Assembly: GCA_023663525.1 (NCBI GenBank)
Contig: JAMPHF010000003.1
Coordinates: 14,185-78,184 of the forward strand
Direction: 5' to 3'
Source: Bacteroides sp.
Lineage (GTDB): Bacteria > Bacteroidota > Bacteroidia > Bacteroidales > Muribaculaceae
DNA length: 64,000 bases
The notes under the pieces are model-generated. The model had not been told where the DNA came from. It made no database searches and saw only the letters and a program-made list of their open reading frames with translations. Shown piece by piece: positions 1 to 64,000 of this stretch. Every line of letters starts with the position of its first letter. Positions within the stretch are counted from its first letter, which is position 1. The position numbers and the translations under genes are program-made.

Positions 1-52
1 CCGCGACCCCAACCTTGGCAAGGTTGTGCTCTACCAACTGAGCTATTTTCGC
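1..52 (-). tRNA. tRNA-Gly(GCC), 3' part cut by the window edge
   Basis: Read on the minus strand, the gene starts at 52 with a D-arm of the usual TAGCTCAGTTGGTAGAGC type. An anticodon stem CAACC/GGTTG follows, closing a loop with anticodon GCC, which decodes glycine. The T-arm and the acceptor 3' side run off the start of the window. A Bacteroidota-type promoter lies just upstream (95-126). Identity is firm because D-stem and anticodon stem both pair. Confidence 0.9.
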
Positions 53-94
53 AATTTGTTTCTCTGAAAACGGGGTCATTTCCGTTTTGCGATG

Positions 95-126
95 CAAAGG
101 TATGCACTTACGTGAAACTATGCAAA
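95..126 (-). promoter_or_regulatory. Promoter for tRNA-Gly
   Basis: On the minus strand there is a -7 box TACCTTTG (95-102) and a TTTG -33 element (123-126) separated by 20 bases. This matches the Bacteroidota sigma-ABfr consensus TTTG-N19-TAnnTTTG. The tRNA begins about 40 bases downstream. The same arrangement precedes the tRNA-His gene. Confidence 0.7.
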
Positions 127-296
127 TAATATTGGTGTATTTAATATTAGTTAACATTAATGCCGTTGTTCACGTGGATTAATATTAAAAAATGTAAAAG
201 CGATGGGCGATTTTTTGTGAACATTGGCATTGGAGTTCGGGTTATCTATGTAGATATTTCACGAAATGAACTAACAAAATCTCACATCATCAATTT

Positions 297-986
297 ATGA
301 AAAATCTCATACTTCTACGCCACGGTCAGAGCCAGTGGAATCTTGAGAACCGTTTTACGGGCTGGACCGATGTTGAACTGTCGGAAAAAGGTAGGGACGA
401 AGCCCGACATGCGGGCGAGCTTATCGCCAGATCGGGGTTAAAACCGCACTACTGCTTCACATCTTATCTTCGTCGCGCCATCCAGACTCTTGACATCGCT
501 CTCGATGCCATGGACAGGATGTGGCTTCCGGTTGTCAAGGACTGGCATCTCAACGAGCGTCACTATGGTGCGCTTCAGGGGATGAACAAGGCCGAAACAG
601 CCAAGAAATATGGTGACGAGCAGGTGCACATCTGGCGACGCAGCTACGATGTGGCACCTCCGGCATTGACGGTTGACGACAGCCGCTACCCCGGAGGCGA
701 GGAGCGTTATGCACTGCTTGGGGCGGAATCACTTCCGCTGACCGAGTCGCTTAAAGACACGGTGGCGCGTGTACAGCCGTGCTGGGAAGAACTTATTGCT
801 CCTGCGCTTGGTCTCTATGACACCGTTTTTGTAGCGGCACACGGAAATTCGCTGCGTGCTCTCGTGATGATGCTGCTTAAAAAGACTCCTGAGGAGATTG
901 TTGCTGAGGAGATCCCGACTGGTGTTCCACGTGTCATCGAGCTGTCTGATCGCCTTGAAGTGGTCTCAGACCGCTATCTGAAGTGA
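297..986 (+). CDS. gpmA: 2,3-bisphosphoglycerate-dependent phosphoglycerate mutase
   Basis: Cofactor-dependent mutase interconverting 3- and 2-phosphoglycerate in cytoplasmic glycolysis and gluconeogenesis. The N-terminal RHG motif supplies the phosphorylated His9. The ENRFTGWTD stretch, the proton donor Glu87 in NERHYGALQG, and His182 in AAHGNSLRAL line up with the E. coli enzyme (His11, Glu89, His184). At 229 residues it is about 20 shorter than E. coli GpmA, with the C-terminal tail reduced. It stands alone, between two tRNA genes. A strong hairpin follows the stop. Family assignment is secure. Confidence 0.96.
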   Translation: MKNLILLRHGQSQWNLENRFTGWTDVELSEKGRDEARHAGELIARSGLKPHYCFTSYLRRAIQTLDIALDAMDRMWLPVVKDWHLNERHYGALQGMNKAETAKKYGDEQVHIWRRSYDVAPPALTVDDSRYPGGEERYALLGAESLPLTESLKDTVARVQPCWEELIAPALGLYDTVFVAAHGNSLRALVMMLLKKTPEEIVAEEIPTGVPRVIELSDRLEVVSDRYLK

Positions 987-1004
987 TTTGAGAAGATAAA
1001 AAAA

Positions 1005-1034
1005 ATATTGGCTCTGATTTTTCAGAGCCAATAT
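1005..1034 (-). terminator. Terminator of the tRNA-His transcript, also downstream of gpmA
   Basis: A perfect 13-bp stem (1005-1017 with 1022-1034) closes a 4-base loop. On the minus strand it is followed by a run of seven T residues, as expected for an intrinsic terminator of the tRNA-His transcript. On the plus strand the tail is weaker, so termination of gpmA here is plausible but less certain. Confidence 0.8.
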
Positions 1035-1061
1035 CCTAATTAACAAAATTACTTTTTGGAG

Positions 1062-1136
<75 letters not shown>

Positions 1137-1155
1137 ATGTCTTGCTTTTGCGCTG

Positions 1156-1187
1156 CAAAGGTAGAGCTTTTTTTTGAAATCGCCAAA
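1156..1187 (-). promoter_or_regulatory. Promoter for tRNA-His
   Basis: The minus strand carries TTTGG (1183-1187), a 19-base spacer and TACCTTTG (1156-1163), followed after 19 bases by the tRNA 5' end. This is a near-ideal Bacteroidota housekeeping promoter. Confidence 0.8.
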
Positions 1188-1272
1188 CATATTTGCGAAA
1201 ATTCACGCTATATTTTTCTAATTTAATTTCTCCGATAGGACAATCGGTGCGAAATTTTCCCATTTTTTACTT

Positions 1273-1953
1273 ATGAGTCAAGAAATTGTGTCAAACGGGA
1301 TGAATTGTCTGTACAGCCTGTGTGCTGACAGCCCTCGTGTGGTCTATCAACTGTATCCGATGGATATTCTTCAACAATGGATTGACGCGGCAAGCCGTAG
1401 ATATTCCACATCAATTATTGTCATCACCGGAATGGACTGGAACAATGACCTGACACCGTGGCCGGCAAAGGGAGTGCCCAAAGGCTGTCCTGACTTTGAG
1501 GGCAAAGCTCCGCAATTCCTGATGCGCCTTGAGCATGTAGTCAAGGAGATTGAATCGCATATCGGTCTGACGGCGGTTGAGGAACGCACGCTTGCGGGTG
1601 TTTCTCTCTCCGGCTTGTTCACCCTTTGGCAATGGGCACAATGCGAGTTGTTTCACAACATCTTGTCGCTTTCCGGCTCTTTCTGGTATGACGGTTTCAT
1701 CGACTGGTTCAAATCTCGTAGTTTTAAAGGGAAAAATGGTTTTGCCTATTTCCTACTTGGTGATAAGGAAGCCAAGTCAACTGTCAGGGCTTTCGACTCG
1801 GTTGCCGTCAATACTGAGACAATCGTCAGGCTTCTGAAAGAGCAGGGCGTTAGAGTGGAGTATGACACAGTTCCGGGGAACCATTATCAGTACCCTATAC
1901 CCCGACTTGACCGCGCTATGTCTGCATTGACGGCAGTCGTCGCAGAGAAATGA
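1273..1953 (+). CDS. Alpha/beta-hydrolase fold putative esterase
   Basis: A 226-residue protein of the IroE/esterase-D-like branch of the alpha/beta hydrolases. The nucleophile elbow is AGVSLSG with Ser111. Likely partners are Asp164 (LLGDKE) and His204 (PGNHYQYP), in the expected order Ser-Asp-His. There is no signal peptide, so it should be cytoplasmic. Substrate unknown; relatives hydrolyse acyl esters, siderophore esters or peptides. It is separated from gpmA by a convergent tRNA. Fold assignment is good, function open. Confidence 0.75.
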   Translation: MSQEIVSNGMNCLYSLCADSPRVVYQLYPMDILQQWIDAASRRYSTSIIVITGMDWNNDLTPWPAKGVPKGCPDFEGKAPQFLMRLEHVVKEIESHIGLTAVEERTLAGVSLSGLFTLWQWAQCELFHNILSLSGSFWYDGFIDWFKSRSFKGKNGFAYFLLGDKEAKSTVRAFDSVAVNTETIVRLLKEQGVRVEYDTVPGNHYQYPIPRLDRAMSALTAVVAEK

Positions 1954-2084
1954 CATGGAAGCTCTCTCGCGATGCAATGTGACGGGAGTGTGCGGATTTG
2001 TGAACATTATTTAATTATCACCATCCTAATCAAACGATTGACGGGGCTTGTTGTTATAGTTACTGTAAACACTTGAAATTAATC

Positions 2085-2603
2085 ATGAGAAAGAGAATAC
2101 TTTATTTCATTTTAGCAATATTCGCTATGGGAACAATCACAGCCTACGGACAGACAGAGGGCAAAGGTGAAGGCTACACCTATAAGAAGTTCGACAATAC
2201 GTTTGTTGTGAGCGTGGACAATCATCAGGAAGTGGCCTCGACATTGGCGAGGGTGTGCAACGACCTGAATATCACCGGTGGTGACATCATCGGGATCGGT
2301 GCGGTCAATGAAGCCACCCTGCGCTGTTTCAATCCTGCCACAAAGGAGTATGTAGATAAAACTTTCAGTGAGCAGATGGAGATTGCTAACCTGACGGGCA
2401 ATATTGGCGTGCTTAACGGTCAGATCTATCTTCATCTCCATGTGACCCTCGGCAAAACCGACTATACGGCGTTGGCGGGACACTTGCTCAGCGCGACGCT
2501 GAACGGCGCAGGTGAATTTGTCATAAACAAGTATAGCGGTGAAGTGCCACGCTATCATAACAATCAGATCGGTCTCAACATGTACAGGTTCTGCATGGAC
2601 TGA
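2085..2603 (+). CDS. Exported PPC (DUF296) domain protein
   Basis: A 172-residue protein. The ATG at 2085 is chosen over an in-frame TTG at 2073 because it begins directly with the signal sequence (positive MRKR, hydrophobic core, cleavage near AYGQ at 20-23). The rest is a PPC/DUF296 domain: a GDIIGIGAVNEATL strand-turn, then HLHVTLG with His117 and His119, then AGHLLSATL with His133. These three histidines are the usual metal-site candidates of bacterial PPC proteins. The family is named for plant and prokaryote conserved, DNA-binding-associated proteins, yet this copy carries an export signal. That makes a DNA-binding role unlikely and a periplasmic enzyme or binding role more plausible. 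Confidence 0.75.
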   Translation: MRKRILYFILAIFAMGTITAYGQTEGKGEGYTYKKFDNTFVVSVDNHQEVASTLARVCNDLNITGGDIIGIGAVNEATLRCFNPATKEYVDKTFSEQMEIANLTGNIGVLNGQIYLHLHVTLGKTDYTALAGHLLSATLNGAGEFVINKYSGEVPRYHNNQIGLNMYRFCMD

Positions 2604-2642
2604 CGAAACCCACGAATAATAATTTCATAAGCTTCATAAACT

Positions 2643-2972
2643 ATGTTACAGACAGAATACAAGTTCGGAGAGGTTTATCCTCTTGCCGCACAGATTGAAA
2701 ACGGGATTGAAAAAGTCCAGTTCCGTAATATTTTCGGTAATGATAACGGAGGCGTTGTCCTCCTGGTCTTCAGGGCAGGGCAAAGTCTTTCGACCCACAC
2801 AGCTCCTGCCGAGGTCATGGTCAGTGTGCTTGAAGGTGAGATTGAGTTCACAATGCTTGATGTGCCTCACACAATCAAGGCCGGTGAGTTTATGCTCATG
2901 GGTGAGGGTGTGCCTCACAGCGTCACGGCAGTGTCTGACTCAAAGGTAATGCTTGTCAAGGTCAAGCCCTAA
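2643..2972 (+). CDS. Small single-domain cupin protein
   Basis: A 109-residue conserved beta-barrel (cupin_2). The first motif runs around residues 50-70 (THTAPAEVMVSVLEGEIEF) and the second around 77-95 (IKAGEFMLMGEGVPHSV). Metal ligands would be His53, Glu58 and the His of VPHSV. The first motif is degenerate, so metal binding is uncertain. It is 39 bases downstream of the PPC gene and just upstream of rubredoxin, suggesting a small co-transcribed group. Function not predictable; many such cupins are sensors or small oxidoreductase partners. Confidence 0.8.
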   Translation: MLQTEYKFGEVYPLAAQIENGIEKVQFRNIFGNDNGGVVLLVFRAGQSLSTHTAPAEVMVSVLEGEIEFTMLDVPHTIKAGEFMLMGEGVPHSVTAVSDSKVMLVKVKP

Positions 2973-3038
2973 TGCGGCGGTAATGACAAGATGCAATACG
3001 TACTTAATGAAAGTAAAATCTCAAAAATAGAAATAGGT

Positions 3039-3200
3039 ATGGAAAAATACGAATGTGAAGTTTGCGGATGGATCTATGATCCCGCAGTTGGCGATCCTGA
3101 CAACGGTATCAAGCCCGGTACAAAGTTTGAAGACCTCCCCGACGATTGGGTATGCCCGGTCTGTGGTGTGGGCAAAGATCAGTTCAAACCCGTTGAATGA
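3039..3200 (+). CDS. Rubredoxin
   Basis: A 53-residue rubredoxin, a one-iron electron carrier of anaerobes that serves peroxide and superoxide reduction or other reductases. The four iron ligands are two CxxC knuckles: Cys6/Cys9 (CEVCG) and Cys39/Cys42 (CPVCG). The length matches the family exactly if the ATG at 3039 is used. A longer frame from 2991 would add 16 atypical residues and is rejected. It follows the cupin gene by 66 bases. Confidence 0.97.
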
Positions 3201-3227
3201 TCGTTTCTTAACGAATGAAGATTCATG

Positions 3228-3258
3228 ATCCTCAATACCCATAGCCGGTATTGGGGAT
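3228..3258 (+). terminator. Hairpin after rubredoxin
   Basis: A 12-bp stem (3228-3239 with 3247-3258, one G-T pair) lies about 28 bases after the rubredoxin stop. It lacks a T-run, so it may be an mRNA-stabilising or factor-dependent end rather than a classic intrinsic terminator. Confidence 0.45.
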
Positions 3259-3301
3259 TATGTCTCTCTATACACTCTTTCCGCATATTGATGAAAATCA
3301 T

Positions 3302-3309
3302 TAAATTTG
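3302..3309 (+). promoter_or_regulatory. -7 box for ogt
   Basis: TAAATTTG matches the Bacteroidota TAnnTTTG -7 consensus and sits 12 to 18 bases before the ogt start codon. No convincing TTTG -33 element is present. Confidence 0.5.
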
Positions 3310-3320
3310 TGCCTAATTGA

Positions 3321-3854
3321 ATGAATATGGATAAGATAATTACACAGATTTACTCATCTCCTTGCGGAATGCTCGCTCTCGGCTCGTTTGGCGACGAGCT
3401 GTGTCTATGCGACTGGTTGTCTGGCGCGCATCATCGCTTTGGAGTTGACAGACTTAGTCGTCTGCTCAACGTTGAATCTGCAGAAGGTTCATCTACGGTC
3501 ATCGAGGCTGCCATCCGTCAGCTTGAAGAATATTTTGCCGGAGTCAGACGGTGTTTTGATGTCCCGTTGCTCCATGTCGGCACTGATTTTCAAAAAATGG
3601 TCTGGCACGGATTGCTCGCCGTTCCCTATGGTAAAACAATCTCATACGGTGAGGTGGCGGCGATGCTTGGTCGGCACAATTCGGTGCGGGCGGTAGCAAA
3701 TGCCAATGGTGCCAATCCGTTGTCGATATTTGTCCCGTGCCATCGGGTCATTGGGAGTGACGGGTCATTGACCGGCTATGGCGGAGGTCTGAAAGTCAAG
3801 GAGTATCTGTTGAGGCTTGAAGGTGCCATCACTGACACTCCGTCAATTTTTTGA
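3321..3854 (+). CDS. ogt: Methylated-DNA--protein-cysteine methyltransferase
   Basis: Suicidal repair protein that moves the alkyl group from O6-alkylguanine to its own cysteine. The active-site PCHRV motif gives Cys140, followed by the SLTGYGGGL substrate loop. The YGKTISYGEVA helix-turn-helix and the RAVANANGANPLSIF stretch are typical. Length is 177 residues, normal for Ogt. The start may be at 3321 or at the second methionine at 3327. It has its own predicted promoter and is not in an obvious operon. Confidence 0.95.
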   Translation: MNMDKIITQIYSSPCGMLALGSFGDELCLCDWLSGAHHRFGVDRLSRLLNVESAEGSSTVIEAAIRQLEEYFAGVRRCFDVPLLHVGTDFQKMVWHGLLAVPYGKTISYGEVAAMLGRHNSVRAVANANGANPLSIFVPCHRVIGSDGSLTGYGGGLKVKEYLLRLEGAITDTPSIF

Positions 3855-3930
3855 TATATTTCCTGCGTGTTGCAGTATTTCGAGTATGGTTATCGCTAAA
3901 AATGGTAAAACATTTGTAGGTTCAAGATGT

Positions 3931-3938
3931 TAAATTTG
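3931..3938 (+). promoter_or_regulatory. -7 box for the DXS-like gene
   Basis: TAAATTTG at 3931-3938 fits TAnnTTTG. A TTTG occurs at 3913-3916 but its spacing (14 bases) is short. The start codon is 42 bases downstream. Confidence 0.45.
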
Positions 3939-3979
3939 TATCTGCACTTACCATCTATATGTAATCATCAATTTTAAAT

Positions 3980-5713
3980 ATGGAAATAGATCTTAAATCC
4001 CTGCATTCTCCTTCCGACATCAAGAGTCTTTCGCTTGACGAGCTCAAGGATCTGAGTGAGGAGCTGCGTGCCAATCTTATGAAAAAGCTGTCGGCTCATG
4101 GCGGTCACGTCGGGCCGAATCTCGGTGTGGTCGAGGCCACTGTCGCACTTCACTATGTGTTTGACGCTCCGACTGATAAGATCGTCTTCGATGTGAGTCA
4201 CCAAAGTTATGTCCACAAGATGTTGACCGGCAGAATCGAGGCATTCATTGACCCTGAACATTACAATGATGTCACGGGCTATACATGTCCCAGGGAAAGT
4301 GACTACGATTTGTTTGAGGTGGGCCATACTTCCACCTCGATAGCTCTTGCCTCAGGTCTTGCCAAGGCTCGTGACCTTGAGGGAGGGAAGGAAAACGTCA
4401 TTGCCTTCATCGGCGATGCCTCTCTCGGCGGAGGTGAGGCCCTTGAGGCTCTCGACTTCGCTCCGACGCTCGGCTCGAACTTCATTGTGATTCTCAATGA
4501 CAATCAGATGTCGATAGCCGAGAATCACGGCGCGCTTTATGATCATCTGTCCGAACTCCGCAAGACGAATGGAACGGCATCCAACAATATTTTCCGTGCA
4601 CTTGGCTATCAATATATCTATGTGGCCGAAGGAAACAATCTCAGTGCGCTGATCCAGGCTTTCAAGTCTGTGCGCGACACTGACCACGCTGTGCTTGTGC
4701 ATATCAACACCGACAAGGGTGCCGGGCTTCCGGTCGCTGAAGCCAATAAGGAGGCATTTCACTATGCCGGACCGTTCAACCTGAAGACCGGTGCGCCGCT
4801 CGTTGAGGACGACTCGGAGGATTACAGTGACATCTTCGCACGCCATCTACTCATCCGTATGCACGATGACCCGAATGTCGTGACCATCACGGCGGGAACT
4901 CCGGGTGCGATTGCTTTCACTCCGGAGCGGCGCAAGAGTGCCGGACGACAGTTTGTGGATGTCGGTATCTGCGAGCAGGCGGCCACTGCCGTTGCTGCCG
5001 GATTGGCCAAAGGCGGATGCCGCCCGGTGTTTGGAGTTATGGCCACATTCATCCAGCGTGCCTATGACCAACTGTCGCACGACATAGCGATCAATGGCCT
5101 CCCCGCAGTCATCGTGGACTTTGCCGGAGGTATATGGGGCATACCTGACATGACACATCTCGGATTCTTCGACATTCCGCTCATCTCGAATATCCCGGAT
5201 TTCGTGTTCCTTGCTCCGACCTGCGCCGAGGAATATCTCTCGATGATAGACTGGGCTATCGAGCAAACTGATCATCCGGTGGTAGTCCGCACTCCCGGTG
5301 GCGCGGTGACCCATTCCGATCGTGCGATAGATGTCGATTTCTTCAAATATGATGTCGTGGAGCAGGGTGAGGATATTGCGGTGATCGGTGCCGGTGATTT
5401 CTTCGGCTTGGCCAAAGAGGCTGTGGATCTGATGAGGAAAGCCGGCAAGAATCCGACACTCATAAATCCCCGTAATCTCTCGCGGCTTGACCGTGAATGT
5501 CTTGACTCATTGAAGGGATATTCTACTGTCATCACGCTTGAGGATGGTATCCTCGATGGTGGATTCGGGCAGAAAGTTGCGGCCTATCTCGGTGGCTCGC
5601 CTGTCAAAGTCTTCACACTCGGTCTTGCGAAGGAGTTTCTCGATCGCTACAATGCTTCCGAGGTCATGGAAGCCAACGGTCTAACACCGTCGCAGATTGC
5701 AGCCCTCGTGTGA
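3980..5713 (+). CDS. Divergent DXS-like thiamine-diphosphate enzyme
   Basis: A 577-residue single-chain member of the DXS/transketolase family, shorter than typical DXS (about 620-640). Family hallmarks: HVGPNLG (43-49), FDVSHQSYVHKMLTGR (70-85), the diphosphate motif GDASLGGGEALEALD (145-159) with NDN at 173-175, and catalytic Glu332 in ICEQAA. Differences from true DXS are clear. The EQH signature is EQA. The DRAGxVGxDGxTHxG substrate motif is changed at 380-398, with Phe381 in place of the conserved Arg and one extra residue before Thr392-His393. It probably makes a different ketol- or acyl-transfer product, so the name 1-deoxyxylulose-5-phosphate synthase should not be transferred without testing. 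Confidence 0.8.
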   Translation: MEIDLKSLHSPSDIKSLSLDELKDLSEELRANLMKKLSAHGGHVGPNLGVVEATVALHYVFDAPTDKIVFDVSHQSYVHKMLTGRIEAFIDPEHYNDVTGYTCPRESDYDLFEVGHTSTSIALASGLAKARDLEGGKENVIAFIGDASLGGGEALEALDFAPTLGSNFIVILNDNQMSIAENHGALYDHLSELRKTNGTASNNIFRALGYQYIYVAEGNNLSALIQAFKSVRDTDHAVLVHINTDKGAGLPVAEANKEAFHYAGPFNLKTGAPLVEDDSEDYSDIFARHLLIRMHDDPNVVTITAGTPGAIAFTPERRKSAGRQFVDVGICEQAATAVAAGLAKGGCRPVFGVMATFIQRAYDQLSHDIAINGLPAVIVDFAGGIWGIPDMTHLGFFDIPLISNIPDFVFLAPTCAEEYLSMIDWAIEQTDHPVVVRTPGGAVTHSDRAIDVDFFKYDVVEQGEDIAVIGAGDFFGLAKEAVDLMRKAGKNPTLINPRNLSRLDRECLDSLKGYSTVITLEDGILDGGFGQKVAAYLGGSPVKVFTLGLAKEFLDRYNASEVMEANGLTPSQIAALV

Positions 5714-5747
5714 ATGGAAATATATAACTGAAATGTAGGTGCATGGT

Positions 5748-5805
5748 ATGCAGCCATGAGCCATGATTGCCCCTCACTTAGGGTTGTCATGGTTCATGGC
5801 TGCAT
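5748..5805. terminator. Large hairpin between convergent genes
   Basis: A 19-bp stem (5748-5766 with 5787-5805, one G-T pair) closes a 20-base loop, itself partly paired. It lies between the DXS-like gene and miaB, which converge. Neither side has a T-run, so it may act as a bidirectional 3'-end structure rather than a canonical terminator. Confidence 0.5.
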
Positions 5806-5827
5806 GATTTATGGAGTGTCCGTCCTC

Positions 5828-7168
5828 TTACGCCAGCTCTCCGATGAGCGTTGCTGACGATGAATCGATCACTCTGACTTTGATGGTGTCGCCTACGCGG
5901 TAGTTGCCTCGTGGGAACACGAGGGTCTTGTTCTGCTGATTGCGCCCGACAAATTGCTCTTTGGAGCGTTTCGACACTCCTTCGACGAGGACATCGAACA
6001 CTTTCCCGACATCGCGTGCGTTGCTCTCGCGCGACAGTTCGTTCTGAAGTGCGATCATGCGGTTCAACCTGTCAATCTTGACATCCTCAGGAATGTTGTC
6101 AGGCATGGTCTTCGCCGCGAGAGTCCCCGGTCGTTCCGAATATTTGAACATGAATGATGAGTCAAAGCCGACCTCACGCATGAGCGAGAGAGTCTCCTGA
6201 AAATCCTCCTCCGTCTCATCGTGGAATCCCGTGAAAAGGTCGCTTGAGATACCGCAGTCGGGCATTGTGCGCCTTATGGCGGCGATACGGTCGAGATACC
6301 ATTCGCGGGTGTATTTGCGGTTCATGGCCTTGAGCACTTTGTTGGAGCCGGATTGGACGGGGAGATGGATATGGCGGCAGATGTTTGGGCGCGAGGCTAT
6401 CATGGCTATTGTCTCGTCGCTCATGTCTTTCGGATGTGATGTCGTGAAGCGTATCCGCATGTCGGGTGCGGCGTCAGCGACAAGCCCGAGCAGGGTGGGG
6501 AAGTTGATGACGTTTCCGTCCGCATCGGTGTAGAGGTAGCTGTTGACGTTCTGCCCCAGCAGGGTCGCTTCCTTGAAGCCTCTTGCGCGCAGGTCGGCAA
6601 GTTCGGCAAGTATGCTCTCGGCACTTCGTGAGCGTTCGCGTCCACGTGTGTAGGGGACTATGCAATAGGAGCAGAAGTTATTGCATCCGCGCATGATACT
6701 GATGAAGCCCGACACCGGGTTGCCGGTTATTCTGGCGGGGATGATGTCGCGGTAAGTCTCAGTGGTGCTCAGTTCCACGTTGACGGCTTTCTCTCCGCTC
6801 TCGACTGAGGCAAAGAGATTCGGCAGGTCGAGATAGGAGTCAGGACCTGCCACGAGGTCAACTCCATGTTTGCTGACGAGTTCATCCCTGACTCGCTCCG
6901 CCATGCAGCCGATCACTCCGACAATCAGTCGCGGAGCATCTTTCGGGCGTTTTCTTCGCAGCGATGCGAGGTAGGCCAGACGGGCCACGATTTTCTGCTC
7001 CGCGTTGTCGCGTATGGAGCAGGTGTTGAGGAGGATGGCGTCAGCCTCCTCGGCAGAGGCGGCGATTTCATAGCCCACGGTCTCCATGATGGAAGCGACG
7101 ACCTCACTGTCGGCCACATTCATCTGGCAGCCGTAAGTCTCTATATGTAATTTGCGTGATAAGTTCAT
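5828..7168 (-). CDS. miaB: tRNA-2-methylthio-N6-dimethylallyladenosine synthase
   Basis: Radical-SAM methylthiotransferase that modifies A37 of tRNAs reading UNN codons. The N-terminal UPF0004 domain supplies Cys14, Cys50 and Cys88 for the auxiliary [4Fe-4S] cluster. The radical-SAM triad is Cys162, Cys166 and Cys169 in GCNNFCSYCIVPYTRGRERS. A C-terminal TRAM domain covers roughly residues 380-446. At 446 residues it has the usual length. It starts 75 bases from the divergent small membrane-protein gene, and both appear to use overlapping -7 boxes in a palindrome at 7210-7230. Confidence 0.97.
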   Translation of the reverse strand: MNLSRKLHIETYGCQMNVADSEVVASIMETVGYEIAASAEEADAILLNTCSIRDNAEQKIVARLAYLASLRRKRPKDAPRLIVGVIGCMAERVRDELVSKHGVDLVAGPDSYLDLPNLFASVESGEKAVNVELSTTETYRDIIPARITGNPVSGFISIMRGCNNFCSYCIVPYTRGRERSRSAESILAELADLRARGFKEATLLGQNVNSYLYTDADGNVINFPTLLGLVADAAPDMRIRFTTSHPKDMSDETIAMIASRPNICRHIHLPVQSGSNKVLKAMNRKYTREWYLDRIAAIRRTMPDCGISSDLFTGFHDETEEDFQETLSLMREVGFDSSFMFKYSERPGTLAAKTMPDNIPEDVKIDRLNRMIALQNELSRESNARDVGKVFDVLVEGVSKRSKEQFVGRNQQNKTLVFPRGNYRVGDTIKVRVIDSSSATLIGELA

Positions 7169-7209
7169 GAATTTATTAGATAGATTCTTGGCTATAAGCG
7201 TAGGATTCT

Positions 7210-7230
7210 GTAATTTTGCTGCAAAATTAC
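7210..7230. promoter_or_regulatory. Palindromic, overlapping divergent -7 boxes
   Basis: The 21-base near-perfect palindrome holds TAATTTTG on the plus strand (7211-7218) and the same box on the minus strand (7222-7229). The plus-strand box has a TTG 20 bases upstream (7188-7190). Each box points toward its own gene (7244 on plus, miaB on minus), but the polymerase footprints would overlap. Confidence 0.55.
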
Positions 7231-7243
7231 GAAAAACCGCGCA

Positions 7244-7744
7244 ATGGAAAAAATTATATCATTCCTGCTTGTCATCGGTATATCAATTCTCTTTGAAGGC
7301 ATCAGTAGGTGGTGGCGTAAAGGGAATGATTCGTCGCGTCAGGATGAATCGGATGTAAAGTCAAGTTCATTCGCGAATTTTTTCAAATCGTTGGACCGAC
7401 AGACCTCTGCCATGACACGTGCTTCGCGTATGGCACCTTTCGCCATTCACGGCAGCGAGGATGATGAAGAAGATGACGAAGCCGATATGGAGGCAAATAT
7501 CGGTCAAGCCCTCCCTCCCACCGCTCACTCGGTGGAATCCCCACATCCATCCATCGAACCACATCCCTCCATAGCAGAAATGACAGAGCCGGAATCGGAT
7601 TCTATGGATGAGACCATGGACCGTGCTCCCCTCCGGCTCAAGGTTGATGAAAGCGACGCTGCTGTTGCCGAGCATTACCGGCGTTGGCGGCAAGCCATAA
7701 TCGACAGCGAGATAATAAGACCGAAGTACATTGACCGCAACTGA
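7244..7744 (+). CDS. Small single-pass membrane protein of unknown function
   Basis: A 166-residue protein that I do not recognise by name. Residues 4-20 form one hydrophobic segment ending at a basic tryptophan pair (RWWRKG), so it is anchored at the N terminus. The middle (about 70-125) is acidic, low-complexity and proline/serine-rich, with an EDDEEDDEAD run. The C-terminal 25 residues (YRRWRQAIIDSEIIRPKY) look conserved and folded; similar ends occur in small Bacteroidales hypothetical proteins. It is divergent from miaB, and the 10-bp repeat array follows its stop codon. Confidence 0.7.
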   Translation: MEKIISFLLVIGISILFEGISRWWRKGNDSSRQDESDVKSSSFANFFKSLDRQTSAMTRASRMAPFAIHGSEDDEEDDEADMEANIGQALPPTAHSVESPHPSIEPHPSIAEMTEPESDSMDETMDRAPLRLKVDESDAAVAEHYRRWRQAIIDSEIIRPKYIDRN

Positions 7745-7784
7745 AAAAGGAAACAGAAACCTTAAATTCCCCACTCCCCCAAAA

Positions 7785-7874
7785 TCAAGATGTATCAAGA
7801 TGTATCAAGCTGCCTCAAGCTGCCTAAAGCTGCCTAAAGCTGAATCTTGATAAATCGAGCTGAATTTCGATAAC
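7785..7874 (+). repeat. 10-bp tandem repeat, about nine units
   Basis: Nine head-to-tail 10-base units lie between two genes: two copies of TCAAGATGTA, two of TCAAGCTGCC, then TAAAGCTGCC, TAAAGCTGAA, TCTTGATAAA, TCGAGCTGAA and TTTCGATAAC. Neighbouring units are near identical and decay toward the right, a pattern expected from slippage or stepwise duplication. The unit length is close to one DNA helical turn, so the same base pattern falls on one face of the helix. The array ends 60 bases before the CoA-transferase start codon. Confidence 0.85.
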
Positions 7875-7934
7875 CCGAAGATAGAATCGTATAAATAATC
7901 TCACTCCTCCAATAACTCAGAAAAGAAGAAAATT

Positions 7935-9431
7935 ATGAAATTTCCCATCCTGACTCCGGAAGAAGCCGCAGATCTATTTTTCCATGATGCAAAGTGTGGT
8001 TTCTCAGGCTTCACCGCACCGGGCGCACCCAAAGTTGTGACCCAAGCCATCGCAGCAAAGGCCGAGAAGCTCCATGCCGAGGGCAAGCCCTTCAAAATCA
8101 ATATCCTCACAGGCGCATCGACAAGTGATAAGTGCGACGGTGTCCTTGCACGTGCAAATGCCATCGGCAAGCGCACTCCCTATCAGAACCATCCCGACCT
8201 GCGCAAGCGCATCAATTCGCATGACGCACATTACTTTGACCTCCATCTTTCAGAGGCTGCTCAGAAGCTCCGCTACGGTTTCTTTGGCGAGCTTGACCTT
8301 GCCATCATAGAGGTCTCTGATATTCAGGATGACGGCACGGCGGTTGTCGGAACCGGTATCGGCAATGTCCCCACCATCGCCCGTATGGCCAAGAAGATTA
8401 TCATCGAACTCAATGAGAAACTTCGTCATGCCCTCTACGGTCTCCATGACATCTACCTGCCCCTCGATCCTCCTTATCGCAAAGAGATACCTATCTTCAA
8501 GGTAAGCGATCGCATAGGCTCTCCGGTCCTCAAGATTGACCCGGACAAGATTGTCGGTGTCGTCATGAGCGATAACTACGAGGGCGTGAAGCCGTTCACT
8601 CCTCTCGACGAGACCACGAAACAGATTGGTGCCAACGTGTGCCGTTTTCTCATCGAGGAGCTTCGTCGCGGAGGCATCCCCAAGACTTTCCTCCCGCTCC
8701 AGTCTGGTGTGGGTAATGTGGCTAACGCTGTCCTCTACGGTCTTGCCGATGCAAAGGAGATTCCCCCGTTTGAGATGTACACCGAAGTTATTCAGGATGC
8801 GGTCATCGACCTCATGAAGCAGGGCCGCTGCAAGTTCGGCTCGACATGTTCGCTGACAGTGTCCAATGAGGTTGAGGACGAGGTCATCGACAATATCGAG
8901 TTCTTCAAGAAGCACGTGATTCTCCGTCCCTCCGAGATTTCCAACAATCCCGAGGTCATCCGTCGTCTCGGTGTTATCTCGATGAACACGGCTCTCGAAG
9001 CCGACATATTCGGCAACATCAACTCCACTCATGTGACAGGAACTCGAATGATGAACGGTATCGGTGGCTCAGGCGATTTCACACGCAACGCCTACATCTC
9101 CATCTTCTCTTGTCCGTCAGTCACCAAGGAGGGTAAGATTTCAAACATCGTGCCTATGGTTTCCCACGTGGATCATTCCGAACACTCGGTTGACATCATC
9201 GTGACCGACCAGGGTATCGCTGACCTTCGTGGTCTTGACCCCGTGGAGCGCGCCCACGAGATAATCAACAATTGCGCTCATCCGATCTACCGCGAATTGC
9301 TCCGCGACTATCTCAAACTCAGCACTCGTGGCGGTCAGACCCCCCACACCCTTGAAGCAGCCCTCGGATTCCACACCGAATTCCTCGCCTCCGGCGACAT
9401 GCGCAACGTCGATTGGTCAAAATTCGCATAA
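7935..9431 (+). CDS. Acetyl-CoA hydrolase/succinate:acetate CoA-transferase family enzyme
   Basis: A 498-residue class I CoA-transferase of the Cat1/AarC family, exchanging CoA between succinyl-, acetyl- or propionyl-CoA and free acids in the cytoplasm. Markers are the GTGIGN loop (139-144), LQSGVGNVANAV (255-266) and the predicted catalytic Glu284 in MYTEVIQD, which forms the glutamyl-CoA thioester. A C-terminal DHSEHSVDIIVTDQGIADLRG segment is also typical. In a propionate- and acetate-forming anaerobe it would serve the final steps of fermentation. The 10-bp repeat lies upstream and a strong terminator downstream, so it is probably monocistronic. Confidence 0.92.
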   Translation: MKFPILTPEEAADLFFHDAKCGFSGFTAPGAPKVVTQAIAAKAEKLHAEGKPFKINILTGASTSDKCDGVLARANAIGKRTPYQNHPDLRKRINSHDAHYFDLHLSEAAQKLRYGFFGELDLAIIEVSDIQDDGTAVVGTGIGNVPTIARMAKKIIIELNEKLRHALYGLHDIYLPLDPPYRKEIPIFKVSDRIGSPVLKIDPDKIVGVVMSDNYEGVKPFTPLDETTKQIGANVCRFLIEELRRGGIPKTFLPLQSGVGNVANAVLYGLADAKEIPPFEMYTEVIQDAVIDLMKQGRCKFGSTCSLTVSNEVEDEVIDNIEFFKKHVILRPSEISNNPEVIRRLGVISMNTALEADIFGNINSTHVTGTRMMNGIGGSGDFTRNAYISIFSCPSVTKEGKISNIVPMVSHVDHSEHSVDIIVTDQGIADLRGLDPVERAHEIINNCAHPIYRELLRDYLKLSTRGGQTPHTLEAALGFHTEFLASGDMRNVDWSKFA

Positions 9432-9454
9432 ACGGAATATCACAATAAAAATCA

Positions 9455-9505
9455 AGTGGATAAATGACTGTATGTTTTTAAGTCATTTATCCACTTTTTT
9501 TTTTT
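9455..9505. terminator. Bidirectional intrinsic terminator
   Basis: A perfect 15-bp stem (9455-9469 with 9481-9495) with an 11-base loop is followed by ten T residues on the plus strand. On the minus strand the tail is also T-rich. It separates the CoA-transferase gene from the convergent exported-protein gene. Confidence 0.9.
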
Positions 9506-9519
9506 ATATATTTCTATGG

Positions 9520-10839
9520 TTATAATCCGCCGATACCTTTCATCAAAGCCCTGCCTGCCGATTTGGAATTTGCAGATTTGCCATCAATTTTAGGAAATTC
9601 ACCAAATCCCCAGATAAATTCGTTCGGAGCTTGCTCGATAAACTCTTTAAGCCCTTTTTTATAAAAACTAGAGAAACCAGCTCCAACGGGTGCAAATCCA
9701 TAAACGTCACGGAGAAATAGATTGAAATTAGCTCTGTTAACAGTCATAAAATCTTGATCTAATGAATATGATATTATGAATTTATATGTTTTTGGAGTAT
9801 TTTGGATATTAAAAACAACAACCCCATTTTTTGGTAATTCCAAATCATTGGCATAGATAGGGTTATTGTCTTTTTTTAACGTTCTATTAGTCCAAAATGT
9901 ATTCACTATTACATTATAATTTAAAGGAGTATTCTTTGGCGAATAATAGAATATTTCAGGCAATTCAATAACTTTATCTTTTTTTGCTTCTTTTTGGAAC
10001 GGCAGGTAAACTTTGCTGTGTGGAGGAATAATCAAAATCGGTTGATCTGATTTGGATACAGATGTTGAACTTGTCGTGCCACCACCGATGTTCATGCCGC
10101 TTGCTAATGTTCCGACGGCACCACCCATCCCTAAGGCTCCGGTGACAGCTCCAAGATTAAGGCTTCCTCCAGCTCCTTTACCAAGATTTGTAGAGTATAC
10201 GGAATTGTCGAAAAATGGTGTTGCCGAATCCTCTGAATCAATTCTGAACGAATTTGTTAAATCGAGATACAGACTCGATTCTGTCTTATTTTTGATTGAA
10301 ATTTTATATTTTGCTTCAAGCTGATTTTCAGGCTCAATCGCGATTAATATATTGTCATCTGACATCACTGACTCTTGACCGATTCCCCATACCACAAGAG
10401 AAAGACCATCGTGGATTTTATTAGGTTCTTCTTTATCTTTCTCTTGGTATTCAAAATGCGTCGAGTTATAGCTATCGATGATTTTCTGATTGTCAGCAGC
10501 AGGGGTTGAGTTTACGACTTTCTGAGTTTTATGGTCAGAGCCTGAGCTTTGAGCTTCATTTTCAGCTTTCTTCTCATTTTGAGTGGCGTTTTGGTTGAAT
10601 GTGTCAATCGCCTTCATTTCGCCATCGTCGGTTTTGACTGCGAAACATTCGTCTCGAAGCACTCTACCTAATTCTGAATCAGGAGATGAGGCTTTGGTGA
10701 AAGTTATATATTTGGTGCCTACTTCAATATTGTAGACCTCCATTGTAGACCCGTCTTTCTTGACGATTATGTCGGCAAAGGAGATGAGGGGGCATAGCAT
10801 GACCATTAAGCCCGTAATAATTGATCTTTTGTGCATCAT
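9520..10839 (-). CDS. Exported protein of unknown function, AT-rich gene
   Basis: A 439-residue protein not recognised. It has a clear N-terminal signal sequence (about residues 1-22, ending SFADI), then a short domain (23-75) with KKDGSTMEVYNIEVGTKYI. A charged low-complexity linker (about 80-135) follows, then a beta-rich region from about 145. Within that is a glycine-rich stretch (about 222-260, GKGAGG, GALGMGGAVG) that could insert in or pack against a membrane. Asn and Lys codons are abundant, and the gene is visibly more AT-rich than its neighbours, suggesting recent acquisition or low expression. It stands alone between a bidirectional terminator and the gldB-like gene. Confidence 0.65.
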   Translation of the reverse strand: MMHKRSIITGLMVMLCPLISFADIIVKKDGSTMEVYNIEVGTKYITFTKASSPDSELGRVLRDECFAVKTDDGEMKAIDTFNQNATQNEKKAENEAQSSGSDHKTQKVVNSTPAADNQKIIDSYNSTHFEYQEKDKEEPNKIHDGLSLVVWGIGQESVMSDDNILIAIEPENQLEAKYKISIKNKTESSLYLDLTNSFRIDSEDSATPFFDNSVYSTNLGKGAGGSLNLGAVTGALGMGGAVGTLASGMNIGGGTTSSTSVSKSDQPILIIPPHSKVYLPFQKEAKKDKVIELPEIFYYSPKNTPLNYNVIVNTFWTNRTLKKDNNPIYANDLELPKNGVVVFNIQNTPKTYKFIISYSLDQDFMTVNRANFNLFLRDVYGFAPVGAGFSSFYKKGLKEFIEQAPNEFIWGFGEFPKIDGKSANSKSAGRALMKGIGGL

Positions 10840-10923
10840 ACTGTGTGTATTTATATTTGCAATGATTTAAGATTCAACAAAGTTAGTGAATAAAATTCAG
10901 ATTTTGAAAAATCCGGCCTACTG

Positions 10924-11889
10924 TTATTTGTAGCGCGAGTCGGCGAGTGCCGACTGCGATTCGTAGAAACCGGGTGAAAGCAGTTCGGCTATGCTCACGG
11001 CATGGCTGTCGAGATACGAATTGACAATTCTATGACCGATGAAACGCCCTGCGGCTCCAGGAGTCTCGTGTCCTGTCAAAGATGTAAACGGTGCGGGATT
11101 GACGAGCGAGGCAGCGACCTGCGGGTCTGTGCTGAAAAGGAATTTTCCGCCTACGATGGTTTCCCACAGTCGATGTTCGTTATCGCCGAGCCATTTGAAT
11201 TGCTCGTCATCGTAGCCCAGAGCTTCCTGCTCGCTGACTCCTGCAAGCTGCATCACTGCCTCGGTCACCGCGCCTTCATAGAGCAGTCGCGATAGGGTAG
11301 TGGGGTAGTCCTCGGCGGGTTGATAGGGGAAGTCGCGTCTGACGAGGGTTTCGGCAATGTCGGTCGCCACGCGTGCGGGTGTCTTGAGCCTTCGCTGATA
11401 TTCGGGGAAGTAGCCGTATGGCTCATAGTCTGAGCCGAGATAATGGTTCAACCCGACATAAAGCAGCGAATCGACCGTGAATACTGACTGACGGAATGGC
11501 GAGACGATGGAATATATCTCCGGGAACTTTCGGTCGGGGAACAGGTGACGGTAGTTGATCCTGACGCGTCCGAGCGAGTTGCTCATGTCTTCAATGCGCA
11601 CATCATTCCACACCGAGTCAACCGCATTGGCGTGGATGGTGATGGCGGCTGCCGTGGAATATTTCACAAGCATGGAGTCGGTGAGCTCGCCGTAGCCCGA
11701 CACACGGAAAAGCTCCTCAGCCGGATGGCGCAATGCGGGATTGTCAATCGTCCCGTCGCGGAGTTCGAGGTCGAGGCGATTGATGTTTACGGGGTCGGTG
11801 ATTCCGTTGCCGGAACAACCCGTGAGGATTACAATGCTCAGAAACACTGTGATTATGTGTGAGGCTCTGAGGCTTGGGGATGCAGACAT
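10924..11889 (-). CDS. GldB-like lipoprotein
   Basis: A 321-residue lipoprotein with a signal peptide and lipobox LTGC (Cys25). It resembles GldB, one of the lipoproteins needed for gliding in Flavobacteria. Features shared with that family are LLYVGLNHYLG near 142-152, YFPEYQRR, the EGAVTEAVM segment and GHRIVNSYL near the C terminus. Non-gliding gut Bacteroidales keep homologues, so a cell-envelope role unrelated to motility is more likely here. It is divergently transcribed from the amidase gene, which fits an envelope theme. Confidence 0.8.
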   Translation of the reverse strand: MSASPSLRASHIITVFLSIVILTGCSGNGITDPVNINRLDLELRDGTIDNPALRHPAEELFRVSGYGELTDSMLVKYSTAAAITIHANAVDSVWNDVRIEDMSNSLGRVRINYRHLFPDRKFPEIYSIVSPFRQSVFTVDSLLYVGLNHYLGSDYEPYGYFPEYQRRLKTPARVATDIAETLVRRDFPYQPAEDYPTTLSRLLYEGAVTEAVMQLAGVSEQEALGYDDEQFKWLGDNEHRLWETIVGGKFLFSTDPQVAASLVNPAPFTSLTGHETPGAAGRFIGHRIVNSYLDSHAVSIAELLSPGFYESQSALADSRYK

Positions 11890-11923
11890 GAGTTTATGAA
11901 CAATTCACTGGCAGATGATTGTC

Positions 11924-11931
11924 CAAAAATA
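11924..11931 (-). promoter_or_regulatory. -7 box for the gldB-like gene
   Basis: On the minus strand TATTTTTG fits the TAnnTTTG consensus 34 bases before the start codon. It forms one arm of an imperfect inverted repeat (CCAAAAATA then TATTTTTTGG, 11923-11943). Confidence 0.45.
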
Positions 11932-11994
11932 GTTATTTTTTGGCATTTCCTCACAAATTTCAATTCAAAAAATCACTTTTAGAGAGACTTTTGC

Positions 11995-12002
11995 TAACTT
12001 TG
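11995..12002 (+). promoter_or_regulatory. -7 box for the amidase gene
   Basis: TAACTTTG fits the TAnnTTTG consensus and lies 18 bases before the ATG at 12021. This predicts a very short leader and supports that start over an in-frame ATG at 11919, which lies upstream of the promoter. Confidence 0.6.
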
Positions 12003-12020
12003 TCTAAAATTTGGCAAGAA

Positions 12021-13169
12021 ATGTCACTGACACGTTTCATATATATACTCATATTACTCATCCTTATTCCGTCCGCAGTCGTTCATGCACAGGCGGATAA
12101 GGAATTTATCGTGATGATCGATCCCGGTCATGGAGGGAAAGATGCCGGGGCTCTCGGACGGAAGACAAACGAGAAGACAATCAATCTTGCTGTGGCAAAG
12201 AAACTCCGCGATCTGCTGAACGCCAACATGAAGGATGCAAAGGTGGAGATGACGCGCGACGGCGATTATTTCGTCACTCTTAAAGGTCGTCCAGACATGG
12301 CCAACCGTATGCACGCCGACATCTTTGTCTCAATCCATGCAAATTCGGTCGATAAAAAGTCACCTCTCCACAACACCATCAACGGTGCGGCGGTCTATAC
12401 CCTCGGTCTGCGCAAGAGCGACACCAATCTGAGTCTTGCCATGCGAGAGAACGAGGTGATAAAACTTGAACCTGACTACACCATCACCTATCAAGGTTTC
12501 GACCCCTCGTCGGCTGAGAGCTACATAGCCTTCGAGATGATGCAGCACTCCAACATTGACCAGAGCATCGCGCTCGCCGAGGCTGTCCAGAACGAGCTTG
12601 TACGCACCGCCGGCCGCAAGAACAACGGTGTCCGCCAGGAACCTTTCTGGGTGCTCGTCGGGACAACGATGCCCGCCATCCTTGTCGAACTCGACTTTAT
12701 ATGCAATCCGGCTATGGAGAAATATATGGCCTCCGAAAATGGTCAGGACAAGCTCGCGCTGGCCATCTACCGAGGTATCGAACGCTATCGCCGCAATTCC
12801 ACCCGGACCAAGGTGAAGGCTTCGCCCACCATGGCTGATGTCCGTCAGGCAGAGGAGCGTGTGGCGGAGAGTGAGGCCGCCGCTGAACCCGCTGTCGAGA
12901 CTGCTCCCGAGCGCACATCCGTTTCCGCAGCAGACGGGGCGATTGTCTACAAAGTGCAGTTCCTGACCTCGCCAACCCCCTTGAAGAAGGGTGACCGCAG
13001 GCTCAAGAACATGACCGAGGTTGAACACTATAAGGACGGAAAGACTTATAAATATACGAGTGGTGCTTTCAGCAGCCAGTCGGAAGCGGCTAAACGGCTG
13101 AAAAAGGTAAAGAAAAGTTTTCCGGATGCTTTCATCATAAAGACTCGCGACGGCAAACGAATCAAATGA
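12021..13169 (+). CDS. N-acetylmuramoyl-L-alanine amidase (Amidase_3) with SPOR-like tail
   Basis: A zinc amidase that cuts the bond between N-acetylmuramic acid and the stem peptide, acting in the periplasm during cell separation. The signal peptide covers residues 1-24 (ending VHAQA). Zinc ligands are predicted at His37 (DPGHGG), Glu51 (TNEK) and His106 (SIHANS), with the catalytic Glu in LVELDFICNP. After an alanine/glutamate-rich linker (about 270-315) comes a C-terminal SPOR-like domain (about 318-382) that would bind denuded septal peptidoglycan. The 382-residue length from 12021 matches AmiC-type proteins. An MCE protein gene follows by 92 bases, as is common in Bacteroidales. Confidence 0.93.
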   Translation: MSLTRFIYILILLILIPSAVVHAQADKEFIVMIDPGHGGKDAGALGRKTNEKTINLAVAKKLRDLLNANMKDAKVEMTRDGDYFVTLKGRPDMANRMHADIFVSIHANSVDKKSPLHNTINGAAVYTLGLRKSDTNLSLAMRENEVIKLEPDYTITYQGFDPSSAESYIAFEMMQHSNIDQSIALAEAVQNELVRTAGRKNNGVRQEPFWVLVGTTMPAILVELDFICNPAMEKYMASENGQDKLALAIYRGIERYRRNSTRTKVKASPTMADVRQAEERVAESEAAAEPAVETAPERTSVSAADGAIVYKVQFLTSPTPLKKGDRRLKNMTEVEHYKDGKTYKYTSGAFSSQSEAAKRLKKVKKSFPDAFIIKTRDGKRIK

Positions 13170-13261
13170 CCCTCTCCGAAGCCGCACATCACATCTGTAA
13201 CAGAAAAAATCATCAATCAAAAGAATCAGCCACAAGGCAATAGATCTATCATCATTCGATT

Positions 13262-14185
13262 ATGAAAAAACTATTCTCAAAGGAACTGATCATAGGAGCA
13301 AGCGTGCTGCTTTCACTGCTGATCCTGTTTTTCGGCATTGACTATCTGAAGGGTATCAACGTCTTCAAGTCAGCGAACTACTACTATGCCTCCTACACCA
13401 ATGTGGCCGGACTCTCGCAGTCTGCGCCCGTGACACTCAATGGCTACAAGGTCGGTCTCGTGCGCGAAATCAACTATGAATATGACAATCCCGGTCATGT
13501 GCTAGTGGAGCTGAGCCTCGACAAGCAGCTCCGCCTCCCCGTAGGGACTAAGGCTGCCATTGTGACCGACATGCTCGGCACTTCAAGCGTAGAACTCCGC
13601 ATGGGAACGGGAAATGAATACTGTGAGGTCGGCAGCAAGCTCGAAAGCGTGACCACAGGCGGAATGGTCGATAAACTCAGCAACGAGCTTATGCCCTCGC
13701 TGATGAGCATTGCCCCACATATCGACTCGCTTGTCGTGGCCCTGACTGCACTCACGACCGATCCGGCACTCGTAAGCTCAATCAAGCGTCTCGACAATAT
13801 AATGGCCAACCTTGAGACTTCCACGAATCATCTCAACACAGCCATGCGTGGTGTGCCAGCCCTTGTCACTGCCGCCAATGGGACAATGGTCAACGTCAAG
13901 GAGCTGTCTGCCAACCTGACGCAGATCTCGTCAGCTCTCGCGGTCCTCTCAGATGATCTCAAGGATATGCCCCTCGACTCCACGATGCGCAACATAAACC
14001 GCATCACCGCACATCTCGACCTCGCGACCGAACAGCTTAATTCGACAAATTCAACTCTCGGCTTGCTCCTGAATGACCCTGCGCTCTACCACAATCTCAA
14101 CAATAGCGCGGCTGATGTTGACAGCCTCCTCCGTGATATAAAGAAACAGCCCAAACGCTATATCCCACCGATCAAGATTTTCTGA
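13262..14185 (+). CDS. MlaD/MCE-domain protein
   Basis: A 307-residue MCE-family protein, the substrate-binding part of lipid ABC transporters that move phospholipids between envelope membranes. An N-terminal transmembrane anchor (about 9-27) is followed by a single MCE domain (about 35-115, with SAPVTLNGYKVGLVREI) and a long helical region (about 140-290) predicted to oligomerise into a tube. In E. coli the partners are MlaE permease and MlaF ATPase; neither is next to it here, so they must be encoded elsewhere. It follows the amidase in the same direction and ends at a strong terminator. Confidence 0.9.
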   Translation: MKKLFSKELIIGASVLLSLLILFFGIDYLKGINVFKSANYYYASYTNVAGLSQSAPVTLNGYKVGLVREINYEYDNPGHVLVELSLDKQLRLPVGTKAAIVTDMLGTSSVELRMGTGNEYCEVGSKLESVTTGGMVDKLSNELMPSLMSIAPHIDSLVVALTALTTDPALVSSIKRLDNIMANLETSTNHLNTAMRGVPALVTAANGTMVNVKELSANLTQISSALAVLSDDLKDMPLDSTMRNINRITAHLDLATEQLNSTNSTLGLLLNDPALYHNLNNSAADVDSLLRDIKKQPKRYIPPIKIF

Positions 14186-14214
14186 TAATTCATACGATAA
14201 CAGTTATAAAAAAA

Positions 14215-14259
14215 TTGCCGCACGGACATTTCATCGAAGTTGTCCGTGCGGCAAATTTT
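14215..14259. terminator. Bidirectional intrinsic terminator
   Basis: A perfect 14-bp GC-rich stem (14215-14228 with 14241-14254) has seven A residues before it and a T-run after it, so it works in both directions. It closes the amidase-MCE unit and the convergent pectin locus. Confidence 0.92.
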
Positions 14260-14274
14260 TCTCAATTGTTCAGA

Positions 14275-17200
14275 TCATATTTTCTTGAATTGTGTCACGA
14301 CTGTCTTGTCGGCTGTCTTTAATGTATATGGTGCTGAGATTTTTACAGACTTGGCGGCGACGGTCGATTCGCCGGTCTTGGGATCGTATTCAGTGATGCG
14401 ATATTTGCCGGGTGCGAGGTTGACGGTGATGTCGTTGGCTCCCTGCGAGTAGATTATCGCGCCGTCGGCTTTACCGAGAATCTTGAAGTCATCGCTACCG
14501 GAATCAATGATGTCCATTCCTGCGGCTTCCGAAAGGAAATCTGCATCCTTGACGGGGATTCCGGCAAGCGAGCCTCCACCCATGAATACAGCCCATGCCA
14601 TGTCGGGATAGTTCTGCGCGTAGTAGGTGACGGCTTTGTCAGGATATTTTGTCCTGTATTCGCTGACGGCCTTGTAAGCTTCCTTGAAGGTGACTTTCCC
14701 GACCTTCATTTTGCGTGCGTGCTGGCGCGGTGCAAGATTCTTGCCTCCCTCCGGTGCATAAAGACCGTCGGTCTTGTAGTGCCAGTAGCGGATGTCGATG
14801 ATGTCAACCGCGTCGGCATACTTCGGGTTTGCGAGGATTGCATCCTGGACATCTTTTGTGGTGCTGAGTGCCACTTTTGCGTTTTTGCCGGTCTCTTTCT
14901 CCCATGCGGCAATCTCGTCAAGCCAGAATTCCACGAAGTGTTGCGGTCCTGTAAATTCGGCGCTGATGAGATGGACCACATTCGGGTCGTCGGCAAATTT
15001 GTCGAGGTTCATCCTGATGAAATTCTTGTGGAGTTCACGTCTCACGGGGTGATTTACGTCATAGAACATATCGGCCACAAAGATTCGCTTGTCGCCGGCA
15101 AACGGGACAGGCTCGGGGAAGTCTGTGGAGTTGATATTGTTGGTGGAACGCCAGGGCGAGTCCACCCAGTGTGCGCCGGCCTCAAGGATGTTGTGCTGGA
15201 AGTAGTGCTGGTTGAACAGCAGTTTGCCTGCTTCCGCTCCCTTGTCGGCAAATTCGCCGAGACGGCTCCAGTACCATTCGTTGGGGCGGGTGAGGTCATA
15301 TTTGCTGAGACCGTCCCATGCAGTCCCCTCGCCGCTGCGGGCGAACGGCTGTTCATAGAACGGAGCCCACACGTCACCGTCGCGGCGGCGGATGCGCTCA
15401 TGGTCGTCACGGCGACGCTCATACCAGAGACCATAGTTGTGGTCGAGGATCGCGATGTCATTCTCGACCATATACATCACTGTCGAGTCCACGCGGTCGG
15501 TGAGTCCCAAGCCTTCGCGTCCGGGAACGAAGCGGGTCACGTGGGGCCTGGATTTCGGCAGATAGTTGTATCGGGTCTTGCCGTTCCACCAGGGGACTTC
15601 CTGTCGTCCACCGGTGATCACATTGCCATCCATGACAAGGCGACCGTTGACGATGTCATACGAGTGTGACGGTTTTGTCGCCTGAGCGGCTGTGTCCTTG
15701 AATTTGATGTCGTCAATGCTCTTGACACCCTCGGGGGAGACAGATGCGGTGAACGGTGCATCCTTAATCCATTTTTTGAGGGTCAGTCGCGGGATGTAAG
15801 CTTCCTGGGCGAGTTCCATTGCTGCCTCCACGGTCGGACTGCTTGTTGCATTGGTGTTCATCGAGAGGATGCGCGATTGCGATTCGGGGACATCGGTGCC
15901 AAGACGGTCGGAGAGCTGTGAGTAGAACAGACTGCGGGGCTGGACATGGTTGTTTGACTGTCCCCACTCCCCGTCGCCGGAGAATTGCGCCCAGCAACCG
16001 TAGGCCACATTGACAGCGTCGGGCGCAGGGGTGTAGTTCTCGATTTCGGCTGCCGTACATTGCCAGAACACGGAGTTGCCGGTGTTCCATCCCGCACCGT
16101 TCTTGTCTTGTCCGAGATTTTTGTAGGTGAGGTTATTGCCGTCGATGTTCACCACATCGAAAAGGAGTCCGGGGGCCCAGGCATCGACCGAGCCGCTGAA
16201 TCCGAAAGCTTCCTCTGCCTCGCACTGCACAAAGGCGTTTGGTCCGGAGGCAATGAAACCTGCCGAGAAGTCATTGATACCGTTCTTGGAGTAGCAACGC
16301 TGGAACAGGTTTTGCTGACCCATAGTCTGGAACACTGCACGGCGCATACCTCCGATTTCCGAAACGGGATCGGTGGCTATGCAGTCCTCGACGGTCACTT
16401 TCGAGGCGGTGGACTGAAGGATGACGGCACTTCCGGCAAAATGTTTGAAATCCACTTTGCGCACCCAGCAGTTTTCGGCGTTGGCGATGGAGATTCCATC
16501 CCAGCAGTGGTCCTCGTCTTTGGGGTACTTCGTATTGTAGTCGGAAATGAGGGTCATGTTTTCGATACCAACATCCGAAATTCGTCCCGACCAGGAGTAG
16601 GGGAGGACTTTGGTCTCTGCCCATTTGCTGTCGAGAGCCATTGTCACGGGTGCATCGAGGTTGAGACCGTTGGCATCCGTTGACGTGACGGTTCTGTCCC
16701 AGCGCATGTCAATGTCGGTCGGTTTCCATGAAATCGCGCTGATACCGCCGCCGAATATGTCGCAGCCCATTTCCTCAATCCATTCGGCGGTTGACGGACG
16801 GAAAATGAATACGCGGTCATCTGCTTTCAGTTTCGACGGCCCTGCAACGGTGAGATGGGTGGAGTTGACGGGGACATAGCTGTCGGTGACAGTGAGTGTG
16901 TCGGTGATGACCGGGTTGAAGATACCCTCGACATAGATGAGTGCGCCTCGGTCATATCCTTTCTTTTTCAGAATTGTGGCAGTTTCGCTGCTTCCACGGA
17001 GCACTATTCCGGAGGCTGAGATACGCAGGGCGTCAGAAATCTCAAACTCTCCTTTGTCGAGGAGGACAGCACCACGGAAGCCGTTCTTGTCGAGCGGTAG
17101 GGAGGCTGCATAGTCAATGGCACGCTGGATGCGGGCACTGTTGTCGCCGGCCTTCCACGGGACGAAAACCACATTGCTTACGTCAGGGATGGGTTGTGAT

Positions 17201-17358
17201 GAGTTCCGGTAGCCACAGGTCGAATAGTCGAGCAGCCGGTTGCCGCGCTCATCGGTCACATAGCTGATTTTTCCGTCCTTGACTGCAAACAGGACCTCTG
17301 CAGCGGCCGCAAGTGCGAGCAAGGATGTCAGACTGACTGATAAAAGTTTTCGATACAT
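14275..17358 (-). CDS. Two-domain exported protein: beta-helix plus DUF6298-like TIM-barrel region
   Basis: A 1027-residue exported protein, last gene of the pectin locus. A signal peptide covers residues 1-20. Residues about 60-480 form a right-handed beta-helix of pectate-lyase/pectinase type, starting with ARIQRAIDYAASLP and GAVLLDKGEFEI and continuing with many short repeats such as NAENCWVRKVDFKHF. From about 600 to 930 the protein looks like a glycosidase-type TIM barrel (LFNQHYFQHNILEAGAHW, LISAEFTGPQHFVEFW, VDIIDIRYWHYKTDGLY), closed by a small beta domain (about 950-1027). It matches my recollection of DUF6298-type proteins of Bacteroidota pectin loci; their activity is not known to me. 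Candidate acids are in the SAEFTGPQ loop. Confidence 0.75.
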   Translation of the reverse strand: MYRKLLSVSLTSLLALAAAAEVLFAVKDGKISYVTDERGNRLLDYSTCGYRNSSQPIPDVSNVVFVPWKAGDNSARIQRAIDYAASLPLDKNGFRGAVLLDKGEFEISDALRISASGIVLRGSSETATILKKKGYDRGALIYVEGIFNPVITDTLTVTDSYVPVNSTHLTVAGPSKLKADDRVFIFRPSTAEWIEEMGCDIFGGGISAISWKPTDIDMRWDRTVTSTDANGLNLDAPVTMALDSKWAETKVLPYSWSGRISDVGIENMTLISDYNTKYPKDEDHCWDGISIANAENCWVRKVDFKHFAGSAVILQSTASKVTVEDCIATDPVSEIGGMRRAVFQTMGQQNLFQRCYSKNGINDFSAGFIASGPNAFVQCEAEEAFGFSGSVDAWAPGLLFDVVNIDGNNLTYKNLGQDKNGAGWNTGNSVFWQCTAAEIENYTPAPDAVNVAYGCWAQFSGDGEWGQSNNHVQPRSLFYSQLSDRLGTDVPESQSRILSMNTNATSSPTVEAAMELAQEAYIPRLTLKKWIKDAPFTASVSPEGVKSIDDIKFKDTAAQATKPSHSYDIVNGRLVMDGNVITGGRQEVPWWNGKTRYNYLPKSRPHVTRFVPGREGLGLTDRVDSTVMYMVENDIAILDHNYGLWYERRRDDHERIRRRDGDVWAPFYEQPFARSGEGTAWDGLSKYDLTRPNEWYWSRLGEFADKGAEAGKLLFNQHYFQHNILEAGAHWVDSPWRSTNNINSTDFPEPVPFAGDKRIFVADMFYDVNHPVRRELHKNFIRMNLDKFADDPNVVHLISAEFTGPQHFVEFWLDEIAAWEKETGKNAKVALSTTKDVQDAILANPKYADAVDIIDIRYWHYKTDGLYAPEGGKNLAPRQHARKMKVGKVTFKEAYKAVSEYRTKYPDKAVTYYAQNYPDMAWAVFMGGGSLAGIPVKDADFLSEAAGMDIIDSGSDDFKILGKADGAIIYSQGANDITVNLAPGKYRITEYDPKTGESTVAAKSVKISAPYTLKTADKTVVTQFKKI

Positions 17359-17470
17359 ATTCTAATAAGGTGATGATTCAAAAAAACAGTGCTGAAAGCA
17401 CAATGCTTTTATCTCAGCACGGTGATTTCAGCACTGCCATTATGCTTGGAAATGTGTGGGAGACACACTC

Positions 17471-18142
17471 TTAGATTGTCCCCCCACGGGCTTTGATGCG
17501 CTCATACCACGCCTCGCGCTCTTTCTTCAGGTCGTAGCCGCGCTTGGTGAGGTAATTGTTGATGCGACCTTTGTACTTACCGAACACCTCATGCTTCTTG
17601 TTTGAGGTCTCGGCATCGATTGCAAGTTCGCGTGCCTCGATGAGCCACGCCATGATCTGTGCTTTCTCCTCGTCGGTGAGAGTCGGGATCATGTCGAGGT
17701 GGGAGTCGTAGGTGACTTTCACGACACCGTAGGTCATACCGTCCTTGACGGCTGTAATCTGTTCGGGTGTGAGGTAGAGCGACAGGTCGGCGGGAAATTC
17801 AAAGTGGCTGCGATAGAGAGCCGCGTCCTTTTCATTTTGCGCTGCCTGGACAGCCTGATTCTTCTCGTCGCCGGTCAGAGTCTCCTTGGCGGTCTTGACT
17901 TTCTCGTCGCGGACAGTGTAGATGTCGTTGAGCTTGAAGTAGCGGTTGGCAATGATGTTGGTCACGTCCTTGGCTTTGTCTGCGTCATTGAGACCGAGGC
18001 CATCGACGATTTTCTGCGAACGTTTCACGATTGACTCGACGTATGCCGGGTCGCGTCCTTCGGAGTTCAGCTCCACTGCTCCGGCACTCAGAGCGAATGT
18101 CGGGAGCAGCAGACCGATTATGCATGATTTGTATAGATTCAT
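17471..18142 (-). CDS. Exported DUF3826 family protein
   Basis: A 223-residue, mostly helical exported protein with a signal peptide (about 1-22, ending SAGAVE). It belongs to the DUF3826 type seen next to pectate lyases in Bacteroidota pectin loci; no activity is known to me. Visible features are long amphipathic helices rich in Lys, Glu and Ala. A segment ending FEFPADLSLYLTPEQITAVKDG resembles motifs of small helical proteins that pack around folded enzymes. It lies 21 bases downstream of the pectate-lyase gene and upstream of the beta-helix/TIM-barrel gene, so co-expression is nearly certain. Confidence 0.75.
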   Translation of the reverse strand: MNLYKSCIIGLLLPTFALSAGAVELNSEGRDPAYVESIVKRSQKIVDGLGLNDADKAKDVTNIIANRYFKLNDIYTVRDEKVKTAKETLTGDEKNQAVQAAQNEKDAALYRSHFEFPADLSLYLTPEQITAVKDGMTYGVVKVTYDSHLDMIPTLTDEEKAQIMAWLIEARELAIDAETSNKKHEVFGKYKGRINNYLTKRGYDLKKEREAWYERIKARGGTI

Positions 18143-18163
18143 GATTGGAATTTTTGGCGATGA

Positions 18164-19900
18164 TTACATGAGTTTGCCCTTTGAGGCGAGAGTGTCGAAA
18201 TTGTTTCTCAGGTCAGTCCAATCGACTTTGATCTTGGTGCTGATTCCGTTGATATACTTCTCGATGTTGGTGTAGCCGTCGCCGGTGCAATCCTGATTTG
18301 CGTCAGAGGGGTCGTTGGGGTTGAGACCGTTGGCAATTTCCCATTCGTCGGGCATACCGTCCTTGTCTGTATCAACGTAAGGAGTGCCTTTATATTCGGG
18401 ATAGCCGCCCATCTGCATCGGGTCTGTGATGATGCCAAGCTTGTAGGAATCCTTGGGAAGACGGCGATATTTGAATGAACCGTCCTCTGCCTTTGATTTT
18501 TCCGAAAGCCCTGAGGTGTCGCCGTTGTATTTCGGAGCGAGTTTCTCGTCATAGTAGGGGACACTGGTCCTGACCTCCTCGATGATACGCTCATCAACGA
18601 TGTCGCGGGTCGGGATTGTCGCGCCAACGTTCTTGAGGATGAAGTCGTAGGCATCGTCGGCCGATGAGATGCGGACATAGGGCATCTCAAACGGAGTCTT
18701 CGAACGCATGTAGTATGTAAATTCGCCGGTATCGGGGTCTGATTCAATCTGTATACCGCCTGCCCAGTTGTCGGCAGTGATTTCGGGATAGCCTTCCATC
18801 ACGTTGCCCTCGGCATAGACGCGTCCGTAGACCTTGTGGTCGAGTTTGCTTCGTCCGGCTTCGGGCTTGAGGATGCGGTGACCGATGGGAGTGTCTTTCG
18901 GGGTTGCGGGACCCGGTTTGTAGTAGTTGTTGATCATGTTGAACTTCGCAGTGTAGTCACCACCGTCCGATGAGCGGTGAACCCAGTTGTAGACCACATT
19001 GTTGACGAAGTTAAACACGCCGTTCCAACCGATTGACGGGTTGCGGCCCGAGTTGCTGGCCCAGAGGTTGCGGGTGAACATGTTGTTCTCGCCGCCGAGG
19101 GTCGAACCGAAAGCGTGGTTATAGGTGTCGAGAGCCTTGGCTGAAATGGTGTTCTGTATGGTGACGTTGACTGTCGGGAGCTTGAGGTCGGTGGACTTAT
19201 ACTGACCTTCGCTGGGGTCATACATGTGGCGGTAGAACGAGATGTTTTCGTCGAGACCCCATGTGGCGGAGCAGTGGTCAATCATGATGTTGCCGACGGG
19301 ATTGCCGCCGAAGGAGTCTTCACGGTTGCTCACGCGGGTGTCACCACGGCGGAAACGCATGTGACGGATGACAACGTCATGCGTATCGACCTGAAATGAC
19401 TCGCCGGCGATGCAGACACCGTCGCCGGGTGCTGTCTGTCCTGCGATTGTGACGTAGGGAGCGCGGACATAGAGCGGAGTCTTGAGGTTGATGACACCGG
19501 AAACGTTGAACACGATGATGCGCGCACCGCCCTGCTCACATGCCCAGCGGAATGAACCGGGACCGCTGTCATTGAGGTTTGTGACCGTGAGGACCTTACC
19601 GCCACGTCCACCGGGTGAGTACATGCCGCCGCCTTCAGCTCCGGGGAATGCGGGGATTGTGGCCTTGACGAGGTCATCGGGACGTGATGCCCAGGGCACG
19701 TAGGGGCGACCTTCGCGTGCCTCTTTCTCGACAATGGGTTTTGCGACAGCCCATGCGGAGTCAGAGTGCTCGCGAGCCGATGTGATCATTGTCTGGTAAT
19801 ACTCTTTTGCTTCAGGACTCAGTTGAGGATACTGTGCCATCATGGTCGCAGGGACTGCAAGAAGTGCCGCCACGGCCCATGTTGTGATTTGACGATTCAT
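18164..19900 (-). CDS. Pectate lyase, polysaccharide lyase family 1
   Basis: A 578-residue exported lyase expected to cleave homogalacturonan by calcium-dependent beta-elimination. The signal peptide (about 1-22) ends at MMAQ. The PL1 beta-helix begins at IPAFPGAEGGG (about 83), with GGRGGKVLTVTNLNDSGPGS, and includes IMIDHCSATWGLDENISFY and GRNPSIGWNGVFNFVNNVVYNW. Near the C terminus a calcium-binding thrombospondin-type segment (DTDKDGMPDEWE, DCTGDGYTN) is typical of PL1 enzymes from Bacteroidota. There is no lipobox, so it is likely periplasmic or outer-membrane associated. Substrate specificity within pectin cannot be read from the sequence. Confidence 0.92.
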   Translation of the reverse strand: MNRQITTWAVAALLAVPATMMAQYPQLSPEAKEYYQTMITSAREHSDSAWAVAKPIVEKEAREGRPYVPWASRPDDLVKATIPAFPGAEGGGMYSPGGRGGKVLTVTNLNDSGPGSFRWACEQGGARIIVFNVSGVINLKTPLYVRAPYVTIAGQTAPGDGVCIAGESFQVDTHDVVIRHMRFRRGDTRVSNREDSFGGNPVGNIMIDHCSATWGLDENISFYRHMYDPSEGQYKSTDLKLPTVNVTIQNTISAKALDTYNHAFGSTLGGENNMFTRNLWASNSGRNPSIGWNGVFNFVNNVVYNWVHRSSDGGDYTAKFNMINNYYKPGPATPKDTPIGHRILKPEAGRSKLDHKVYGRVYAEGNVMEGYPEITADNWAGGIQIESDPDTGEFTYYMRSKTPFEMPYVRISSADDAYDFILKNVGATIPTRDIVDERIIEEVRTSVPYYDEKLAPKYNGDTSGLSEKSKAEDGSFKYRRLPKDSYKLGIITDPMQMGGYPEYKGTPYVDTDKDGMPDEWEIANGLNPNDPSDANQDCTGDGYTNIEKYINGISTKIKVDWTDLRNNFDTLASKGKLM

Positions 19901-20006
19901 TATTTCTTCAGATGATGGTTTAAATGAGTAAGGTGTTATTGTATTTTAGACATATAATCTTATGCTAAGTTTAACCCTCTCGAAGTGAATAATAGTTAAA
20001 AAAACG

Positions 20007-20046
20007 GTGGGGAATACATGGTTGATAATCGCCATGGATTCCCCAC
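20007..20046 (-). terminator. Terminator or attenuator between susD and the lyase genes
   Basis: A long hairpin (20007-20021 with 20032-20046; two mismatches, including a bulge-like AC/GG) lies 31 bases after the susD stop. On the minus strand it is followed by a run of seven T residues. No clear promoter was found between it and the lyase start, so it may be a partial terminator that sets lower expression of the enzymes relative to SusC/SusD. Confidence 0.7.
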
Positions 20047-20076
20047 GATTTTTATTTACAAGTCATTGAGATTTTT

Positions 20077-22263
20077 TTACTCAGCGAGGGGGTCGAATGT
20101 GCCTGCTGCACCACCGTTGGCCACATTGTTCCATCCGATGGTCTGCTCGATGGTCGGGTTAGCCTGCATGGCACCGTATGAGAGACCGGGGAAGTAGTAC
20201 TGCGGACGGAAATCGATGTAGAGCTGCTGGTGATCCGAGTTGTAGCCGTCACCCTTCTTGGTCTTGCGCTCAAGGTATGTTGTGTACCAGTCAGCGAGAG
20301 TGGCGAGCTGGGGTTCGAGATCGTTGCGGTAGTCAATGGCTGCGCAGCGGGTCACGTCCTTGAGGGGGTCGGGGTTGGAGCCGTCGCTGCCCCACTTGTC
20401 ACCACCGAGACCGCCGTTGTACTTATCCTGCACGCAGAACTCCATGTTCTCACGGCGAGTGCCGTTGAGAGGCTCGAAGCCGAGATAGGTGCAGGTGTTG
20501 CCGCCCCATCCTGAGAGCTTCCAGCTTGTGGGTGCGCCTGACACTGTTCCCTGACCGCCGTCAAAGAGCATCCAGCGGCGGAGGTCGTCGAAACGCTTGC
20601 CTTCGTAGGCGAACTCAATCTGACGCTCGTAGAGGATTGCTGCCATACATGCTGCCTCGTCAGACGAAAGATTAGCCTGAAGACCGCAGTCGCCGGTGTA
20701 GCCTACGCGTGTGCGGATTTTCTTCAGTTGCTCGACAGCCACATCGGGGTGACCTGCCTGACAAGCAGCCTCGGCATAGTTGAGGACAACCTCAGCATAG
20801 CGCATGTTGATGACAGGAGCGGCTGAGAGTTTGAAGCCGTTGCCCTGAGAGAAATCATAGCGGTATGCGCCCATGACGTGGAGGTCATCGGTACGCTTGC
20901 GGACATACATGCCCTTAACGTTGGCCATCAGACCGTCGGGACCGTATGTGTCACTGTTCTCGATGTCGGCACGGTCATCAGCTTTGGTGTACCATACATA
21001 GTTCCAGAGCTGATAGTCAGCACCCTGATAGGGATAGTGTCTTTCAGCATTGATCGCGTCACCATTGAATGCCCAGCATACACCGGGGAAAGCGAATGTG
21101 CGGTAGAAGCGCGGGTCGCGGTCAAGGAAGGGGAGATTGCTGTTGTAGGAAATGTCGGAGGGGTTGAGCTTGGTGTAGCTGTTGTAGCTCGACGGACGCT
21201 TGCCATCCTTCATCGGGAAGAGGTCAACCATTGCTGCCGACGGGGTTTTGCCACCGCCGCCGAAGCTGTTGGATGGACGGATGCCGTTTTCCCAACCATT
21301 GTTTTTAGCGAAGTCAGGCGTACCGGAAGTCCAGGTATTGTATTGAGCAAACCATATAGCTTCAGGATTTGCCTCTGATGCACCGTCAATGAATATCTTT
21401 GCCCAGTTGGAGGCATTTGTGCCGGGGTTATTTTCGTATGCGAGATAGTTTCCATAGCGGTTGATCTCGGGGATTGCAGTCTGGAAGAAGTTGTAAGCGT
21501 CAATCCAACGCTGCTTGTCGTTTGCACGGTTGAAAAGCGGGCTTGCATAGAGAACCATCATGCGGCCTTTGAGTGCGAGAACGGTGGCCACTGTCGGACG
21601 TCCATACTCGTAGTTGTTCTGACCGGCAATCTTACCTTCGAGCAGGGTAGCTGCCATGTCGAGATCGGCCATGATGAAATCGAATGTCTGCTTGGTCGTG
21701 GAGCGGGGTATTCCGGCCTGTGGAACCGGGTCGAGAACCTCAGTGACCAGAGGCAGACCGCCATACCAATTAAACATCAGATAATAGCTCCATGCGCGGA
21801 GGAAATATGCCTGACCGAGAAATTCAGCCTTGTGTTCTTCGCTGAGTGAGCTTGACGTGACACCGTTGATGAAGTCGTTGATGTCACGGATACGTCCCCA
21901 TGCAGAGTTACGGATCTTGTTGGCCTGTCCCTGGAAGAAGTCCATAACGGAGTTGGTATTGGACATGGACGTGAGTTCGATCTGAGGATTCACGAATGAG
22001 CCGAAACCGCTGTATTCCTCGGTGCTCTTTGCCATGTCATCGGCATCGCCTGAACTCGGGGAGAGATAGGGCCATGATCCATTGAATGTGAAGGGGAGCG
22101 CGAGCATGTAGAGGTCCTGGAGACGGCCGTTGGCACCCGAAGGATAGTTGTAGGCATCGGGCGTGGTTGAGTCATAATTACCCATCTCCTTCATGAAGTC
22201 ATCGGAACATGAAGAAAATGCCAGGCACGCAGCCGCAGTTATGATATATGATTTTAATTTCAT
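20077..22263 (-). CDS. SusD/RagB-family surface glycan-binding lipoprotein
   Basis: A 728-residue lipoprotein (lipobox SSCS, Cys19) that caps the SusC barrel and binds the glycan at the outer face of the outer membrane. It is longer than SusD itself (551), as is common for pectin SusD proteins. Typical segments are the N-terminal TPR-like helices with YFLRAWSYYLMFNWYGGLPLV (two parts, about 152-172), the early GRLQDLYM region, and the C-terminal YERQIEFAYEGKRFDDLRRWML stretch that ends the RagB fold. It sits 12 bases after the susC stop, a tight operon. Ligand inferred as pectic glycan from the neighbouring lyase. Confidence 0.96.
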   Translation of the reverse strand: MKLKSYIITAAACLAFSSCSDDFMKEMGNYDSTTPDAYNYPSGANGRLQDLYMLALPFTFNGSWPYLSPSSGDADDMAKSTEEYSGFGSFVNPQIELTSMSNTNSVMDFFQGQANKIRNSAWGRIRDINDFINGVTSSSLSEEHKAEFLGQAYFLRAWSYYLMFNWYGGLPLVTEVLDPVPQAGIPRSTTKQTFDFIMADLDMAATLLEGKIAGQNNYEYGRPTVATVLALKGRMMVLYASPLFNRANDKQRWIDAYNFFQTAIPEINRYGNYLAYENNPGTNASNWAKIFIDGASEANPEAIWFAQYNTWTSGTPDFAKNNGWENGIRPSNSFGGGGKTPSAAMVDLFPMKDGKRPSSYNSYTKLNPSDISYNSNLPFLDRDPRFYRTFAFPGVCWAFNGDAINAERHYPYQGADYQLWNYVWYTKADDRADIENSDTYGPDGLMANVKGMYVRKRTDDLHVMGAYRYDFSQGNGFKLSAAPVINMRYAEVVLNYAEAACQAGHPDVAVEQLKKIRTRVGYTGDCGLQANLSSDEAACMAAILYERQIEFAYEGKRFDDLRRWMLFDGGQGTVSGAPTSWKLSGWGGNTCTYLGFEPLNGTRRENMEFCVQDKYNGGLGGDKWGSDGSNPDPLKDVTRCAAIDYRNDLEPQLATLADWYTTYLERKTKKGDGYNSDHQQLYIDFRPQYYFPGLSYGAMQANPTIEQTIGWNNVANGGAAGTFDPLAE

Positions 22264-22275
22264 ATTGAATGGATA

Positions 22276-25200
22276 TTAGAATGAGAGATTAACACCGACT
22301 GTGAATTTACGGAGGTTAGGATAGTTGCCGTAACTGCCTGCCATCGGATTCATGAACTTGTCAGGATAGGGATTGTAGAAGTTCAGGAGGTTCTGACCGG
22401 TCACGTTGATACGTGCGGAATTGATGCCGACCTTTTTTGTGAGTTTAGACGGAATCGAATATGCGAGGGTCAGACGGGTGAGGCGTGCAGTGGCGGCACT
22501 GATGCGCCAGAATGTCGACGCTGTGCTGTTGATTGCCCAGTTGGGGTTGGGGTAGTATGCATCGCGGTTTGATTCGAGAAGCAGACGGCCCTGTGCATCG
22601 TAGATGTCTTCGTAGACATACACATTGTCCGGATTCCAGAATGACGGCATGTTGGTGTACTGCATGTCGTTGATGCTGGTCGAGATGGCTTTGGACGGTA
22701 CTGTCGTGTAACCGCCCCACTGTGCGCTGATCTGAGCGGTGAGCGAGAAGTTCTTGTAGTTTGCACCGAGGTTGAATGTCATTCCGTAGGGGTTTGAACG
22801 GTTCGAGAGACGCACCTGGTCGTTGTCCTTATCGACAACACCGTCGGGAGCTGCGTAAGTTCCGTCGGGCTGCTGCGGACCGCGAACATCCTTGTAGATG
22901 AGCATACCGGGGCGTACCTGGTCTTTGCTCATACCCATGTAGGAAGTGATGTTGTACTTGGCGAAGTACTCATCGATGTCCTGGAAGCTGCGGAACATAC
23001 CGAGGCACTGCATACCCCATGTTCCGACATCTGCGCGGTGACCCTTGGTCTGCTGGCGGTAGAGATATTCTGTTTTCCAAGGAATAAGGAGTACCTTGTT
23101 GTCAGAAAGACCTGTGTTCATGCCGATGCGGTAGCTGAAATCCTTGCCGATGTTGCCACGCCAGTTGACTGAAAGCTCAGCACCGTAGAGATCCATCTTG
23201 CCATAGTTCATCGGGGCAGATGCGATACCTACGAGACCGGGGACACCTGAACCTGAGGTAAAGGGCATGAGCATTTCGCGGTCCCAAGTATAATATGCAT
23301 CCAAACCGATGTTGAGGCGGCTGTGGAGGAGATTGACATCGATACCTGCATTGAACTTGCTACTCTTGTCCCAGTGGGCGTTGCGGTTGACGGCTGAATT
23401 GTCGTTCATCTTGATGTTGGAACCTGCCTGGATTTTATTGCCAAAACCGAAGATCGGGCCCTTGTCCTGGTCAGTACCGTAGGTCTGCATCCACTGCCAT
23501 GCGTTGGTGTTGTCACGACCCGTGATACCGTAAGATGCACGGATCTTGAGGTAATCGATCCAGCTTACAGCGTTGCGGAACCAGTCTTCTTCAGAGATAA
23601 TCCAGCCTGCTGACACTGACGGGAATTTGCCCCAGTAGTTTTCGGGAGCGAATTTGGTCGATGAGTCGATACGGAGAAGGAATTCGAGAAGGTAGCGGTT
23701 GTTGTAGGCATAGTTTGCACGGAAGATATAGGAGAGTGAACCTGCCTCAGATCGAGTAAATTTTGTAGTCTGCGCACTCTTTTCACTCACTGAATTTGAT
23801 TGACCTGTCGTGAACTCGTAAGGATATGTCACCATACCTAAGAGCCATTCACTTTCAAACTCAGATTTCTCAATGCCGAAAAGAGCGTTGATAGAATGAT
23901 TGTTGAAGTCGCGGTTGTAGGTAAGGGTGAAGTTCATCTGATAGCTGTCAGCGCGATCCATTGTACGGCTGAGGAAGCCGCCTTCTTGACCGTTGGGGAC
24001 GGCGACACCGCCGTTGGCGAGAACGAAGTTGGTGGGAGTCATGAGTGCCTCGTAAGCAGCTTCCTCACCTGCAATGGGTGTGTAGAGGTGGTTGCCTGAA
24101 CCTGAACGGACGTTCATCATATAGAGGTCATACTCTGAACCGTATTCATTGGTCTTTGTTGTGCTGATGGTCTTGGCATAGCTGAAGCGGGCTTTGAGTC
24201 CCTGGAGCGGCGCAATGAAACCGAAGTCGAGTTCGAGGTTTGTGTTGACCTGGAAGTTTGATGACTTGTTGCGGCTATAATCACCGGTGTTCTGGAGTAC
24301 GGTGTGGTTGTAGTTCTGATCCTGGTTGGCTTGAGCGTTGGTGGGACCGTAAGTGGCCATTGCATAACCATTGACTGACTCAGGAATGTAGCGGGGATGG
24401 GTCAGGAGGAGATTATACATTTTTTCGTCGCTTGATCCGCCGACTTTCACGAGGGGTTTGTTCTTGTTGCCGTAGTCACCTGAAATCTGGAGTGAAGCCT
24501 TGACCCACTTTTTGAGAGTCACGTCAACACCTGCACGGTAGTTCCAGCGGTCATAGTCGAGGCGACCGAGGTTACCGTCCTGATCGAAGTAGCCGATGTT
24601 GGCATAGTAGTTGGCCTTTTCGGTTGCGCCGCTGACACCTACATTGTGCTTCATCATGAAGGCTGTCTTCCAGTTGTCTTCAAGAAGATCGTAGTTTAGG
24701 CTGCGCATTGCCTGAAGCTCGTCGGCCTGGAAAAGCGCGGTGCGGTGGTTGAGAGTAGTGTTGGTGGGGTCGGCAGCGGCCATGGCGTTGTAGAGGCGAC
24801 CATAGTCGTATGCATTGAGCATCTTGGGGTTGGAGATGGCGTCGGTGAAACCGAATGTGCCGCTATAACTGATGACAGGCTCGCCGAGCTTACCTTTCTT
24901 GGTGGTCACGAGGATTACACCGTTGGCCGCACGTGAACCGTAGACGGCTGCCGATGCGTCCTTGAGGACTGTGATGCTCTCGACATCGTTCGGGTCAAGG
25001 TTGTTGAAGGCTTCGGCACCGAGGTTCTGACCGTCGGTGTTACCGATCTTCACAGAGTTGTTGTAGACCACGCCGTCGATGACGAACAGAGGCTCCTGGA
25101 CTTTCACGCCGACTTCGCCGATGGTGCGTGCGCCACGGACAAACATCTGAGCGTTTGTGCCCGGCTGGCTTTCACCGCCGCTCACGCTAAGACCGTTGAC

Positions 25201-25632
25201 GAGACCGCTGAGCGAAGATGCGAGGTTGCCGTCGGCAAGGTCCTTGATGTCGTCCATTGCCACTGTCGAGATTGCGCCGGTGAGGTGGGCTTTCTTCTGA
25301 GTGCCGTAACCTACCACGACGACTTCATCAAGATTCTGGCTGTCTTCCTGGAGCACGATGTCCTTGATGTTGAAATCAGAGATCACCATGGGCACGTAGC
25401 CGATGTAGGATACTTCCACTTTACCTCCCTTTGGCACTTTGATCGAGAAATTACCGTCAATGTCGGTGATGGTGACAATGTCAGTGTCAACTACACGGAC
25501 TGTGGCACCGATCAGAGGCTCGGCCTGTGAGTCAGTTACTGTGGCCTGATAGGTGATGTCCTGCGCGAACGCGGGGATGGCCAACAGAAGCGCAAATAGG
25601 ACGAGGCTTATTTTTGCTATAAAGTGTTTCAT
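22276..25632 (-). CDS. SusC/RagA-family TonB-linked outer-membrane transporter
   Basis: A 1118-residue TonB-dependent transporter that imports oligosaccharides. The signal peptide (1-24) ends AFAQ. A carboxypeptidase-regulatory-like domain follows (about 26-100, with AEPLIGATVRV and TDIDGNFSI), then the SusC signature NLDEVVVVGYGTQKKAHLTG (about 96-115). The plug domain and a 22-strand barrel follow, ending in the aromatic C terminus GVNLSF. Length and order are standard. It lies 21 bases after the DUF4957/DUF5123 lipoprotein gene and just before susD. Confidence 0.97.
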   Translation of the reverse strand: MKHFIAKISLVLFALLLAIPAFAQDITYQATVTDSQAEPLIGATVRVVDTDIVTITDIDGNFSIKVPKGGKVEVSYIGYVPMVISDFNIKDIVLQEDSQNLDEVVVVGYGTQKKAHLTGAISTVAMDDIKDLADGNLASSLSGLVNGLSVSGGESQPGTNAQMFVRGARTIGEVGVKVQEPLFVIDGVVYNNSVKIGNTDGQNLGAEAFNNLDPNDVESITVLKDASAAVYGSRAANGVILVTTKKGKLGEPVISYSGTFGFTDAISNPKMLNAYDYGRLYNAMAAADPTNTTLNHRTALFQADELQAMRSLNYDLLEDNWKTAFMMKHNVGVSGATEKANYYANIGYFDQDGNLGRLDYDRWNYRAGVDVTLKKWVKASLQISGDYGNKNKPLVKVGGSSDEKMYNLLLTHPRYIPESVNGYAMATYGPTNAQANQDQNYNHTVLQNTGDYSRNKSSNFQVNTNLELDFGFIAPLQGLKARFSYAKTISTTKTNEYGSEYDLYMMNVRSGSGNHLYTPIAGEEAAYEALMTPTNFVLANGGVAVPNGQEGGFLSRTMDRADSYQMNFTLTYNRDFNNHSINALFGIEKSEFESEWLLGMVTYPYEFTTGQSNSVSEKSAQTTKFTRSEAGSLSYIFRANYAYNNRYLLEFLLRIDSSTKFAPENYWGKFPSVSAGWIISEEDWFRNAVSWIDYLKIRASYGITGRDNTNAWQWMQTYGTDQDKGPIFGFGNKIQAGSNIKMNDNSAVNRNAHWDKSSKFNAGIDVNLLHSRLNIGLDAYYTWDREMLMPFTSGSGVPGLVGIASAPMNYGKMDLYGAELSVNWRGNIGKDFSYRIGMNTGLSDNKVLLIPWKTEYLYRQQTKGHRADVGTWGMQCLGMFRSFQDIDEYFAKYNITSYMGMSKDQVRPGMLIYKDVRGPQQPDGTYAAPDGVVDKDNDQVRLSNRSNPYGMTFNLGANYKNFSLTAQISAQWGGYTTVPSKAISTSINDMQYTNMPSFWNPDNVYVYEDIYDAQGRLLLESNRDAYYPNPNWAINSTASTFWRISAATARLTRLTLAYSIPSKLTKKVGINSARINVTGQNLLNFYNPYPDKFMNPMAGSYGNYPNLRKFTVGVNLSF

Positions 25633-25653
25633 TTGTCTTTAAATTTAAGGTGT

Positions 25654-27141
25654 TTATTCAAACCAGCGGGGGTCACCGATTTTATTTTCAACACAGATGG
25701 ATGCCTGCGGACGGAAGTTGACGCCACCCTTTTCTTCGTCGAGGTTGAACATTTCGGCTGTCGGGCCAACGAAGTTGGGGTCCACTATCTCTGACATCTT
25801 CTTGATATTGCTGCTGAGGTTTGCTTCATCGCCTGCGCCCCATGACACGTTGTCGGACGATACCTGGCTTGTACCGTTGCGGAAGCAGTATTGGTCAACA
25901 CGCATGATGTCGTAGAAGATACAGTGATTGATTGTGGCTACGAGACCGCTGTTGTCCATGTTGTTGGCAAACTGGTCGCCGGTAAATGTCTTGTAGAATG
26001 TGCAGTATGTGATGGAATGTTCGGTGGTTGCACCGGGACCGAACGCTTTTTCGGGCTGCATACGGACACCGTAGCGAAGGAAACGACACTTGTAGTTTTC
26101 AAGATTGTAGAATGTGCTTTTGGTGAGTGTCATTCTCTCGATTCCGGCAAAGCCCCCGTTGTCTTCAAGGCTGATTGCAGGCTTGGCGTTGGCTTTCTTG
26201 AACTGGACCACGCAGTTGTCGATGCGGATGTTCTTGAATGCCCATCCTGAATTGCCGCTGACCTTTCCGGTTGCAATGAGGCTTGAGGGAACGTTGCGGA
26301 GGTTGCATGATTCGAGCGTTACGGGATTCATCACGATGTAGCCGTCTTTTACGCTGCTCGACATTGCCTTGAGACCGAGCGACTCGGTCGAGAAGCGTGC
26401 ATCAGCGTCACCGTTGATGATGATGAGGCTGGTGAGGGGGGCTTCAGTCATGTCGAAGTCGATGTAGCGGAGCACCAGACCGTTCTGGTTGGTGAACGCA
26501 CCCTGATCCTTGACAACTACGAGCGGACGGTTGTAGCGGTCGCCACGGATGGTGACGTTTGCAACCCTGAGGTCGGCGTTGCCTGTGAGATTGTAGGTCG
26601 CACCTGCGATAAGCTCGAAAGCAATCTCATCGGTTGAGTTTTCGGGAAGATTCTCAGCGATGAACTTAGAGATCTCCATGCCTTCGGGGATGGTGGTGGC
26701 GGGGAGCATGGTGCTGTAAGCCACGACTGAGGGCGATACGGAGCTCTTGTTGTTGAGTTTCTCGTTGCCGATTGACCCGACACTCACCTCATACTTGGTG
26801 TCGATTTCGCGTTTGAAAGAGAAGTGACAACCGTCGATGACGCTGTCTTTCACAATCGCGATGGGATTCTCGGGATCATTGACAATGTTGACGTTGGCAA
26901 GATAGCCGCTGGCACCGAAAACGACGGGCCAGGAAACATCAACACTCTGAGAGCCGTCGCCGGCCGTCTGCACCTTGAAGTTGTCCAGACTAAGCTCCGG
27001 CGCCTCCAATTGAGTATTGGTCACGCCTGCACCCGGGCTGAAACGCTCGCTATCGTCCACGCCTTCGGCGCAAGATGTCACGAGTGCCAGCATCATGGTG
27101 GAGCAGCATAGACCACTGAGCCATTTGATTCTGTAGTTCAT
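25654..27141 (-). CDS. Surface lipoprotein, DUF4957/DUF5123 type, putative pectin-binding
   Basis: A 495-residue lipoprotein (lipobox VTSC, Cys24). After a fibronectin-like domain (about 45-145), the protein becomes a beta-helix-like array (about 150-400) with short repeats such as NVTIRGDRYNRPLVVV and NCHIRNV-like turns. A C-terminal segment (ITYCTFYKTFTGDQF to DPRWFE) is typical of DUF5123. Such proteins occupy the SusE-like position of homogalacturonan and other pectin loci and are thought to bind the glycan at the cell surface. No catalytic residues are apparent. It follows the TIM-barrel gene and precedes susC by 21 bases. Confidence 0.8.
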   Translation of the reverse strand: MNYRIKWLSGLCCSTMMLALVTSCAEGVDDSERFSPGAGVTNTQLEAPELSLDNFKVQTAGDGSQSVDVSWPVVFGASGYLANVNIVNDPENPIAIVKDSVIDGCHFSFKREIDTKYEVSVGSIGNEKLNNKSSVSPSVVAYSTMLPATTIPEGMEISKFIAENLPENSTDEIAFELIAGATYNLTGNADLRVANVTIRGDRYNRPLVVVKDQGAFTNQNGLVLRYIDFDMTEAPLTSLIIINGDADARFSTESLGLKAMSSSVKDGYIVMNPVTLESCNLRNVPSSLIATGKVSGNSGWAFKNIRIDNCVVQFKKANAKPAISLEDNGGFAGIERMTLTKSTFYNLENYKCRFLRYGVRMQPEKAFGPGATTEHSITYCTFYKTFTGDQFANNMDNSGLVATINHCIFYDIMRVDQYCFRNGTSQVSSDNVSWGAGDEANLSSNIKKMSEIVDPNFVGPTAEMFNLDEEKGGVNFRPQASICVENKIGDPRWFE

Positions 27142-27217
27142 GGTTCTTGATTGATAGTTTTGGTTAGTAATTATTGATTGATTTTATATTTGTCGTTGTC
27201 AGGGGTGCGACCGGCGG

Positions 27218-28099
27218 TCAGTCGGCTTGGAACACCTCTTTAATATAGGTGATGTTGTTGCCGAAATTACGCTTGACATCGCGCACATGGTCTTTGTCTC
27301 TCGACCGCTCGACGACGAGCCAACCGCTCCAGCCCATCTTGTCGAGGGCTGCCTTTATGGCGGGCAGGTCAACGGCGGGGTCGTCCTTGAGATTGTAGGC
27401 ATCGGTGTTGCTGAGGTGGATCTGACAGATGTTGTCCTTGCCGAGAGTCTGAAGCTCCTTGACCGGGTCGCGCCCGTTGTCGAGTGCGTCCTGAAGGTTG
27501 AAATAGATTTTGACACCGGGCGAGTTGATCTCCTTGAGGAGTTTCTTGTCTTCTTTTGCGGGCAGACCGGTGCGGATACCGATCACTGCGCCGTCGGCTG
27601 CCGCCATCTCACCTGCCACGTGGAGACGCTTGACGAGTTCCTTGCGTGCCTCGCCGGGGACAGTCCAGTCTTCCTTTATGCCACCGAGGGGCAGGAATGC
27701 GACTTTCGCATCCATCGCGCGCATGGTCGAGAGACAGTCCTCGATGAGAGCCTTGTAGTTGTGGTGAGTGAGATATGACTGTCCGAAGAAGCCCGACATG
27801 GCCACCGAGGGGACTTTGATCGCAAGACTGTCGGCCGTCTCGCGGAAGAGTTTGCGGAAATGGGGCTGATGGAACTTATTGTCAAAAGTGTCACGGGTGC
27901 CGAGACCCCCGACATCCATTTCGACACCGTCTCCTTTAAGTTCTTTCATGAGCTTGAAAGAGCCGAGTTTCTGACGTTTGAGCATCATCCAGTCACAGGC
28001 GGCCACTTTGTAGCGGTGGTCGTCGGTCTTTTTCTGAGGCATTGCCGGGAATACAATAAGTATCGTCAGCAGTAAGCCGAATAAACGGGTTAGATTCAT
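27218..28099 (-). CDS. Exported sugar-phosphate isomerase/epimerase-like TIM barrel
   Basis: A 293-residue protein with an N-terminal signal-like segment (about 1-20, MNLTRLFGLLLTILIVFPAM) followed by an AP-endonuclease-2/xylose-isomerase-like TIM barrel. Motifs include ACDWMMLKRQ, GDGVEMDVGGLG, IYFNLQDALDNGRDP, ICQIHLSNTDAYNL and GWLVVERSRD. The presence of a signal on this normally cytoplasmic fold is common in Bacteroidota polysaccharide loci. The substrate is unknown, perhaps a free sugar or uronate. It is the first gene after the predicted locus promoter, with a leader of about 170 bases. Confidence 0.8.
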   Translation of the reverse strand: MNLTRLFGLLLTILIVFPAMPQKKTDDHRYKVAACDWMMLKRQKLGSFKLMKELKGDGVEMDVGGLGTRDTFDNKFHQPHFRKLFRETADSLAIKVPSVAMSGFFGQSYLTHHNYKALIEDCLSTMRAMDAKVAFLPLGGIKEDWTVPGEARKELVKRLHVAGEMAAADGAVIGIRTGLPAKEDKKLLKEINSPGVKIYFNLQDALDNGRDPVKELQTLGKDNICQIHLSNTDAYNLKDDPAVDLPAIKAALDKMGWSGWLVVERSRDKDHVRDVKRNFGNNITYIKEVFQAD

Positions 28100-28484
28100 T
28101 CCGTTGACTTAAGGTGTTAAAGTGATATGGCTAAATATGTTAACTATCTTGGCTACTGTTAGATGAGGCTGTATCAATAGAGTTTCTCCATTCGCCTGCG
28201 GCATTTGGTATGTCGGTATAAGGTGTGAATGAATATGTTTTACTTCTTTTGTTGACTTAAAAACTCGTAACCGCTTGCAAAGATATATAAATTTTTATAA
28301 AACCAAACTATATTTAATGTAAAAAGTGTAAAGGTTACACTCATTTCACCTTATTGTATCTGCGAGAAGACGTATGAATTAGCGTTTTTAACATAAAAAA
28401 GCTAAAAAACGTCTGAATCATACTCGGTTGGATGTCAGGATGCAGGTTGGTCAGTGATGTGGAGTGCGGGGTGATAATGTCAGT
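28100..28484. other. Intergenic region holding the pectin-locus promoter
   Basis: This 385-base gap contains no convincing gene. Its left half is the untranslated leader of the pectin locus, with the promoter at 28278-28307. The right half follows the lpxB stop and contains a weak inverted repeat (TTAGC... GCTAA around 28379-28406) with A/T runs that may end lpxB transcription. No one-component or hybrid two-component regulator is encoded nearby. Confidence 0.7.
28278..28307 (-). promoter_or_regulatory. Predicted promoter of the pectin utilisation locus
   Basis: On the minus strand TTTGG (28303-28307), a 17-base spacer and TATCTTTG (28278-28285) match the Bacteroidota consensus. Transcription would start near 28272 and run through the seven locus genes. 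The leader is about 170 bases, long enough for post-transcriptional control. Confidence 0.65.
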
Positions 28485-29690
28485 TTATTTTTCTCCCGGC
28501 TCTTTGTGTATCGTCTTCTCGACGATCAGTCTCGCAACATTGGCTGCGGCGGAGCTGTCGGTATGGAGGATTTCGCGGATTTTCCGATAACCGTCAAGCT
28601 GGGCGGTGCGCGGCGAGCCGTCCGGGATGAGCCGCGAAAGCTCGCGGTCCACATTGTCGGGTGTGCAGTTGTGGACGAGCATTTCCGGCACAATGCAGCC
28701 TCTGACACCTGTTTTGACGGCCTCGCGGTTGACCTCCCGGCGCGTCAGGCGGTCGATTTTCCCTCCGATGAGGTTCGGGAGTGAGACGTAAGGTATTTTA
28801 AGAATGTGGAGGAATATGTCGTGAGCCCATTTCCATCCTACTGCACGGTAGCAGACCACCTGCGGACAGTCTGCGAGGGCACATTCGAGTGAGGCTGTCC
28901 CCGAGGTCACGAGCGCGACGCGGCTGTTGGCCATGAGTCCGAGTGTGGCTGAGTGCAGGATGGGGAAATCGGTGTATTTTCTGTAGAAATCTTCGGAGAG
29001 TGAGGGTGCACCGGCAACGACGGCGTGGAGTTCCGGGTGGCGGCGCGCCACGGCTTCCATCACCGGCAGGTTTGCCTTGATTTCACCGACACGGCTTCCG
29101 GGGACGAGTGCGATGAGCGGGCGGTCGGACGGGATGGAGTTGGTTTCTAAAAATTTATCGTGGGAGGGGAGTGAACGGATGGCTTTCTCCACCTCCTCGA
29201 CAGATGGATTGCCTACATAGTGGACTTCGACACCCCTCTCACGGAACCATGACGGCTCAAAGGGGAGGATGGAGAAAATTTCATCAACATAGCGTCGAAG
29301 CTGCTTGATGCGGTATGATTTCCATGCCCACAGCTTGGGAGCGATGTAGTAGAACACTTTTATGCCCAGGCTCTTGGCATATTTTGCGAGTGTGATATTG
29401 AAACCGGGATAATCGACAAGAATCACGGCGTCGGGGCGCATCTCGCTGATGGCCTTCTTGGCGGTATTGAAGTTGCCGAGGACTTCGGGTAGATGTGTGG
29501 CCACGTCGATGAAGCCCATGAAAGCCATGCGCTCATAATGAATGAGAGGAGCTTTCCCGGAAGCCTCAGCCATGCGGTCGCCGCCGAGAAATGTGATGTC
29601 GGCCTCCGGGTCGAGGATGAGAAGTTGCCGGATGACTTCTGCTGCATGTATGTCGCCGGATGCCTCGCCGGCAGAGAAGAAATATTTCAT
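28485..29690 (-). CDS. lpxB: Lipid-A-disaccharide synthase
   Basis: GT19 glycosyltransferase that joins UDP-diacylglucosamine and lipid X into the lipid A disaccharide at the inner membrane. The N terminus MKYFFSAGEASGDIHAAE is the family signature. Further marks are SRVGEIKANLP, the TSGTASLECAL nucleotide-binding segment and VSLPNLIGG. The ATG at 29690 gives 401 residues, close to the usual 380. An upstream in-frame ATG at 29768 would add 26 residues of unlike composition and is not used. It is divergent from the glucosaminidase gene. Confidence 0.95.
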   Translation of the reverse strand: MKYFFSAGEASGDIHAAEVIRQLLILDPEADITFLGGDRMAEASGKAPLIHYERMAFMGFIDVATHLPEVLGNFNTAKKAISEMRPDAVILVDYPGFNITLAKYAKSLGIKVFYYIAPKLWAWKSYRIKQLRRYVDEIFSILPFEPSWFRERGVEVHYVGNPSVEEVEKAIRSLPSHDKFLETNSIPSDRPLIALVPGSRVGEIKANLPVMEAVARRHPELHAVVAGAPSLSEDFYRKYTDFPILHSATLGLMANSRVALVTSGTASLECALADCPQVVCYRAVGWKWAHDIFLHILKIPYVSLPNLIGGKIDRLTRREVNREAVKTGVRGCIVPEMLVHNCTPDNVDRELSRLIPDGSPRTAQLDGYRKIREILHTDSSAAANVARLIVEKTIHKEPGEK

Positions 29691-29854
29691 GAGTCTATTG
29701 TTTCCACACCTCGCAAAGTTAAGCCATTTGTTCTTAAAATTAATGAAATTTTCCCAAAATTTCATCATGTGGAGGAATTTTCGTAACTTGCGCGTTGATA
29801 ATAGAGCGACCTCGATCCTTAATTTATTATCGTACCTTGTTTACTTCCCTGCCA

Positions 29855-30511
29855 ATGCTACGTTGGATTTTACCATTGATATTGACATTGATTCCTCTGC
29901 TTCCGTCTGCCAAGACTCCGATTTTGGGTAAATCAGAAGTGGAGGTGGATCAGATGTATGATTTCGTGTGCCGCCACAACCCCAAGTTCAAGCGCGAGGT
30001 TGCCGAGGCATTCTATGCCATAGGCGAACGTTACGGTATCCGTGGCGACATCGCCCTGTGTCAAGCCATAATCGAGACCGGATGGTTCCGGTTTGACAAC
30101 GGGACTGCCGTGAAGGCCAAGGCTCATAATTACTGCGGACTCGGAGTGAAAAAGCGTGGCGACAAGGGTTGCCGGTTCCATAGTGTCGAGGACGGTGTGA
30201 CGGCAATGATCCAGCATCTCTATGCCTACGCATGTTCCAACAATCTTCCGGCAGGAGAGAAGATGATAGATCCGAGATTCGGCTTCGTCAAGCGTGGCAG
30301 TGCCCCGACATGGGAGAAGCTCGCAGGTCGCTGGGCCATGAATCCGCACTATGGGAAGAATATTCTGAAGATTTACGATGGTCTGGCCAACCATGCGAAG
30401 TCGTCGCGCATTCTTGCCGAGTCCGGTTCCTCTGATCCGATGGTCGAAGTGCAGGTCATTGAGGTGGAGCTGCCGGATGATTTGTATGAGCCTGACGTGG
30501 ACGACATGTGA
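29855..30511 (+). CDS. Exported glucosaminidase-domain peptidoglycan hydrolase
   Basis: A 218-residue exported enzyme of the glucosaminidase (FlgJ/LytD-type, GH73-like) family that hydrolyses peptidoglycan glycan strands. A short signal or anchor (about 1-19) is followed by the domain: FYAIGERYGIRGDIALCQAI, then the catalytic Glu74 in IIETGWF, NYCGLGV and WAMNPHYG. The start at 29855 is preferred over 29795 because it begins at the signal sequence and because a TACCTTGT box (29833-29840) would start transcription between the two. The helicase gene follows by 46 bases. Confidence 0.85.
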   Translation: MLRWILPLILTLIPLLPSAKTPILGKSEVEVDQMYDFVCRHNPKFKREVAEAFYAIGERYGIRGDIALCQAIIETGWFRFDNGTAVKAKAHNYCGLGVKKRGDKGCRFHSVEDGVTAMIQHLYAYACSNNLPAGEKMIDPRFGFVKRGSAPTWEKLAGRWAMNPHYGKNILKIYDGLANHAKSSRILAESGSSDPMVEVQVIEVELPDDLYEPDVDDM

Positions 30512-30557
30512 AGACCGTCCCTCCCCCGCGAGGGACAATAGCGAAACAGACAGATTT

Positions 30558-31880
30558 ATGAAAGAAAAGGAAATACTCTCAAACATAGGCTCGCGCCTGG
30601 GAATTACCGAGCTTAACGAGATGCAGCGGCGCATGGCCGGAGTGCAGGCGAAAGGCACTGTGACACTCATCTCACCGACAGGAACGGGAAAGACACTTGC
30701 CTTTGCAATTCCGTTGCTGAAAAGTCTTGCAGCTCCCGACGGGAAGGTACGTGCTGTTGTGATGGCTCCATCGCGCGAACTTGTAGTGCAGATATTCGAT
30801 GTCATCCGTCCGATAGCCACCGGACTCAAGACGGTGGTATTTTACGGTGGACATCCGATGCAGGAGGAGGTGAACTCGCTTGCAGTCACGCCTGACATCA
30901 TTGTGGCGACCCCCGGTCGTCTGCTCGACCACATAAAGCGTGGCAATCTCGACCTCTCGACGGTCAGGACTCTCGTTCTTGATGAGTATGATAAGGCTCT
31001 CGAACTCGGTTTCGCTGATGAAATGAAGCGTGTGTGCCGTAAGTTGACATCGGTTTCATTTGTCATACTTACTTCCGCCACACCATTGTTTGAACTGCCG
31101 GACTATCTGCCGAAAAACTCACGCACGGAGCTTATCGATTTCAGCGGCTCGACATCCCCGAGGAAGCAGATGCAGATTGTACATGTGCCCTCGCCGTCGC
31201 GCGATAAACTCGACACTCTCATTGACCTCCTGCGATCGCTTCCTGATGGGCGTGTGATTGTCTTTGCCAATCATCGCGAAAGCGTTGACCGCATCTATTC
31301 GGCTTTGCGCAAGGCGGGGCTGCCTGTGGGGCTGTATCATGGCGGTCTTGAGCAGAATGAGAGGGAAAACGCGATCGAACTGCTCAACAACGGCACTACT
31401 CCGATCCTCGTCTCGACGGATCTCGGCTCGCGTGGACTTGACATTGCCGAGCTGTCGGCTGTGGTCCACTATCATCTTCCGCCATCGGCTGAGGCATGGA
31501 CTCACCGTAATGGCCGCACAGCCCGTCAGGATGCAAAGGGCGAGGTCTATGTCATAACTTCCGATGAGGAGAGCATCCCCGATTACGTGGAGTGGGATCG
31601 TGATTATGTGCCGCAAGGACACACGGAAAATCCGATTGTATCCTCGACGGCCACACTCTATTTCAATGTCGGGAAAAAGGAGAAAATCTCACGCGGCGAC
31701 ATCGTCGGTTTCCTCATTGCCAAGGGCGGTCTTGATGCGGGGCAGATCGGTCGGATTGCCTTGCGCGACCATTGTGCCTTGGTGGCAGTTCCTGCCGGTG
31801 AGGCCGGTCGTCTTGTCAGGGATCTCGCGTCGGAGCGCATCAAGAATACCCGTGCGAAAATATCGGTGCTTCGCGGCTGA
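30558..31880 (+). CDS. dbpA: DEAD-box RNA helicase with DbpA-type RNA-binding domain
   Basis: A 440-residue RNA helicase. Motif I is TGTGKT (41-46), Ib PSRELVV (71-77), TPGR at 118-121, motif II DEYD (142-145) in place of DEAD, motif III SAT (173-175), and motif VI HRNGRTAR (316-323). The C-terminal 75 residues (FLIAKGGLDAGQIG through NTRAKISVLRG) form the small RRM-like domain that in E. coli DbpA binds hairpin 92 of 23S rRNA during 50S assembly. The ATG at 30558 is used; an open frame from 30378 overlaps the upstream gene and lacks family similarity there. It is probably cytoplasmic and co-transcribed with the glucosaminidase. Confidence 0.9.
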   Translation: MKEKEILSNIGSRLGITELNEMQRRMAGVQAKGTVTLISPTGTGKTLAFAIPLLKSLAAPDGKVRAVVMAPSRELVVQIFDVIRPIATGLKTVVFYGGHPMQEEVNSLAVTPDIIVATPGRLLDHIKRGNLDLSTVRTLVLDEYDKALELGFADEMKRVCRKLTSVSFVILTSATPLFELPDYLPKNSRTELIDFSGSTSPRKQMQIVHVPSPSRDKLDTLIDLLRSLPDGRVIVFANHRESVDRIYSALRKAGLPVGLYHGGLEQNERENAIELLNNGTTPILVSTDLGSRGLDIAELSAVVHYHLPPSAEAWTHRNGRTARQDAKGEVYVITSDEESIPDYVEWDRDYVPQGHTENPIVSSTATLYFNVGKKEKISRGDIVGFLIAKGGLDAGQIGRIALRDHCALVAVPAGEAGRLVRDLASERIKNTRAKISVLRG

Positions 31881-31885
31881 GAGGG

Positions 31886-32638
31886 TCAGTGAGCCACATC
31901 GAAGCCTCTGCGCTGAAGGGCGCGGAGCATACGGTAGTTCATGGCTTCGCGGTAGTAGCTGACGATGTGTGAGGCCCAGTCATTTTTGGTCTTTGCCCCT
32001 TCGCGGGTGCGGTTATATTCGGATATGATCGCATCATATTCCTTCAGCTCTTTCAGCATTTCGTCGTCATCCTGACGATAGATGTTCTTGTGGATGATCA
32101 GGCTTTGAGGCTGTTTAGGCTTCATGTCCGGTTGCTCGCGGGGAACGCCGATGGCAAGCCCGCAGACAATGAATGTGCTTTGGGGCAGTTTCATCATTGA
32201 TGAGACGGCCTCGGGAGCCACGGTGCGTGCATAGCCGATCGGACAGGTCCCAAGCCCGAGCGATTCGGCCATTGTGAGGGCATTCATCATGGCGAGGGTC
32301 GCATCTACCACGCCTACAATCAGTCCGTCAACAGTGTGCTCGAATGAGGGCATGTCGAGAAACTCGGCATCGCTCATCAACCGGATTTTGTGATAGTCGA
32401 TGAGAAACAGCATGAAGTGGCTGCACGTCTTGATTTGTTTCTGATTCGTGAGTTTGTATAGCTGCTCCTTTATTTCAGGATCGGTAATGTCAATCACTGA
32501 GAACTGTTGGCCGTTGTAGCTGGTCGGGGTGTTACGGATAGCCTCATAGATGAGGTCCATCTGTTCATCTGTGATATTCTCTCGCTCGTAACGGCGGACA
32601 CTGCGCCGTTCGAGAATGGTCTCTTTCACGCTTTTCAT
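31886..32638 (-). CDS. Nitroreductase-family oxidoreductase (NfsA-like)
   Basis: A 250-residue flavin oxidoreductase. The N terminus is typical of the family: ILERRSVRRYERENITDEQM (8-27), followed by TPTSYNGQQFSVID, then ALTMAESLGLGTCPIGYAR (about 140-158) with a long C-terminal extension (NIYRQDDDEMLKELKEYDA). The FMN-binding residues would be Arg12-Arg15, and Asn42/Gln44. The family reduces nitroaromatics, quinones or flavins with NAD(P)H. It is convergent with the helicase gene; its stop lies 5 bases from that gene's stop, so the 3' ends are nearly adjacent. Confidence 0.9.
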   Translation of the reverse strand: MKSVKETILERRSVRRYERENITDEQMDLIYEAIRNTPTSYNGQQFSVIDITDPEIKEQLYKLTNQKQIKTCSHFMLFLIDYHKIRLMSDAEFLDMPSFEHTVDGLIVGVVDATLAMMNALTMAESLGLGTCPIGYARTVAPEAVSSMMKLPQSTFIVCGLAIGVPREQPDMKPKQPQSLIIHKNIYRQDDDEMLKELKEYDAIISEYNRTREGAKTKNDWASHIVSYYREAMNYRMLRALQRRGFDVAH

Positions 32639-32779
32639 GTCTCTTTATGTTTGATCAGAATGGGGGGTAGATATGTGTGCTGAAGAAGTTAGCAGGGTTA
32701 GATAGCACAAAATTTCTCATAAAACAATTATGCCGCTCAGTTTGTTTATCAATAAAAATCCGATTAACCTATTTTAACC

Positions 32780-32811
32780 TTTGCGCTTCATCTATAAAAT
32801 TCTTACCTTTG
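32780..32811 (+). promoter_or_regulatory. Promoter for the antiporter gene
   Basis: TTTG (32780-32783), a 20-base spacer and TACCTTTG (32804-32811) form a good Bacteroidota promoter. The start codon of the antiporter is 61 bases downstream. Confidence 0.7.
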
Positions 32812-32872
32812 TAGATGTTCCATTGGAAGCTAAGGAACGGTAAAAGAGCTCACGTAAAATCATCACTATCCT

Positions 32873-34363
32873 ATGTCACTCATATCTTCAGAAAATATCT
32901 TGTTGATAAGTTCGATTCTCCTCATCACGGGAGTCTTGATCGGAAAATCGAGCTATCGCTTCGGACTGCCGCTTCTCCTCATATTCCTGCTTGTCGGGAT
33001 GGCTTTCGGCACTGACGGAATCGGCATTCAGTTCAGTGACATGCACACTGCCCAGTTTATCGGCATGGTGGCTCTGTGCATCATCCTGTTTTCAGGTGGC
33101 ATGGGCACCAAGATTTCAGCGATAAGACCGGTCATAGTTCCGGGTCTCATACTGTCAACGGTCGGTGTGCTGCTGACGGCGTTCATCACGGGACTTTTCA
33201 TCTGGTGGCTGTCCGGCATGAGCTGGACAAACATTCACTTTGCATTCCTTCCGTCCTTGCTACTGGCGGCTACAATGTCATCGACTGACTCTGCCTCGGT
33301 GTTCGGAATCCTTGGCAGTCAGAAGGTGGCATTGCGCAACAATCTGCGTCCAATGCTTGAGCTTGAGAGTGGATCGAATGACCCGATGGCATATATGCTC
33401 ACGATTATTCTCATCGAGGCCCTGACGTTTGGCGGCGAACTGTCGGTCGGCTCGGTGCTTGTAGAGTTGTTGCTGCAGTTCGGAGTCGGTATCGCCGGCG
33501 GTTTCGCTATGGGCAAACTGACCCTGTGGCTGATCGGGGCATACAGTCGCATAGGGCGTAGCGCGGGAACTCAGGAAGATCCCTCGCAGGCCACGTCAAT
33601 GATCTCGATTCTGATGATTGGCTGTGTCTTTCTCACGTTTGCCATAACAACGGCACTTGCCGGTAACGGTTATCTTGCGGTATATATATGTGGCATCATG
33701 CTCGGGAATGCCACTCTCCCCAATCATCGCGGGATAGTGAAATTTCTCGACGGGATGACGTGGCTTGCGCAGATTGTGGTTTTCCTTATGCTCGGATTGC
33801 TCGTCAATCCGCATGAAATGATTGATGTGGCGGCTGTCTCACTTCTCATCGGCGTTTTCATGATTCTTGTTGGCAGACCTCTGAGTGTTTTCATCTCCCT
33901 CGCTCCGCTTCGTAAAATCTCCATGCGCTCAAAGCTGTTTGTCTCGTGGGTCGGTCTGCGCGGTGCCGTGCCCATTATCTTCGCCACCTATCCGGTGATA
34001 GCAGACATTGATGGTGCAGGGCTGATTTTCAATATTGTCTTCTTTGTAACGCTGCTTTCGCTCTTGATTCAAGGCACGACCGTGATTGCCTCTGCACGGT
34101 GTCTGCATCTGGTAGACACGGATGTGAAGGAGGAAGAAGATTTCGGTGTGGAACTTGCCGATGAGCTTCCGACCACTCTCCAGACGCTCACGCTCACGGA
34201 ACGCAATCTCGCCGAAGGCAATACGCTCAGAGACATGAGTCTCCCGACCGGATCGCTCGTGATAATGATACGCCGTGGCAGTCGTTACATCGTCCCCAAC
34301 GGCACTCGTCGTCTTCATCCGGGCGACACTCTGCTCATCATAAAGGAAGACAATGCACAGTGA
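32873..34363 (+). CDS. CPA1-family potassium/proton antiporter (NhaP2/CvrA-like)
   Basis: A 496-residue inner-membrane cation/proton antiporter. About twelve hydrophobic segments fill residues 5-400, with the antiporter core around residues 140-200 (TMSSTDSASVFGIL, LESGSNDPMAYML), where the Asp of GSNDP is the expected ion/proton site. A cytoplasmic RCK_C/TrkA-C domain follows (about 425-496, NTLRDMSLPTGSLVIMIRRG to HPGDTLLII). In E. coli the homologue protects against high potassium or osmotic shift. It has its own promoter and convergent neighbours. Confidence 0.92.
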   Translation: MSLISSENILLISSILLITGVLIGKSSYRFGLPLLLIFLLVGMAFGTDGIGIQFSDMHTAQFIGMVALCIILFSGGMGTKISAIRPVIVPGLILSTVGVLLTAFITGLFIWWLSGMSWTNIHFAFLPSLLLAATMSSTDSASVFGILGSQKVALRNNLRPMLELESGSNDPMAYMLTIILIEALTFGGELSVGSVLVELLLQFGVGIAGGFAMGKLTLWLIGAYSRIGRSAGTQEDPSQATSMISILMIGCVFLTFAITTALAGNGYLAVYICGIMLGNATLPNHRGIVKFLDGMTWLAQIVVFLMLGLLVNPHEMIDVAAVSLLIGVFMILVGRPLSVFISLAPLRKISMRSKLFVSWVGLRGAVPIIFATYPVIADIDGAGLIFNIVFFVTLLSLLIQGTTVIASARCLHLVDTDVKEEEDFGVELADELPTTLQTLTLTERNLAEGNTLRDMSLPTGSLVIMIRRGSRYIVPNGTRRLHPGDTLLIIKEDNAQ

Positions 34364-34375
34364 GACATACTCTAA

Positions 34376-34405
34376 GACAGGCTGTTTCGGTAGGAACGGC
34401 CTGTC
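34376..34405. terminator. Hairpin between convergent genes
   Basis: GACAGGC and GCCTGTC arms (34376-34382 and 34399-34405), with partial extension, lie in the 75 bases between the antiporter and zinc-peptidase genes. The T-run is poor, so its role as terminator is tentative. Confidence 0.45.
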
Positions 34406-34438
34406 GTGATTTCGGATTAAATTTGGAAAATTACCGGA

Positions 34439-35311
34439 TTAGAGCGACGAGTAGGGGATTGAGAATGTGTCGCCCTTGGTTATATCGCCTGTCGATAGCC
34501 CGCGTTTGAGCCAACGCGATCTTTGCTCTGAGGTGCCGTGTGTGAATGAGTCCGGGACAGAGTAGCCCTGCGCACGTTTCTGCAGGTAATCATCGCCGAT
34601 TTTCATCGATGCGTCGAGAGCTTCCTCGATGTCGCCCGGTTCGAGCGAGTTGAACATCGCATTGTCATGATGCGCCCATACTCCTGCGAGAAAATCGGCC
34701 TGGAGTTCAATGCGGACACTGATGTTGTTGGCTTCGGTCTCGCCGGCTCTGTTCATGGCCGAATGTGCCTCATCGAGAATCCCGAGCAAGTGCTGGACAT
34801 GATGTCCAACTTCGTGGGCAATCACATAGGCGTATGCGAAGTCACCGTCGGCACCGAGGGTCTTGCGCATGTATCTGAAAAAAGACAGGTCTATGTAAAG
34901 GCTTTGGTCGGCGGAACAATAGAACGGACCGACTGAGGCTGTGGCATTGCCACACGCACTCTGCACCGCATCCGTGAACAGCACGAGTGTCGGGGCTTCA
35001 TATTCCTTGCCCATGCGGGCGAACAGTTCTGTCCACACGTCTTCCGTCCCGGCGAGGATCTGTCGTGAGAACTTGGCGAGTTCCTCCTCCTCGGCTGTCG
35101 GTGTGTATGACTCCTCATAGCCGTCATTGCCCGTGACCATGCTTCCAACATTGGATGTGATCACACTGAGCGGATTGCCGCCGGATATCCATGCAATGAT
35201 TGCCGCGATGATGACAGCTCCAATGCCACCTCCGATTTTCAGACCACTGCCTCTGCCGCTCCCACGGCGGTCACTGATGTTTGAACTTTCACGTCGTCCG
35301 TTTAGTCGCAT
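34439..35311 (-). CDS. YpfJ-type neutral zinc metallopeptidase
   Basis: A 290-residue membrane-anchored metallopeptidase. A basic glycine/serine-rich cytoplasmic start is followed by one transmembrane segment (about 26-44). The periplasmic domain has the zinc motif HEVGH (166-170) in AYVIAHEVGHHVQHLLG, and the third ligand is probably the Glu of RIELQADFLAG. CSADQSLYIDLSFF is also typical of Zn_peptidase (PF04228). The natural substrate in this family is not established. It is convergent with the antiporter gene. Confidence 0.88.
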   Translation of the reverse strand: MRLNGRRESSNISDRRGSGRGSGLKIGGGIGAVIIAAIIAWISGGNPLSVITSNVGSMVTGNDGYEESYTPTAEEEELAKFSRQILAGTEDVWTELFARMGKEYEAPTLVLFTDAVQSACGNATASVGPFYCSADQSLYIDLSFFRYMRKTLGADGDFAYAYVIAHEVGHHVQHLLGILDEAHSAMNRAGETEANNISVRIELQADFLAGVWAHHDNAMFNSLEPGDIEEALDASMKIGDDYLQKRAQGYSVPDSFTHGTSEQRSRWLKRGLSTGDITKGDTFSIPYSSL

Positions 35312-35406
35312 AATAACACTCTTAATTGTTTCTTAAATCCTCATACAGCATGAGATGTCAAAATAATTAACGGTTCATCACGCAGCAAAGTTGAAAAATG
35401 TAATGT

Positions 35407-35790
35407 TCATGATGGGATTTTTTTACGTACCATCATCATTTCATAGACATTGAGCGACATCAGGCATGATGCGGTTGCCATGACGATCCATGCCACCAGT
35501 CTGCAATCCACTTTGGACAGCTTGAGCCCGATCATCGGGATTGAAATATTGATGTCTGAAATTTGGTCAATGATTAGGGGGAACAGCAATGTCATTATGA
35601 CCCCTGTCAGCAAGCCCGCTATGGCTGCGACCACCACAGCCGTCCGGCTGCGCCGACGCAGAGCTTGGTTATGCTCCTTGACAATCTCGACTGCATTCAT
35701 GTTTCTTTGCAATTTCGTCATGAATGTAAAGTCAGAAGTCATGTCAGGCTCGAAATTGCTGAATAGCTCTCTTATTTTGTCGTCTTCCAT
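35407..35790 (-). CDS. Two-segment membrane protein, probable partner of the ECF sigma factor
   Basis: A 127-residue membrane protein beginning 6 bases after the sigma-factor stop codon, so the two are translationally close. The cytoplasmic N terminus (1-45) reads DDKIRELFSNFEPDMTSDF and is followed by two hydrophobic segments (about 51-73 and 98-117). The position and topology fit an anti-sigma or sigma-modulating protein, and similar proteins occur beside ECF sigma genes in Bacteroidales. There is no zinc-containing ZAS motif (HxxxCxxC), so it is not a classic anti-sigma domain. Confidence 0.7.
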   Translation of the reverse strand: MEDDKIRELFSNFEPDMTSDFTFMTKLQRNMNAVEIVKEHNQALRRRSRTAVVVAAIAGLLTGVIMTLLFPLIIDQISDINISIPMIGLKLSKVDCRLVAWIVMATASCLMSLNVYEMMMVRKKIPS

Positions 35791-35796
35791 AAATAA

Positions 35797-36276
35797 TTAC
35801 ATATTTGATAATAAACCACGGAGATGTTTGCGCCCTCTGGAGAGATGTTGTCTGACAGCCTCCTCCGAGACTTCGACAATTTTGGCTATCTCCTTGATGG
35901 AATATCCCTCCATGTAAAAGAGCAGCACGGATGTCCTCTCTTTGTCGGGGATGAGATTCAGTGCGGCGTAAAGGTCCTGGTATCTGAACGAAGCGTCGGA
36001 TGTGTCGGACGCGATGACTTCGCTTGCCTCATCATAGTCTGAGAATACTTTCTCCGAGCGTTTGTGATTGATGAAAGTAGTGTAGCCTATTCTGAATATC
36101 CAGGCGTTGAATTTTTCCGGATTGTCAAAGCCGTCAGACGAAAGATATGCCTTCACGTATGACTCCTGCGCAATGTCATCTGCGAGTTGTGAATCACCGC
36201 AGCAAAGGGCCACAAGAAAACGGCGGAACGCTTTCTGTGAACCCTCTATGTGTGATATGAATTGCTCACGTGTCAT
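35797..36276 (-). CDS. ECF-family RNA polymerase sigma factor
   Basis: A 159-residue sigma-70 of the extracytoplasmic-function type. Region 2 is at about 10-75 (DDIAQESYVKAYLSSDGFD, FNAWIFRIGYTTFINHKR) and region 4 at about 105-155 (LNLIPDKERTSVLLFYMEGYSIKEIAKIVEVSEEAVRQHLSRG, in parts), with the DNA-recognition helix VSEEAVRQHLSRGRKHL. The start at 36276 is chosen because it gives the standard MTREQF length; an ATG at 36420 adds 48 unlike residues and overlaps the upstream gene. It lies between a DUF6249 gene and its probable partner in one minus-strand operon. Confidence 0.92.
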   Translation of the reverse strand: MTREQFISHIEGSQKAFRRFLVALCCGDSQLADDIAQESYVKAYLSSDGFDNPEKFNAWIFRIGYTTFINHKRSEKVFSDYDEASEVIASDTSDASFRYQDLYAALNLIPDKERTSVLLFYMEGYSIKEIAKIVEVSEEAVRQHLSRGRKHLRGLLSNM

Positions 36277-36314
36277 TGTTATGACTTGTTGGATGTGTGG
36301 GTGGAAGACTCCCG

Positions 36315-36734
36315 TTATTTGTCGTCCGATACACTCTTGAGGTCCTTGCGTGACACGAAATAGACGATGAGGAAACTTATTCCGACAGCCAGTGACACTC
36401 CGCCAAGAAGCATGGGGCAAGTGACGGGGTCAGCGCTGAAATCACAATCGCTAATCGCGTAGTTGGTGAGTCCTACGGTCATCATTGCAATGCCGATGAG
36501 GGTGAAGATGCATCCGTTGAGCAGACGGCGGTTAAGGATCTCACGCTCTGATTTCTGTGGCTTTTTCAATGATTCGGCGAGCTTGTCAACATCGATGCTG
36601 TTATTGGCCTCGATGGCCTTGACAATAACTTCGGTGCGCTTGTTGTCATTGTTGATACGGGTGAGTGACACTATCAGCACGATTGCCACCGGAAGAACAA
36701 CACAGATGAAAATTGGAATAATTATCGCTTCCAT
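36315..36734 (-). CDS. DUF6249-type small membrane protein
   Basis: A 139-residue protein with an N-terminal transmembrane segment (about 3-24), a charged cytoplasmic loop (NNDNKRTEVIVKAIEANN, LAESLKKPQ) and two further membrane segments (about 73-92 and 106-127). It resembles DUF6249 proteins, which I recall as neighbours of ECF sigma factors in Bacteroidota. It is the first gene of a three-gene operon with the sigma factor (38-base gap) and its partner. A role in sensing or holding the sigma factor is possible but not shown. Confidence 0.65.
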   Translation of the reverse strand: MEAIIIPIFICVVLPVAIVLIVSLTRINNDNKRTEVIVKAIEANNSIDVDKLAESLKKPQKSEREILNRRLLNGCIFTLIGIAMMTVGLTNYAISDCDFSADPVTCPMLLGGVSLAVGISFLIVYFVSRKDLKSVSDDK

Positions 36735-36903
36735 ATTTATGAAATTTTAAGTGGTTAATAATAAGAAAGATTTAACTGAAGCCTTAACTGTTAAGATTGC
36801 TTTCGTATATATGACACATTTCGTGATTGAAATGTGACAAAGACAGCAAAATTTTTTTCAAAAAAATTTCATTATCAGTGGAAATCGAAGGTTACATATA
36901 TAT

Positions 36904-36985
36904 AAAACAGAAGTCCGGGATAGATTGACTAATTATTATAACGGATTGGTGTATAATAATTTGTCTTATTTCGGACTTCTGTTTT
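36904..36985 (-). terminator. Long hairpin, likely terminator after thiL
   Basis: Arms of 14 perfect bases (36904-36917 and 36972-36985) flank an inner AT-rich stem (ATTATTATA with TATAATAAT, about 36933-36960). On the minus strand the structure lies 30 bases after the thiL stop and is followed by TTTTATATATATG. It probably ends the PNP-thiL transcript. Confidence 0.65.
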
Positions 36986-37014
36986 CAGCCTTGCGGTTTA
37001 AGGCAAGGGATTAA

Positions 37015-38049
37015 TTATTTTGAGCCTTCCGATGCGGCGAGCGGATTCCAGCCCTGTGCGCGCAGCGGGATTTCAGTTCCGTCACGGGTAATCATCGCAC
37101 ATCCGAGCGATGGCTTGGTGATGTGACCGATGAGCTTTATGCCGGGAAGTTTTTCTATCTGTTCATGATAGTGGAGGGGGACGGTAAAGAGGAGTTCATA
37201 GTCTTCGCCACCGTTGAGCGCGGCGGTGACAAGATTCATGCCTATTTCCTCAGCCATGATTGCAGTCTGATAGTCGATTGGGATGCGGTCCTCGTAGATT
37301 CGGCAGCCGGTGTCGCTCTGTTTGCAGATGTGGAGCAGTTCGGAGCTGAGTCCGTCGCTGATGTCCATCATGGCGGTTGGCACGATTCCTGCTTTTGCGA
37401 GTTCCTCGATGATGTCGCGGCGTGCTTCGGGTTTGAGCTGACGCTCCACGAGGTATTCCTTACCCTGGAACTGCGGCACAAAATCTTTCGTTCCTGCTGA
37501 TGCCACCTTTTCGCGCTCAAGCAGTTGCAGACCCATGTAGGCCGCACCGAGATCGCCTGACACGCAGATGAGGTCAGTGTCTTTCGCTCCGGAGCGGGTC
37601 ACGACTTTGTCGGACGGTGCTTCTCCGATACATGTGATGGAGATGACGAGACCTTGGCGCGACGACGTGGTGTCGCCTCCCACAAGATCCACACCGTAAA
37701 TCTCACATGCAAGCCTGATTCCGGCAAAAAGTTCCTCGATATGCTCGACGGTGAATCTTTTTGATATGCCGAGCGACACCGTGATTTGCTTCGGAGTACC
37801 GTTCATGGCGTAAACGTCCGAGAAATTCACTATCGCGGACTTGTAGCCGAGGTGTTTGAGCGGTACATACGTGAGATCGAAATGCACACCTTCGAGAAGG
37901 AGGTCGGTGGTGACGAGTATGTCCGTGTCGCGGTTGCGGATCACCGCGCAGTCATCGCCCACACCTTTTATAGTAGAGGCATTGACCGTTTTCAGCCCTT
38001 TGGTCAAGCGGTCAATAAGCCCGAATTCGCCTAATTCGGATATTTCCAT
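37015..38049 (-). CDS. thiL: Thiamine-monophosphate kinase
   Basis: An ATP-dependent kinase that makes thiamine diphosphate in the last step of thiamine cofactor synthesis. GVGDDCAVIRN (about 31-41), VSLGISKRFT, VDLVGGDTTSS, SGDLGAAYMGLQ and MMDISDGLSSELLH are the AIR-synthase-related signature regions. The start at 38049 (MEISELGEFGLID) matches the family; an upstream ATG at 38076 would add nine residues. It lies downstream of the purine nucleoside phosphorylase gene, with a gap of 34 bases, and ends at the long hairpin 36904-36985. Confidence 0.95.
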   Translation of the reverse strand: MEISELGEFGLIDRLTKGLKTVNASTIKGVGDDCAVIRNRDTDILVTTDLLLEGVHFDLTYVPLKHLGYKSAIVNFSDVYAMNGTPKQITVSLGISKRFTVEHIEELFAGIRLACEIYGVDLVGGDTTSSRQGLVISITCIGEAPSDKVVTRSGAKDTDLICVSGDLGAAYMGLQLLEREKVASAGTKDFVPQFQGKEYLVERQLKPEARRDIIEELAKAGIVPTAMMDISDGLSSELLHICKQSDTGCRIYEDRIPIDYQTAIMAEEIGMNLVTAALNGGEDYELLFTVPLHYHEQIEKLPGIKLIGHITKPSLGCAMITRDGTEIPLRAQGWNPLAASEGSK

Positions 38050-38083
38050 AATGATGGGGTTTGGTTGATGTGACAAAAAACTG

Positions 38084-38896
38084 TCAACAGCGGTTGACCA
38101 GCTCTTTCATGATTTCGAGGCATTTCGGCTGCGCTATCAAAGCTGCTTGCTGCACTTCCTCGTGTGTCGGGACCTGAGTCACGTCCTTCCCTCCAAGGTC
38201 GGTGATGACTGAGATTCCATAGACGCGCATTCCGGCATGGTTTGCAACGATCACTTCGGGGACGGTTGACATTCCGACACAGTCGCCGCCGATGATGCGA
38301 TAGAATTCGTATTCAGCCGGGGTCTCGAATGTCGGGCCTGTGACACCAACGTAGACACCGTGCATCAGTCTGATCCCCTTCTCGCGGGCAATATCATCGG
38401 CAAGTTTCATGAGCTGCTTGTCGTAGGCGTTGGTCATGGCCGGGAAACGTGTCCCAAGCTCGTTGTAGTTCTTGCCACGGAGGGGCGATTCGGGAAAGAG
38501 GTTGATATGGTCGGTGATGGTCATGATGTCGCCGACCTGAAATTCCTTGTTCATGCCTCCCGAGGCGTTGCTGACAAACAGGGTGTCAACACCGAGAGCT
38601 TTGAATACGCGCACGGGAAACGTCACCTGCTTCATGTCATAGCCCTCATAATAGTGGAAACGTCCCTGCATGGCGATCACACGTTTGCCGCCGAGCTTAG
38701 CGAAGATTAGGTTGCCGCTGTGACCTTCGACGGTCGAGATCGGGAAATTCGGAATCTCGGAGTAGGGGATAAAAATCTTATCTTCCATGTGGTCCACGAG
38801 TGCGCCGAGACCGGTGCCGAGGATTATGGCGGTTGTTGGCATTTCGTCCGTCTTGCTGCGGAGGAAATCAGCAGTCTGCTTGATTTTTTCTAACAT
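38084..38896 (-). CDS. punA: Purine-nucleoside phosphorylase
   Basis: A 270-residue class I (trimeric) purine nucleoside phosphorylase that releases guanine or hypoxanthine from nucleosides with phosphate. Motifs are AIILGTGLGALVD (24-36, phosphate loop), VEGHSGN, QGRFHYYEGY, FVSNASGGMN and VGMSTVPEVIVANHAGM. The length is normal. No signal peptide, so it is cytoplasmic. The thiL gene follows closely, so the two are likely co-transcribed. Confidence 0.95.
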   Translation of the reverse strand: MLEKIKQTADFLRSKTDEMPTTAIILGTGLGALVDHMEDKIFIPYSEIPNFPISTVEGHSGNLIFAKLGGKRVIAMQGRFHYYEGYDMKQVTFPVRVFKALGVDTLFVSNASGGMNKEFQVGDIMTITDHINLFPESPLRGKNYNELGTRFPAMTNAYDKQLMKLADDIAREKGIRLMHGVYVGVTGPTFETPAEYEFYRIIGGDCVGMSTVPEVIVANHAGMRVYGISVITDLGGKDVTQVPTHEEVQQAALIAQPKCLEIMKELVNRC

Positions 38897-39103
38897 TGTA
38901 TTTTAGAATTTGATGATTTTCAATGATAAAACAATTGACAGGATGATTGTGAATATGTCTCTGTGGAACTGCCTGACAATTAAAGAACATACTGACAGAG
39001 CTTCTTTCCTTGACAATTGTCAGCCTTTTCACAATTTTTATATAACACATCCAAAAGTGTCATAATACATACAAAAGTAAGCAAAAGAATCAGATTTTTT
39101 GCT

Positions 39104-39111
39104 TATCTTTG
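39104..39111 (+). promoter_or_regulatory. -7 box for the GH28 gene
   Basis: TATCTTTG at 39104-39111 fits the consensus. It overlaps an in-frame TTG at 39109 that would otherwise extend the gene; with transcription from this box the true start must be the ATG at 39139. Confidence 0.6.
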
Positions 39112-39138
39112 AAAAAAATTAATAAAACATCCCCTTAC

Positions 39139-40707
39139 ATGAGATTACCAATGTTTTTAGCGGCTCTTGCTGTCGGCACGGGCCTGACAATGGCCGCTGT
39201 CGATCCGGCCTACGCACCCTACTATGAGAATTTGCCGTTTGAAATGCCGGAAGTTCCTGTGCCTGACATCCCGGCGCGCACGGTTTCGCTCCTCGATTTC
39301 GGTGCGGTTTGTGATGGCGTGACACTCAACACCGAGGCTTTTGCCAAGGCGATAGACCATCTGTCGCAGCTTGGCGGCGGTGTGCTTCAGGTGCCTGACG
39401 GTGTCTGGATGACAGGTCCGATAGAGTTGAAGTCAAATATCAATCTCAGTCTTTCGGAGGGAGCGATAATTTCGTTTGATCCCAATCCCGACCTCTATCC
39501 GATGCGTCGCGTCATCTATGAGGGCTTTGAGGCATGGCGTCGTCAGTCGCCGATCACCGGCACGGATCTGCAGAATGTGGCAATCACCGGCTCGGGTATC
39601 ATCGACGGCAACGGCAACCGCTGGAGACCCGTAAAGAAGACTCAGATGACCGATGGCGAGTGGCAGAATCTCACGGCAAAAGGGGGTGTGATCATTCCGT
39701 CGGGTAACACCGAGGAGTGGTATCCCTCGCAGGCTTTCCTTGAGGGTAAGAAGAACGGCAATCGTCGTCGGGAGTACACCAAAGAGGAGGCTGACTCCTA
39801 CAAGCAGTATCTTCGTCCCGTTATGGTACATCTTGTCCGGTGCAAGAACGTGATGCTGAAGGGTGTGACATTCCAGAACTCTCCGGCATGGAATCTTCAT
39901 CCGCTCATGTGCGAGAACCTGATTCTTGACGGTGTTAATGTCCGCAATCCCTACTACTCGCACAACGGTGATGGAATGGACATAGAGTCATGCAAGAATG
40001 TGATCATCTGCCGTTCGCTTCTTGATGTTGGCGATGACGCCATCTGTATCAAGTCCGGCAAGGATGAGGAAGGTCGCAAGCGCGGAATCCCGACTGAGAA
40101 CGTAATCGTCAGAGACTGCCGTGTGTTCCACGGTCATGGCGGTTTTGTGGTCGGCAGCGAGATGAGTGGTGGTGTCAATAATATCTCGGTTGAGAATTGC
40201 CAGTTTACGGGTACTGACATAGGTCTGCGTTTCAAGAGCGCCCGTGGTCGTGGCGGCGTTGTGAAGAATATCTTCATAAATAATATCTCGATGGTTGACA
40301 TTACGGGTGATGCAATCACGTTTGACCTCTATTACTGGACGTTTGGTAAGGGTCCGACCGAGATCCCCGTGGCCGATGAGACAACTCCTCAGTTTAAGGA
40401 CATCACAATCAACAATGTCACGGCTCTCAATTCGGGCAAGGCTCTTAAATTCAACGGTATCCCCGAAATGCCAATAGAGAATATCAATGTCAGCAATTCA
40501 GTCTTCACTGCGCGTGAGGGAGGTCTGCTGTCAGAATCAAAGAATATAATATTCCATAACGTATTGATTCGCCCGGATGAAGGTCCGGCCATGACCATCA
40601 ATAATGTTACCGATGCAACTTTCACTCAATGTCGGTTCATCTCGCCAAATGGACAGGAAGCTGTTGTCTACACCGGTGATAATAAAGGAATAAAAATGGG
40701 ACGATAG
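39139..40707 (+). CDS. GH28 polygalacturonase-family glycoside hydrolase
   Basis: A 522-residue exported enzyme expected to hydrolyse alpha-1,4-galacturonic bonds (exo- or rhamnogalacturonan-type). The signal peptide covers residues 1-20. The beta-helix carries the GH28 catalytic set: NGDGMD (276-281, Asp278), GDD (298-300), HGHGG (331-335, His333) and RFK (364-366, usually RIK). The ATG at 39139 is used; the upstream TTG at 39109 lies inside the promoter. It is about 11 kb from the pectin locus and orphan, with its own promoter and terminator, but probably acts on the same substrate. Confidence 0.93.
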   Translation: MRLPMFLAALAVGTGLTMAAVDPAYAPYYENLPFEMPEVPVPDIPARTVSLLDFGAVCDGVTLNTEAFAKAIDHLSQLGGGVLQVPDGVWMTGPIELKSNINLSLSEGAIISFDPNPDLYPMRRVIYEGFEAWRRQSPITGTDLQNVAITGSGIIDGNGNRWRPVKKTQMTDGEWQNLTAKGGVIIPSGNTEEWYPSQAFLEGKKNGNRRREYTKEEADSYKQYLRPVMVHLVRCKNVMLKGVTFQNSPAWNLHPLMCENLILDGVNVRNPYYSHNGDGMDIESCKNVIICRSLLDVGDDAICIKSGKDEEGRKRGIPTENVIVRDCRVFHGHGGFVVGSEMSGGVNNISVENCQFTGTDIGLRFKSARGRGGVVKNIFINNISMVDITGDAITFDLYYWTFGKGPTEIPVADETTPQFKDITINNVTALNSGKALKFNGIPEMPIENINVSNSVFTAREGGLLSESKNIIFHNVLIRPDEGPAMTINNVTDATFTQCRFISPNGQEAVVYTGDNKGIKMGR

Positions 40708-40733
40708 GCTTACGGCACGTCACAGGGAAAAAA

Positions 40734-40781
40734 TTTCAGTCCCGATGTCAGCAGCAATCATTGCTGACATCGGGACTGAAA
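40734..40781. terminator. Bidirectional terminator with a 20-bp perfect stem
   Basis: Perfect 20-base arms (40734-40753 and 40762-40781) close an 8-base loop, with A residues before and T residues after, so it works in both directions. It separates GH28 from the convergent lpxK. Confidence 0.92.
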
Positions 40782-40804
40782 TTTTTATGTCGGAAGAAAG
40801 TTCT

Positions 40805-41902
40805 TCAGGATTTGAACAGTTTAAAGTCGCGGATGGTCTTTTCGAGTGCGGTGATGAAATCCGTGTCGCCACGGTCGATGAATTCCACTTTTATGGGGAT
40901 GTAGAATATCGATTTTTTCAACCTATGGGGGAAGTAGGGATTGTTAAGGATACGCACCGCGTCCTTTTCGGTCGTCACGATAAACTTGTTTTTCCCGGGA
41001 AGTTCGTCATAGAGACGGCTAATCTCATCCATGTCGGACGACGTGAAATTGTGATGGTCGTTGAAACGTTTGAGTTTCACTTTCGCTTTGTGACGGCGCA
41101 GGAATCTTACGAACGGTTTGGGATTCGCAACTCCGGTTATCACGAGTATGGATGTGTCTGTTGCCAGGGAATCGAGGACGGGGATGTCAGTGGCATTGTC
41201 CGTGAAAATGGGGACAAGATGTCCGTAGTTATATCGCGAGAAATAAAGTTTCTGATAGGGGAACAGTTTGAGATTCTCGACGAATATGCGGTAGTCCATA
41301 TCCTTCATGTCCGGCGGACACTTGGTGACGACCACTATGTCAGCACGGTTGAGCGCGCGTGACGGCTCGCGCAAGCGTCCGTAGGGCAGAAGTTTGTCAA
41401 CGAACACGGGGCGATTGTATTCTGTCAGGATGATGGATGCTGTCGGCTTGACATAGCGATGTTGGAACGCGTCATCGAGAATGATTATGTCGAGCTTTGG
41501 ATTAATCTCGCGCATCATCTTGATTCCTTCCGACCGCTTCTCGCAGACGGCAACGGTGATGTCCGGTCCGAACTTGCGGAAAATCTGATATGATTCATCG
41601 CCGATGTCCTCCGGGCGTGACTGGGACGAGGCGAGGACGAATCCTTTGGTCGCACGTTTGTATCCCCGCGAGAGGACTCCGATGTTGTAGCGTCCGAGTA
41701 GCGATTCGACGATATACTCCACATGGGGAGTCTTCCCGGTTCCTCCCATAGCGAGGTTGCCGACCACGACAATCGGTATGTCGAATTCCTGCTGTTTCAG
41801 CATCCCGTATTCAAACATCTTATTGCGCACGGCAATACCCATCCCGTATAGACGCGAGATGGGATAGAGCAGTAGCATTGATAAGAGTTTGTTGCGGGCC
41901 AA
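40805..41902 (-). CDS. lpxK: Tetraacyldisaccharide 4'-kinase
   Basis: Inner-membrane kinase that phosphorylates the 4' position of the lipid A disaccharide. A hydrophobic N terminus anchors it. Walker A is MGGTGKTP (52-59) after VVVGNLA, followed by VLSRGYKR, DIIILDDAFQHRYV with the Walker B Asp pair, and the TPGK-like ITGVANPKPFVRFL segment. The length of 365 residues is normal. With lpxB at 28.5 kb it makes the window contain two lipid A steps in separate places. It follows sppA in the same direction by 43 bases. Confidence 0.95.
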   Translation of the reverse strand: MARNKLLSMLLLYPISRLYGMGIAVRNKMFEYGMLKQQEFDIPIVVVGNLAMGGTGKTPHVEYIVESLLGRYNIGVLSRGYKRATKGFVLASSQSRPEDIGDESYQIFRKFGPDITVAVCEKRSEGIKMMREINPKLDIIILDDAFQHRYVKPTASIILTEYNRPVFVDKLLPYGRLREPSRALNRADIVVVTKCPPDMKDMDYRIFVENLKLFPYQKLYFSRYNYGHLVPIFTDNATDIPVLDSLATDTSILVITGVANPKPFVRFLRRHKAKVKLKRFNDHHNFTSSDMDEISRLYDELPGKNKFIVTTEKDAVRILNNPYFPHRLKKSIFYIPIKVEFIDRGDTDFITALEKTIRDFKLFKS

Positions 41903-41945
41903 TTGTGGGATGTTTAGTTTTATGATTCCTTATGGGATTTGGATT

Positions 41946-43718
41946 TTAAAGGCTTACCTCAACGAAGTCCATACGGCATTGGAGTGTGGACATTCCCTTG
42001 ATGCGGTTTAGCGTGTCGTAGAGCGAAGCCATTTCACCGAGCTCGCTGCGCACCATAGAGGCTTTGATCTGATTGCTCGCTTCAAGGAGGGCGGCATACC
42101 ACTTATCCTTGACGTTGGGGTAAGAAACCACTGTGTAGCTCTCCACATTAAGCTGTGCGGCCATTGCGGCAAGCGCGTCATCAAGACTGCCCAGCTCATC
42201 AACGAGGCCGAGTTTCAGAGCCTCACGTCCGTCCCACACACGGCCTTCGCCAATCATCTTGATTGAGTCCTGGCTGATATGCCGGCCTTCGGCACAGCGT
42301 TTGGTGAACAGATCGTAGCCGCGCTCCACGTATGATTGCATGGCTGCTGCCTGCGCCGGGGTCATCGGCTCCATGACTGAAGGGAAATTGCCGTTGGTAT
42401 TTGTCTTTACTGTCCCGGTGTTGACTCCGAGCTTGTCGGAGAGCAGACGGTGGAAGTTAGGGATGAGACCGAAAATGCCGATTGAACCGGTCAGTGTCAC
42501 GGGTGTGGCAAATATTTTGTCTGCGCCACAACTGATATAGTAGCCTCCCGAAGCGGCATAGTCCGACATCGACACATAGAATGGCTTGCCGGAGATTTTT
42601 TTGAACTGTTCCAGAGCTTCCCAGATCTGTTCGGAGGCAAACGCGCTTCCGCCGGGCGAGTTGACGCACATCACGAGAGCGTCAATGTCATCATTTTCAG
42701 CGAGGTCAAGGATGTCGGGGACCATGTCGGTTGCCACGATTCCATCACCGCTTTCGTCAGTGATTTCACCACTGGCATAGTAGACTGCGATTTTGACCCC
42801 TTTGCCGTCTCCGGTCTTGTATATGTTATTGGACATGGCGTAGTCGGCGGGTGAGACGTAGGCGATGTCCTTCGCTTTCTCATGCCCTGTAAGCTTTGCA
42901 ATTTTCTCGTCAAATTCGTGGCGGTAGAGCGTAGCGTCAACGATTTTTTCAGATGTATAATTATCTTTGACGAAAATGAAATTGTCAGCCCAATCATTGA
43001 CTTTCTCGACGCTGACACCGCGCGATTTTGCTATCTCGGAGCATACGCTCTCCCACATGTTGTCGAGATAGAGCTGCTGCTGTTCGCGCGAGGGTTCGCT
43101 CATTTTGTCAAGGATGAATGGCTCGACGGCACTTTTGTATGTCCCGACTTTGACCACCTGCACGTCAACCCCGACTTTTTCAAGAAGCTGGTGGAAGAAC
43201 AACGTCGTGGCTGACAATCCGTGAATGTCTATCTGTCCGATCGGATTGATGTACATGCTGTCGGCTGCAGTAGCTACATAATAGTCTCCTTGGGTGTACA
43301 TGTCGCCATACGAATAAATCCATTTGTCAGGAGCTTTTTCCTTGAATTTATGCAGTGCCTCGATGATGGCCGAACGTTGGGCGAGTCCGGCAGCCGAACC
43401 TTGACAGTCGATCACAATGCCGTCGATGCGGTCATCGGTGGCAGCGGTGATGATTGAGCCGGTGATGTCGGACAGCACCTGATATTTGTTGTCCTCCTCA
43501 CGGATGAGGGTCATGAAGTCGAGTTTTGGCTGTCGGTCAAGAATATCCCCTCTCAAATCCACCTTGAGGACTGAATTGTTGCTTATTTTGGCAGTCGATG
43601 ATCCGACAGATGAAGCCATAGCCGCCCCGATGATGATGAAAATTCCAATGGTGACGAGCATTAGTGAGAACCATATCCCCGCAAGAGTAGCGAGAAATGA
43701 GATGAAAAATTTTTTCAT
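41946..43718 (-). CDS. sppA: Signal peptide peptidase SppA, 67-kDa type
   Basis: A 590-residue membrane-anchored serine/lysine protease that degrades cleaved signal peptides. A transmembrane segment (about 5-31) is followed by tandem SppA repeats. The catalytic Lys195 lies in GTYKSAVEPF and the nucleophile Ser390 in DYAASGGYY, matching E. coli K209 and S409 in spacing. The start at 43718 is used; an ATG at 43784 would add 22 unlike residues and lies at the predicted transcription start of the promoter at 43792-43799. lpxK follows. Confidence 0.95.
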   Translation of the reverse strand: MKKFFISFLATLAGIWFSLMLVTIGIFIIIGAAMASSVGSSTAKISNNSVLKVDLRGDILDRQPKLDFMTLIREEDNKYQVLSDITGSIITAATDDRIDGIVIDCQGSAAGLAQRSAIIEALHKFKEKAPDKWIYSYGDMYTQGDYYVATAADSMYINPIGQIDIHGLSATTLFFHQLLEKVGVDVQVVKVGTYKSAVEPFILDKMSEPSREQQQLYLDNMWESVCSEIAKSRGVSVEKVNDWADNFIFVKDNYTSEKIVDATLYRHEFDEKIAKLTGHEKAKDIAYVSPADYAMSNNIYKTGDGKGVKIAVYYASGEITDESGDGIVATDMVPDILDLAENDDIDALVMCVNSPGGSAFASEQIWEALEQFKKISGKPFYVSMSDYAASGGYYISCGADKIFATPVTLTGSIGIFGLIPNFHRLLSDKLGVNTGTVKTNTNGNFPSVMEPMTPAQAAAMQSYVERGYDLFTKRCAEGRHISQDSIKMIGEGRVWDGREALKLGLVDELGSLDDALAAMAAQLNVESYTVVSYPNVKDKWYAALLEASNQIKASMVRSELGEMASLYDTLNRIKGMSTLQCRMDFVEVSL

Positions 43719-43791
43719 TTCGTATTGTAAGGATAATGATGATATAGGTAAACTATCATGTTCGTGATAGCTAAAACACCACAAAATTACG

Positions 43792-43799
43792 ACATCGCG
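43792..43799 (-). promoter_or_regulatory. -7 box for sppA
   Basis: The minus strand reads TAATTTTG at 43792-43799, about 75 bases before the sppA start codon. It is back to back with the box of the 5'-nucleotidase gene. Confidence 0.5.
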
Positions 43800-43885
43800 C
43801 CGTCAATAACAAAATTTTTTGAAAGTATTATCGATTTCGGGCATTATTCAGCGCGCCGTCGGGTGCTCTGTCCGTGAATATTTCG

Positions 43886-43893
43886 TAATTTTG
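43886..43893 (+). promoter_or_regulatory. -7 box for the 5'-nucleotidase gene
   Basis: TAATTTTG at 43886-43893 lies 23 bases before the start codon at 43916 and fits the Bacteroidota consensus. No convincing -33 element is seen. Confidence 0.55.
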
Positions 43894-43915
43894 CACTATA
43901 ATTCATGTAAACATT

Positions 43916-45442
43916 ATGCGTATCGACAAATTATTGATAATATGCGCTGTCATGGCAGGGCTTATGATGTCCTGCTCGGAGCGAAGGGACAGCGATCATC
44001 TGGTGATCCTCCACACCAACGACACTCATTCGGCCATAGATCCCGACCGTCATGATCAGGGTGGAGTGGCGCGTCGCAAGGTATTGATTGACAGCGTGCT
44101 CGGTGAGCATGAGAATGTGATGCTTATCGATGCGGGAGATGCGGTGCAGGGATCGCTCTACTATACTCTTTTCGGTGGTGAGGTCGAGCGTAAACTCATG
44201 AATCACCTCGGCTATGACATTCAGATTCTCGGAAATCATGAGTTTGACAAGGGGCTTGACCAACTTGCCCGGGAATGGAAGCAGTTGAACGCCAATCGTC
44301 TGAGTACTAATTATGATTTTACTGACACACCTCTCGACGGCTTGTTTGTGCCGTCAATGATGCGTAAGGTCGGCGACAGACTCATCGGTTTCATCGGCAT
44401 TAATCTTGACCCTGCCGGAATCGTCACTGAGACTAACTACAAGGGTGTCAAATATATTGACGGACTGAAGGCAGCCAATGAGGAGGCCGCGAGGCTGAAG
44501 CAACAGGGTGCTGATATGATTATCGCTGTCACTCATATCGGCTATGAGGGCGAGCCGGGTTACAGCGATGTGGATATAGCCCGCAATTCACGTGACATAG
44601 ATGTGATCATCGGTGGCCATTCACACACGGTCATCGATCCTGCCGATACTCGTGATGGTGTCCCGAGCTGGAGGATTCCGAACATGGGGGGCGATACGGT
44701 AGCAGTCCTGCAGACAGGCTCAAGCGGAGTGAATCTCGGAGAAATAGATATTGACTTGGATACCAAACAGGTGACTGCACGCCTCATACCTGTCAACAAC
44801 CGTCTTGACGACAGGGTCGATCCGGCGGTGGAGGAAATCATAGCACCGTATCGTCAGAAAGTGGAGAAGATGCGGTCAATGGTCATTGGCTCATCACCTT
44901 ACGAATTTGAGCGTAAATCGATCGAGATGCGCAATCTGCTCAGCGATTTTGTCAAGATACGAGGGGAGGAACTGTGCGGTAAGCCGGTTGATCTCTCCAT
45001 AATGAACAAAGGCGGCATCCGCAACAGTCTGACTACCGGTGACATTACCAAGGGTGAGATTATCGACATCGCGCCGTTCGACAATTCCATTGTCGTGATG
45101 GAAATCAGCGGGCGTGATTTGCTCGACAATATTGCGGTGATGGCCGCGCAGGATGGACAAGGTGTCAGCAGTAATGTTGAGGTGCTTTTCGACCCTTCGA
45201 CAAAGGCTGTCAACACAGCGACAATCGACGGGAAGCCTATAAGAGCCGACAAAACATATCGTCTGGCCACCATCGACTATCTTGCTGCCGGAAATGACTA
45301 CATGGAGCCTCTCAAGCGTGGAAATGTCATAGCTTCAAGCAAAGAGGTGCTTTATCAGATTCTGATTGATTATATAGCTGACGGTAAGCTCGATTCGCTT
45401 CTTGCAAATCCCGACAAGGTGGCGAGGATGAGAAGTTTCTGA
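43916..45442 (+). CDS. 5'-nucleotidase/UshA-like metallophosphatase lipoprotein
   Basis: A 508-residue lipoprotein (lipobox MMSC, Cys20) with a two-domain UshA architecture. The N-terminal calcineurin-like domain (about 28-290) has the metal ligands in LHTNDTHS (Asp36, His38), IDAGDAVQG, LGNHEFDKG, ITVTHIG-like AVTHIGYEG and GGHSHTVID. The C-terminal 5'-nucleotidase domain (about 320-490) has MNKGGIRNSL and the RLATIDYLAAGNDYM hydrophobic base-binding segment. It hydrolyses extracellular nucleotides or UDP-sugars in the periplasm, providing nucleosides and phosphate. It has its own promoter. Confidence 0.93.
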   Translation: MRIDKLLIICAVMAGLMMSCSERRDSDHLVILHTNDTHSAIDPDRHDQGGVARRKVLIDSVLGEHENVMLIDAGDAVQGSLYYTLFGGEVERKLMNHLGYDIQILGNHEFDKGLDQLAREWKQLNANRLSTNYDFTDTPLDGLFVPSMMRKVGDRLIGFIGINLDPAGIVTETNYKGVKYIDGLKAANEEAARLKQQGADMIIAVTHIGYEGEPGYSDVDIARNSRDIDVIIGGHSHTVIDPADTRDGVPSWRIPNMGGDTVAVLQTGSSGVNLGEIDIDLDTKQVTARLIPVNNRLDDRVDPAVEEIIAPYRQKVEKMRSMVIGSSPYEFERKSIEMRNLLSDFVKIRGEELCGKPVDLSIMNKGGIRNSLTTGDITKGEIIDIAPFDNSIVVMEISGRDLLDNIAVMAAQDGQGVSSNVEVLFDPSTKAVNTATIDGKPIRADKTYRLATIDYLAAGNDYMEPLKRGNVIASSKEVLYQILIDYIADGKLDSLLANPDKVARMRSF

Positions 45443-45517
45443 GATTAGTCAACTGTTATATAGAAAAATACGCACCCCTTACTATAAGCATTTTATTGTT
45501 AAACAAACTCTTTGATT

Positions 45518-45889
45518 ATGAATGGCTGGTTTACGGTCGGTTTGCTCGTCGTCTCAAACATTTTCATGACCTTCGCATGGTATGGACAGTTGAAACTGTC
45601 GGAAATGAAGGTCATAACTTCCGATACACCTCTCTATCTGGTTATCATCCTGTCGTGGGTGGTCGCATTGTTTGAATATTGCTTCATGGTGCCGGCGAAC
45701 CGTTACGGCTTCATCGGCAATGGCGGTCAATTTTCGCTTTTGCAACTCAAGGTGATGCAGGAGGTCATCTCTCTGCTCGTCTTCACAGTGTTTGCGATAC
45801 TTCTGTTCAAGGGTGAGCACCTGCAATGGAATCATTTCCTTGCATTCGGTCTGCTGATTGCGGCGGTGTATCTCGTGTTTATGGAGTGA
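45518..45889 (+). CDS. DUF486 small membrane protein
   Basis: A 123-residue protein of four hydrophobic segments (about 4-22, 37-55, 73-93, 103-121), characteristic of the DUF486 family, which is related to the drug/metabolite transporter superfamily. The conserved FMVPANRYG segment sits near residue 58. The start at 45518 (ATG) is used; a TTG two codons upstream is unlikely. No function is established. It is convergent with the U32 peptidase gene, whose stop is 8 bases away. Confidence 0.85.
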   Translation: MNGWFTVGLLVVSNIFMTFAWYGQLKLSEMKVITSDTPLYLVIILSWVVALFEYCFMVPANRYGFIGNGGQFSLLQLKVMQEVISLLVFTVFAILLFKGEHLQWNHFLAFGLLIAAVYLVFME

Positions 45890-45897
45890 TCTTATAG

Positions 45898-47760
45898 TCA
45901 GTCGGTGTAGACATTCATGCGGCAGTTGCTGCAATCAAAGTCGAGCCGTAGCCGGATGTCGGCACTGACGAGAGTCAATCGCTCCTCCCAGTCCTTGCCT
46001 GAGGGGGTCTTCAGACATTTGCCAAATTCGCGGCGCAGACAATAGCGGGTGGTCATCACTGGTTCATTTTTTTGATTGGAAGTGGCTTTCGGCTTGTCGG
46101 CGACCTCGATTGCCGGGTCAATTACCGTGGCTCCGTGCGAGATGTAAAAATCGCGGGCAAGGCGGTTGGCCACGTTGTCGTGGACACTCAGTTTCGGTCC
46201 GTGAGGGAGGGGAATGTCAAATTTTTCAGGCAGGCGGTAGGTGAAACCGTATGTGGCTTTTGCTGTTTTGTCGAGAGCCGCGATGCAGTCGCGACGCAGG
46301 TTTGCAAGGATTGAAGCCGGGATGAAAACCGCTCCCGCAAGGTCCACGATGCGGCGTGACCGATAGATTGTTCCTCCGAGTTTGTCGAGAATCCGTCGGC
46401 GAGGTGTCTCCTGAGGTGTGACCGCTTCCTGAAGTGTGACGCCTTCCGCTGTCACTACTGCGTGACATCCGCGTGCGTCAGTCATTTCAAGAGCGATTCT
46501 ATCGGAGGAGATTACGCGTAGAGCCATATCGACGGCGATGGTGCGCGAGGTGGTGGCTGACGTTATCTTGTCGTCAAATTCTTTGTCACGGTTGCGGTAG
46601 AGGATGGTGCCGGATGGAATATCCTGTGGGGTCGCGGGAAACAACTTGTTGCCCTCCACTCGATTCAGTCTGAACCCGCGAAACAATCCGGCGGGTGTGA
46701 AGTATCCGAGTCCGTCGCCATTGGCGAGATTAGCGTCAAGGCGTGCGGTGATGACCTTTGGTCGGCAGTTCGTCACAGTCCCTACCTTTAGTCCTGTCGC
46801 CTTGGGCGATGCGGTCGACGCCATGCCGCCGGATGGGGCTTTGCCTGTCAGAAAGTAAGAGGTGAAACCTCTGTTGAAGCTCTTGTCGAGCGACGGTTTG
46901 AAGCCGAGGCGCACGTCACCGACGGATTGGCGGATGTATCTCCCGCCGCTCTCATTGATAAATTTATCAAGGATATTGCTGTATGCGCCCACGACATTTC
47001 TGACGTATGATTCATCCTTCAGTCGGCCTTCGATTTTGAATGAGCTGATACCTGCTTCCACCATTTCGGGGATGACGGCTGAGCGGTTGAGGTCGCGGAG
47101 CGAGAGGAGATGTCTGTTTTTGATTAGCGTGTTTCCATTGCGGTCAATAAGGTTGAAAGGCAGCCGGCATATCTGCGCGCACTCTCCACGGTTGGCACTG
47201 CGTCCCGTCGTGGCGAAACTTGCACGGCAGTCACCGCTGTAACTCACGCATAGGGCACCGTGGATGAATGCCTCAAGTGGCGTGTCGGGTACGGCTTCAT
47301 GTATCTCAGCCATTTCTCTGAGTGAGAGTTCGCGTGCAAGCACCAACCGTGAGAATCCTGCATCGGCAAGAAAACGTGCTTTCGCCGCATCGCGAATGTC
47401 ACATTGTGTACTCGCATGGAGTTCAATCGGTGGAATGTCCATGCGGAGCACTGCCATGTCCTGCACGATGAGAGCATCGACTCCGGCTCTGTAAAGTTCA
47501 CCGATCAGGCGTTCGACTTCCGCGAGTTCATCGTCATATATTATTGTATTGACTGTGGCAAACACTTTAGCCTTGAACTGATGGGCGTAGTCCGCCACGC
47601 GAGCAATGTCGCTGACCGAATTGGCGGCGGCATGACGTGCACCGTGGCTCGAAGCTCCTATGTAGACTGCGTCGGCACCGGCTGTGATTGCCGCAATCGC
47701 TGTCTCAGCGTTGCGCGCAGGTGCCAGAAGTTCGAGTTTTGTCGGTGATGTTTTGCTCAT
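45898..47760 (-). CDS. Peptidase U32 family protein (RlhA/YhbU-like)
   Basis: A 620-residue U32 protein. The N-terminal TIM-barrel-like domain opens with ELLAPARNAETAIAAITAGA (7-26) and contains DAVYIGASSHGAR, the family's HGALCVSYSGDCRAS (about 168-182) and NRGECAQICRLPF, whose cysteines are the expected metal or iron-sulfur ligands. A DUF3656-type C-terminal half follows. In E. coli the paralogue RlhA hydroxylates C2501 of 23S rRNA; others are linked to ubiquinone hydroxylation. Which role applies cannot be told from the sequence. It is divergent from the fucP unit. Confidence 0.85.
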   Translation of the reverse strand: MSKTSPTKLELLAPARNAETAIAAITAGADAVYIGASSHGARHAAANSVSDIARVADYAHQFKAKVFATVNTIIYDDELAEVERLIGELYRAGVDALIVQDMAVLRMDIPPIELHASTQCDIRDAAKARFLADAGFSRLVLARELSLREMAEIHEAVPDTPLEAFIHGALCVSYSGDCRASFATTGRSANRGECAQICRLPFNLIDRNGNTLIKNRHLLSLRDLNRSAVIPEMVEAGISSFKIEGRLKDESYVRNVVGAYSNILDKFINESGGRYIRQSVGDVRLGFKPSLDKSFNRGFTSYFLTGKAPSGGMASTASPKATGLKVGTVTNCRPKVITARLDANLANGDGLGYFTPAGLFRGFRLNRVEGNKLFPATPQDIPSGTILYRNRDKEFDDKITSATTSRTIAVDMALRVISSDRIALEMTDARGCHAVVTAEGVTLQEAVTPQETPRRRILDKLGGTIYRSRRIVDLAGAVFIPASILANLRRDCIAALDKTAKATYGFTYRLPEKFDIPLPHGPKLSVHDNVANRLARDFYISHGATVIDPAIEVADKPKATSNQKNEPVMTTRYCLRREFGKCLKTPSGKDWEERLTLVSADIRLRLDFDCSNCRMNVYTD

Positions 47761-47872
47761 GAATATTTCTTATTGTTAAAATGAGTTAAATTTGACGATT
47801 ATCGATTAAACCTTGTGGTGTTTGTCGAGTCAAAAATTTAAACAACGTAATAGAATTAGCTTTTTGATTATA

Positions 47873-47906
47873 GCTCTGCGTCGGCTCGTGAAGAGTGGCG
47901 CAGAGC
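47873..47906. terminator. Hairpin after fucP
   Basis: An 8-bp GC-rich stem (47873-47880 with 47899-47906) closes an 18-base loop in the gap before the U32 gene. T-runs are present but separated by a few bases, so it may close the fucose transcript on the minus strand. Confidence 0.45.
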
Positions 47907-47966
47907 AAAATTTTTTATGGATATTATATTGCTTTGTTGAAGCGGGGGGTAGGGTAAGCTGCACGA

Positions 47967-49268
47967 CTAATCTCTTGCCCTGCGCATACCATAGACCACT
48001 ACGACGATAAAACATATCAGCGGTAACACGAATGAGAGATTGACGGCGGGAAATCCTGAGATGGTGCCGCAATCAATGATTCGGGCCTGCACCGGCGGGA
48101 GGACCGAGCCTCCGAGGATTGCCATGATGAGACCGGCTGCACCAAATTTCGCATCATCGCCGAGACCGTTGAGGGCGATACCGTAGATGGTCGGGAACAT
48201 GAGCGACATGCACGCTGAGACACCCACGAGACAGTAAATGCCCATGCGGTCCTGGAATGCGATGACACCGACAGTCAGTATGGCGGCCGCCGTGCCGAGC
48301 ACGGCAAGCAATCGTCCGGCGTTGATGTAGCGCAGGAGGTAGGTGCAGATGAAACGGCTGCAGCAGAATATGGCCATCGCGATTATATTGTAGCGTTGTG
48401 AGAGGATTTCCGCGCTTTTTTCGTCCATGCCCTCAAGCATGAAGATTCTTGTGCCGTACTGGATGATGAATGTCCAGCACATGATCTGTGCGCCGACGTA
48501 GAAGAACTGTGCTATCACGCCTTCGCGGTAACGGCTGAGGGAGAAGATGCGTTTGAGTGTCCCGAAGAAGTTGATGTCGTGCGACTTGTCACCATTCTTG
48601 GGCATACGGGTCACGGCGATGACAACAAACATGAGCAGTACGACCAGACCGATAAACACGTAAGGGGTGATGAGGGTGAGAAGGTCGGCATCGCGGACGG
48701 CTTCAAACTCTGTATCGCTGAGGTTGGCACGTTCGGATGACTCCATCGGGTTGAGCTTGGCCTGGATGAAGGTCATGGCAGTCCACATTCCGAGCAGTGA
48801 GCCGACGGGATTAAACGACTGGGCCATGTTGAGGCGGCGGGTCGCGGTCGCCTCCGAACCCATCGAGAGGATGTAGGGGTTGCAGCTTGTCTCAAGGAAT
48901 GAGAGTCCGCACGTGAGGATGAAATATGCTATCAGGAAGGGATAGTAGTTGCCTGTCAGCATGGCGGGATAGAACAGGAACGCGCCGCAGGCGTAGAGTC
49001 CGAGTCCGAGGAGGACACCGGCTTTGTAGGAGAAACGGCGGATGAAGATAGCTGCCGGAAATGCCATGGCGAAGTAGCCTCCGTAGAATGCAACCTGAAT
49101 GAGTGTTCCGTCAGTCACGCTCATGCGGAATATTTTCGAGAAGGCTTTCACCATCGGGTTGGTGATGTCATTGGCAAAGCCCCATAAAGCAAAGCAACTT
49201 GTGATCAGGATGAATGGCACGAGATAGTTGACGCCATTGGCCTTTAACAGTGATTCGTTTTCTTTCAT
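47967..49268 (-). CDS. fucP: FucP-like sugar:H+ symporter (MFS)
   Basis: A 433-residue major-facilitator protein with twelve transmembrane segments, closest in look to E. coli FucP (L-fucose:proton symporter). The N terminus has FILITSCFALWGFANDITNPMV (in parts), with the Asn-Asp of ANDIT and the later GLSFLETSCNPYI that match FucP residues around Glu135/Asn162. The gene is the last of the fucI-mutarotase-fucP unit, 50 bases after the mutarotase stop, so L-fucose is the likely substrate. Confidence 0.88.
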   Translation of the reverse strand: MKENESLLKANGVNYLVPFILITSCFALWGFANDITNPMVKAFSKIFRMSVTDGTLIQVAFYGGYFAMAFPAAIFIRRFSYKAGVLLGLGLYACGAFLFYPAMLTGNYYPFLIAYFILTCGLSFLETSCNPYILSMGSEATATRRLNMAQSFNPVGSLLGMWTAMTFIQAKLNPMESSERANLSDTEFEAVRDADLLTLITPYVFIGLVVLLMFVVIAVTRMPKNGDKSHDINFFGTLKRIFSLSRYREGVIAQFFYVGAQIMCWTFIIQYGTRIFMLEGMDEKSAEILSQRYNIIAMAIFCCSRFICTYLLRYINAGRLLAVLGTAAAILTVGVIAFQDRMGIYCLVGVSACMSLMFPTIYGIALNGLGDDAKFGAAGLIMAILGGSVLPPVQARIIDCGTISGFPAVNLSFVLPLICFIVVVVYGMRRARD

Positions 49269-49318
49269 TTGTAGATGTTGGTTATTACATATAAGGTAAG
49301 AAGTCTGATTGCAGTTTT

Positions 49319-49708
49319 TCAGTCATAAAGGTGGAACACACGTTCCATCGGTTGCCATTTTTCTGCTGATGATGCACCCGGCTCGGTCAGTTGGAACATC
49401 GACATGTAGTCTTCCCATTCCTGCTGGCGTGGCAGGGTTGCAAGCCGGGTCATGGCTGCATCGAGGTCAAGGTCGGCGGGTGCCTCAAGAATCATCATGA
49501 GACGTGTCCCACGTATATAGATGTCCATTTCAAGAATGCCCACCTCTTTGATTCCTGCAAGAATCTCAGGCCAGAAGTTTTCCTCTGCGTGACGTTTGCG
49601 GTATTCCTTGATTAGCTCCGGGTCATCCCTCAGGTCAAGTGTCCGGCAGTAGCGTTTCACCGGGACTTTGTATTGACGCATCGGATAGCCGTCTTCTTTC
49701 TTCTCCAT
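49319..49708 (-). CDS. L-rhamnose/L-fucose mutarotase family protein
   Basis: A 129-residue DUF718-type ferredoxin-like fold that interconverts alpha and beta anomers of L-rhamnose or L-fucose. Conserved residues include KRYCRTLDLRDDPELI (17-32), EYRKRHAEENFWPEI and IYIRGTRLMMILEA. Next to fucI and fucP its substrate is more likely L-fucose than rhamnose. The start at 49708 is used because it follows the hairpin at 49727-49797; an upstream ATG at 49750 lies inside that hairpin, and a later ATG at 49681 remains possible. Confidence 0.85.
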   Translation of the reverse strand: MEKKEDGYPMRQYKVPVKRYCRTLDLRDDPELIKEYRKRHAEENFWPEILAGIKEVGILEMDIYIRGTRLMMILEAPADLDLDAAMTRLATLPRQQEWEDYMSMFQLTEPGASSAEKWQPMERVFHLYD

Positions 49709-49726
49709 GTTGAAAATATGACTATG

Positions 49727-49797
49727 AAAAAAAGGAGACACGGAAGACAAAAGAGTCTGAATGATGTCAATTCTGTCTTGTCGTGTCTCCTTTTTTT
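49727..49797 (-). terminator. Terminator/attenuator between fucI and the mutarotase gene
   Basis: A strong stem (GGAGACACG with CGTGTCTCC, and AGACA with TGTCT inside) has poly-A before and poly-T after on both strands. In the minus direction it lies directly after fucI and just ahead of the mutarotase start. It would terminate or dampen transcription into the mutarotase and fucP genes. Confidence 0.8.
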
Positions 49798-49814
49798 ATG
49801 AATGTTTATCTAAT

Positions 49815-51593
49815 TTATTTGTAGATAGGACCGTAGGTTGCACATGCGCGGTAGTCAGAGCCTTCTTTGTCCATTCCGAATGCATTCCATGCTGCGGGGC
49901 GGAAGATGCCTTCGTCCTCGACATTGTGCATGCACACGGGGATTCGGAGTATTGAGGCGAGGGTGATGAGATCCTTGCCAATATGACCGTAGGAAATTGC
50001 TCCGTGGTTTGCTCCCCAGTTGTTCATCACTGAGTAGACATCCTTGAAGGCATCGCGGTCGGGGCAGAGACGGGGGACGAACCATGTGGTGGGCCAGGTC
50101 GGGTCTGTGCGCATATCGAGAACCTTGTTGATTTCGGGATCTACATCGGCAGTCCAGCCTTCGGCAATCTGGAGCACCGGTCCGAGTCCTTTGACGAGGT
50201 TGAGGCGCATCATTGTCATCGGCATTCCGCCTTTGGTGAGGAAGTTTGACGAGAAACCGCCTCCACGGAAGTAGTCACGGTCAGCCGGATACCATGTCGT
50301 GGCTCCAAGACACTTCTCAACATCCTCGTCGGTCATTTCCCAGTGGGGTTTCATTGTCGGATTGCCCTCTGCATCGGTTGATTGCCCCGTGCCGTCGAGA
50401 GTGGTCGCGCCTGAATTGATGAGGTGGATCATACCGTTGGCTGCAATGCCTGTGAGTTCTTTTCCTGTCACACGCTTAACTGCTTCGGGACTCCAGTATG
50501 TGCGGATGTCGCTGAAGAACTGGGCGCGGTTGGTGAGAAGATGACCGAAAAGCATTGCCACGCCGTTGCATGCATCGTTTTCAGTTGCAAGCACAAAGGC
50601 CTCGCGGATACCGTTCCAGTCAAATGATGTGTTCATGAGGGCTTCAGTGAAGTCACCGTTGGGATAGAAGTCTGTCCACTGACGCTGACCCTGGAAACCG
50701 CCGGCAATGGCATTGTGTCCGAGAGCTTCCTCTTTGTAGCCCATCTCAAGGAGTTTGGGATTGCCTTTCATGAGGTCGCGGACAATGAGAGTCAGCTTCA
50801 CGATGAACTCCCAGTCTGCATCCTTCTCTTCGCGGGTCTTTTTCTTCTCGGGGCGATTCTTGAAGTCCTCGCCTTCGCGCGGCTTGCAATATTTTTCTGT
50901 CCAAGCCATTGCTTTGGCATATTCATCATGGTCATATATGCCGAGGGTCATGCGGCGGATGATTTCGGCAGAGTCGATTGACTCGTTGCGCATTCCGAGA
51001 TATTCCTGGAAGAAATCGGGATTCACGATTGAACCTGCGATACCCATGCAGACAGAGCCGATCGAGAGGTATGACTTGCCGCGCATGAGGGCAACGGCGA
51101 GAGCGGCACGGGTGAAGCGGAGAAGTTTTTCTGCAACATCGTCAGGAATTGTATTGTCGTTGAGATCCTGGACATTGTGACCGTAGATACCGAATGCGGG
51201 AAGACCCTTCTGTGCATGAGCTGCGAGTACGGCTGCAAGATATACTGCACCGGGACGTTCAGTTCCGTTGAAACCCCACACAGCTTTCGGCCAGTAGGGA
51301 TTCATGTCCATTGTCTCTGCTCCATAACACCAGCAGGAGGTGACTGATATAGTGGCACCAACGCCTTCACGCTCAAACTTCTCGGCGCAAGCTGCTGCCT
51401 CAGGGACACGGCCGATGGTGCTGTCAGCTATCACGCACTGTACCGGAGTTCCGTCCGGATAACGCAGGTTGGTCGATATGAGGTCAGCCACTGCTTTTGC
51501 CAGATTCATGGTCTTGTCTTCAAGACTCTCGCGTATGCCACCTTGACGCGCGTCAATGATGGGGCGGATACCGATTTTAGGATAAGTATTCAT
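49815..51593 (-). CDS. fucI: L-fucose isomerase
   Basis: A 592-residue enzyme (E. coli FucI 591) converting L-fucose to L-fuculose with Mn2+ in the cytoplasm; also D-arabinose in many members. The sequence opens [27 protein letters not shown] (parts), with [29 protein letters not shown] near 95-123, and the metal-binding C-terminal half includes [19 protein letters not shown] and [11 protein letters not shown]-like [10 protein letters not shown]. It is the first gene of the fucose unit, with its own promoter box (51622-51629), and no fuculokinase or aldolase gene is visible in this window. Confidence 0.96.
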
Positions 51594-51621
51594 GATATGT
51601 TGTTTATGAAAAGATATGTTG

Positions 51622-51629
51622 CAAATCTA
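51622..51629 (-). promoter_or_regulatory. -7 box for fucI
   Basis: The minus strand reads TAGATTTG at 51622-51629, 29 bases before the fucI start codon. It suggests that fucI does not depend only on read-through from the corrinoid genes upstream. Confidence 0.55.
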
Positions 51630-51688
51630 CTAAAAATTTTCGATATAGAACTTTTTGAAAGTTTAATAAAATGTTAATGGCGTGCCTG

Positions 51689-52387
51689 TCACTTGTCTTT
51701 CCTTCGGGGAAGCCGGCGCTTGTAGCACTGCTTGAAGTCGCAGATACCGCAGGAATATTCCAATTTTTTGACTTCCGGACCGAGTCCGATGACACCGCTC
51801 ACCGATTTTATCGGGGTCATCAGGCTTGACTCCGAAAGAGTGACGCCGCAGGGCTTCTCTGTCTGAAACAACGGAAAGAGCGACTGCTGCTCCGAGACGT
51901 GCCATCCGCAATAGCCCGGGCTGAAGCGGTTGGTGTGGTGCCATCCCGATTGCGAGAGCAGACCTTGAAGTTCTTCTTCCATCCTGTCGGCGGTCTTTTC
52001 AGCTATCACGCTGCCGATTGCATCGGCAATGAACACCTTCACCATGTCACCGTCGGCCATGAGTCTGTGCTGGAGGTTTTCAAACTCCATTCCGGCAGTG
52101 GCGATGAAGAATGCATAGCGTTGCGATCCTCGCAACTGGCGCGCGATGATGCGTCCGATGTTGAAGTCATGACCCATTGCCGAGAGATGGAATGTGTCGA
52201 TGGCGAGTTCCCCGTCTGTTATGAAGAAGCAGAACTGTGGACGAAGCATCCTGCGGATTTCTCCGAGCATATCCGCAGTCTCGCTGACCGTCATCTCATC
52301 GGGGCGGGCTGTCCCGTAGCCCATCTGCTCATAGATCTCAGCGTCGGTCAAGCCAAGTTGGTCGAAGGTCAGCTCACGTTGTATCAT
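51689..52387 (-). CDS. Stand-alone MetH-type reactivation protein with Cys-rich tail
   Basis: A 232-residue protein resembling the vitamin-B12-dependent methionine synthase activation domain. This domain binds S-adenosylmethionine and remethylates oxidised cob(II)alamin. Its signature is RFSPGYCGW (154-162), comparable to the RxxPGYxACP motif of MetH, followed by LFPLF and the TPIKSVSGVIGLGP stretch (191-204). The C terminus adds three cysteines, Cys213, Cys216 and Cys221 (CGICDFKQC), which could bind iron-sulfur or zinc and are not part of the MetH domain. The start codon overlaps the stop of the UroD-family gene by four bases (ATGA), so they are translationally coupled. Its partner is probably the corrinoid domain of the fusion at 57765. 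Confidence 0.8.
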   Translation of the reverse strand: MIQRELTFDQLGLTDAEIYEQMGYGTARPDEMTVSETADMLGEIRRMLRPQFCFFITDGELAIDTFHLSAMGHDFNIGRIIARQLRGSQRYAFFIATAGMEFENLQHRLMADGDMVKVFIADAIGSVIAEKTADRMEEELQGLLSQSGWHHTNRFSPGYCGWHVSEQQSLFPLFQTEKPCGVTLSESSLMTPIKSVSGVIGLGPEVKKLEYSCGICDFKQCYKRRLPRRKDK

Positions 52388-53388
52388 TTGTTGAATTCTT
52401 CGAGTGTTTCAAAGAATGCATCGATGTTGGCCAGCGGAGTGTGGGGTGGGGTGTCGCATCCGCTCGAAAGGACGAAGTTGGGATATTCGCGCATCTTGTC
52501 GAGAAGAGAACGCGTGGCTTCACGCATCTTTTCGGGTGTAGAATCCTTGAACACTGAGACGGGGTCAAGGTTGCCCATCGCGAGTGCTGTCGGGGGAACT
52601 TCGCGTATCACCTCCGCCATGTCGCATTTGTTGCCGAAATGATATGCTCCCGATCCGGTCGCAACCATTGCGCGGGTGCAGTGTCCCGTGTTTCCACAAT
52701 TGTGGAGCACCACGGTGAAGTAGTCATCCTGAACTCTATCGACAATCTGCTTCACGTAGTCGGAGGAGAATCGTTGGCAGTCCTCGTCCGACATGAGTCC
52801 GGCTGCCGGCTCTGCCATCACAACTCCGTTGACCCCTGTCTCTTTCAGCGCGAGACAGTAGCGGAGGATATATTCGGTGCATTTGGCGAGCAGTTTGTGG
52901 GCAGCTTCCGGATCCTGGTAGATGAGGACCATGATCTCCGACATGTCATAGAGTCGTCCTGCAAGCGAGAACGGACCGATGCAACCGCCGAGGACGGGAC
53001 GGTCCGTGATACTGCGTGCGGCAAGGAGATTGGCTTTGAGATACTGTGGGACGCGACCGGCTTTGAGCGACGGCACTTTGAGGCGGTCGATGTCCTCAGG
53101 GGTGTTCAGCAGATGACCTATGACTGCTGGAACCTCATTCTCTGTGAATGAAATTTCTGCGCCGAACGCCTCTGCCTCGACAGTGAGATCCATTATGACC
53201 GTCGCAGCGGCTGTCGGATATTTATTGGCCAAGGCCACGATGGCCTTATGGTGCGTGTCACCGTCACTTACGGCTTTGAGAACGGTGTCGCCGGTTATCT
53301 CTATCCCGGGGTGTGTCATCACGGGAATAGCGGCCACTTCCTTGCGTCCGATCAGCCCCTCAATCCACCGGGTCATGTTCATTTTCAT
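52384..53388 (-). CDS. MtaA-like UroD-family corrinoid methyltransferase
   Basis: A 334-residue UroD-fold protein of the MtaA/CmuA type, whose members transfer methyl groups between a methyl-corrinoid and a zinc-bound thiol (coenzyme M in methanogens). The zinc site is complete: His229 and Cys231 in LHNCG, and Cys311 in SSGCDTPP. The region also shows GGCIGPFSLAGRLYDM (134-149) and MAEPAAGLMS. In a bacterium the natural thiol cannot be coenzyme M unless imported, so homocysteine or another thiol, or folate, must be considered. It leads the two-gene operon with the activation protein; a TATATTTG box (53434-53441) lies upstream. Confidence 0.85.
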   Translation of the reverse strand: MKMNMTRWIEGLIGRKEVAAIPVMTHPGIEITGDTVLKAVSDGDTHHKAIVALANKYPTAAATVIMDLTVEAEAFGAEISFTENEVPAVIGHLLNTPEDIDRLKVPSLKAGRVPQYLKANLLAARSITDRPVLGGCIGPFSLAGRLYDMSEIMVLIYQDPEAAHKLLAKCTEYILRYCLALKETGVNGVVMAEPAAGLMSDEDCQRFSSDYVKQIVDRVQDDYFTVVLHNCGNTGHCTRAMVATGSGAYHFGNKCDMAEVIREVPPTALAMGNLDPVSVFKDSTPEKMREATRSLLDKMREYPNFVLSSGCDTPPHTPLANIDAFFETLEEFNK

Positions 53389-53433
53389 GCTTGTTACAAT
53401 ATGCTAAAGTTGAGCGATAGATGTTTCTGAGTG

Positions 53434-53441
53434 CAAATATA
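53434..53441 (-). promoter_or_regulatory. -7 box for the corrinoid methyltransferase operon
   Basis: On the minus strand TATATTTG (53434-53441) fits the Bacteroidota consensus and precedes the UroD-family start by 45 bases. It is back to back, 53 bases away, with the GH141-like gene's promoter, so one regulator could serve both operons. Confidence 0.55.
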
Positions 53442-53494
53442 CTTCTTTTCAGCTTAATTCTCTATAAAAATTTTCCATTTTCATTGATTATTTG

Positions 53495-53502
53495 TACTTT
53501 TG
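53495..53502 (+). promoter_or_regulatory. -7 box for the GH141-like operon
   Basis: TACTTTTG at 53495-53502 fits TAnnTTTG. The ATG is 73 bases downstream at 53575. With the minus-strand box it defines a divergent regulatory region. Confidence 0.55.
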
Positions 53503-53574
53503 CTCCTACATTATCTAATGTGAAGCATTAATACAATTTAATTTAACTCAGTGAGAAATAAATTAACAGATACC

Positions 53575-55419
53575 ATGAGACTCTCAAACCTGCTCGTCGC
53601 CGTAGCTTTGGCCTCCGGCGTGCATGGATATTCCGGTAACATTCATGTCTCGTCAACCCGTGGCGATGACCGTGCGTCAGGCTCGGTCGAGGCTCCGCTT
53701 GCCACTGTCGGTGAGGCGTTGAAGCGTGCGCGCGAGTGGCGCCGGTTGAATGCCCCGGAAGCAAATGAAGATATTAGGATAGTGCTTGAGGGCGGCGTCT
53801 ACAGGCAGACCACCCCCTTGTTTGTGCGTCCGGAGGACAGCGGAACTGCTGACTCCAAAACAATTTTTTGTTCTGCCGAAGGTCAGAAGGCCGTGATAAG
53901 CGGAGGAATGGAACTTACAGGTTGGACTCGCGGATGCGATGACCCAAGGGTGAATCCTCAACTCCGCGATAAAATATGGGTGGCGGATGCTCCGATGATG
54001 GCAAACCGTGTGGTAGAGACCAGACAACTCTACGTTGATGGCCGGAAGGCTGTCCGTGCCTCGCAGTTTGCTCCCGGAGTCATGGAGCGTATGCTCGATT
54101 TCAACGCTGATGACAGAACCATCACTGTGCCTGCACCGTCAATCGACCTGTCAGCCGCGCGTCAGCTCGAAATGTTCGTCCATCAGCGTTGGGCCATCGC
54201 TATTCTCCGCGTGAAGGATATGAAAGTCGATGCGGAGGGCAACATGGTCGTATCTTTCCATGATCCGGAGAGCCGTCTTGAGTTTGATCACCCCTGGCCG
54301 CAGCCCGTCATCAACGGCGAGCGTGGCAATTCCTCATATTTCTTCGCCAATGCACTTGAACTCCTCGACGAGCCGGGTGAGTGGTATCAGGATTATCCGT
54401 CGGGAAAGATATTCTATTATCCCGTTGACGGTAAGGATGTCAACGAAAGTGAGGTGATAGTACCTGTACTGGAGACAATCATGACCGTTGATGGCAGCAG
54501 GGAACGCCCCGTGTGCAATATCGGTTTCGAAAACATCGCCTTTGAACACGCCGCATGGCAGCGTCCATCGCGCGAGGGGCATGTCACACTCCAAGGTGGA
54601 TTCCGTCTCCTCGATGCATACAAACTGCATGTCCCGGGACTCCCTGAGAAAGCCGAGCTTGAGAATCAGGCATGGATAGCACGCCCCGAAGCAGCTATAA
54701 CGGTGTCACATGGCTCAGGGATAGATTTCAACGCATGTGATTTCCGCCATCTCGGTGCGACCGGTCTCGACTACGTCACCGCCGTCAGCAGCTCATCGGT
54801 GACGGGATGCACATTTGAGGATATAGGCGGTACGGCACTCCAGATGGGCACCTTCCCCGACAGAGGATTCGAGACTCATGTGCCATACATTCCCGCAGTG
54901 GCAAAGGATATTTGCCGTGACATCAATGTCAGTTCAAATATTATCCGCGATGCAACCAATGAAGACTGGGGATGTGTCGGGATCGGTGCCGGCTATGTGC
55001 GCGATGTCACAATCGCCGACAATGAGGTCTCTCATCTCAACTATTCAGGTATCTGCGTGGGGTGGGGATGGACAGCCCTTGAAAGCGGGATGTGCAACAA
55101 TCGCATCACCGGCAACCACGTGCATCATTTTGCCGCCAAACTTTATGATGCGGGAGGTATCTACACGTTGTCCAATCAGCCCGGCTCGGTCATCAGCGGC
55201 AACCGCATAGACAATCTCATAGATTCTCCATACGCCACCAATCAGCGTGCATTCTACATATATTTCGATGAGGCTACCGACGGATTCACGGTCGAAGGCA
55301 ACCACTGCCCCGACCCCGAATTCGGCTACAACAGACCGGGCCCTCAACTGAAGGTCGGTGACAATGGCCCGCATATAGAATTGAATCTTAATCTTCGGAA
55401 GAGTGACGTTTCAAAGTGA
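53575..55419 (+). CDS. GH141-like exported beta-helix glycoside hydrolase
   Basis: A 614-residue exported protein; signal peptide about 1-18 (MRLSNLLVAVALASGVHG). Residues about 20-100 form the cap typical of GH141 and related proteins (HVSSTRGDDRASGS, VGEALKRAREW). Right-handed beta-helix repeats follow (ITVSHGSGIDFNACDFRHL, SSSVTGCTFEDIGGTALQM, RDVTIADNEVSHLNY, RITGNHVHHFAAKLYDAGG). GH141 includes alpha-L-fucosidases acting on rhamnogalacturonan II and xylanases; I recognise the architecture, not the specificity. The ATG at 53575 is preferred over a GTG at 53551, which adds no conserved residues. It heads the plus-strand run and sits opposite the fucose and corrinoid genes, favouring a fucosidase. 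Confidence 0.75.
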   Translation: MRLSNLLVAVALASGVHGYSGNIHVSSTRGDDRASGSVEAPLATVGEALKRAREWRRLNAPEANEDIRIVLEGGVYRQTTPLFVRPEDSGTADSKTIFCSAEGQKAVISGGMELTGWTRGCDDPRVNPQLRDKIWVADAPMMANRVVETRQLYVDGRKAVRASQFAPGVMERMLDFNADDRTITVPAPSIDLSAARQLEMFVHQRWAIAILRVKDMKVDAEGNMVVSFHDPESRLEFDHPWPQPVINGERGNSSYFFANALELLDEPGEWYQDYPSGKIFYYPVDGKDVNESEVIVPVLETIMTVDGSRERPVCNIGFENIAFEHAAWQRPSREGHVTLQGGFRLLDAYKLHVPGLPEKAELENQAWIARPEAAITVSHGSGIDFNACDFRHLGATGLDYVTAVSSSSVTGCTFEDIGGTALQMGTFPDRGFETHVPYIPAVAKDICRDINVSSNIIRDATNEDWGCVGIGAGYVRDVTIADNEVSHLNYSGICVGWGWTALESGMCNNRITGNHVHHFAAKLYDAGGIYTLSNQPGSVISGNRIDNLIDSPYATNQRAFYIYFDEATDGFTVEGNHCPDPEFGYNRPGPQLKVGDNGPHIELNLNLRKSDVSK

Positions 55420-55470
55420 CTGTTCCGTATGATTTCCTTTATATCATACATATATTGATAATCATCAACG

Positions 55471-57735
55471 ATGAAACCAACTAATTATCATTTATTTGAT
55501 TTTCTTGATTTTGATACTGAACTGAGCCGCGACGAGTCGCTCTGGAAGGCCTGCGCTCCCACGCAGGTAGTTGCCAAGGACGGAGATGTGCATATCACTG
55601 TCCCTTTTCAGAAACAGATGCTTGCCAATGACATGGCAGCCGATGAGACAGTCCCGCGCGAAAACCATATACTTGTCCTGCGGCAATACGGCCCGAAGAT
55701 CACCCGTGTGTTCATGGGCTTCGGTGACATAGCCATGAGCGATGACTCTGAGATGCTCATGCTGAATGAGCGGGTGGAGAAGATGCCGCTCACAGTTGAA
55801 TTTATTGACGGCGAATGGGTGATTTCGACAGAGGCCGACGGTGTGCGCCGGGCTGTGATCAATATGCGTGAGCCGATTCTCGACCGCTGGAGCTCATTGC
55901 AGCCCGACCCGCAGGAGACGTTGGATATGCATCTGTATCCCGACGGAAAACGTGAGATCCGTCTTGCCGCCTACGACCATTTCTCGCCTCCACGCTACGA
56001 TGCGCTTCCGCTCGCCTACTGCAAACTTGACGGACAGAAGGAGCGCGCAACTCTCTCATTTGAGTGTAAGCCCGATGAATGTTTCGGTGGAACGGGCGAA
56101 CGTTTTGCCAAGATGGACCTCAGCGGTCAGACTTTCTTCCTGAAAAATCAGGACGGACAGGGTGTCAATAATCGCCGTACATATAAAAACATACCGTTCT
56201 ACGTGTCGAGCCGCCTTTATGGAACATTCTACCACACCACATCCCACTGCAAGCTGTCGCTTGCCGGACATTCCACCCGCTCCGTACAGTTCCTGAGCGA
56301 GCAGCCGCTTGTCGATGCGTTTGTCATTGGAGGTGATACGATTGAAGAAATCATCCGTGGCTACCGCGATCTGACCGGCTATCCCTCGCTCCCCCCGTTA
56401 TGGAGTTTTGGCGTGTGGATGAGCCGAATGACTTATTTCAGTGCCGATGAGGTGGAGGAAATCTGCGACCGTCTCCGCGACGAGCATTATCCCTGTGATG
56501 TCATCCACCTCGACACCGGGTGGTTCCGCACCGACTGGCTCTGCGAATGGAAGTTCAATCCCGAGCGTTTCCCCGATCCGGAGGCCTTCCTGCGCGGCCT
56601 GAAAGAAAAAGGCTTCAGAGTGTCGCTCTGGCAGTTACCATATGTGGCAGTGGATGCGGAGCAGATTGACGAGGCACGTGAAAATTGCTATATCGGCCAT
56701 CTGACGAAGGTGCAGGAATCGGAAGGCTCAAACTTCTCCGCTCTCGATTATGCCGGCACGATTGATTTCACCTATCCTGCCGCTACCGAATGGTACAAGG
56801 GTTTGCTCAGAAATCTGCTTGACATGGGCGTTGCCTGCATAAAGACCGATTTTGGAGAAAATATCCACATGGACGCAGTCTATAAGGGCATGAAGCCGGA
56901 ACTTCTCAACAATCTCTATGCTCTGCTCTATCAGAAAGCCGCCTACGAGGTGACTAAGGACGTGACCGGCGACGGCATAGTCTGGGCGCGTGCTGCATGG
57001 GCGGGCTGTCAACGCTATCCTCTCCACTGGGGCGGCGACTCATGCAGTTCATGGGACGGCATGGCCGGTTCGCTGAAAGGCGGTCTGCATTTCGGACTTT
57101 CCGGCTTCGCTTTCTGGAGCCACGATGTGCCGGGCTTCCATACTCTGCCCAACTTCATGAACTCGGTGGTTCGTGATGACGTTTATGTCCGCTGGACTCA
57201 GTTCGGAGTGTTCACGTCACACATCCGCTACCATGGTACCAACAAGCGCGAGCCGTGGTTCTACCCCGCAATCGCTCCGATTGTCAAGAAGTGGTGGAAA
57301 CTGCGCTACGCGCTTATACCTTATATATATGCCGAGAGTGAGCGTGCGACCGTGAGCGGATCTACACTTCTTCAGGCCATGATATTCCGCAATCTTGATG
57401 ATCCGACATGCCGTCACATCGATGACCAGTATTATTTTGGCGACAGTTTCCTCGTTGCGCCTGTCATGAACTCTGAGAATCGGCGCGACATCTATCTCCC
57501 TGAGGGGAAATGGGTCAATTTCTTCACCGGCGAGGTACTCGACGGTGCGCGCTGGCTGAAAGATGTTGAAGTGCCTCTTGAGGATATGCCAGTCTATGCG
57601 AAGTATGGAACTGAAATCCCATTCTACCCCGAAGCGGTTGAGTGTACTGACGATATGGATCTCTCGAAGACGGTCACAATCCGTGTGGATGGCGATTTCA
57701 AGGGCATCTGGAACGAAAAATTGTTTAATGACTGA
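55471..57735 (+). CDS. GH31 alpha-xylosidase-like glycoside hydrolase, cytoplasmic
   Basis: A 754-residue GH31 enzyme. The catalytic nucleophile is Asp460 in IKTDFGE and the acid/base is Asp523 in WGGDSCSSWDG. The KTDFGE signature and the ARAAWAGCQRYPLHWGGD segment match YicI-type alpha-xylosidases rather than alpha-glucosidases. The N-terminal domain (about 1-290) carries the FGGTGERFAKMDLSG loop of the family. There is no signal peptide, so it would act on an imported, alpha-xyloside-containing oligosaccharide. It follows the GH141-like gene by 51 bases. Activity toward methylated xylose is possible but not visible in the sequence. Confidence 0.88.
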   Translation: MKPTNYHLFDFLDFDTELSRDESLWKACAPTQVVAKDGDVHITVPFQKQMLANDMAADETVPRENHILVLRQYGPKITRVFMGFGDIAMSDDSEMLMLNERVEKMPLTVEFIDGEWVISTEADGVRRAVINMREPILDRWSSLQPDPQETLDMHLYPDGKREIRLAAYDHFSPPRYDALPLAYCKLDGQKERATLSFECKPDECFGGTGERFAKMDLSGQTFFLKNQDGQGVNNRRTYKNIPFYVSSRLYGTFYHTTSHCKLSLAGHSTRSVQFLSEQPLVDAFVIGGDTIEEIIRGYRDLTGYPSLPPLWSFGVWMSRMTYFSADEVEEICDRLRDEHYPCDVIHLDTGWFRTDWLCEWKFNPERFPDPEAFLRGLKEKGFRVSLWQLPYVAVDAEQIDEARENCYIGHLTKVQESEGSNFSALDYAGTIDFTYPAATEWYKGLLRNLLDMGVACIKTDFGENIHMDAVYKGMKPELLNNLYALLYQKAAYEVTKDVTGDGIVWARAAWAGCQRYPLHWGGDSCSSWDGMAGSLKGGLHFGLSGFAFWSHDVPGFHTLPNFMNSVVRDDVYVRWTQFGVFTSHIRYHGTNKREPWFYPAIAPIVKKWWKLRYALIPYIYAESERATVSGSTLLQAMIFRNLDDPTCRHIDDQYYFGDSFLVAPVMNSENRRDIYLPEGKWVNFFTGEVLDGARWLKDVEVPLEDMPVYAKYGTEIPFYPEAVECTDDMDLSKTVTIRVDGDFKGIWNEKLFND

Positions 57736-57764
57736 TTTTAATCTCTCTTTATACCCCTTTATAA

Positions 57765-60700
57765 ATGAATACCTGGAAAGAGAATCTTGAGGAAACCAAA
57801 CAGCACTACATCGATTGGTGGAATCATAAAGGCATCGTGCTCAATATGTGGGAGCACTTTCAGAACGGTGTGAAGCCTCATGCCGATGTGCCAATGCCCG
57901 CTGACCCGAAGGATCTCAATCAGAAATGGTTCGACCCCAAGTGGCGTGCCGATTATCTCGATTGGTATGTGGCCCACAGTTCGCTGAAAGCCGACATGCT
58001 CCCTGTCGCAAACACCCAGCTTGGCCCGGGTTCGCTTGCAGCCATCCTCGGCGGTGTGTTCGAGGGTGGACCTGACACGATATGGATTCATCCTGACCCA
58101 AATTACACCGACGATATTAAGTTTGATGAGAATCATCCCAACTGGCTTCTCCACAAGGAACTCCTGAAAGCCTGCAAGGCAAAGGCCGCAGGTCACTACT
58201 ATGTCGGTATGCCCGATCTCATGGAGGGTCTTGATGTCCTTGCGGCAATGAAAGGTACTGACAAGGTGCTTCTCGACACCGTCATGCAGCCTGAAGTCCT
58301 CGAACGGCAGATGCAGCAGATCAACGACATCTATTTCAAGGTCTACGATGAACTCTACGACATCATCCGCGAGGGCGACGAGATGGCTTTCTGCTATTTC
58401 TCCTCCTGGGCTCCCGGGCGCATGTCGAAACTGCAGAGCGACATCTCGACGATGATCAGCGTCGAGGATTACAGACGATTTGTCCAGCCCTTCATCCGCG
58501 AGCAGTGTCAGAAAATTGACTATACGCTCTATCACCTCGACGGTGTCGGTGCGCTCCATCATCTTCCCGCGCTCCTTGAGGTGGAGGAACTCAATGCCAT
58601 CCAGTGGACTCCCGGTGTCGGAGAGCCGCAAGGTGGTTCGCCGAAGTGGTATGACCTATACCGCCGCATTCTTGATGGCGGTAAGAGCATAATGGCATGT
58701 TGGGTGACGCTCGACGAACTCAAGCCCTTGCTTGACAATATCGGTGGCAACGGTGTGCATCTTGAGATGGATTTCCACAATGAGGATGAGGTCGAGCAGG
58801 CAATGAAGATTGTCGAGGAATACCGCTATCGTCCGGCCATCACCCGAGAGGAATCGGACGTGATCACAATCATGTCTGCCGATGCCGGGACGTTTGATGC
58901 GGATGCCGAGGTCAACCGCATAATTGAAAAAATCGAGAGAGAGGCTGAGGCGGAGAAAAAGACCCCGGCGATGGAGGCTCTTGAACTTGACGTGAATTCC
59001 CCGCTCGTGAAAGCGACCGAGGGCAAAGTCCTCGTCCTCGATGGTGCCATGGGCACGATGATTCAATCCTATAAACTGACTGAGGATGATTTCCGTGGCG
59101 AGCGTTTCGCCTCGCATGACTGCTCGCTCCGTGGCAATAACGATCTCCTTTCGCTCACGCGTCCTGATGTCGTGCGTGAAATTCATCGTAAATACCTTGA
59201 TGCGGGCGCTGACATCATAACCACCAATACGTTCAACGCCCAGCGCATCTCCATGGCCGACTTCCGCCTTGAGGGGCTCAGCCGCGAGATAAATCTTGCG
59301 GCATGTGGCATAGCGAGAGAACTTGCTGATGAGTACACGCGACAGAATCCGTCGAAACCGCGTTTTGTCGCCGGTTCGATAGGTCCGACAGCCAAGACTT
59401 GCTCACTGACATCGGAGAGCGTCCAGCCCGGTTGGACCACGTTCAACTACGATATTCTTCTCCACGCCTACGAGGAACAGGCCTCGGCTCTCATCGAGGG
59501 TAAGGTTGACGCGATACTGATTGAGACAATTTTTGATGTCAAGAATGCCGAGGCTGCTGTCAACGGTGCTGTTGCAGCGATGCGCAAGGCCGGCAAGGTG
59601 CTTCCGGTGATGTTGAGTTTCGCAGTCAGGACTTCCGACGGTCATAATATGCTCGGCCAGTCGATTCTTGACTTCATCAAGGAGATTAAGGATTGTCCGG
59701 TCCTTTCAGTCGGAATAAATTGCGTCACGGATCTGTCGGCGATGATTCCGCTGCTTGTCAAATTGGGCGAGGATACGGATTATCTTGTAAGTGTCTATCC
59801 CAATGCCGGATTCCCCGCCGAGGATGGCAGCTATTCACTCTCGGATGTCACACTTCAGCGAGAGATGTGGCCGCTTCTCGACGGTCATGTTGTGAATATA
59901 ATAGGTGGTTGCTGCGGCACGACCGACGCTCATATCCACCGGCTTGCCGAGATTGCCGAGCCGGTCAAAGGTTTGTTCATGTCGCCTCACCGTCCGGGTG
60001 CAAGAGCTGATGTCGCAGTGCAGCCAGAAAGTGACGGCCAGGAGGAAGCACCTTCCGTGTCAGATAGGAATTACCGCAAGGTAGTCCCCGTGGTTCACGG
60101 TGCGGAATGTGAGTGCTGTGCTCCGGTTGAAAAAACCGATGAAGCTCCGGCTGTTGACGATGGAGTCTTCGATGCCATCGTGGCAGGTAAAGGAAATGAT
60201 GCGGCTGCCGCCACCCGCCGTGCATTGGACCGAGGCGAGGCTCCGCAGGACATTATCAACAATCAGATGATACGCGCCATGAGTGAGGTCGGTCAGCGTT
60301 TTCAGGATGGCAAGGCATTCGTGCCGCAGCTCTTGATGGCCGGACGCGCCATGAAGGCTGCTCTCGAACTGCTAAAACCGATGATGGCAGGCGGAAATGC
60401 CTCGACTCTCGGCAAGGTTGTCATCGGAACGGTCAAGGGCGACCTCCATGACATCGGAAAGAATCTTGTGGCCTCCATGCTTGAGGGCTGTGGCTTTGAG
60501 GTGATAAACATTGGCATAGATGTCCCCGCTGAAACTTTTGTTGATGAAGTCCGCAAGAGCGAGGCTGACATACTCTGCATGAGCGCGCTTCTGACTACGA
60601 CGATGACCTACATGAAGGATGTCATTGAGGCAATCGAGGCTGCCGGGCTGCGCGACAAGGTGAAAATCATGGTTGGCGGTGCGCCCGTGAGCCAAAGTTT

Positions 60701-60785
60701 CGCCGACGAAATCGGTGCGGACGGTTACAGCGACAATGCCAATACGGCCGTTGCACTCGCCCGCCGTCTTGTTGGTGCTGAATGA
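57765..60785 (+). CDS. Three-domain fusion: UroD-like, homocysteine methyltransferase and cobalamin-binding domains
   Basis: A 1006-residue fusion not recognised as any standard gene. Residues 1-370 are UroD-like (APGRMSKLQSDISTM, YTLYHLDGVGALHHL), but the MtaA HxC zinc motif is replaced by HLD (257-259). Residues 418-735 are a MetH-type homocysteine methyltransferase, opening LVLDGAMGTMIQ, with zinc ligands Cys653 (GINC) and Cys716/Cys717 (GGCCG). A linker (750-795) holds a CECC motif (782-785). Residues 800-1006 form the cobalamin module: helical cap, then DLHDIGKN with His895 as lower axial ligand. The folate and activation domains of MetH are absent. It should move a methyl group from an unknown donor, through B12, to homocysteine. 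It follows the GH31 gene by 29 bases and lies opposite the stand-alone activation protein. See findings. Confidence 0.85.
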   Translation: MNTWKENLEETKQHYIDWWNHKGIVLNMWEHFQNGVKPHADVPMPADPKDLNQKWFDPKWRADYLDWYVAHSSLKADMLPVANTQLGPGSLAAILGGVFEGGPDTIWIHPDPNYTDDIKFDENHPNWLLHKELLKACKAKAAGHYYVGMPDLMEGLDVLAAMKGTDKVLLDTVMQPEVLERQMQQINDIYFKVYDELYDIIREGDEMAFCYFSSWAPGRMSKLQSDISTMISVEDYRRFVQPFIREQCQKIDYTLYHLDGVGALHHLPALLEVEELNAIQWTPGVGEPQGGSPKWYDLYRRILDGGKSIMACWVTLDELKPLLDNIGGNGVHLEMDFHNEDEVEQAMKIVEEYRYRPAITREESDVITIMSADAGTFDADAEVNRIIEKIEREAEAEKKTPAMEALELDVNSPLVKATEGKVLVLDGAMGTMIQSYKLTEDDFRGERFASHDCSLRGNNDLLSLTRPDVVREIHRKYLDAGADIITTNTFNAQRISMADFRLEGLSREINLAACGIARELADEYTRQNPSKPRFVAGSIGPTAKTCSLTSESVQPGWTTFNYDILLHAYEEQASALIEGKVDAILIETIFDVKNAEAAVNGAVAAMRKAGKVLPVMLSFAVRTSDGHNMLGQSILDFIKEIKDCPVLSVGINCVTDLSAMIPLLVKLGEDTDYLVSVYPNAGFPAEDGSYSLSDVTLQREMWPLLDGHVVNIIGGCCGTTDAHIHRLAEIAEPVKGLFMSPHRPGARADVAVQPESDGQEEAPSVSDRNYRKVVPVVHGAECECCAPVEKTDEAPAVDDGVFDAIVAGKGNDAAAATRRALDRGEAPQDIINNQMIRAMSEVGQRFQDGKAFVPQLLMAGRAMKAALELLKPMMAGGNASTLGKVVIGTVKGDLHDIGKNLVASMLEGCGFEVINIGIDVPAETFVDEVRKSEADILCMSALLTTTMTYMKDVIEAIEAAGLRDKVKIMVGGAPVSQSFADEIGADGYSDNANTAVALARRLVGAE

Positions 60786-60799
60786 CAGTAACGTATCGG

Positions 60800-60846
60800 G
60801 CGCACAGTGTCGTGTGTGTACGACAGGAAACACACGCGACACTGCG
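60800..60846 (+). other. Intra-operon hairpin between the fusion and transporter genes
   Basis: A long GC-rich stem (CAGTGTCGTGTGTGT with ACACACGCGACACTG) lies in the 121-base gap. It has no T-run, so it is more likely an mRNA-processing or stability element, or a weak attenuator, than a terminator. No clear promoter follows it before the transporter. Confidence 0.5.
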
Positions 60847-60906
60847 CTTCCCTCGACATCATATTATTGAATTTTCTAACTTTTTATTTCCTAAATCTAA
60901 TTAATC

Positions 60907-62511
60907 ATGAATGATTTATCAATGCGGTCAACGGACTGGGTGGTCCTTATCGCATACTTCGTGGTCTTGCTTGCGATTGGCTTGTGGGCCAGTTCCAAGA
61001 CCAAAAAAGGTGCCCACAAGTTTCTTGCGGGCAATTCCCTCAGATGGCACCACATAGGCTTCTCCATGTGGGGTACCAATGTCGGGCCGTCAATGCTCAT
61101 CGCCTCTGCGAGTGCCGGTTTTGCAGCCGGAATTGTCTCTGGCAATTATGCATGGTACGCATTTGTGTTCATCGCACTCCTTGCTTTCGTGTTTGCACCG
61201 CGCTATCTTGGCGAAAAGATCACCACTTTGCCTGAATTTATGGGAAAGCGTTTCGGGGAATCGACACGCAACATGCTCGCGTGGTATACCATTGTGACAG
61301 TCCTCATCTCATGGCTTGCGCTTACTCTTTTTGCCGGTGGTATCATCATCCGGCAGATTTTCGGAGTTCCGATGTGGCTATCGGCTTTCATACTTCTTGC
61401 AATCTCGGCGTTCTTCACTATTTTGGGCGGTCTGAAAGCCATAGCCTACACGAATGTCTATCAGATGGTGCTTCTCATTGTCGTGTCCGCTACGCTGACC
61501 ATTCTCGGTATATGGCATCTCGGCGACCACTCTGTGGTTGGAGGAATCAGCACGTTGGCTGATTCGAGCGTTGTCCCCTCTCACTATTGGAATCTTTTCC
61601 AGCCGAATGACGATAAGGATTTCCCGTGGCTTCCGATTCTTCTCGGTTACCCCATCTCCGGTCTGTGGTTCTGGTGTACGGATCAGTCAATGGTGCAGCC
61701 GGTTCTTGCCGCCCGTAATCTCAACGAGGGTCAGAAGGGTGCGAATTTCACCGGTTGGCTCAAGATTCTTGATGTTGCCATCTATATCATCCCCGGTGTC
61801 GTATGTTTCGCATTGTGGAAAAAAGGTTTCTTCGGCGATGCAATGGTTGAGCCTGACCATGCCTACATGACTCTTGTCACAAGCCTTTTCCCTTCCGGCA
61901 TGGTGGGTCTCGTTGTCGCAGTGCTTACCGCCGCTCTCATCAGCACGATCGGTTCCGCCCTCAACGCCCTCAGTACGGTGTTCACGATGGATATATACGT
62001 CAAAAACATACGCACTAATGCCACTCCGCAGGAAATTGTGCGCACGGGCCATATTGTGACCGTCGTCGGTGCGCTCGTTTCGGTGGTCATCACTATTGCC
62101 GTTGACAATATCAAGGGTATGGACCTTTTCAATGTGTTCCAGTCCGTGTTGAGCTTCATCGCCCCGCCGATGGCGGCTGTGTTTGTGATGGGAGTGTTCT
62201 GGAAACGCTGCACGACGCTTGCCGCAAACGTCATCCTGACTTTCGGCACGATTTTCAGTATCGGTTGCGGCATTCTTTACCTGTGGATAATACCCAATGC
62301 CACTGACCATATCCACTTCATGATGCTTTCATTCCTGATATTCGTGGTGCTGATTCTGACAATGGTCGCAATCAGTTTCATGGACAAGGCCAATGCCGAG
62401 CGTACATCTATGACTGTCATTAAGAACGAGATGTCGGTGGGTGTCACGGTTGCATGGATTGCTCTGGCTGTCGTGATGATAGGTCTCTACGTGTTCTTCA
62501 ACGGACATTGA
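60907..62511 (+). CDS. Sodium:solute symporter family transporter
   Basis: A 534-residue inner-membrane protein of the SSS family (sugar, nucleoside and acid symporters) with about 13-14 membrane segments. The N terminus has DWVVLIAYFVVLLAIGLWAS and GNSLRWHHIGFSMWGTNVGPSM (in parts), and the core contains YVKNIRTNATPQEIVRTGH and TVVGALVSVVITIAVD. The substrate cannot be read from sequence; in this operon the alpha-xyloside-containing or methylated sugar, or a free monosaccharide, is the obvious candidate. It lacks a long C-terminal sensor domain. Confidence 0.88.
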   Translation: MNDLSMRSTDWVVLIAYFVVLLAIGLWASSKTKKGAHKFLAGNSLRWHHIGFSMWGTNVGPSMLIASASAGFAAGIVSGNYAWYAFVFIALLAFVFAPRYLGEKITTLPEFMGKRFGESTRNMLAWYTIVTVLISWLALTLFAGGIIIRQIFGVPMWLSAFILLAISAFFTILGGLKAIAYTNVYQMVLLIVVSATLTILGIWHLGDHSVVGGISTLADSSVVPSHYWNLFQPNDDKDFPWLPILLGYPISGLWFWCTDQSMVQPVLAARNLNEGQKGANFTGWLKILDVAIYIIPGVVCFALWKKGFFGDAMVEPDHAYMTLVTSLFPSGMVGLVVAVLTAALISTIGSALNALSTVFTMDIYVKNIRTNATPQEIVRTGHIVTVVGALVSVVITIAVDNIKGMDLFNVFQSVLSFIAPPMAAVFVMGVFWKRCTTLAANVILTFGTIFSIGCGILYLWIIPNATDHIHFMMLSFLIFVVLILTMVAISFMDKANAERTSMTVIKNEMSVGVTVAWIALAVVMIGLYVFFNGH

Positions 62512-62573
62512 TTGTTCTCTGATTGTTACAAAAATTTTTGTATTATCGCAGTATTATTATCATTGTTTTGTTG

Positions 62574-62581
62574 TACATTTG
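62574..62581 (+). promoter_or_regulatory. -7 box for the transketolase genes
   Basis: TACATTTG at 62574-62581 fits the consensus, about 100 bases before the transketolase start. The leader contains a small hairpin (TGGCAC with GTGCCA near 62602-62617). Internal transcription of the transketolase pair is therefore likely. Confidence 0.5.
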
Positions 62582-62680
62582 CAATCAGATGTCGGACTGA
62601 TTGGCACATTGAGTGCCATTGCGTCCAAAGACCGTGAACAACAATACAAACCATGTAACACCCTATAAGTTCATACATAT

Positions 62681-63514
62681 ATGACTAACCATGAATTAAA
62701 ACTACAGTCGGAGATCAATCGCCGTCGTCTCATTGAGGTTGTCTATAATGCGAAGGCCGGACATATCGGAGGTGATCTTTCCTGCCTGAATGCTCTTACG
62801 GCACTTTATTTTGATGTCATGAATGTTGACCCGGCTCATCCCGACGATCCCGACCGCGATCGTTTCATCCTGAGCAAAGGTCACTGCGTTGAGGCTCTCT
62901 ATGTGACGTTGGAGTCCAAAGGCTACTTCCCTAAGGAGTTGACCGACACTCTCGGTAAGTTCGGCTCAATCCTTTCAGGTCATCCAACCATCGAAGTCCC
63001 CGGTATCGAGGTAAGTTCCGGCGCGCTCGGACATGGTCTTTCCATCGGTGTCGGTATGGCTATCGCCGCCAAGATGGATGGCAAGTCCTACAAGACATAC
63101 GTACTGATGGGTGACGGCGAGCAGGGCGAAGGCTCTATCTATGAGGCCGCAATGTCGGGCAGTCACTACAAACTTGACAATCTTGTGGCCATAATTGACC
63201 GCAATCACCTTCAGATAAGCGGCAACACGGAGGATGTGATGTCAATAGAGAACATCACCGAGCGTTGGACCGCATTCGGCTGGGATGTCATGACAGTCAA
63301 TGGTGATGATGTGAATGCCATTGCCGCAGCTCTCCATGCCCTTGATTTCAACTGTGGCAAACCGCATCTGATCATATCGGAGACCACCAAGGGTAAGGGA
63401 GTATCCTACATGGAGAATGTCGCAAAATGGCATCACGGTATGCCTGACGAGGAGCAGTATCGCACAGCGATTAGCGAGATTGAATGTCGAATCAATAATG
63501 AAATGAAGAAATGA
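62681..63514 (+). CDS. Transketolase, N-terminal subunit
   Basis: A 277-residue thiamine-diphosphate-binding half-transketolase of the split type. The GDGEQGEGSIYEA segment (about 145-157) with NHLQISG about 30 residues later is the thiamine-diphosphate/Mg2+ motif. AKAGHIGGDLSCLNALTALYF and GHCVEALY are other conserved features. The cognate C-terminal half starts four bases before its stop (ATGA overlap). In this locus the pair would serve xylulose-5-phosphate chemistry, linking xylose release to the pentose phosphate pathway, although split transketolases also occur in fucose/rhamnose or other sugar clusters. Confidence 0.9.
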   Translation: MTNHELKLQSEINRRRLIEVVYNAKAGHIGGDLSCLNALTALYFDVMNVDPAHPDDPDRDRFILSKGHCVEALYVTLESKGYFPKELTDTLGKFGSILSGHPTIEVPGIEVSSGALGHGLSIGVGMAIAAKMDGKSYKTYVLMGDGEQGEGSIYEAAMSGSHYKLDNLVAIIDRNHLQISGNTEDVMSIENITERWTAFGWDVMTVNGDDVNAIAAALHALDFNCGKPHLIISETTKGKGVSYMENVAKWHHGMPDEEQYRTAISEIECRINNEMKK

Positions 63515-64000
63515 TTGCCTGCAGAAAAGCGTTTACAGATACATTGCTTGAATTAGCACGTATCGATAAGGAAATAGTAGCTGTCACTACTGATGCCCGT
63601 GGCTCGGTCACTCTCGGCGATTTTGCCAAGGAGCTGCCGGAGCAGTTCGTGGAGTGTGGTATCGCTGAGCAGAATGCGGTCGGCATCTCTGCCGGTCTTG
63701 CCCACAGCGGCAAGAAGGCCTACGTCTGCGGCCCTGCATGTTTCTACGTGGCACGCAGTCTTGAGCAGGTAAAGGTCGATGTGGCATACAACCGCACCAA
63801 TGTCAAGATTCTCGGCGTGAGTGGCGGTGTGGCCTACGGTGCGCTTGGTGCAACTCACCATAGTCTTCACGACATAGCCGTTCTCCGCACGTTCCCCGGC
63901 ATGAACGTCGTGCTGCCCTGCGATGCACGTCAGACCCGCAAGCTCGTGAAAATGCTTGTCAATCGTCCCGAACCGGTGTATGTCCGCGTAGGTCGTGCGG
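63511..64000 (+). CDS. Transketolase, C-terminal subunit, cut by the window edge
   Basis: The first 163 codons of the C-terminal transketolase half. It begins MIACRKAFTDTLLELARI and has the catalytic glutamate in VECGIAEQNAVGISAGLA (about residue 53). GVSGGVAYGALGATHHSLHD and DIAVLRTFPGMNVVLPCD are typical. The start codon overlaps the upstream gene by four bases, which couples translation of the two subunits. The remainder lies beyond the window. Confidence 0.9.
   Translation, partial: MIACRKAFTDTLLELARIDKEIVAVTTDARGSVTLGDFAKELPEQFVECGIAEQNAVGISAGLAHSGKKAYVCGPACFYVARSLEQVKVDVAYNRTNVKILGVSGGVAYGALGATHHSLHDIAVLRTFPGMNVVLPCDARQTRKLVKMLVNRPEPVYVRVGRA

Follow-up and report, generated by a model that had tools for sequence, protein, structure and literature searches.

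We describe a single polypeptide in which a candidate methyl-donor domain is joined to a homocysteine domain and a corrinoid domain. The window, i.e., the whole 64,000-nucleotide stretch of DNA that we analysed, encodes it at positions 57765-60785 of the plus strand. The ORF runs from ATG to stop with 1006 codons (1006 aa), exactly the position and length given in a preliminary description of this DNA. We consider it probable that this single chain relays a methyl group from an O-methyl sugar, most likely 2-O-methyl-D-xylose, a rare sugar of plant pectin, to the corrinoid and then to homocysteine. The observations behind this proposal are the domains of the protein, their fold and conserved ligands, the linked genes and the phyletic pattern. 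The proposed reaction converts 2-O-methyl-D-xylose (free or in a disaccharide) and homocysteine into xylose and methionine. On balance we also favor a wider reading, in which a corrinoid O-demethylase of this kind passes the sugar methyl to homocysteine in one chain and feeds methionine without MetH or MTHFR, while its two-part form together with GH31 provides the missing 2-O-methyl-xylose-fucose step of rhamnogalacturonan-II (RG-II) degradation.

If this is true, the fusion is a methionine synthase that takes its methyl group from a dietary plant sugar ether, not from methyl-folate. It could also account for the use by gut bacteria of the last stubborn piece of pectin, the methylated xylose unit of RG-II. 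The clustering of GH141 and GH31 with the putative demethylase would make this gap testable in Prevotella, Phocaeicola vulgatus, Bacteroides and Muribaculaceae. Parts of the scheme are already known: UroD and corrinoid parts share one chain in CmuA, and nutrient demethylation is coupled to methionine in MtgBCDE (PMC12478193). In the open-licence literature that we searched, we found neither a corrinoid demethylase for sugar ethers nor a natural single chain with such an arrangement of donor, homocysteine and corrinoid domains.

The fusion, its parts and its neighbours are as follows.

57765..60785, plus strand: three-part fusion of UroD-fold MT1, homocysteine domain and corrinoid domain (Pfam, fold, survey)
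57765..58844, plus strand: UroD-fold domain MT1, residues 1-360, candidate module for the methyl donor, with H257-L258-D259 where MtaA has HxC (fold model)
59031..59954, plus strand: MetH-type homocysteine S-methyltransferase domain, residues 423-730, Cys653/Cys716/Cys717 (PF02574, E 2.6e-82)
60159..60377, plus strand: corrinoid cap domain, B12-binding_2, residues 799-871 (PF02607, E 6.6e-21)
60411..60752, plus strand: corrinoid-binding fold, B12-binding, residues 883-996, D893-x-H895-D-I-G (PF02310, E 1.5e-29)
47967..49268, minus strand: L-fucose:H+ symporter FucP (TIGR00885, above cut-off)
49815..51593, minus strand: L-fucose isomerase FucI (TIGR01089, above cut-off)
51689..52387, minus strand: stand-alone MetH-type activation domain, 232 aa, RFSPGY, C-terminal Cys cluster (PF02965, E 1.3e-15)
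52384..53388, minus strand: stand-alone UroD/MtaA-family methyltransferase UROD2, His229-Cys231-Cys311 (PF01208, E 1.3e-60)
53551..55419, plus strand: GH141, BT1002-like, leader peptide seen in the sequence (5MQP, PF21231)
55471..57735, plus strand: GH31, alpha-xylosidase-like, no leader peptide (5F7C, 1439 bits)
60907..62511, plus strand: sodium:solute symporter, conserved beside MT1 (PF00474)
62681..63999, plus strand: split transketolase pair, the second gene running past the window edge (PF00456)

The domain order proposed in the preliminary description (UroD-like, homocysteine, cobalamin) is borne out by Pfam for the two C-terminal parts, S-methyl_trans matching residues 423-730, and by fold for the N-terminal one. 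The ligands it named, Cys653, Cys716, Cys717 and the axial His895, are correct as well: the three cysteines and the D893-x-H895-D-I-G motif are invariant across 21 aligned fusions. The fusion shares with MetH the Cys...Cys-Cys zinc ligands, in a homocysteine domain with about 50% identity to that of MetH, and a DxHxxG corrinoid domain. Neither a pterin-binding domain (PF00809) nor an activation domain was matched in the fusion protein by Pfam, so the chain has no folate domain and does not end in a SAM activation domain. The best NCBIfam match is MetH TIGR02082, with 511.2 bits against a cut-off of 1010.85. The claim that both domains are missing thus stands for the chain itself, but not for the locus, where the activation function is encoded separately at 51689-52387 (minus strand). 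The best NCBIfam domain matches of the corrinoid domain are MtgC_2 and MtbC (both under cut-off), not MetH. The fusion is more aptly seen as a corrinoid demethylase of CmuA-like layout with an acquired homocysteine domain than as a MetH reduced by domain loss, because the UroD-fold domain also occurs alone and in a UroD-corrinoid form and because the corrinoid domain scores as MtgC/MtbC-type. The model of the full-length fusion is poor (pTM 0.43), too weak for judging how the domains dock.

MT1 was placed by fold alone. Residues 1-370 have no Pfam family match of their own, and only one of 27 MT1 homologues gave a weak URO-D match (E 0.025). Pfam, PDB sequence and profile-profile searches yielded no family placement, and a profile comparison of MT1 with the neighbouring UROD2 gave no match. 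The AlphaFold model of MT1, built from the 27 homologues, has pLDDT 92.6 and pTM 0.91. Foldseek ranked 4ay8/4ay7 (MtaA, methylcobalamin:coenzyme M methyltransferase) first, with E about 1e-8, followed by uroporphyrinogen decarboxylases. In VIA-align, UroD/MtaA scored Z 18-20, with some 300 residues aligned at an rmsd of about 4; MetE followed with Z 11-13. No pterin-binding fold was among the ranked structural matches of the model in Foldseek or VIA-align, which is not proof of its absence. The preliminary description depended on the N-terminal region not being a folate-binding domain; Pfam gave no pterin match there, and the best structural matches are UroD/MtaA. Judging from the model, we assign MT1 to the UroD superfamily at the fold level only, as the cut-off of the PF01208 profile is not reached; the earlier UroD-like call is right at this level. 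PDB sequence search and Foldseek found no solved close sequence relative of MT1 with a known substrate.

The replacement of the MtaA motif HxC by HLD, also pointed out earlier, is real and is conserved in 91 of 92 homologues. MT1 does not have the His-Cys-Cys zinc site of the MtaA/SCMT type, which is present in the neighbour at 52384-53388. His-Cys-Cys is characteristic of S/Se-methyltransferases, while O-methyltransferases have a carboxylate or non-ligands in place of Cys (Kountz and Balskus, PMC10418091). The UroD superfamily includes known methyl-donor enzymes, e.g., O-demethylases and CmuA; zinc is not always required in its O-demethylases, and a chloromethane enzyme of UroD fold is active without zinc (PMC13222342). 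HLD without Cys fits an O-type rather than an S-type donor. For the third metal ligand of UroD, only the order of strands would suggest Met335, and we do not assign it. The partners typical of an MTI protein (corrinoid protein, second methyltransferase and activator) are all present, either fused or adjacent to MT1.

Several known systems resemble the fusion in part. CmuA, the chloromethane methyltransferase, also has UroD-type and corrinoid parts in one chain and a separate second methyltransferase (PMC13222342). However, its donor is a haloalkane, whereas the fusion has a sugar context, a homocysteine domain between the UroD and corrinoid parts, and an MT1 without a URO-D profile match. MtvB, OdmB, VdmB and MtoB are, as MT1 would be, O-demethylating donor enzymes of UroD fold that work with a corrinoid protein, a second methyltransferase and an activator (PMC13222342), but they act on methoxylated aromatics (aryl methyl ethers) with tetrahydrofolate as the usual acceptor, and the fusion locus has no linked folate methyltransferase. 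MetH has the three-Cys homocysteine domain, the DxHxxG corrinoid domain and the activation domain, the last being a separate protein at the fusion locus; the fusion differs from it by the lack of a folate domain, the UroD-fold donor domain, the MtgC/MtbC-like corrinoid domain and another domain order. Ruegeria pomeroyi has a split system, MtgBCDE, in which a nutrient, glycine betaine, is demethylated and a shared corrinoid protein links this to methionine synthesis, as proposed for the fusion (PMC12478193). Its subunits are separate, the donor enzyme is of MttB type (pfam06253) and one subunit binds pterin, whereas the fusion is one chain with a UroD-fold donor domain and has no pterin subunit. 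Type 1 mlp clusters also combine UroD-family methyltransferases with a corrinoid protein and have no folate methyltransferase (Kountz and Balskus, PMC10418091). Their methyltransferases are His-Cys-Cys S/Se enzymes and their activators are Ram/RACE, unlike the fusion locus with its MT1 without Cys ligands and its MetH-type activator.

A scan of named genomes found 272 relatives, of which 80 were kept, from Prevotella, Muribaculaceae, Phocaeicola and Bacteroides. The survey of 85 loci leans to close relatives of the query, and its counts are not population frequencies. An intact MT1-homocysteine-corrinoid fusion (928-1049 aa) was found at 68 of the 85 loci and an MT1-corrinoid protein (598-715 aa) at nine; five loci have MT1 without a scored partner, one of them cut by a contig end, and three have contig-cut fusions. 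The three-part form belongs to Prevotella/Muribaculaceae, the UroD-corrinoid form without the homocysteine domain to Bacteroides and Phocaeicola. The search for the same domain order in other genomes, suggested earlier, was successful: the intact fusion recurs in dozens of independently assembled genomes and is therefore more than chance. A same-order sample contained one genome (G503) whose complete fusion is 59% identical, and four with a free MT1 of about 354 aa (L039-L042). At loci L040 and L151 the free MT1 lies beside separate corrinoid, UROD2 and activation genes. The MT1 tree separates the free form (SH-aLRT 99) but mixes the two fused forms, which interleave with about four changes on weakly supported branches. 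The homocysteine domains of the fusions form one clade separate from MetH (SH-aLRT 99). We read this as an order in which free MT1 would have come first, then the fusion to the corrinoid domain, then a single capture of the homocysteine domain of MetH, with later losses possible.

Neighbours were counted at 50 fully flanked loci. GH31 and the symporter are each present at 44 of them, GH141 at 39, and UROD2 and the activation gene at 35 each. Linkage was also checked in the genus of G230, which we took to be Bacteroides from the types of its GH31 and MetH and because it overlaps with L122. There MT1 was found in 15 of 120 genomes and GH31 in 22 of 159. Every one of the 15 MT1 genomes is also among the 22 with GH31, and in the remaining seven MT1 directly adjoins GH31. 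Co-inheritance of GH31 and MT1 is thus 22/22 in the Bacteroides set, although these are related genomes and not 22 independent events.

The gene context points to the substrate. The GH141 aligns with 5MQP (BT_1002) at 493 bits, with both catalytic Asp aligned, and BT1002 frees 2-O-methyl-D-xylose-alpha-1,3-L-fucose from side chain A of RG-II (PMC10154630). The most likely donor is 2-O-methyl-D-xylose from RG-II, either free or in the methyl-xylose-fucose disaccharide, as inferred from gene context. The hydrophobic leader on GH141 and its lack on GH31, which is probably cytoplasmic, fit release outside and cleavage inside the cell. The earlier description left the donor unknown; a non-folate donor is supported, and this sugar is now a specific candidate for it.

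The best match of the GH31 is 5F7C at 1439 bits, with YicI (an alpha-xylosidase) next; its best NCBIfam match is alpha-xylosidase, at 481 bits under a cut-off of 606. The nearest solved relative, 5F7C, which we take to be BT0339, is filed as an alpha-glucosidase. This label and the score under the alpha-xylosidase cut-off count against the donor assignment. BT0339, a GH31 of B. theta, has been called an alpha-xylosidase (PMC10434189). B. theta is reported to degrade RG-II save one of 21 linkages and four sugars (PMC6776043). That it has BT0339 and yet leaves this linkage and these sugars was counted against the best explanation. The uncleaved linkage reported by Ndeh 2017 is presumably the methyl-xylose-fucose bond, consistent with the release of that very disaccharide by BT1002.

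The distribution of the usual methionine enzymes bears on both the source and the sink of the methyl group. In the window's genome, which is 99.86% complete, we found no other MetH, no MTHFR and no MetA. Its single PF00809 pterin-binding ORF is separate (309 aa) and is likely DHPS. Two further carriers of the fusion, Xylanibacter caecicola and Marseilla massiliensis, likewise yielded neither canonical MetH nor MTHFR, while both are present in nine other cluster-bearing genomes. MetH and MTHFR thus occur together, and the fusion requires neither of them. The presence of the fusion without MetH and MTHFR in three genomes argues against methyl-THF as the donor. Together with fold, ligands and neighbours, it supports the earlier proposal that a methyl group is transferred from a non-folate donor to homocysteine. 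As MetA was not found in the host, homocysteine may come from SAM recycling and not from de novo synthesis. A second layout, in G457, has a stand-alone homocysteine methyltransferase of 294 aa next to the activation, GH31 and MT1 genes and points to homocysteine as the acceptor. We weighed a MetE-like ORF of 390 aa in this genome (L133:4505-5677) as another possible methionine synthase and set it aside: its PF01717 matches are split, and by eye it lacks the HxC zinc motif.

The helper proteins can be given provisional roles. The RFSPGY motif of a MetH-type activation domain serves the SAM-linked rescue of cob(II)alamin. This motif is conserved in the activation protein at 51689-52387, a probable corrinoid reactivator. 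The MetH proteins of Bacteroides and Phocaeicola (915-930 aa) look too short for an activation domain, judging from their length. UROD2 has MtaA 4ay7 as its best PDB match and invariant His-Cys-Cys ligands, and is probably a thiol methyltransferase acting on methyl-corrinoid. It is kept despite the homocysteine domain in the fusion, so the main acceptor could differ.

In the proposed mechanism, exported GH141 would release the methyl-xylose-fucose disaccharide, and the symporter at 60907-62511, the probable importer, would take it up. Cytoplasmic GH31 would split it, with FucI taking the fucose. MT1 would bind the O-methyl sugar and help cob(I)alamin on the corrinoid domain to take the methyl group. 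The methyl-cob(III)alamin would then swing to the central zinc homocysteine domain to form methionine, with cob(I)alamin regenerated. Oxidised cob(II)alamin would be rescued with SAM by the separate activation protein. For the two-part forms, UROD2 could be the enzyme that accepts the methyl group; in the three-part form it could offer an additional outlet to a thiol. Demethylation may precede GH31 cleavage, because the 2-O-methyl group could hinder a retaining alpha-xylosidase. Our inferences in this scheme concern the methyl donor and acceptor, whether GH31 cleavage or demethylation comes first, and what the two helper proteins do.

The same relay could serve another donor, such as 2-O-methyl-L-fucose, an O-methyl sugar like 4-O-methyl-glucuronate, or pectin methanol. 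We regard this as a real, though rather unlikely, possibility. It draws on the want of a solved close relative of MT1 with known substrate, on the fact that RG-II also holds 2-O-methyl-fucose, on the six fully flanked loci with neither GH31 nor GH141 nearby, and on the fucose genes that adjoin the window cluster. However, GH141 with GH31 indicates the methyl-xylose end of side chain A and not chain B, whose 2-O-methyl-fucose is freed by GH139 (PMC10154630), and GH31 and MT1 are linked without exception among the Bacteroides genomes found. The acceptor may be questioned too: the methyl group might go mainly to another thiol through UROD2, with the homocysteine domain as a secondary outlet. His-Cys-Cys UROD2 is kept in all three architectures and the UroD-corrinoid forms work without a homocysteine domain, but the zinc ligands of that domain are invariant in 21/21 aligned fusions, which means that it is under selection, and we judge this version improbable.

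We think it very improbable that the relay runs in reverse, with methionine or SAM giving its methyl group through the corrinoid to a sugar in the synthesis of methylated glycans. In principle, methyl transfer by corrinoids can go both ways, but the neighbours are degradative (GH141, GH31, symporter, FucI) and the conserved core has no recurring biosynthetic gene. We give hardly any credence to a methyl-THF methionine synthase whose N-terminal domain is a replacement folate-binding module. The resemblance of the homocysteine domain to MetH speaks for it; against it are the UroD/MtaA structural matches of the N-terminal domain, the lack of a Pfam pterin match, the three fusion-bearing genomes without MTHFR, the source of methyl-THF, and the MetH already present in the nine other cluster genomes. 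The transfer of a sugar methyl group to homocysteine agrees best with these observations.

The transketolase pair may be a D-apiose route, D-apiose being another RG-II sugar; we found no paper on such a reading of these genes. The same pair recurs close to GH141 in G503 (L038) and close to MT1 in L153.

Neither MetH, MTHFR nor MetA was found in the whole genome that carries the window (G000). UROD2, the stand-alone UroD/MtaA-family protein of the window, is the only URO-D family gene in the whole genome, and a separate hemE is therefore absent. The MetE-like ORF of this genome (390 aa, L133:4505-5677) is without the HxC motif.

Further UroD-type putative donor proteins were observed at L043:8577-15709, L048:5132-9854 and L049:8422-11815, where their neighbours are again the genes for the corrinoid protein, UROD2 and the activation protein; this arrangement suggests a general demethylation platform in Bacteroidales. 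At L048:8274-9854 a MetH-type activation domain is joined to a CobW-type GTPase in one fusion.

The cluster is trailed by a split transketolase, an FGGY kinase resembling glycerol kinase, and an isomerase with a FucI_C domain (window 62681-63999 and L050:615-3661), and the same set occurs near the cluster in L038 and L153. We take this set to resemble the route for D-apiose, a further RG-II sugar.

Among the two-part fusions (MT1 and corrinoid domains), linkers in L056 and L107 (match from 10001) are about 70-115 aa longer than those in Bacteroides, perhaps left after loss of the homocysteine domain. The L056 record is titled Paenibacillus, but its gene set is that of Bacteroidales and closely resembles the window; it is probably a mislabelled MAG. 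A frameshift breaks the UroD-corrinoid gene at L150:9628-11530 (genome G709, 6 Mb, one contig).
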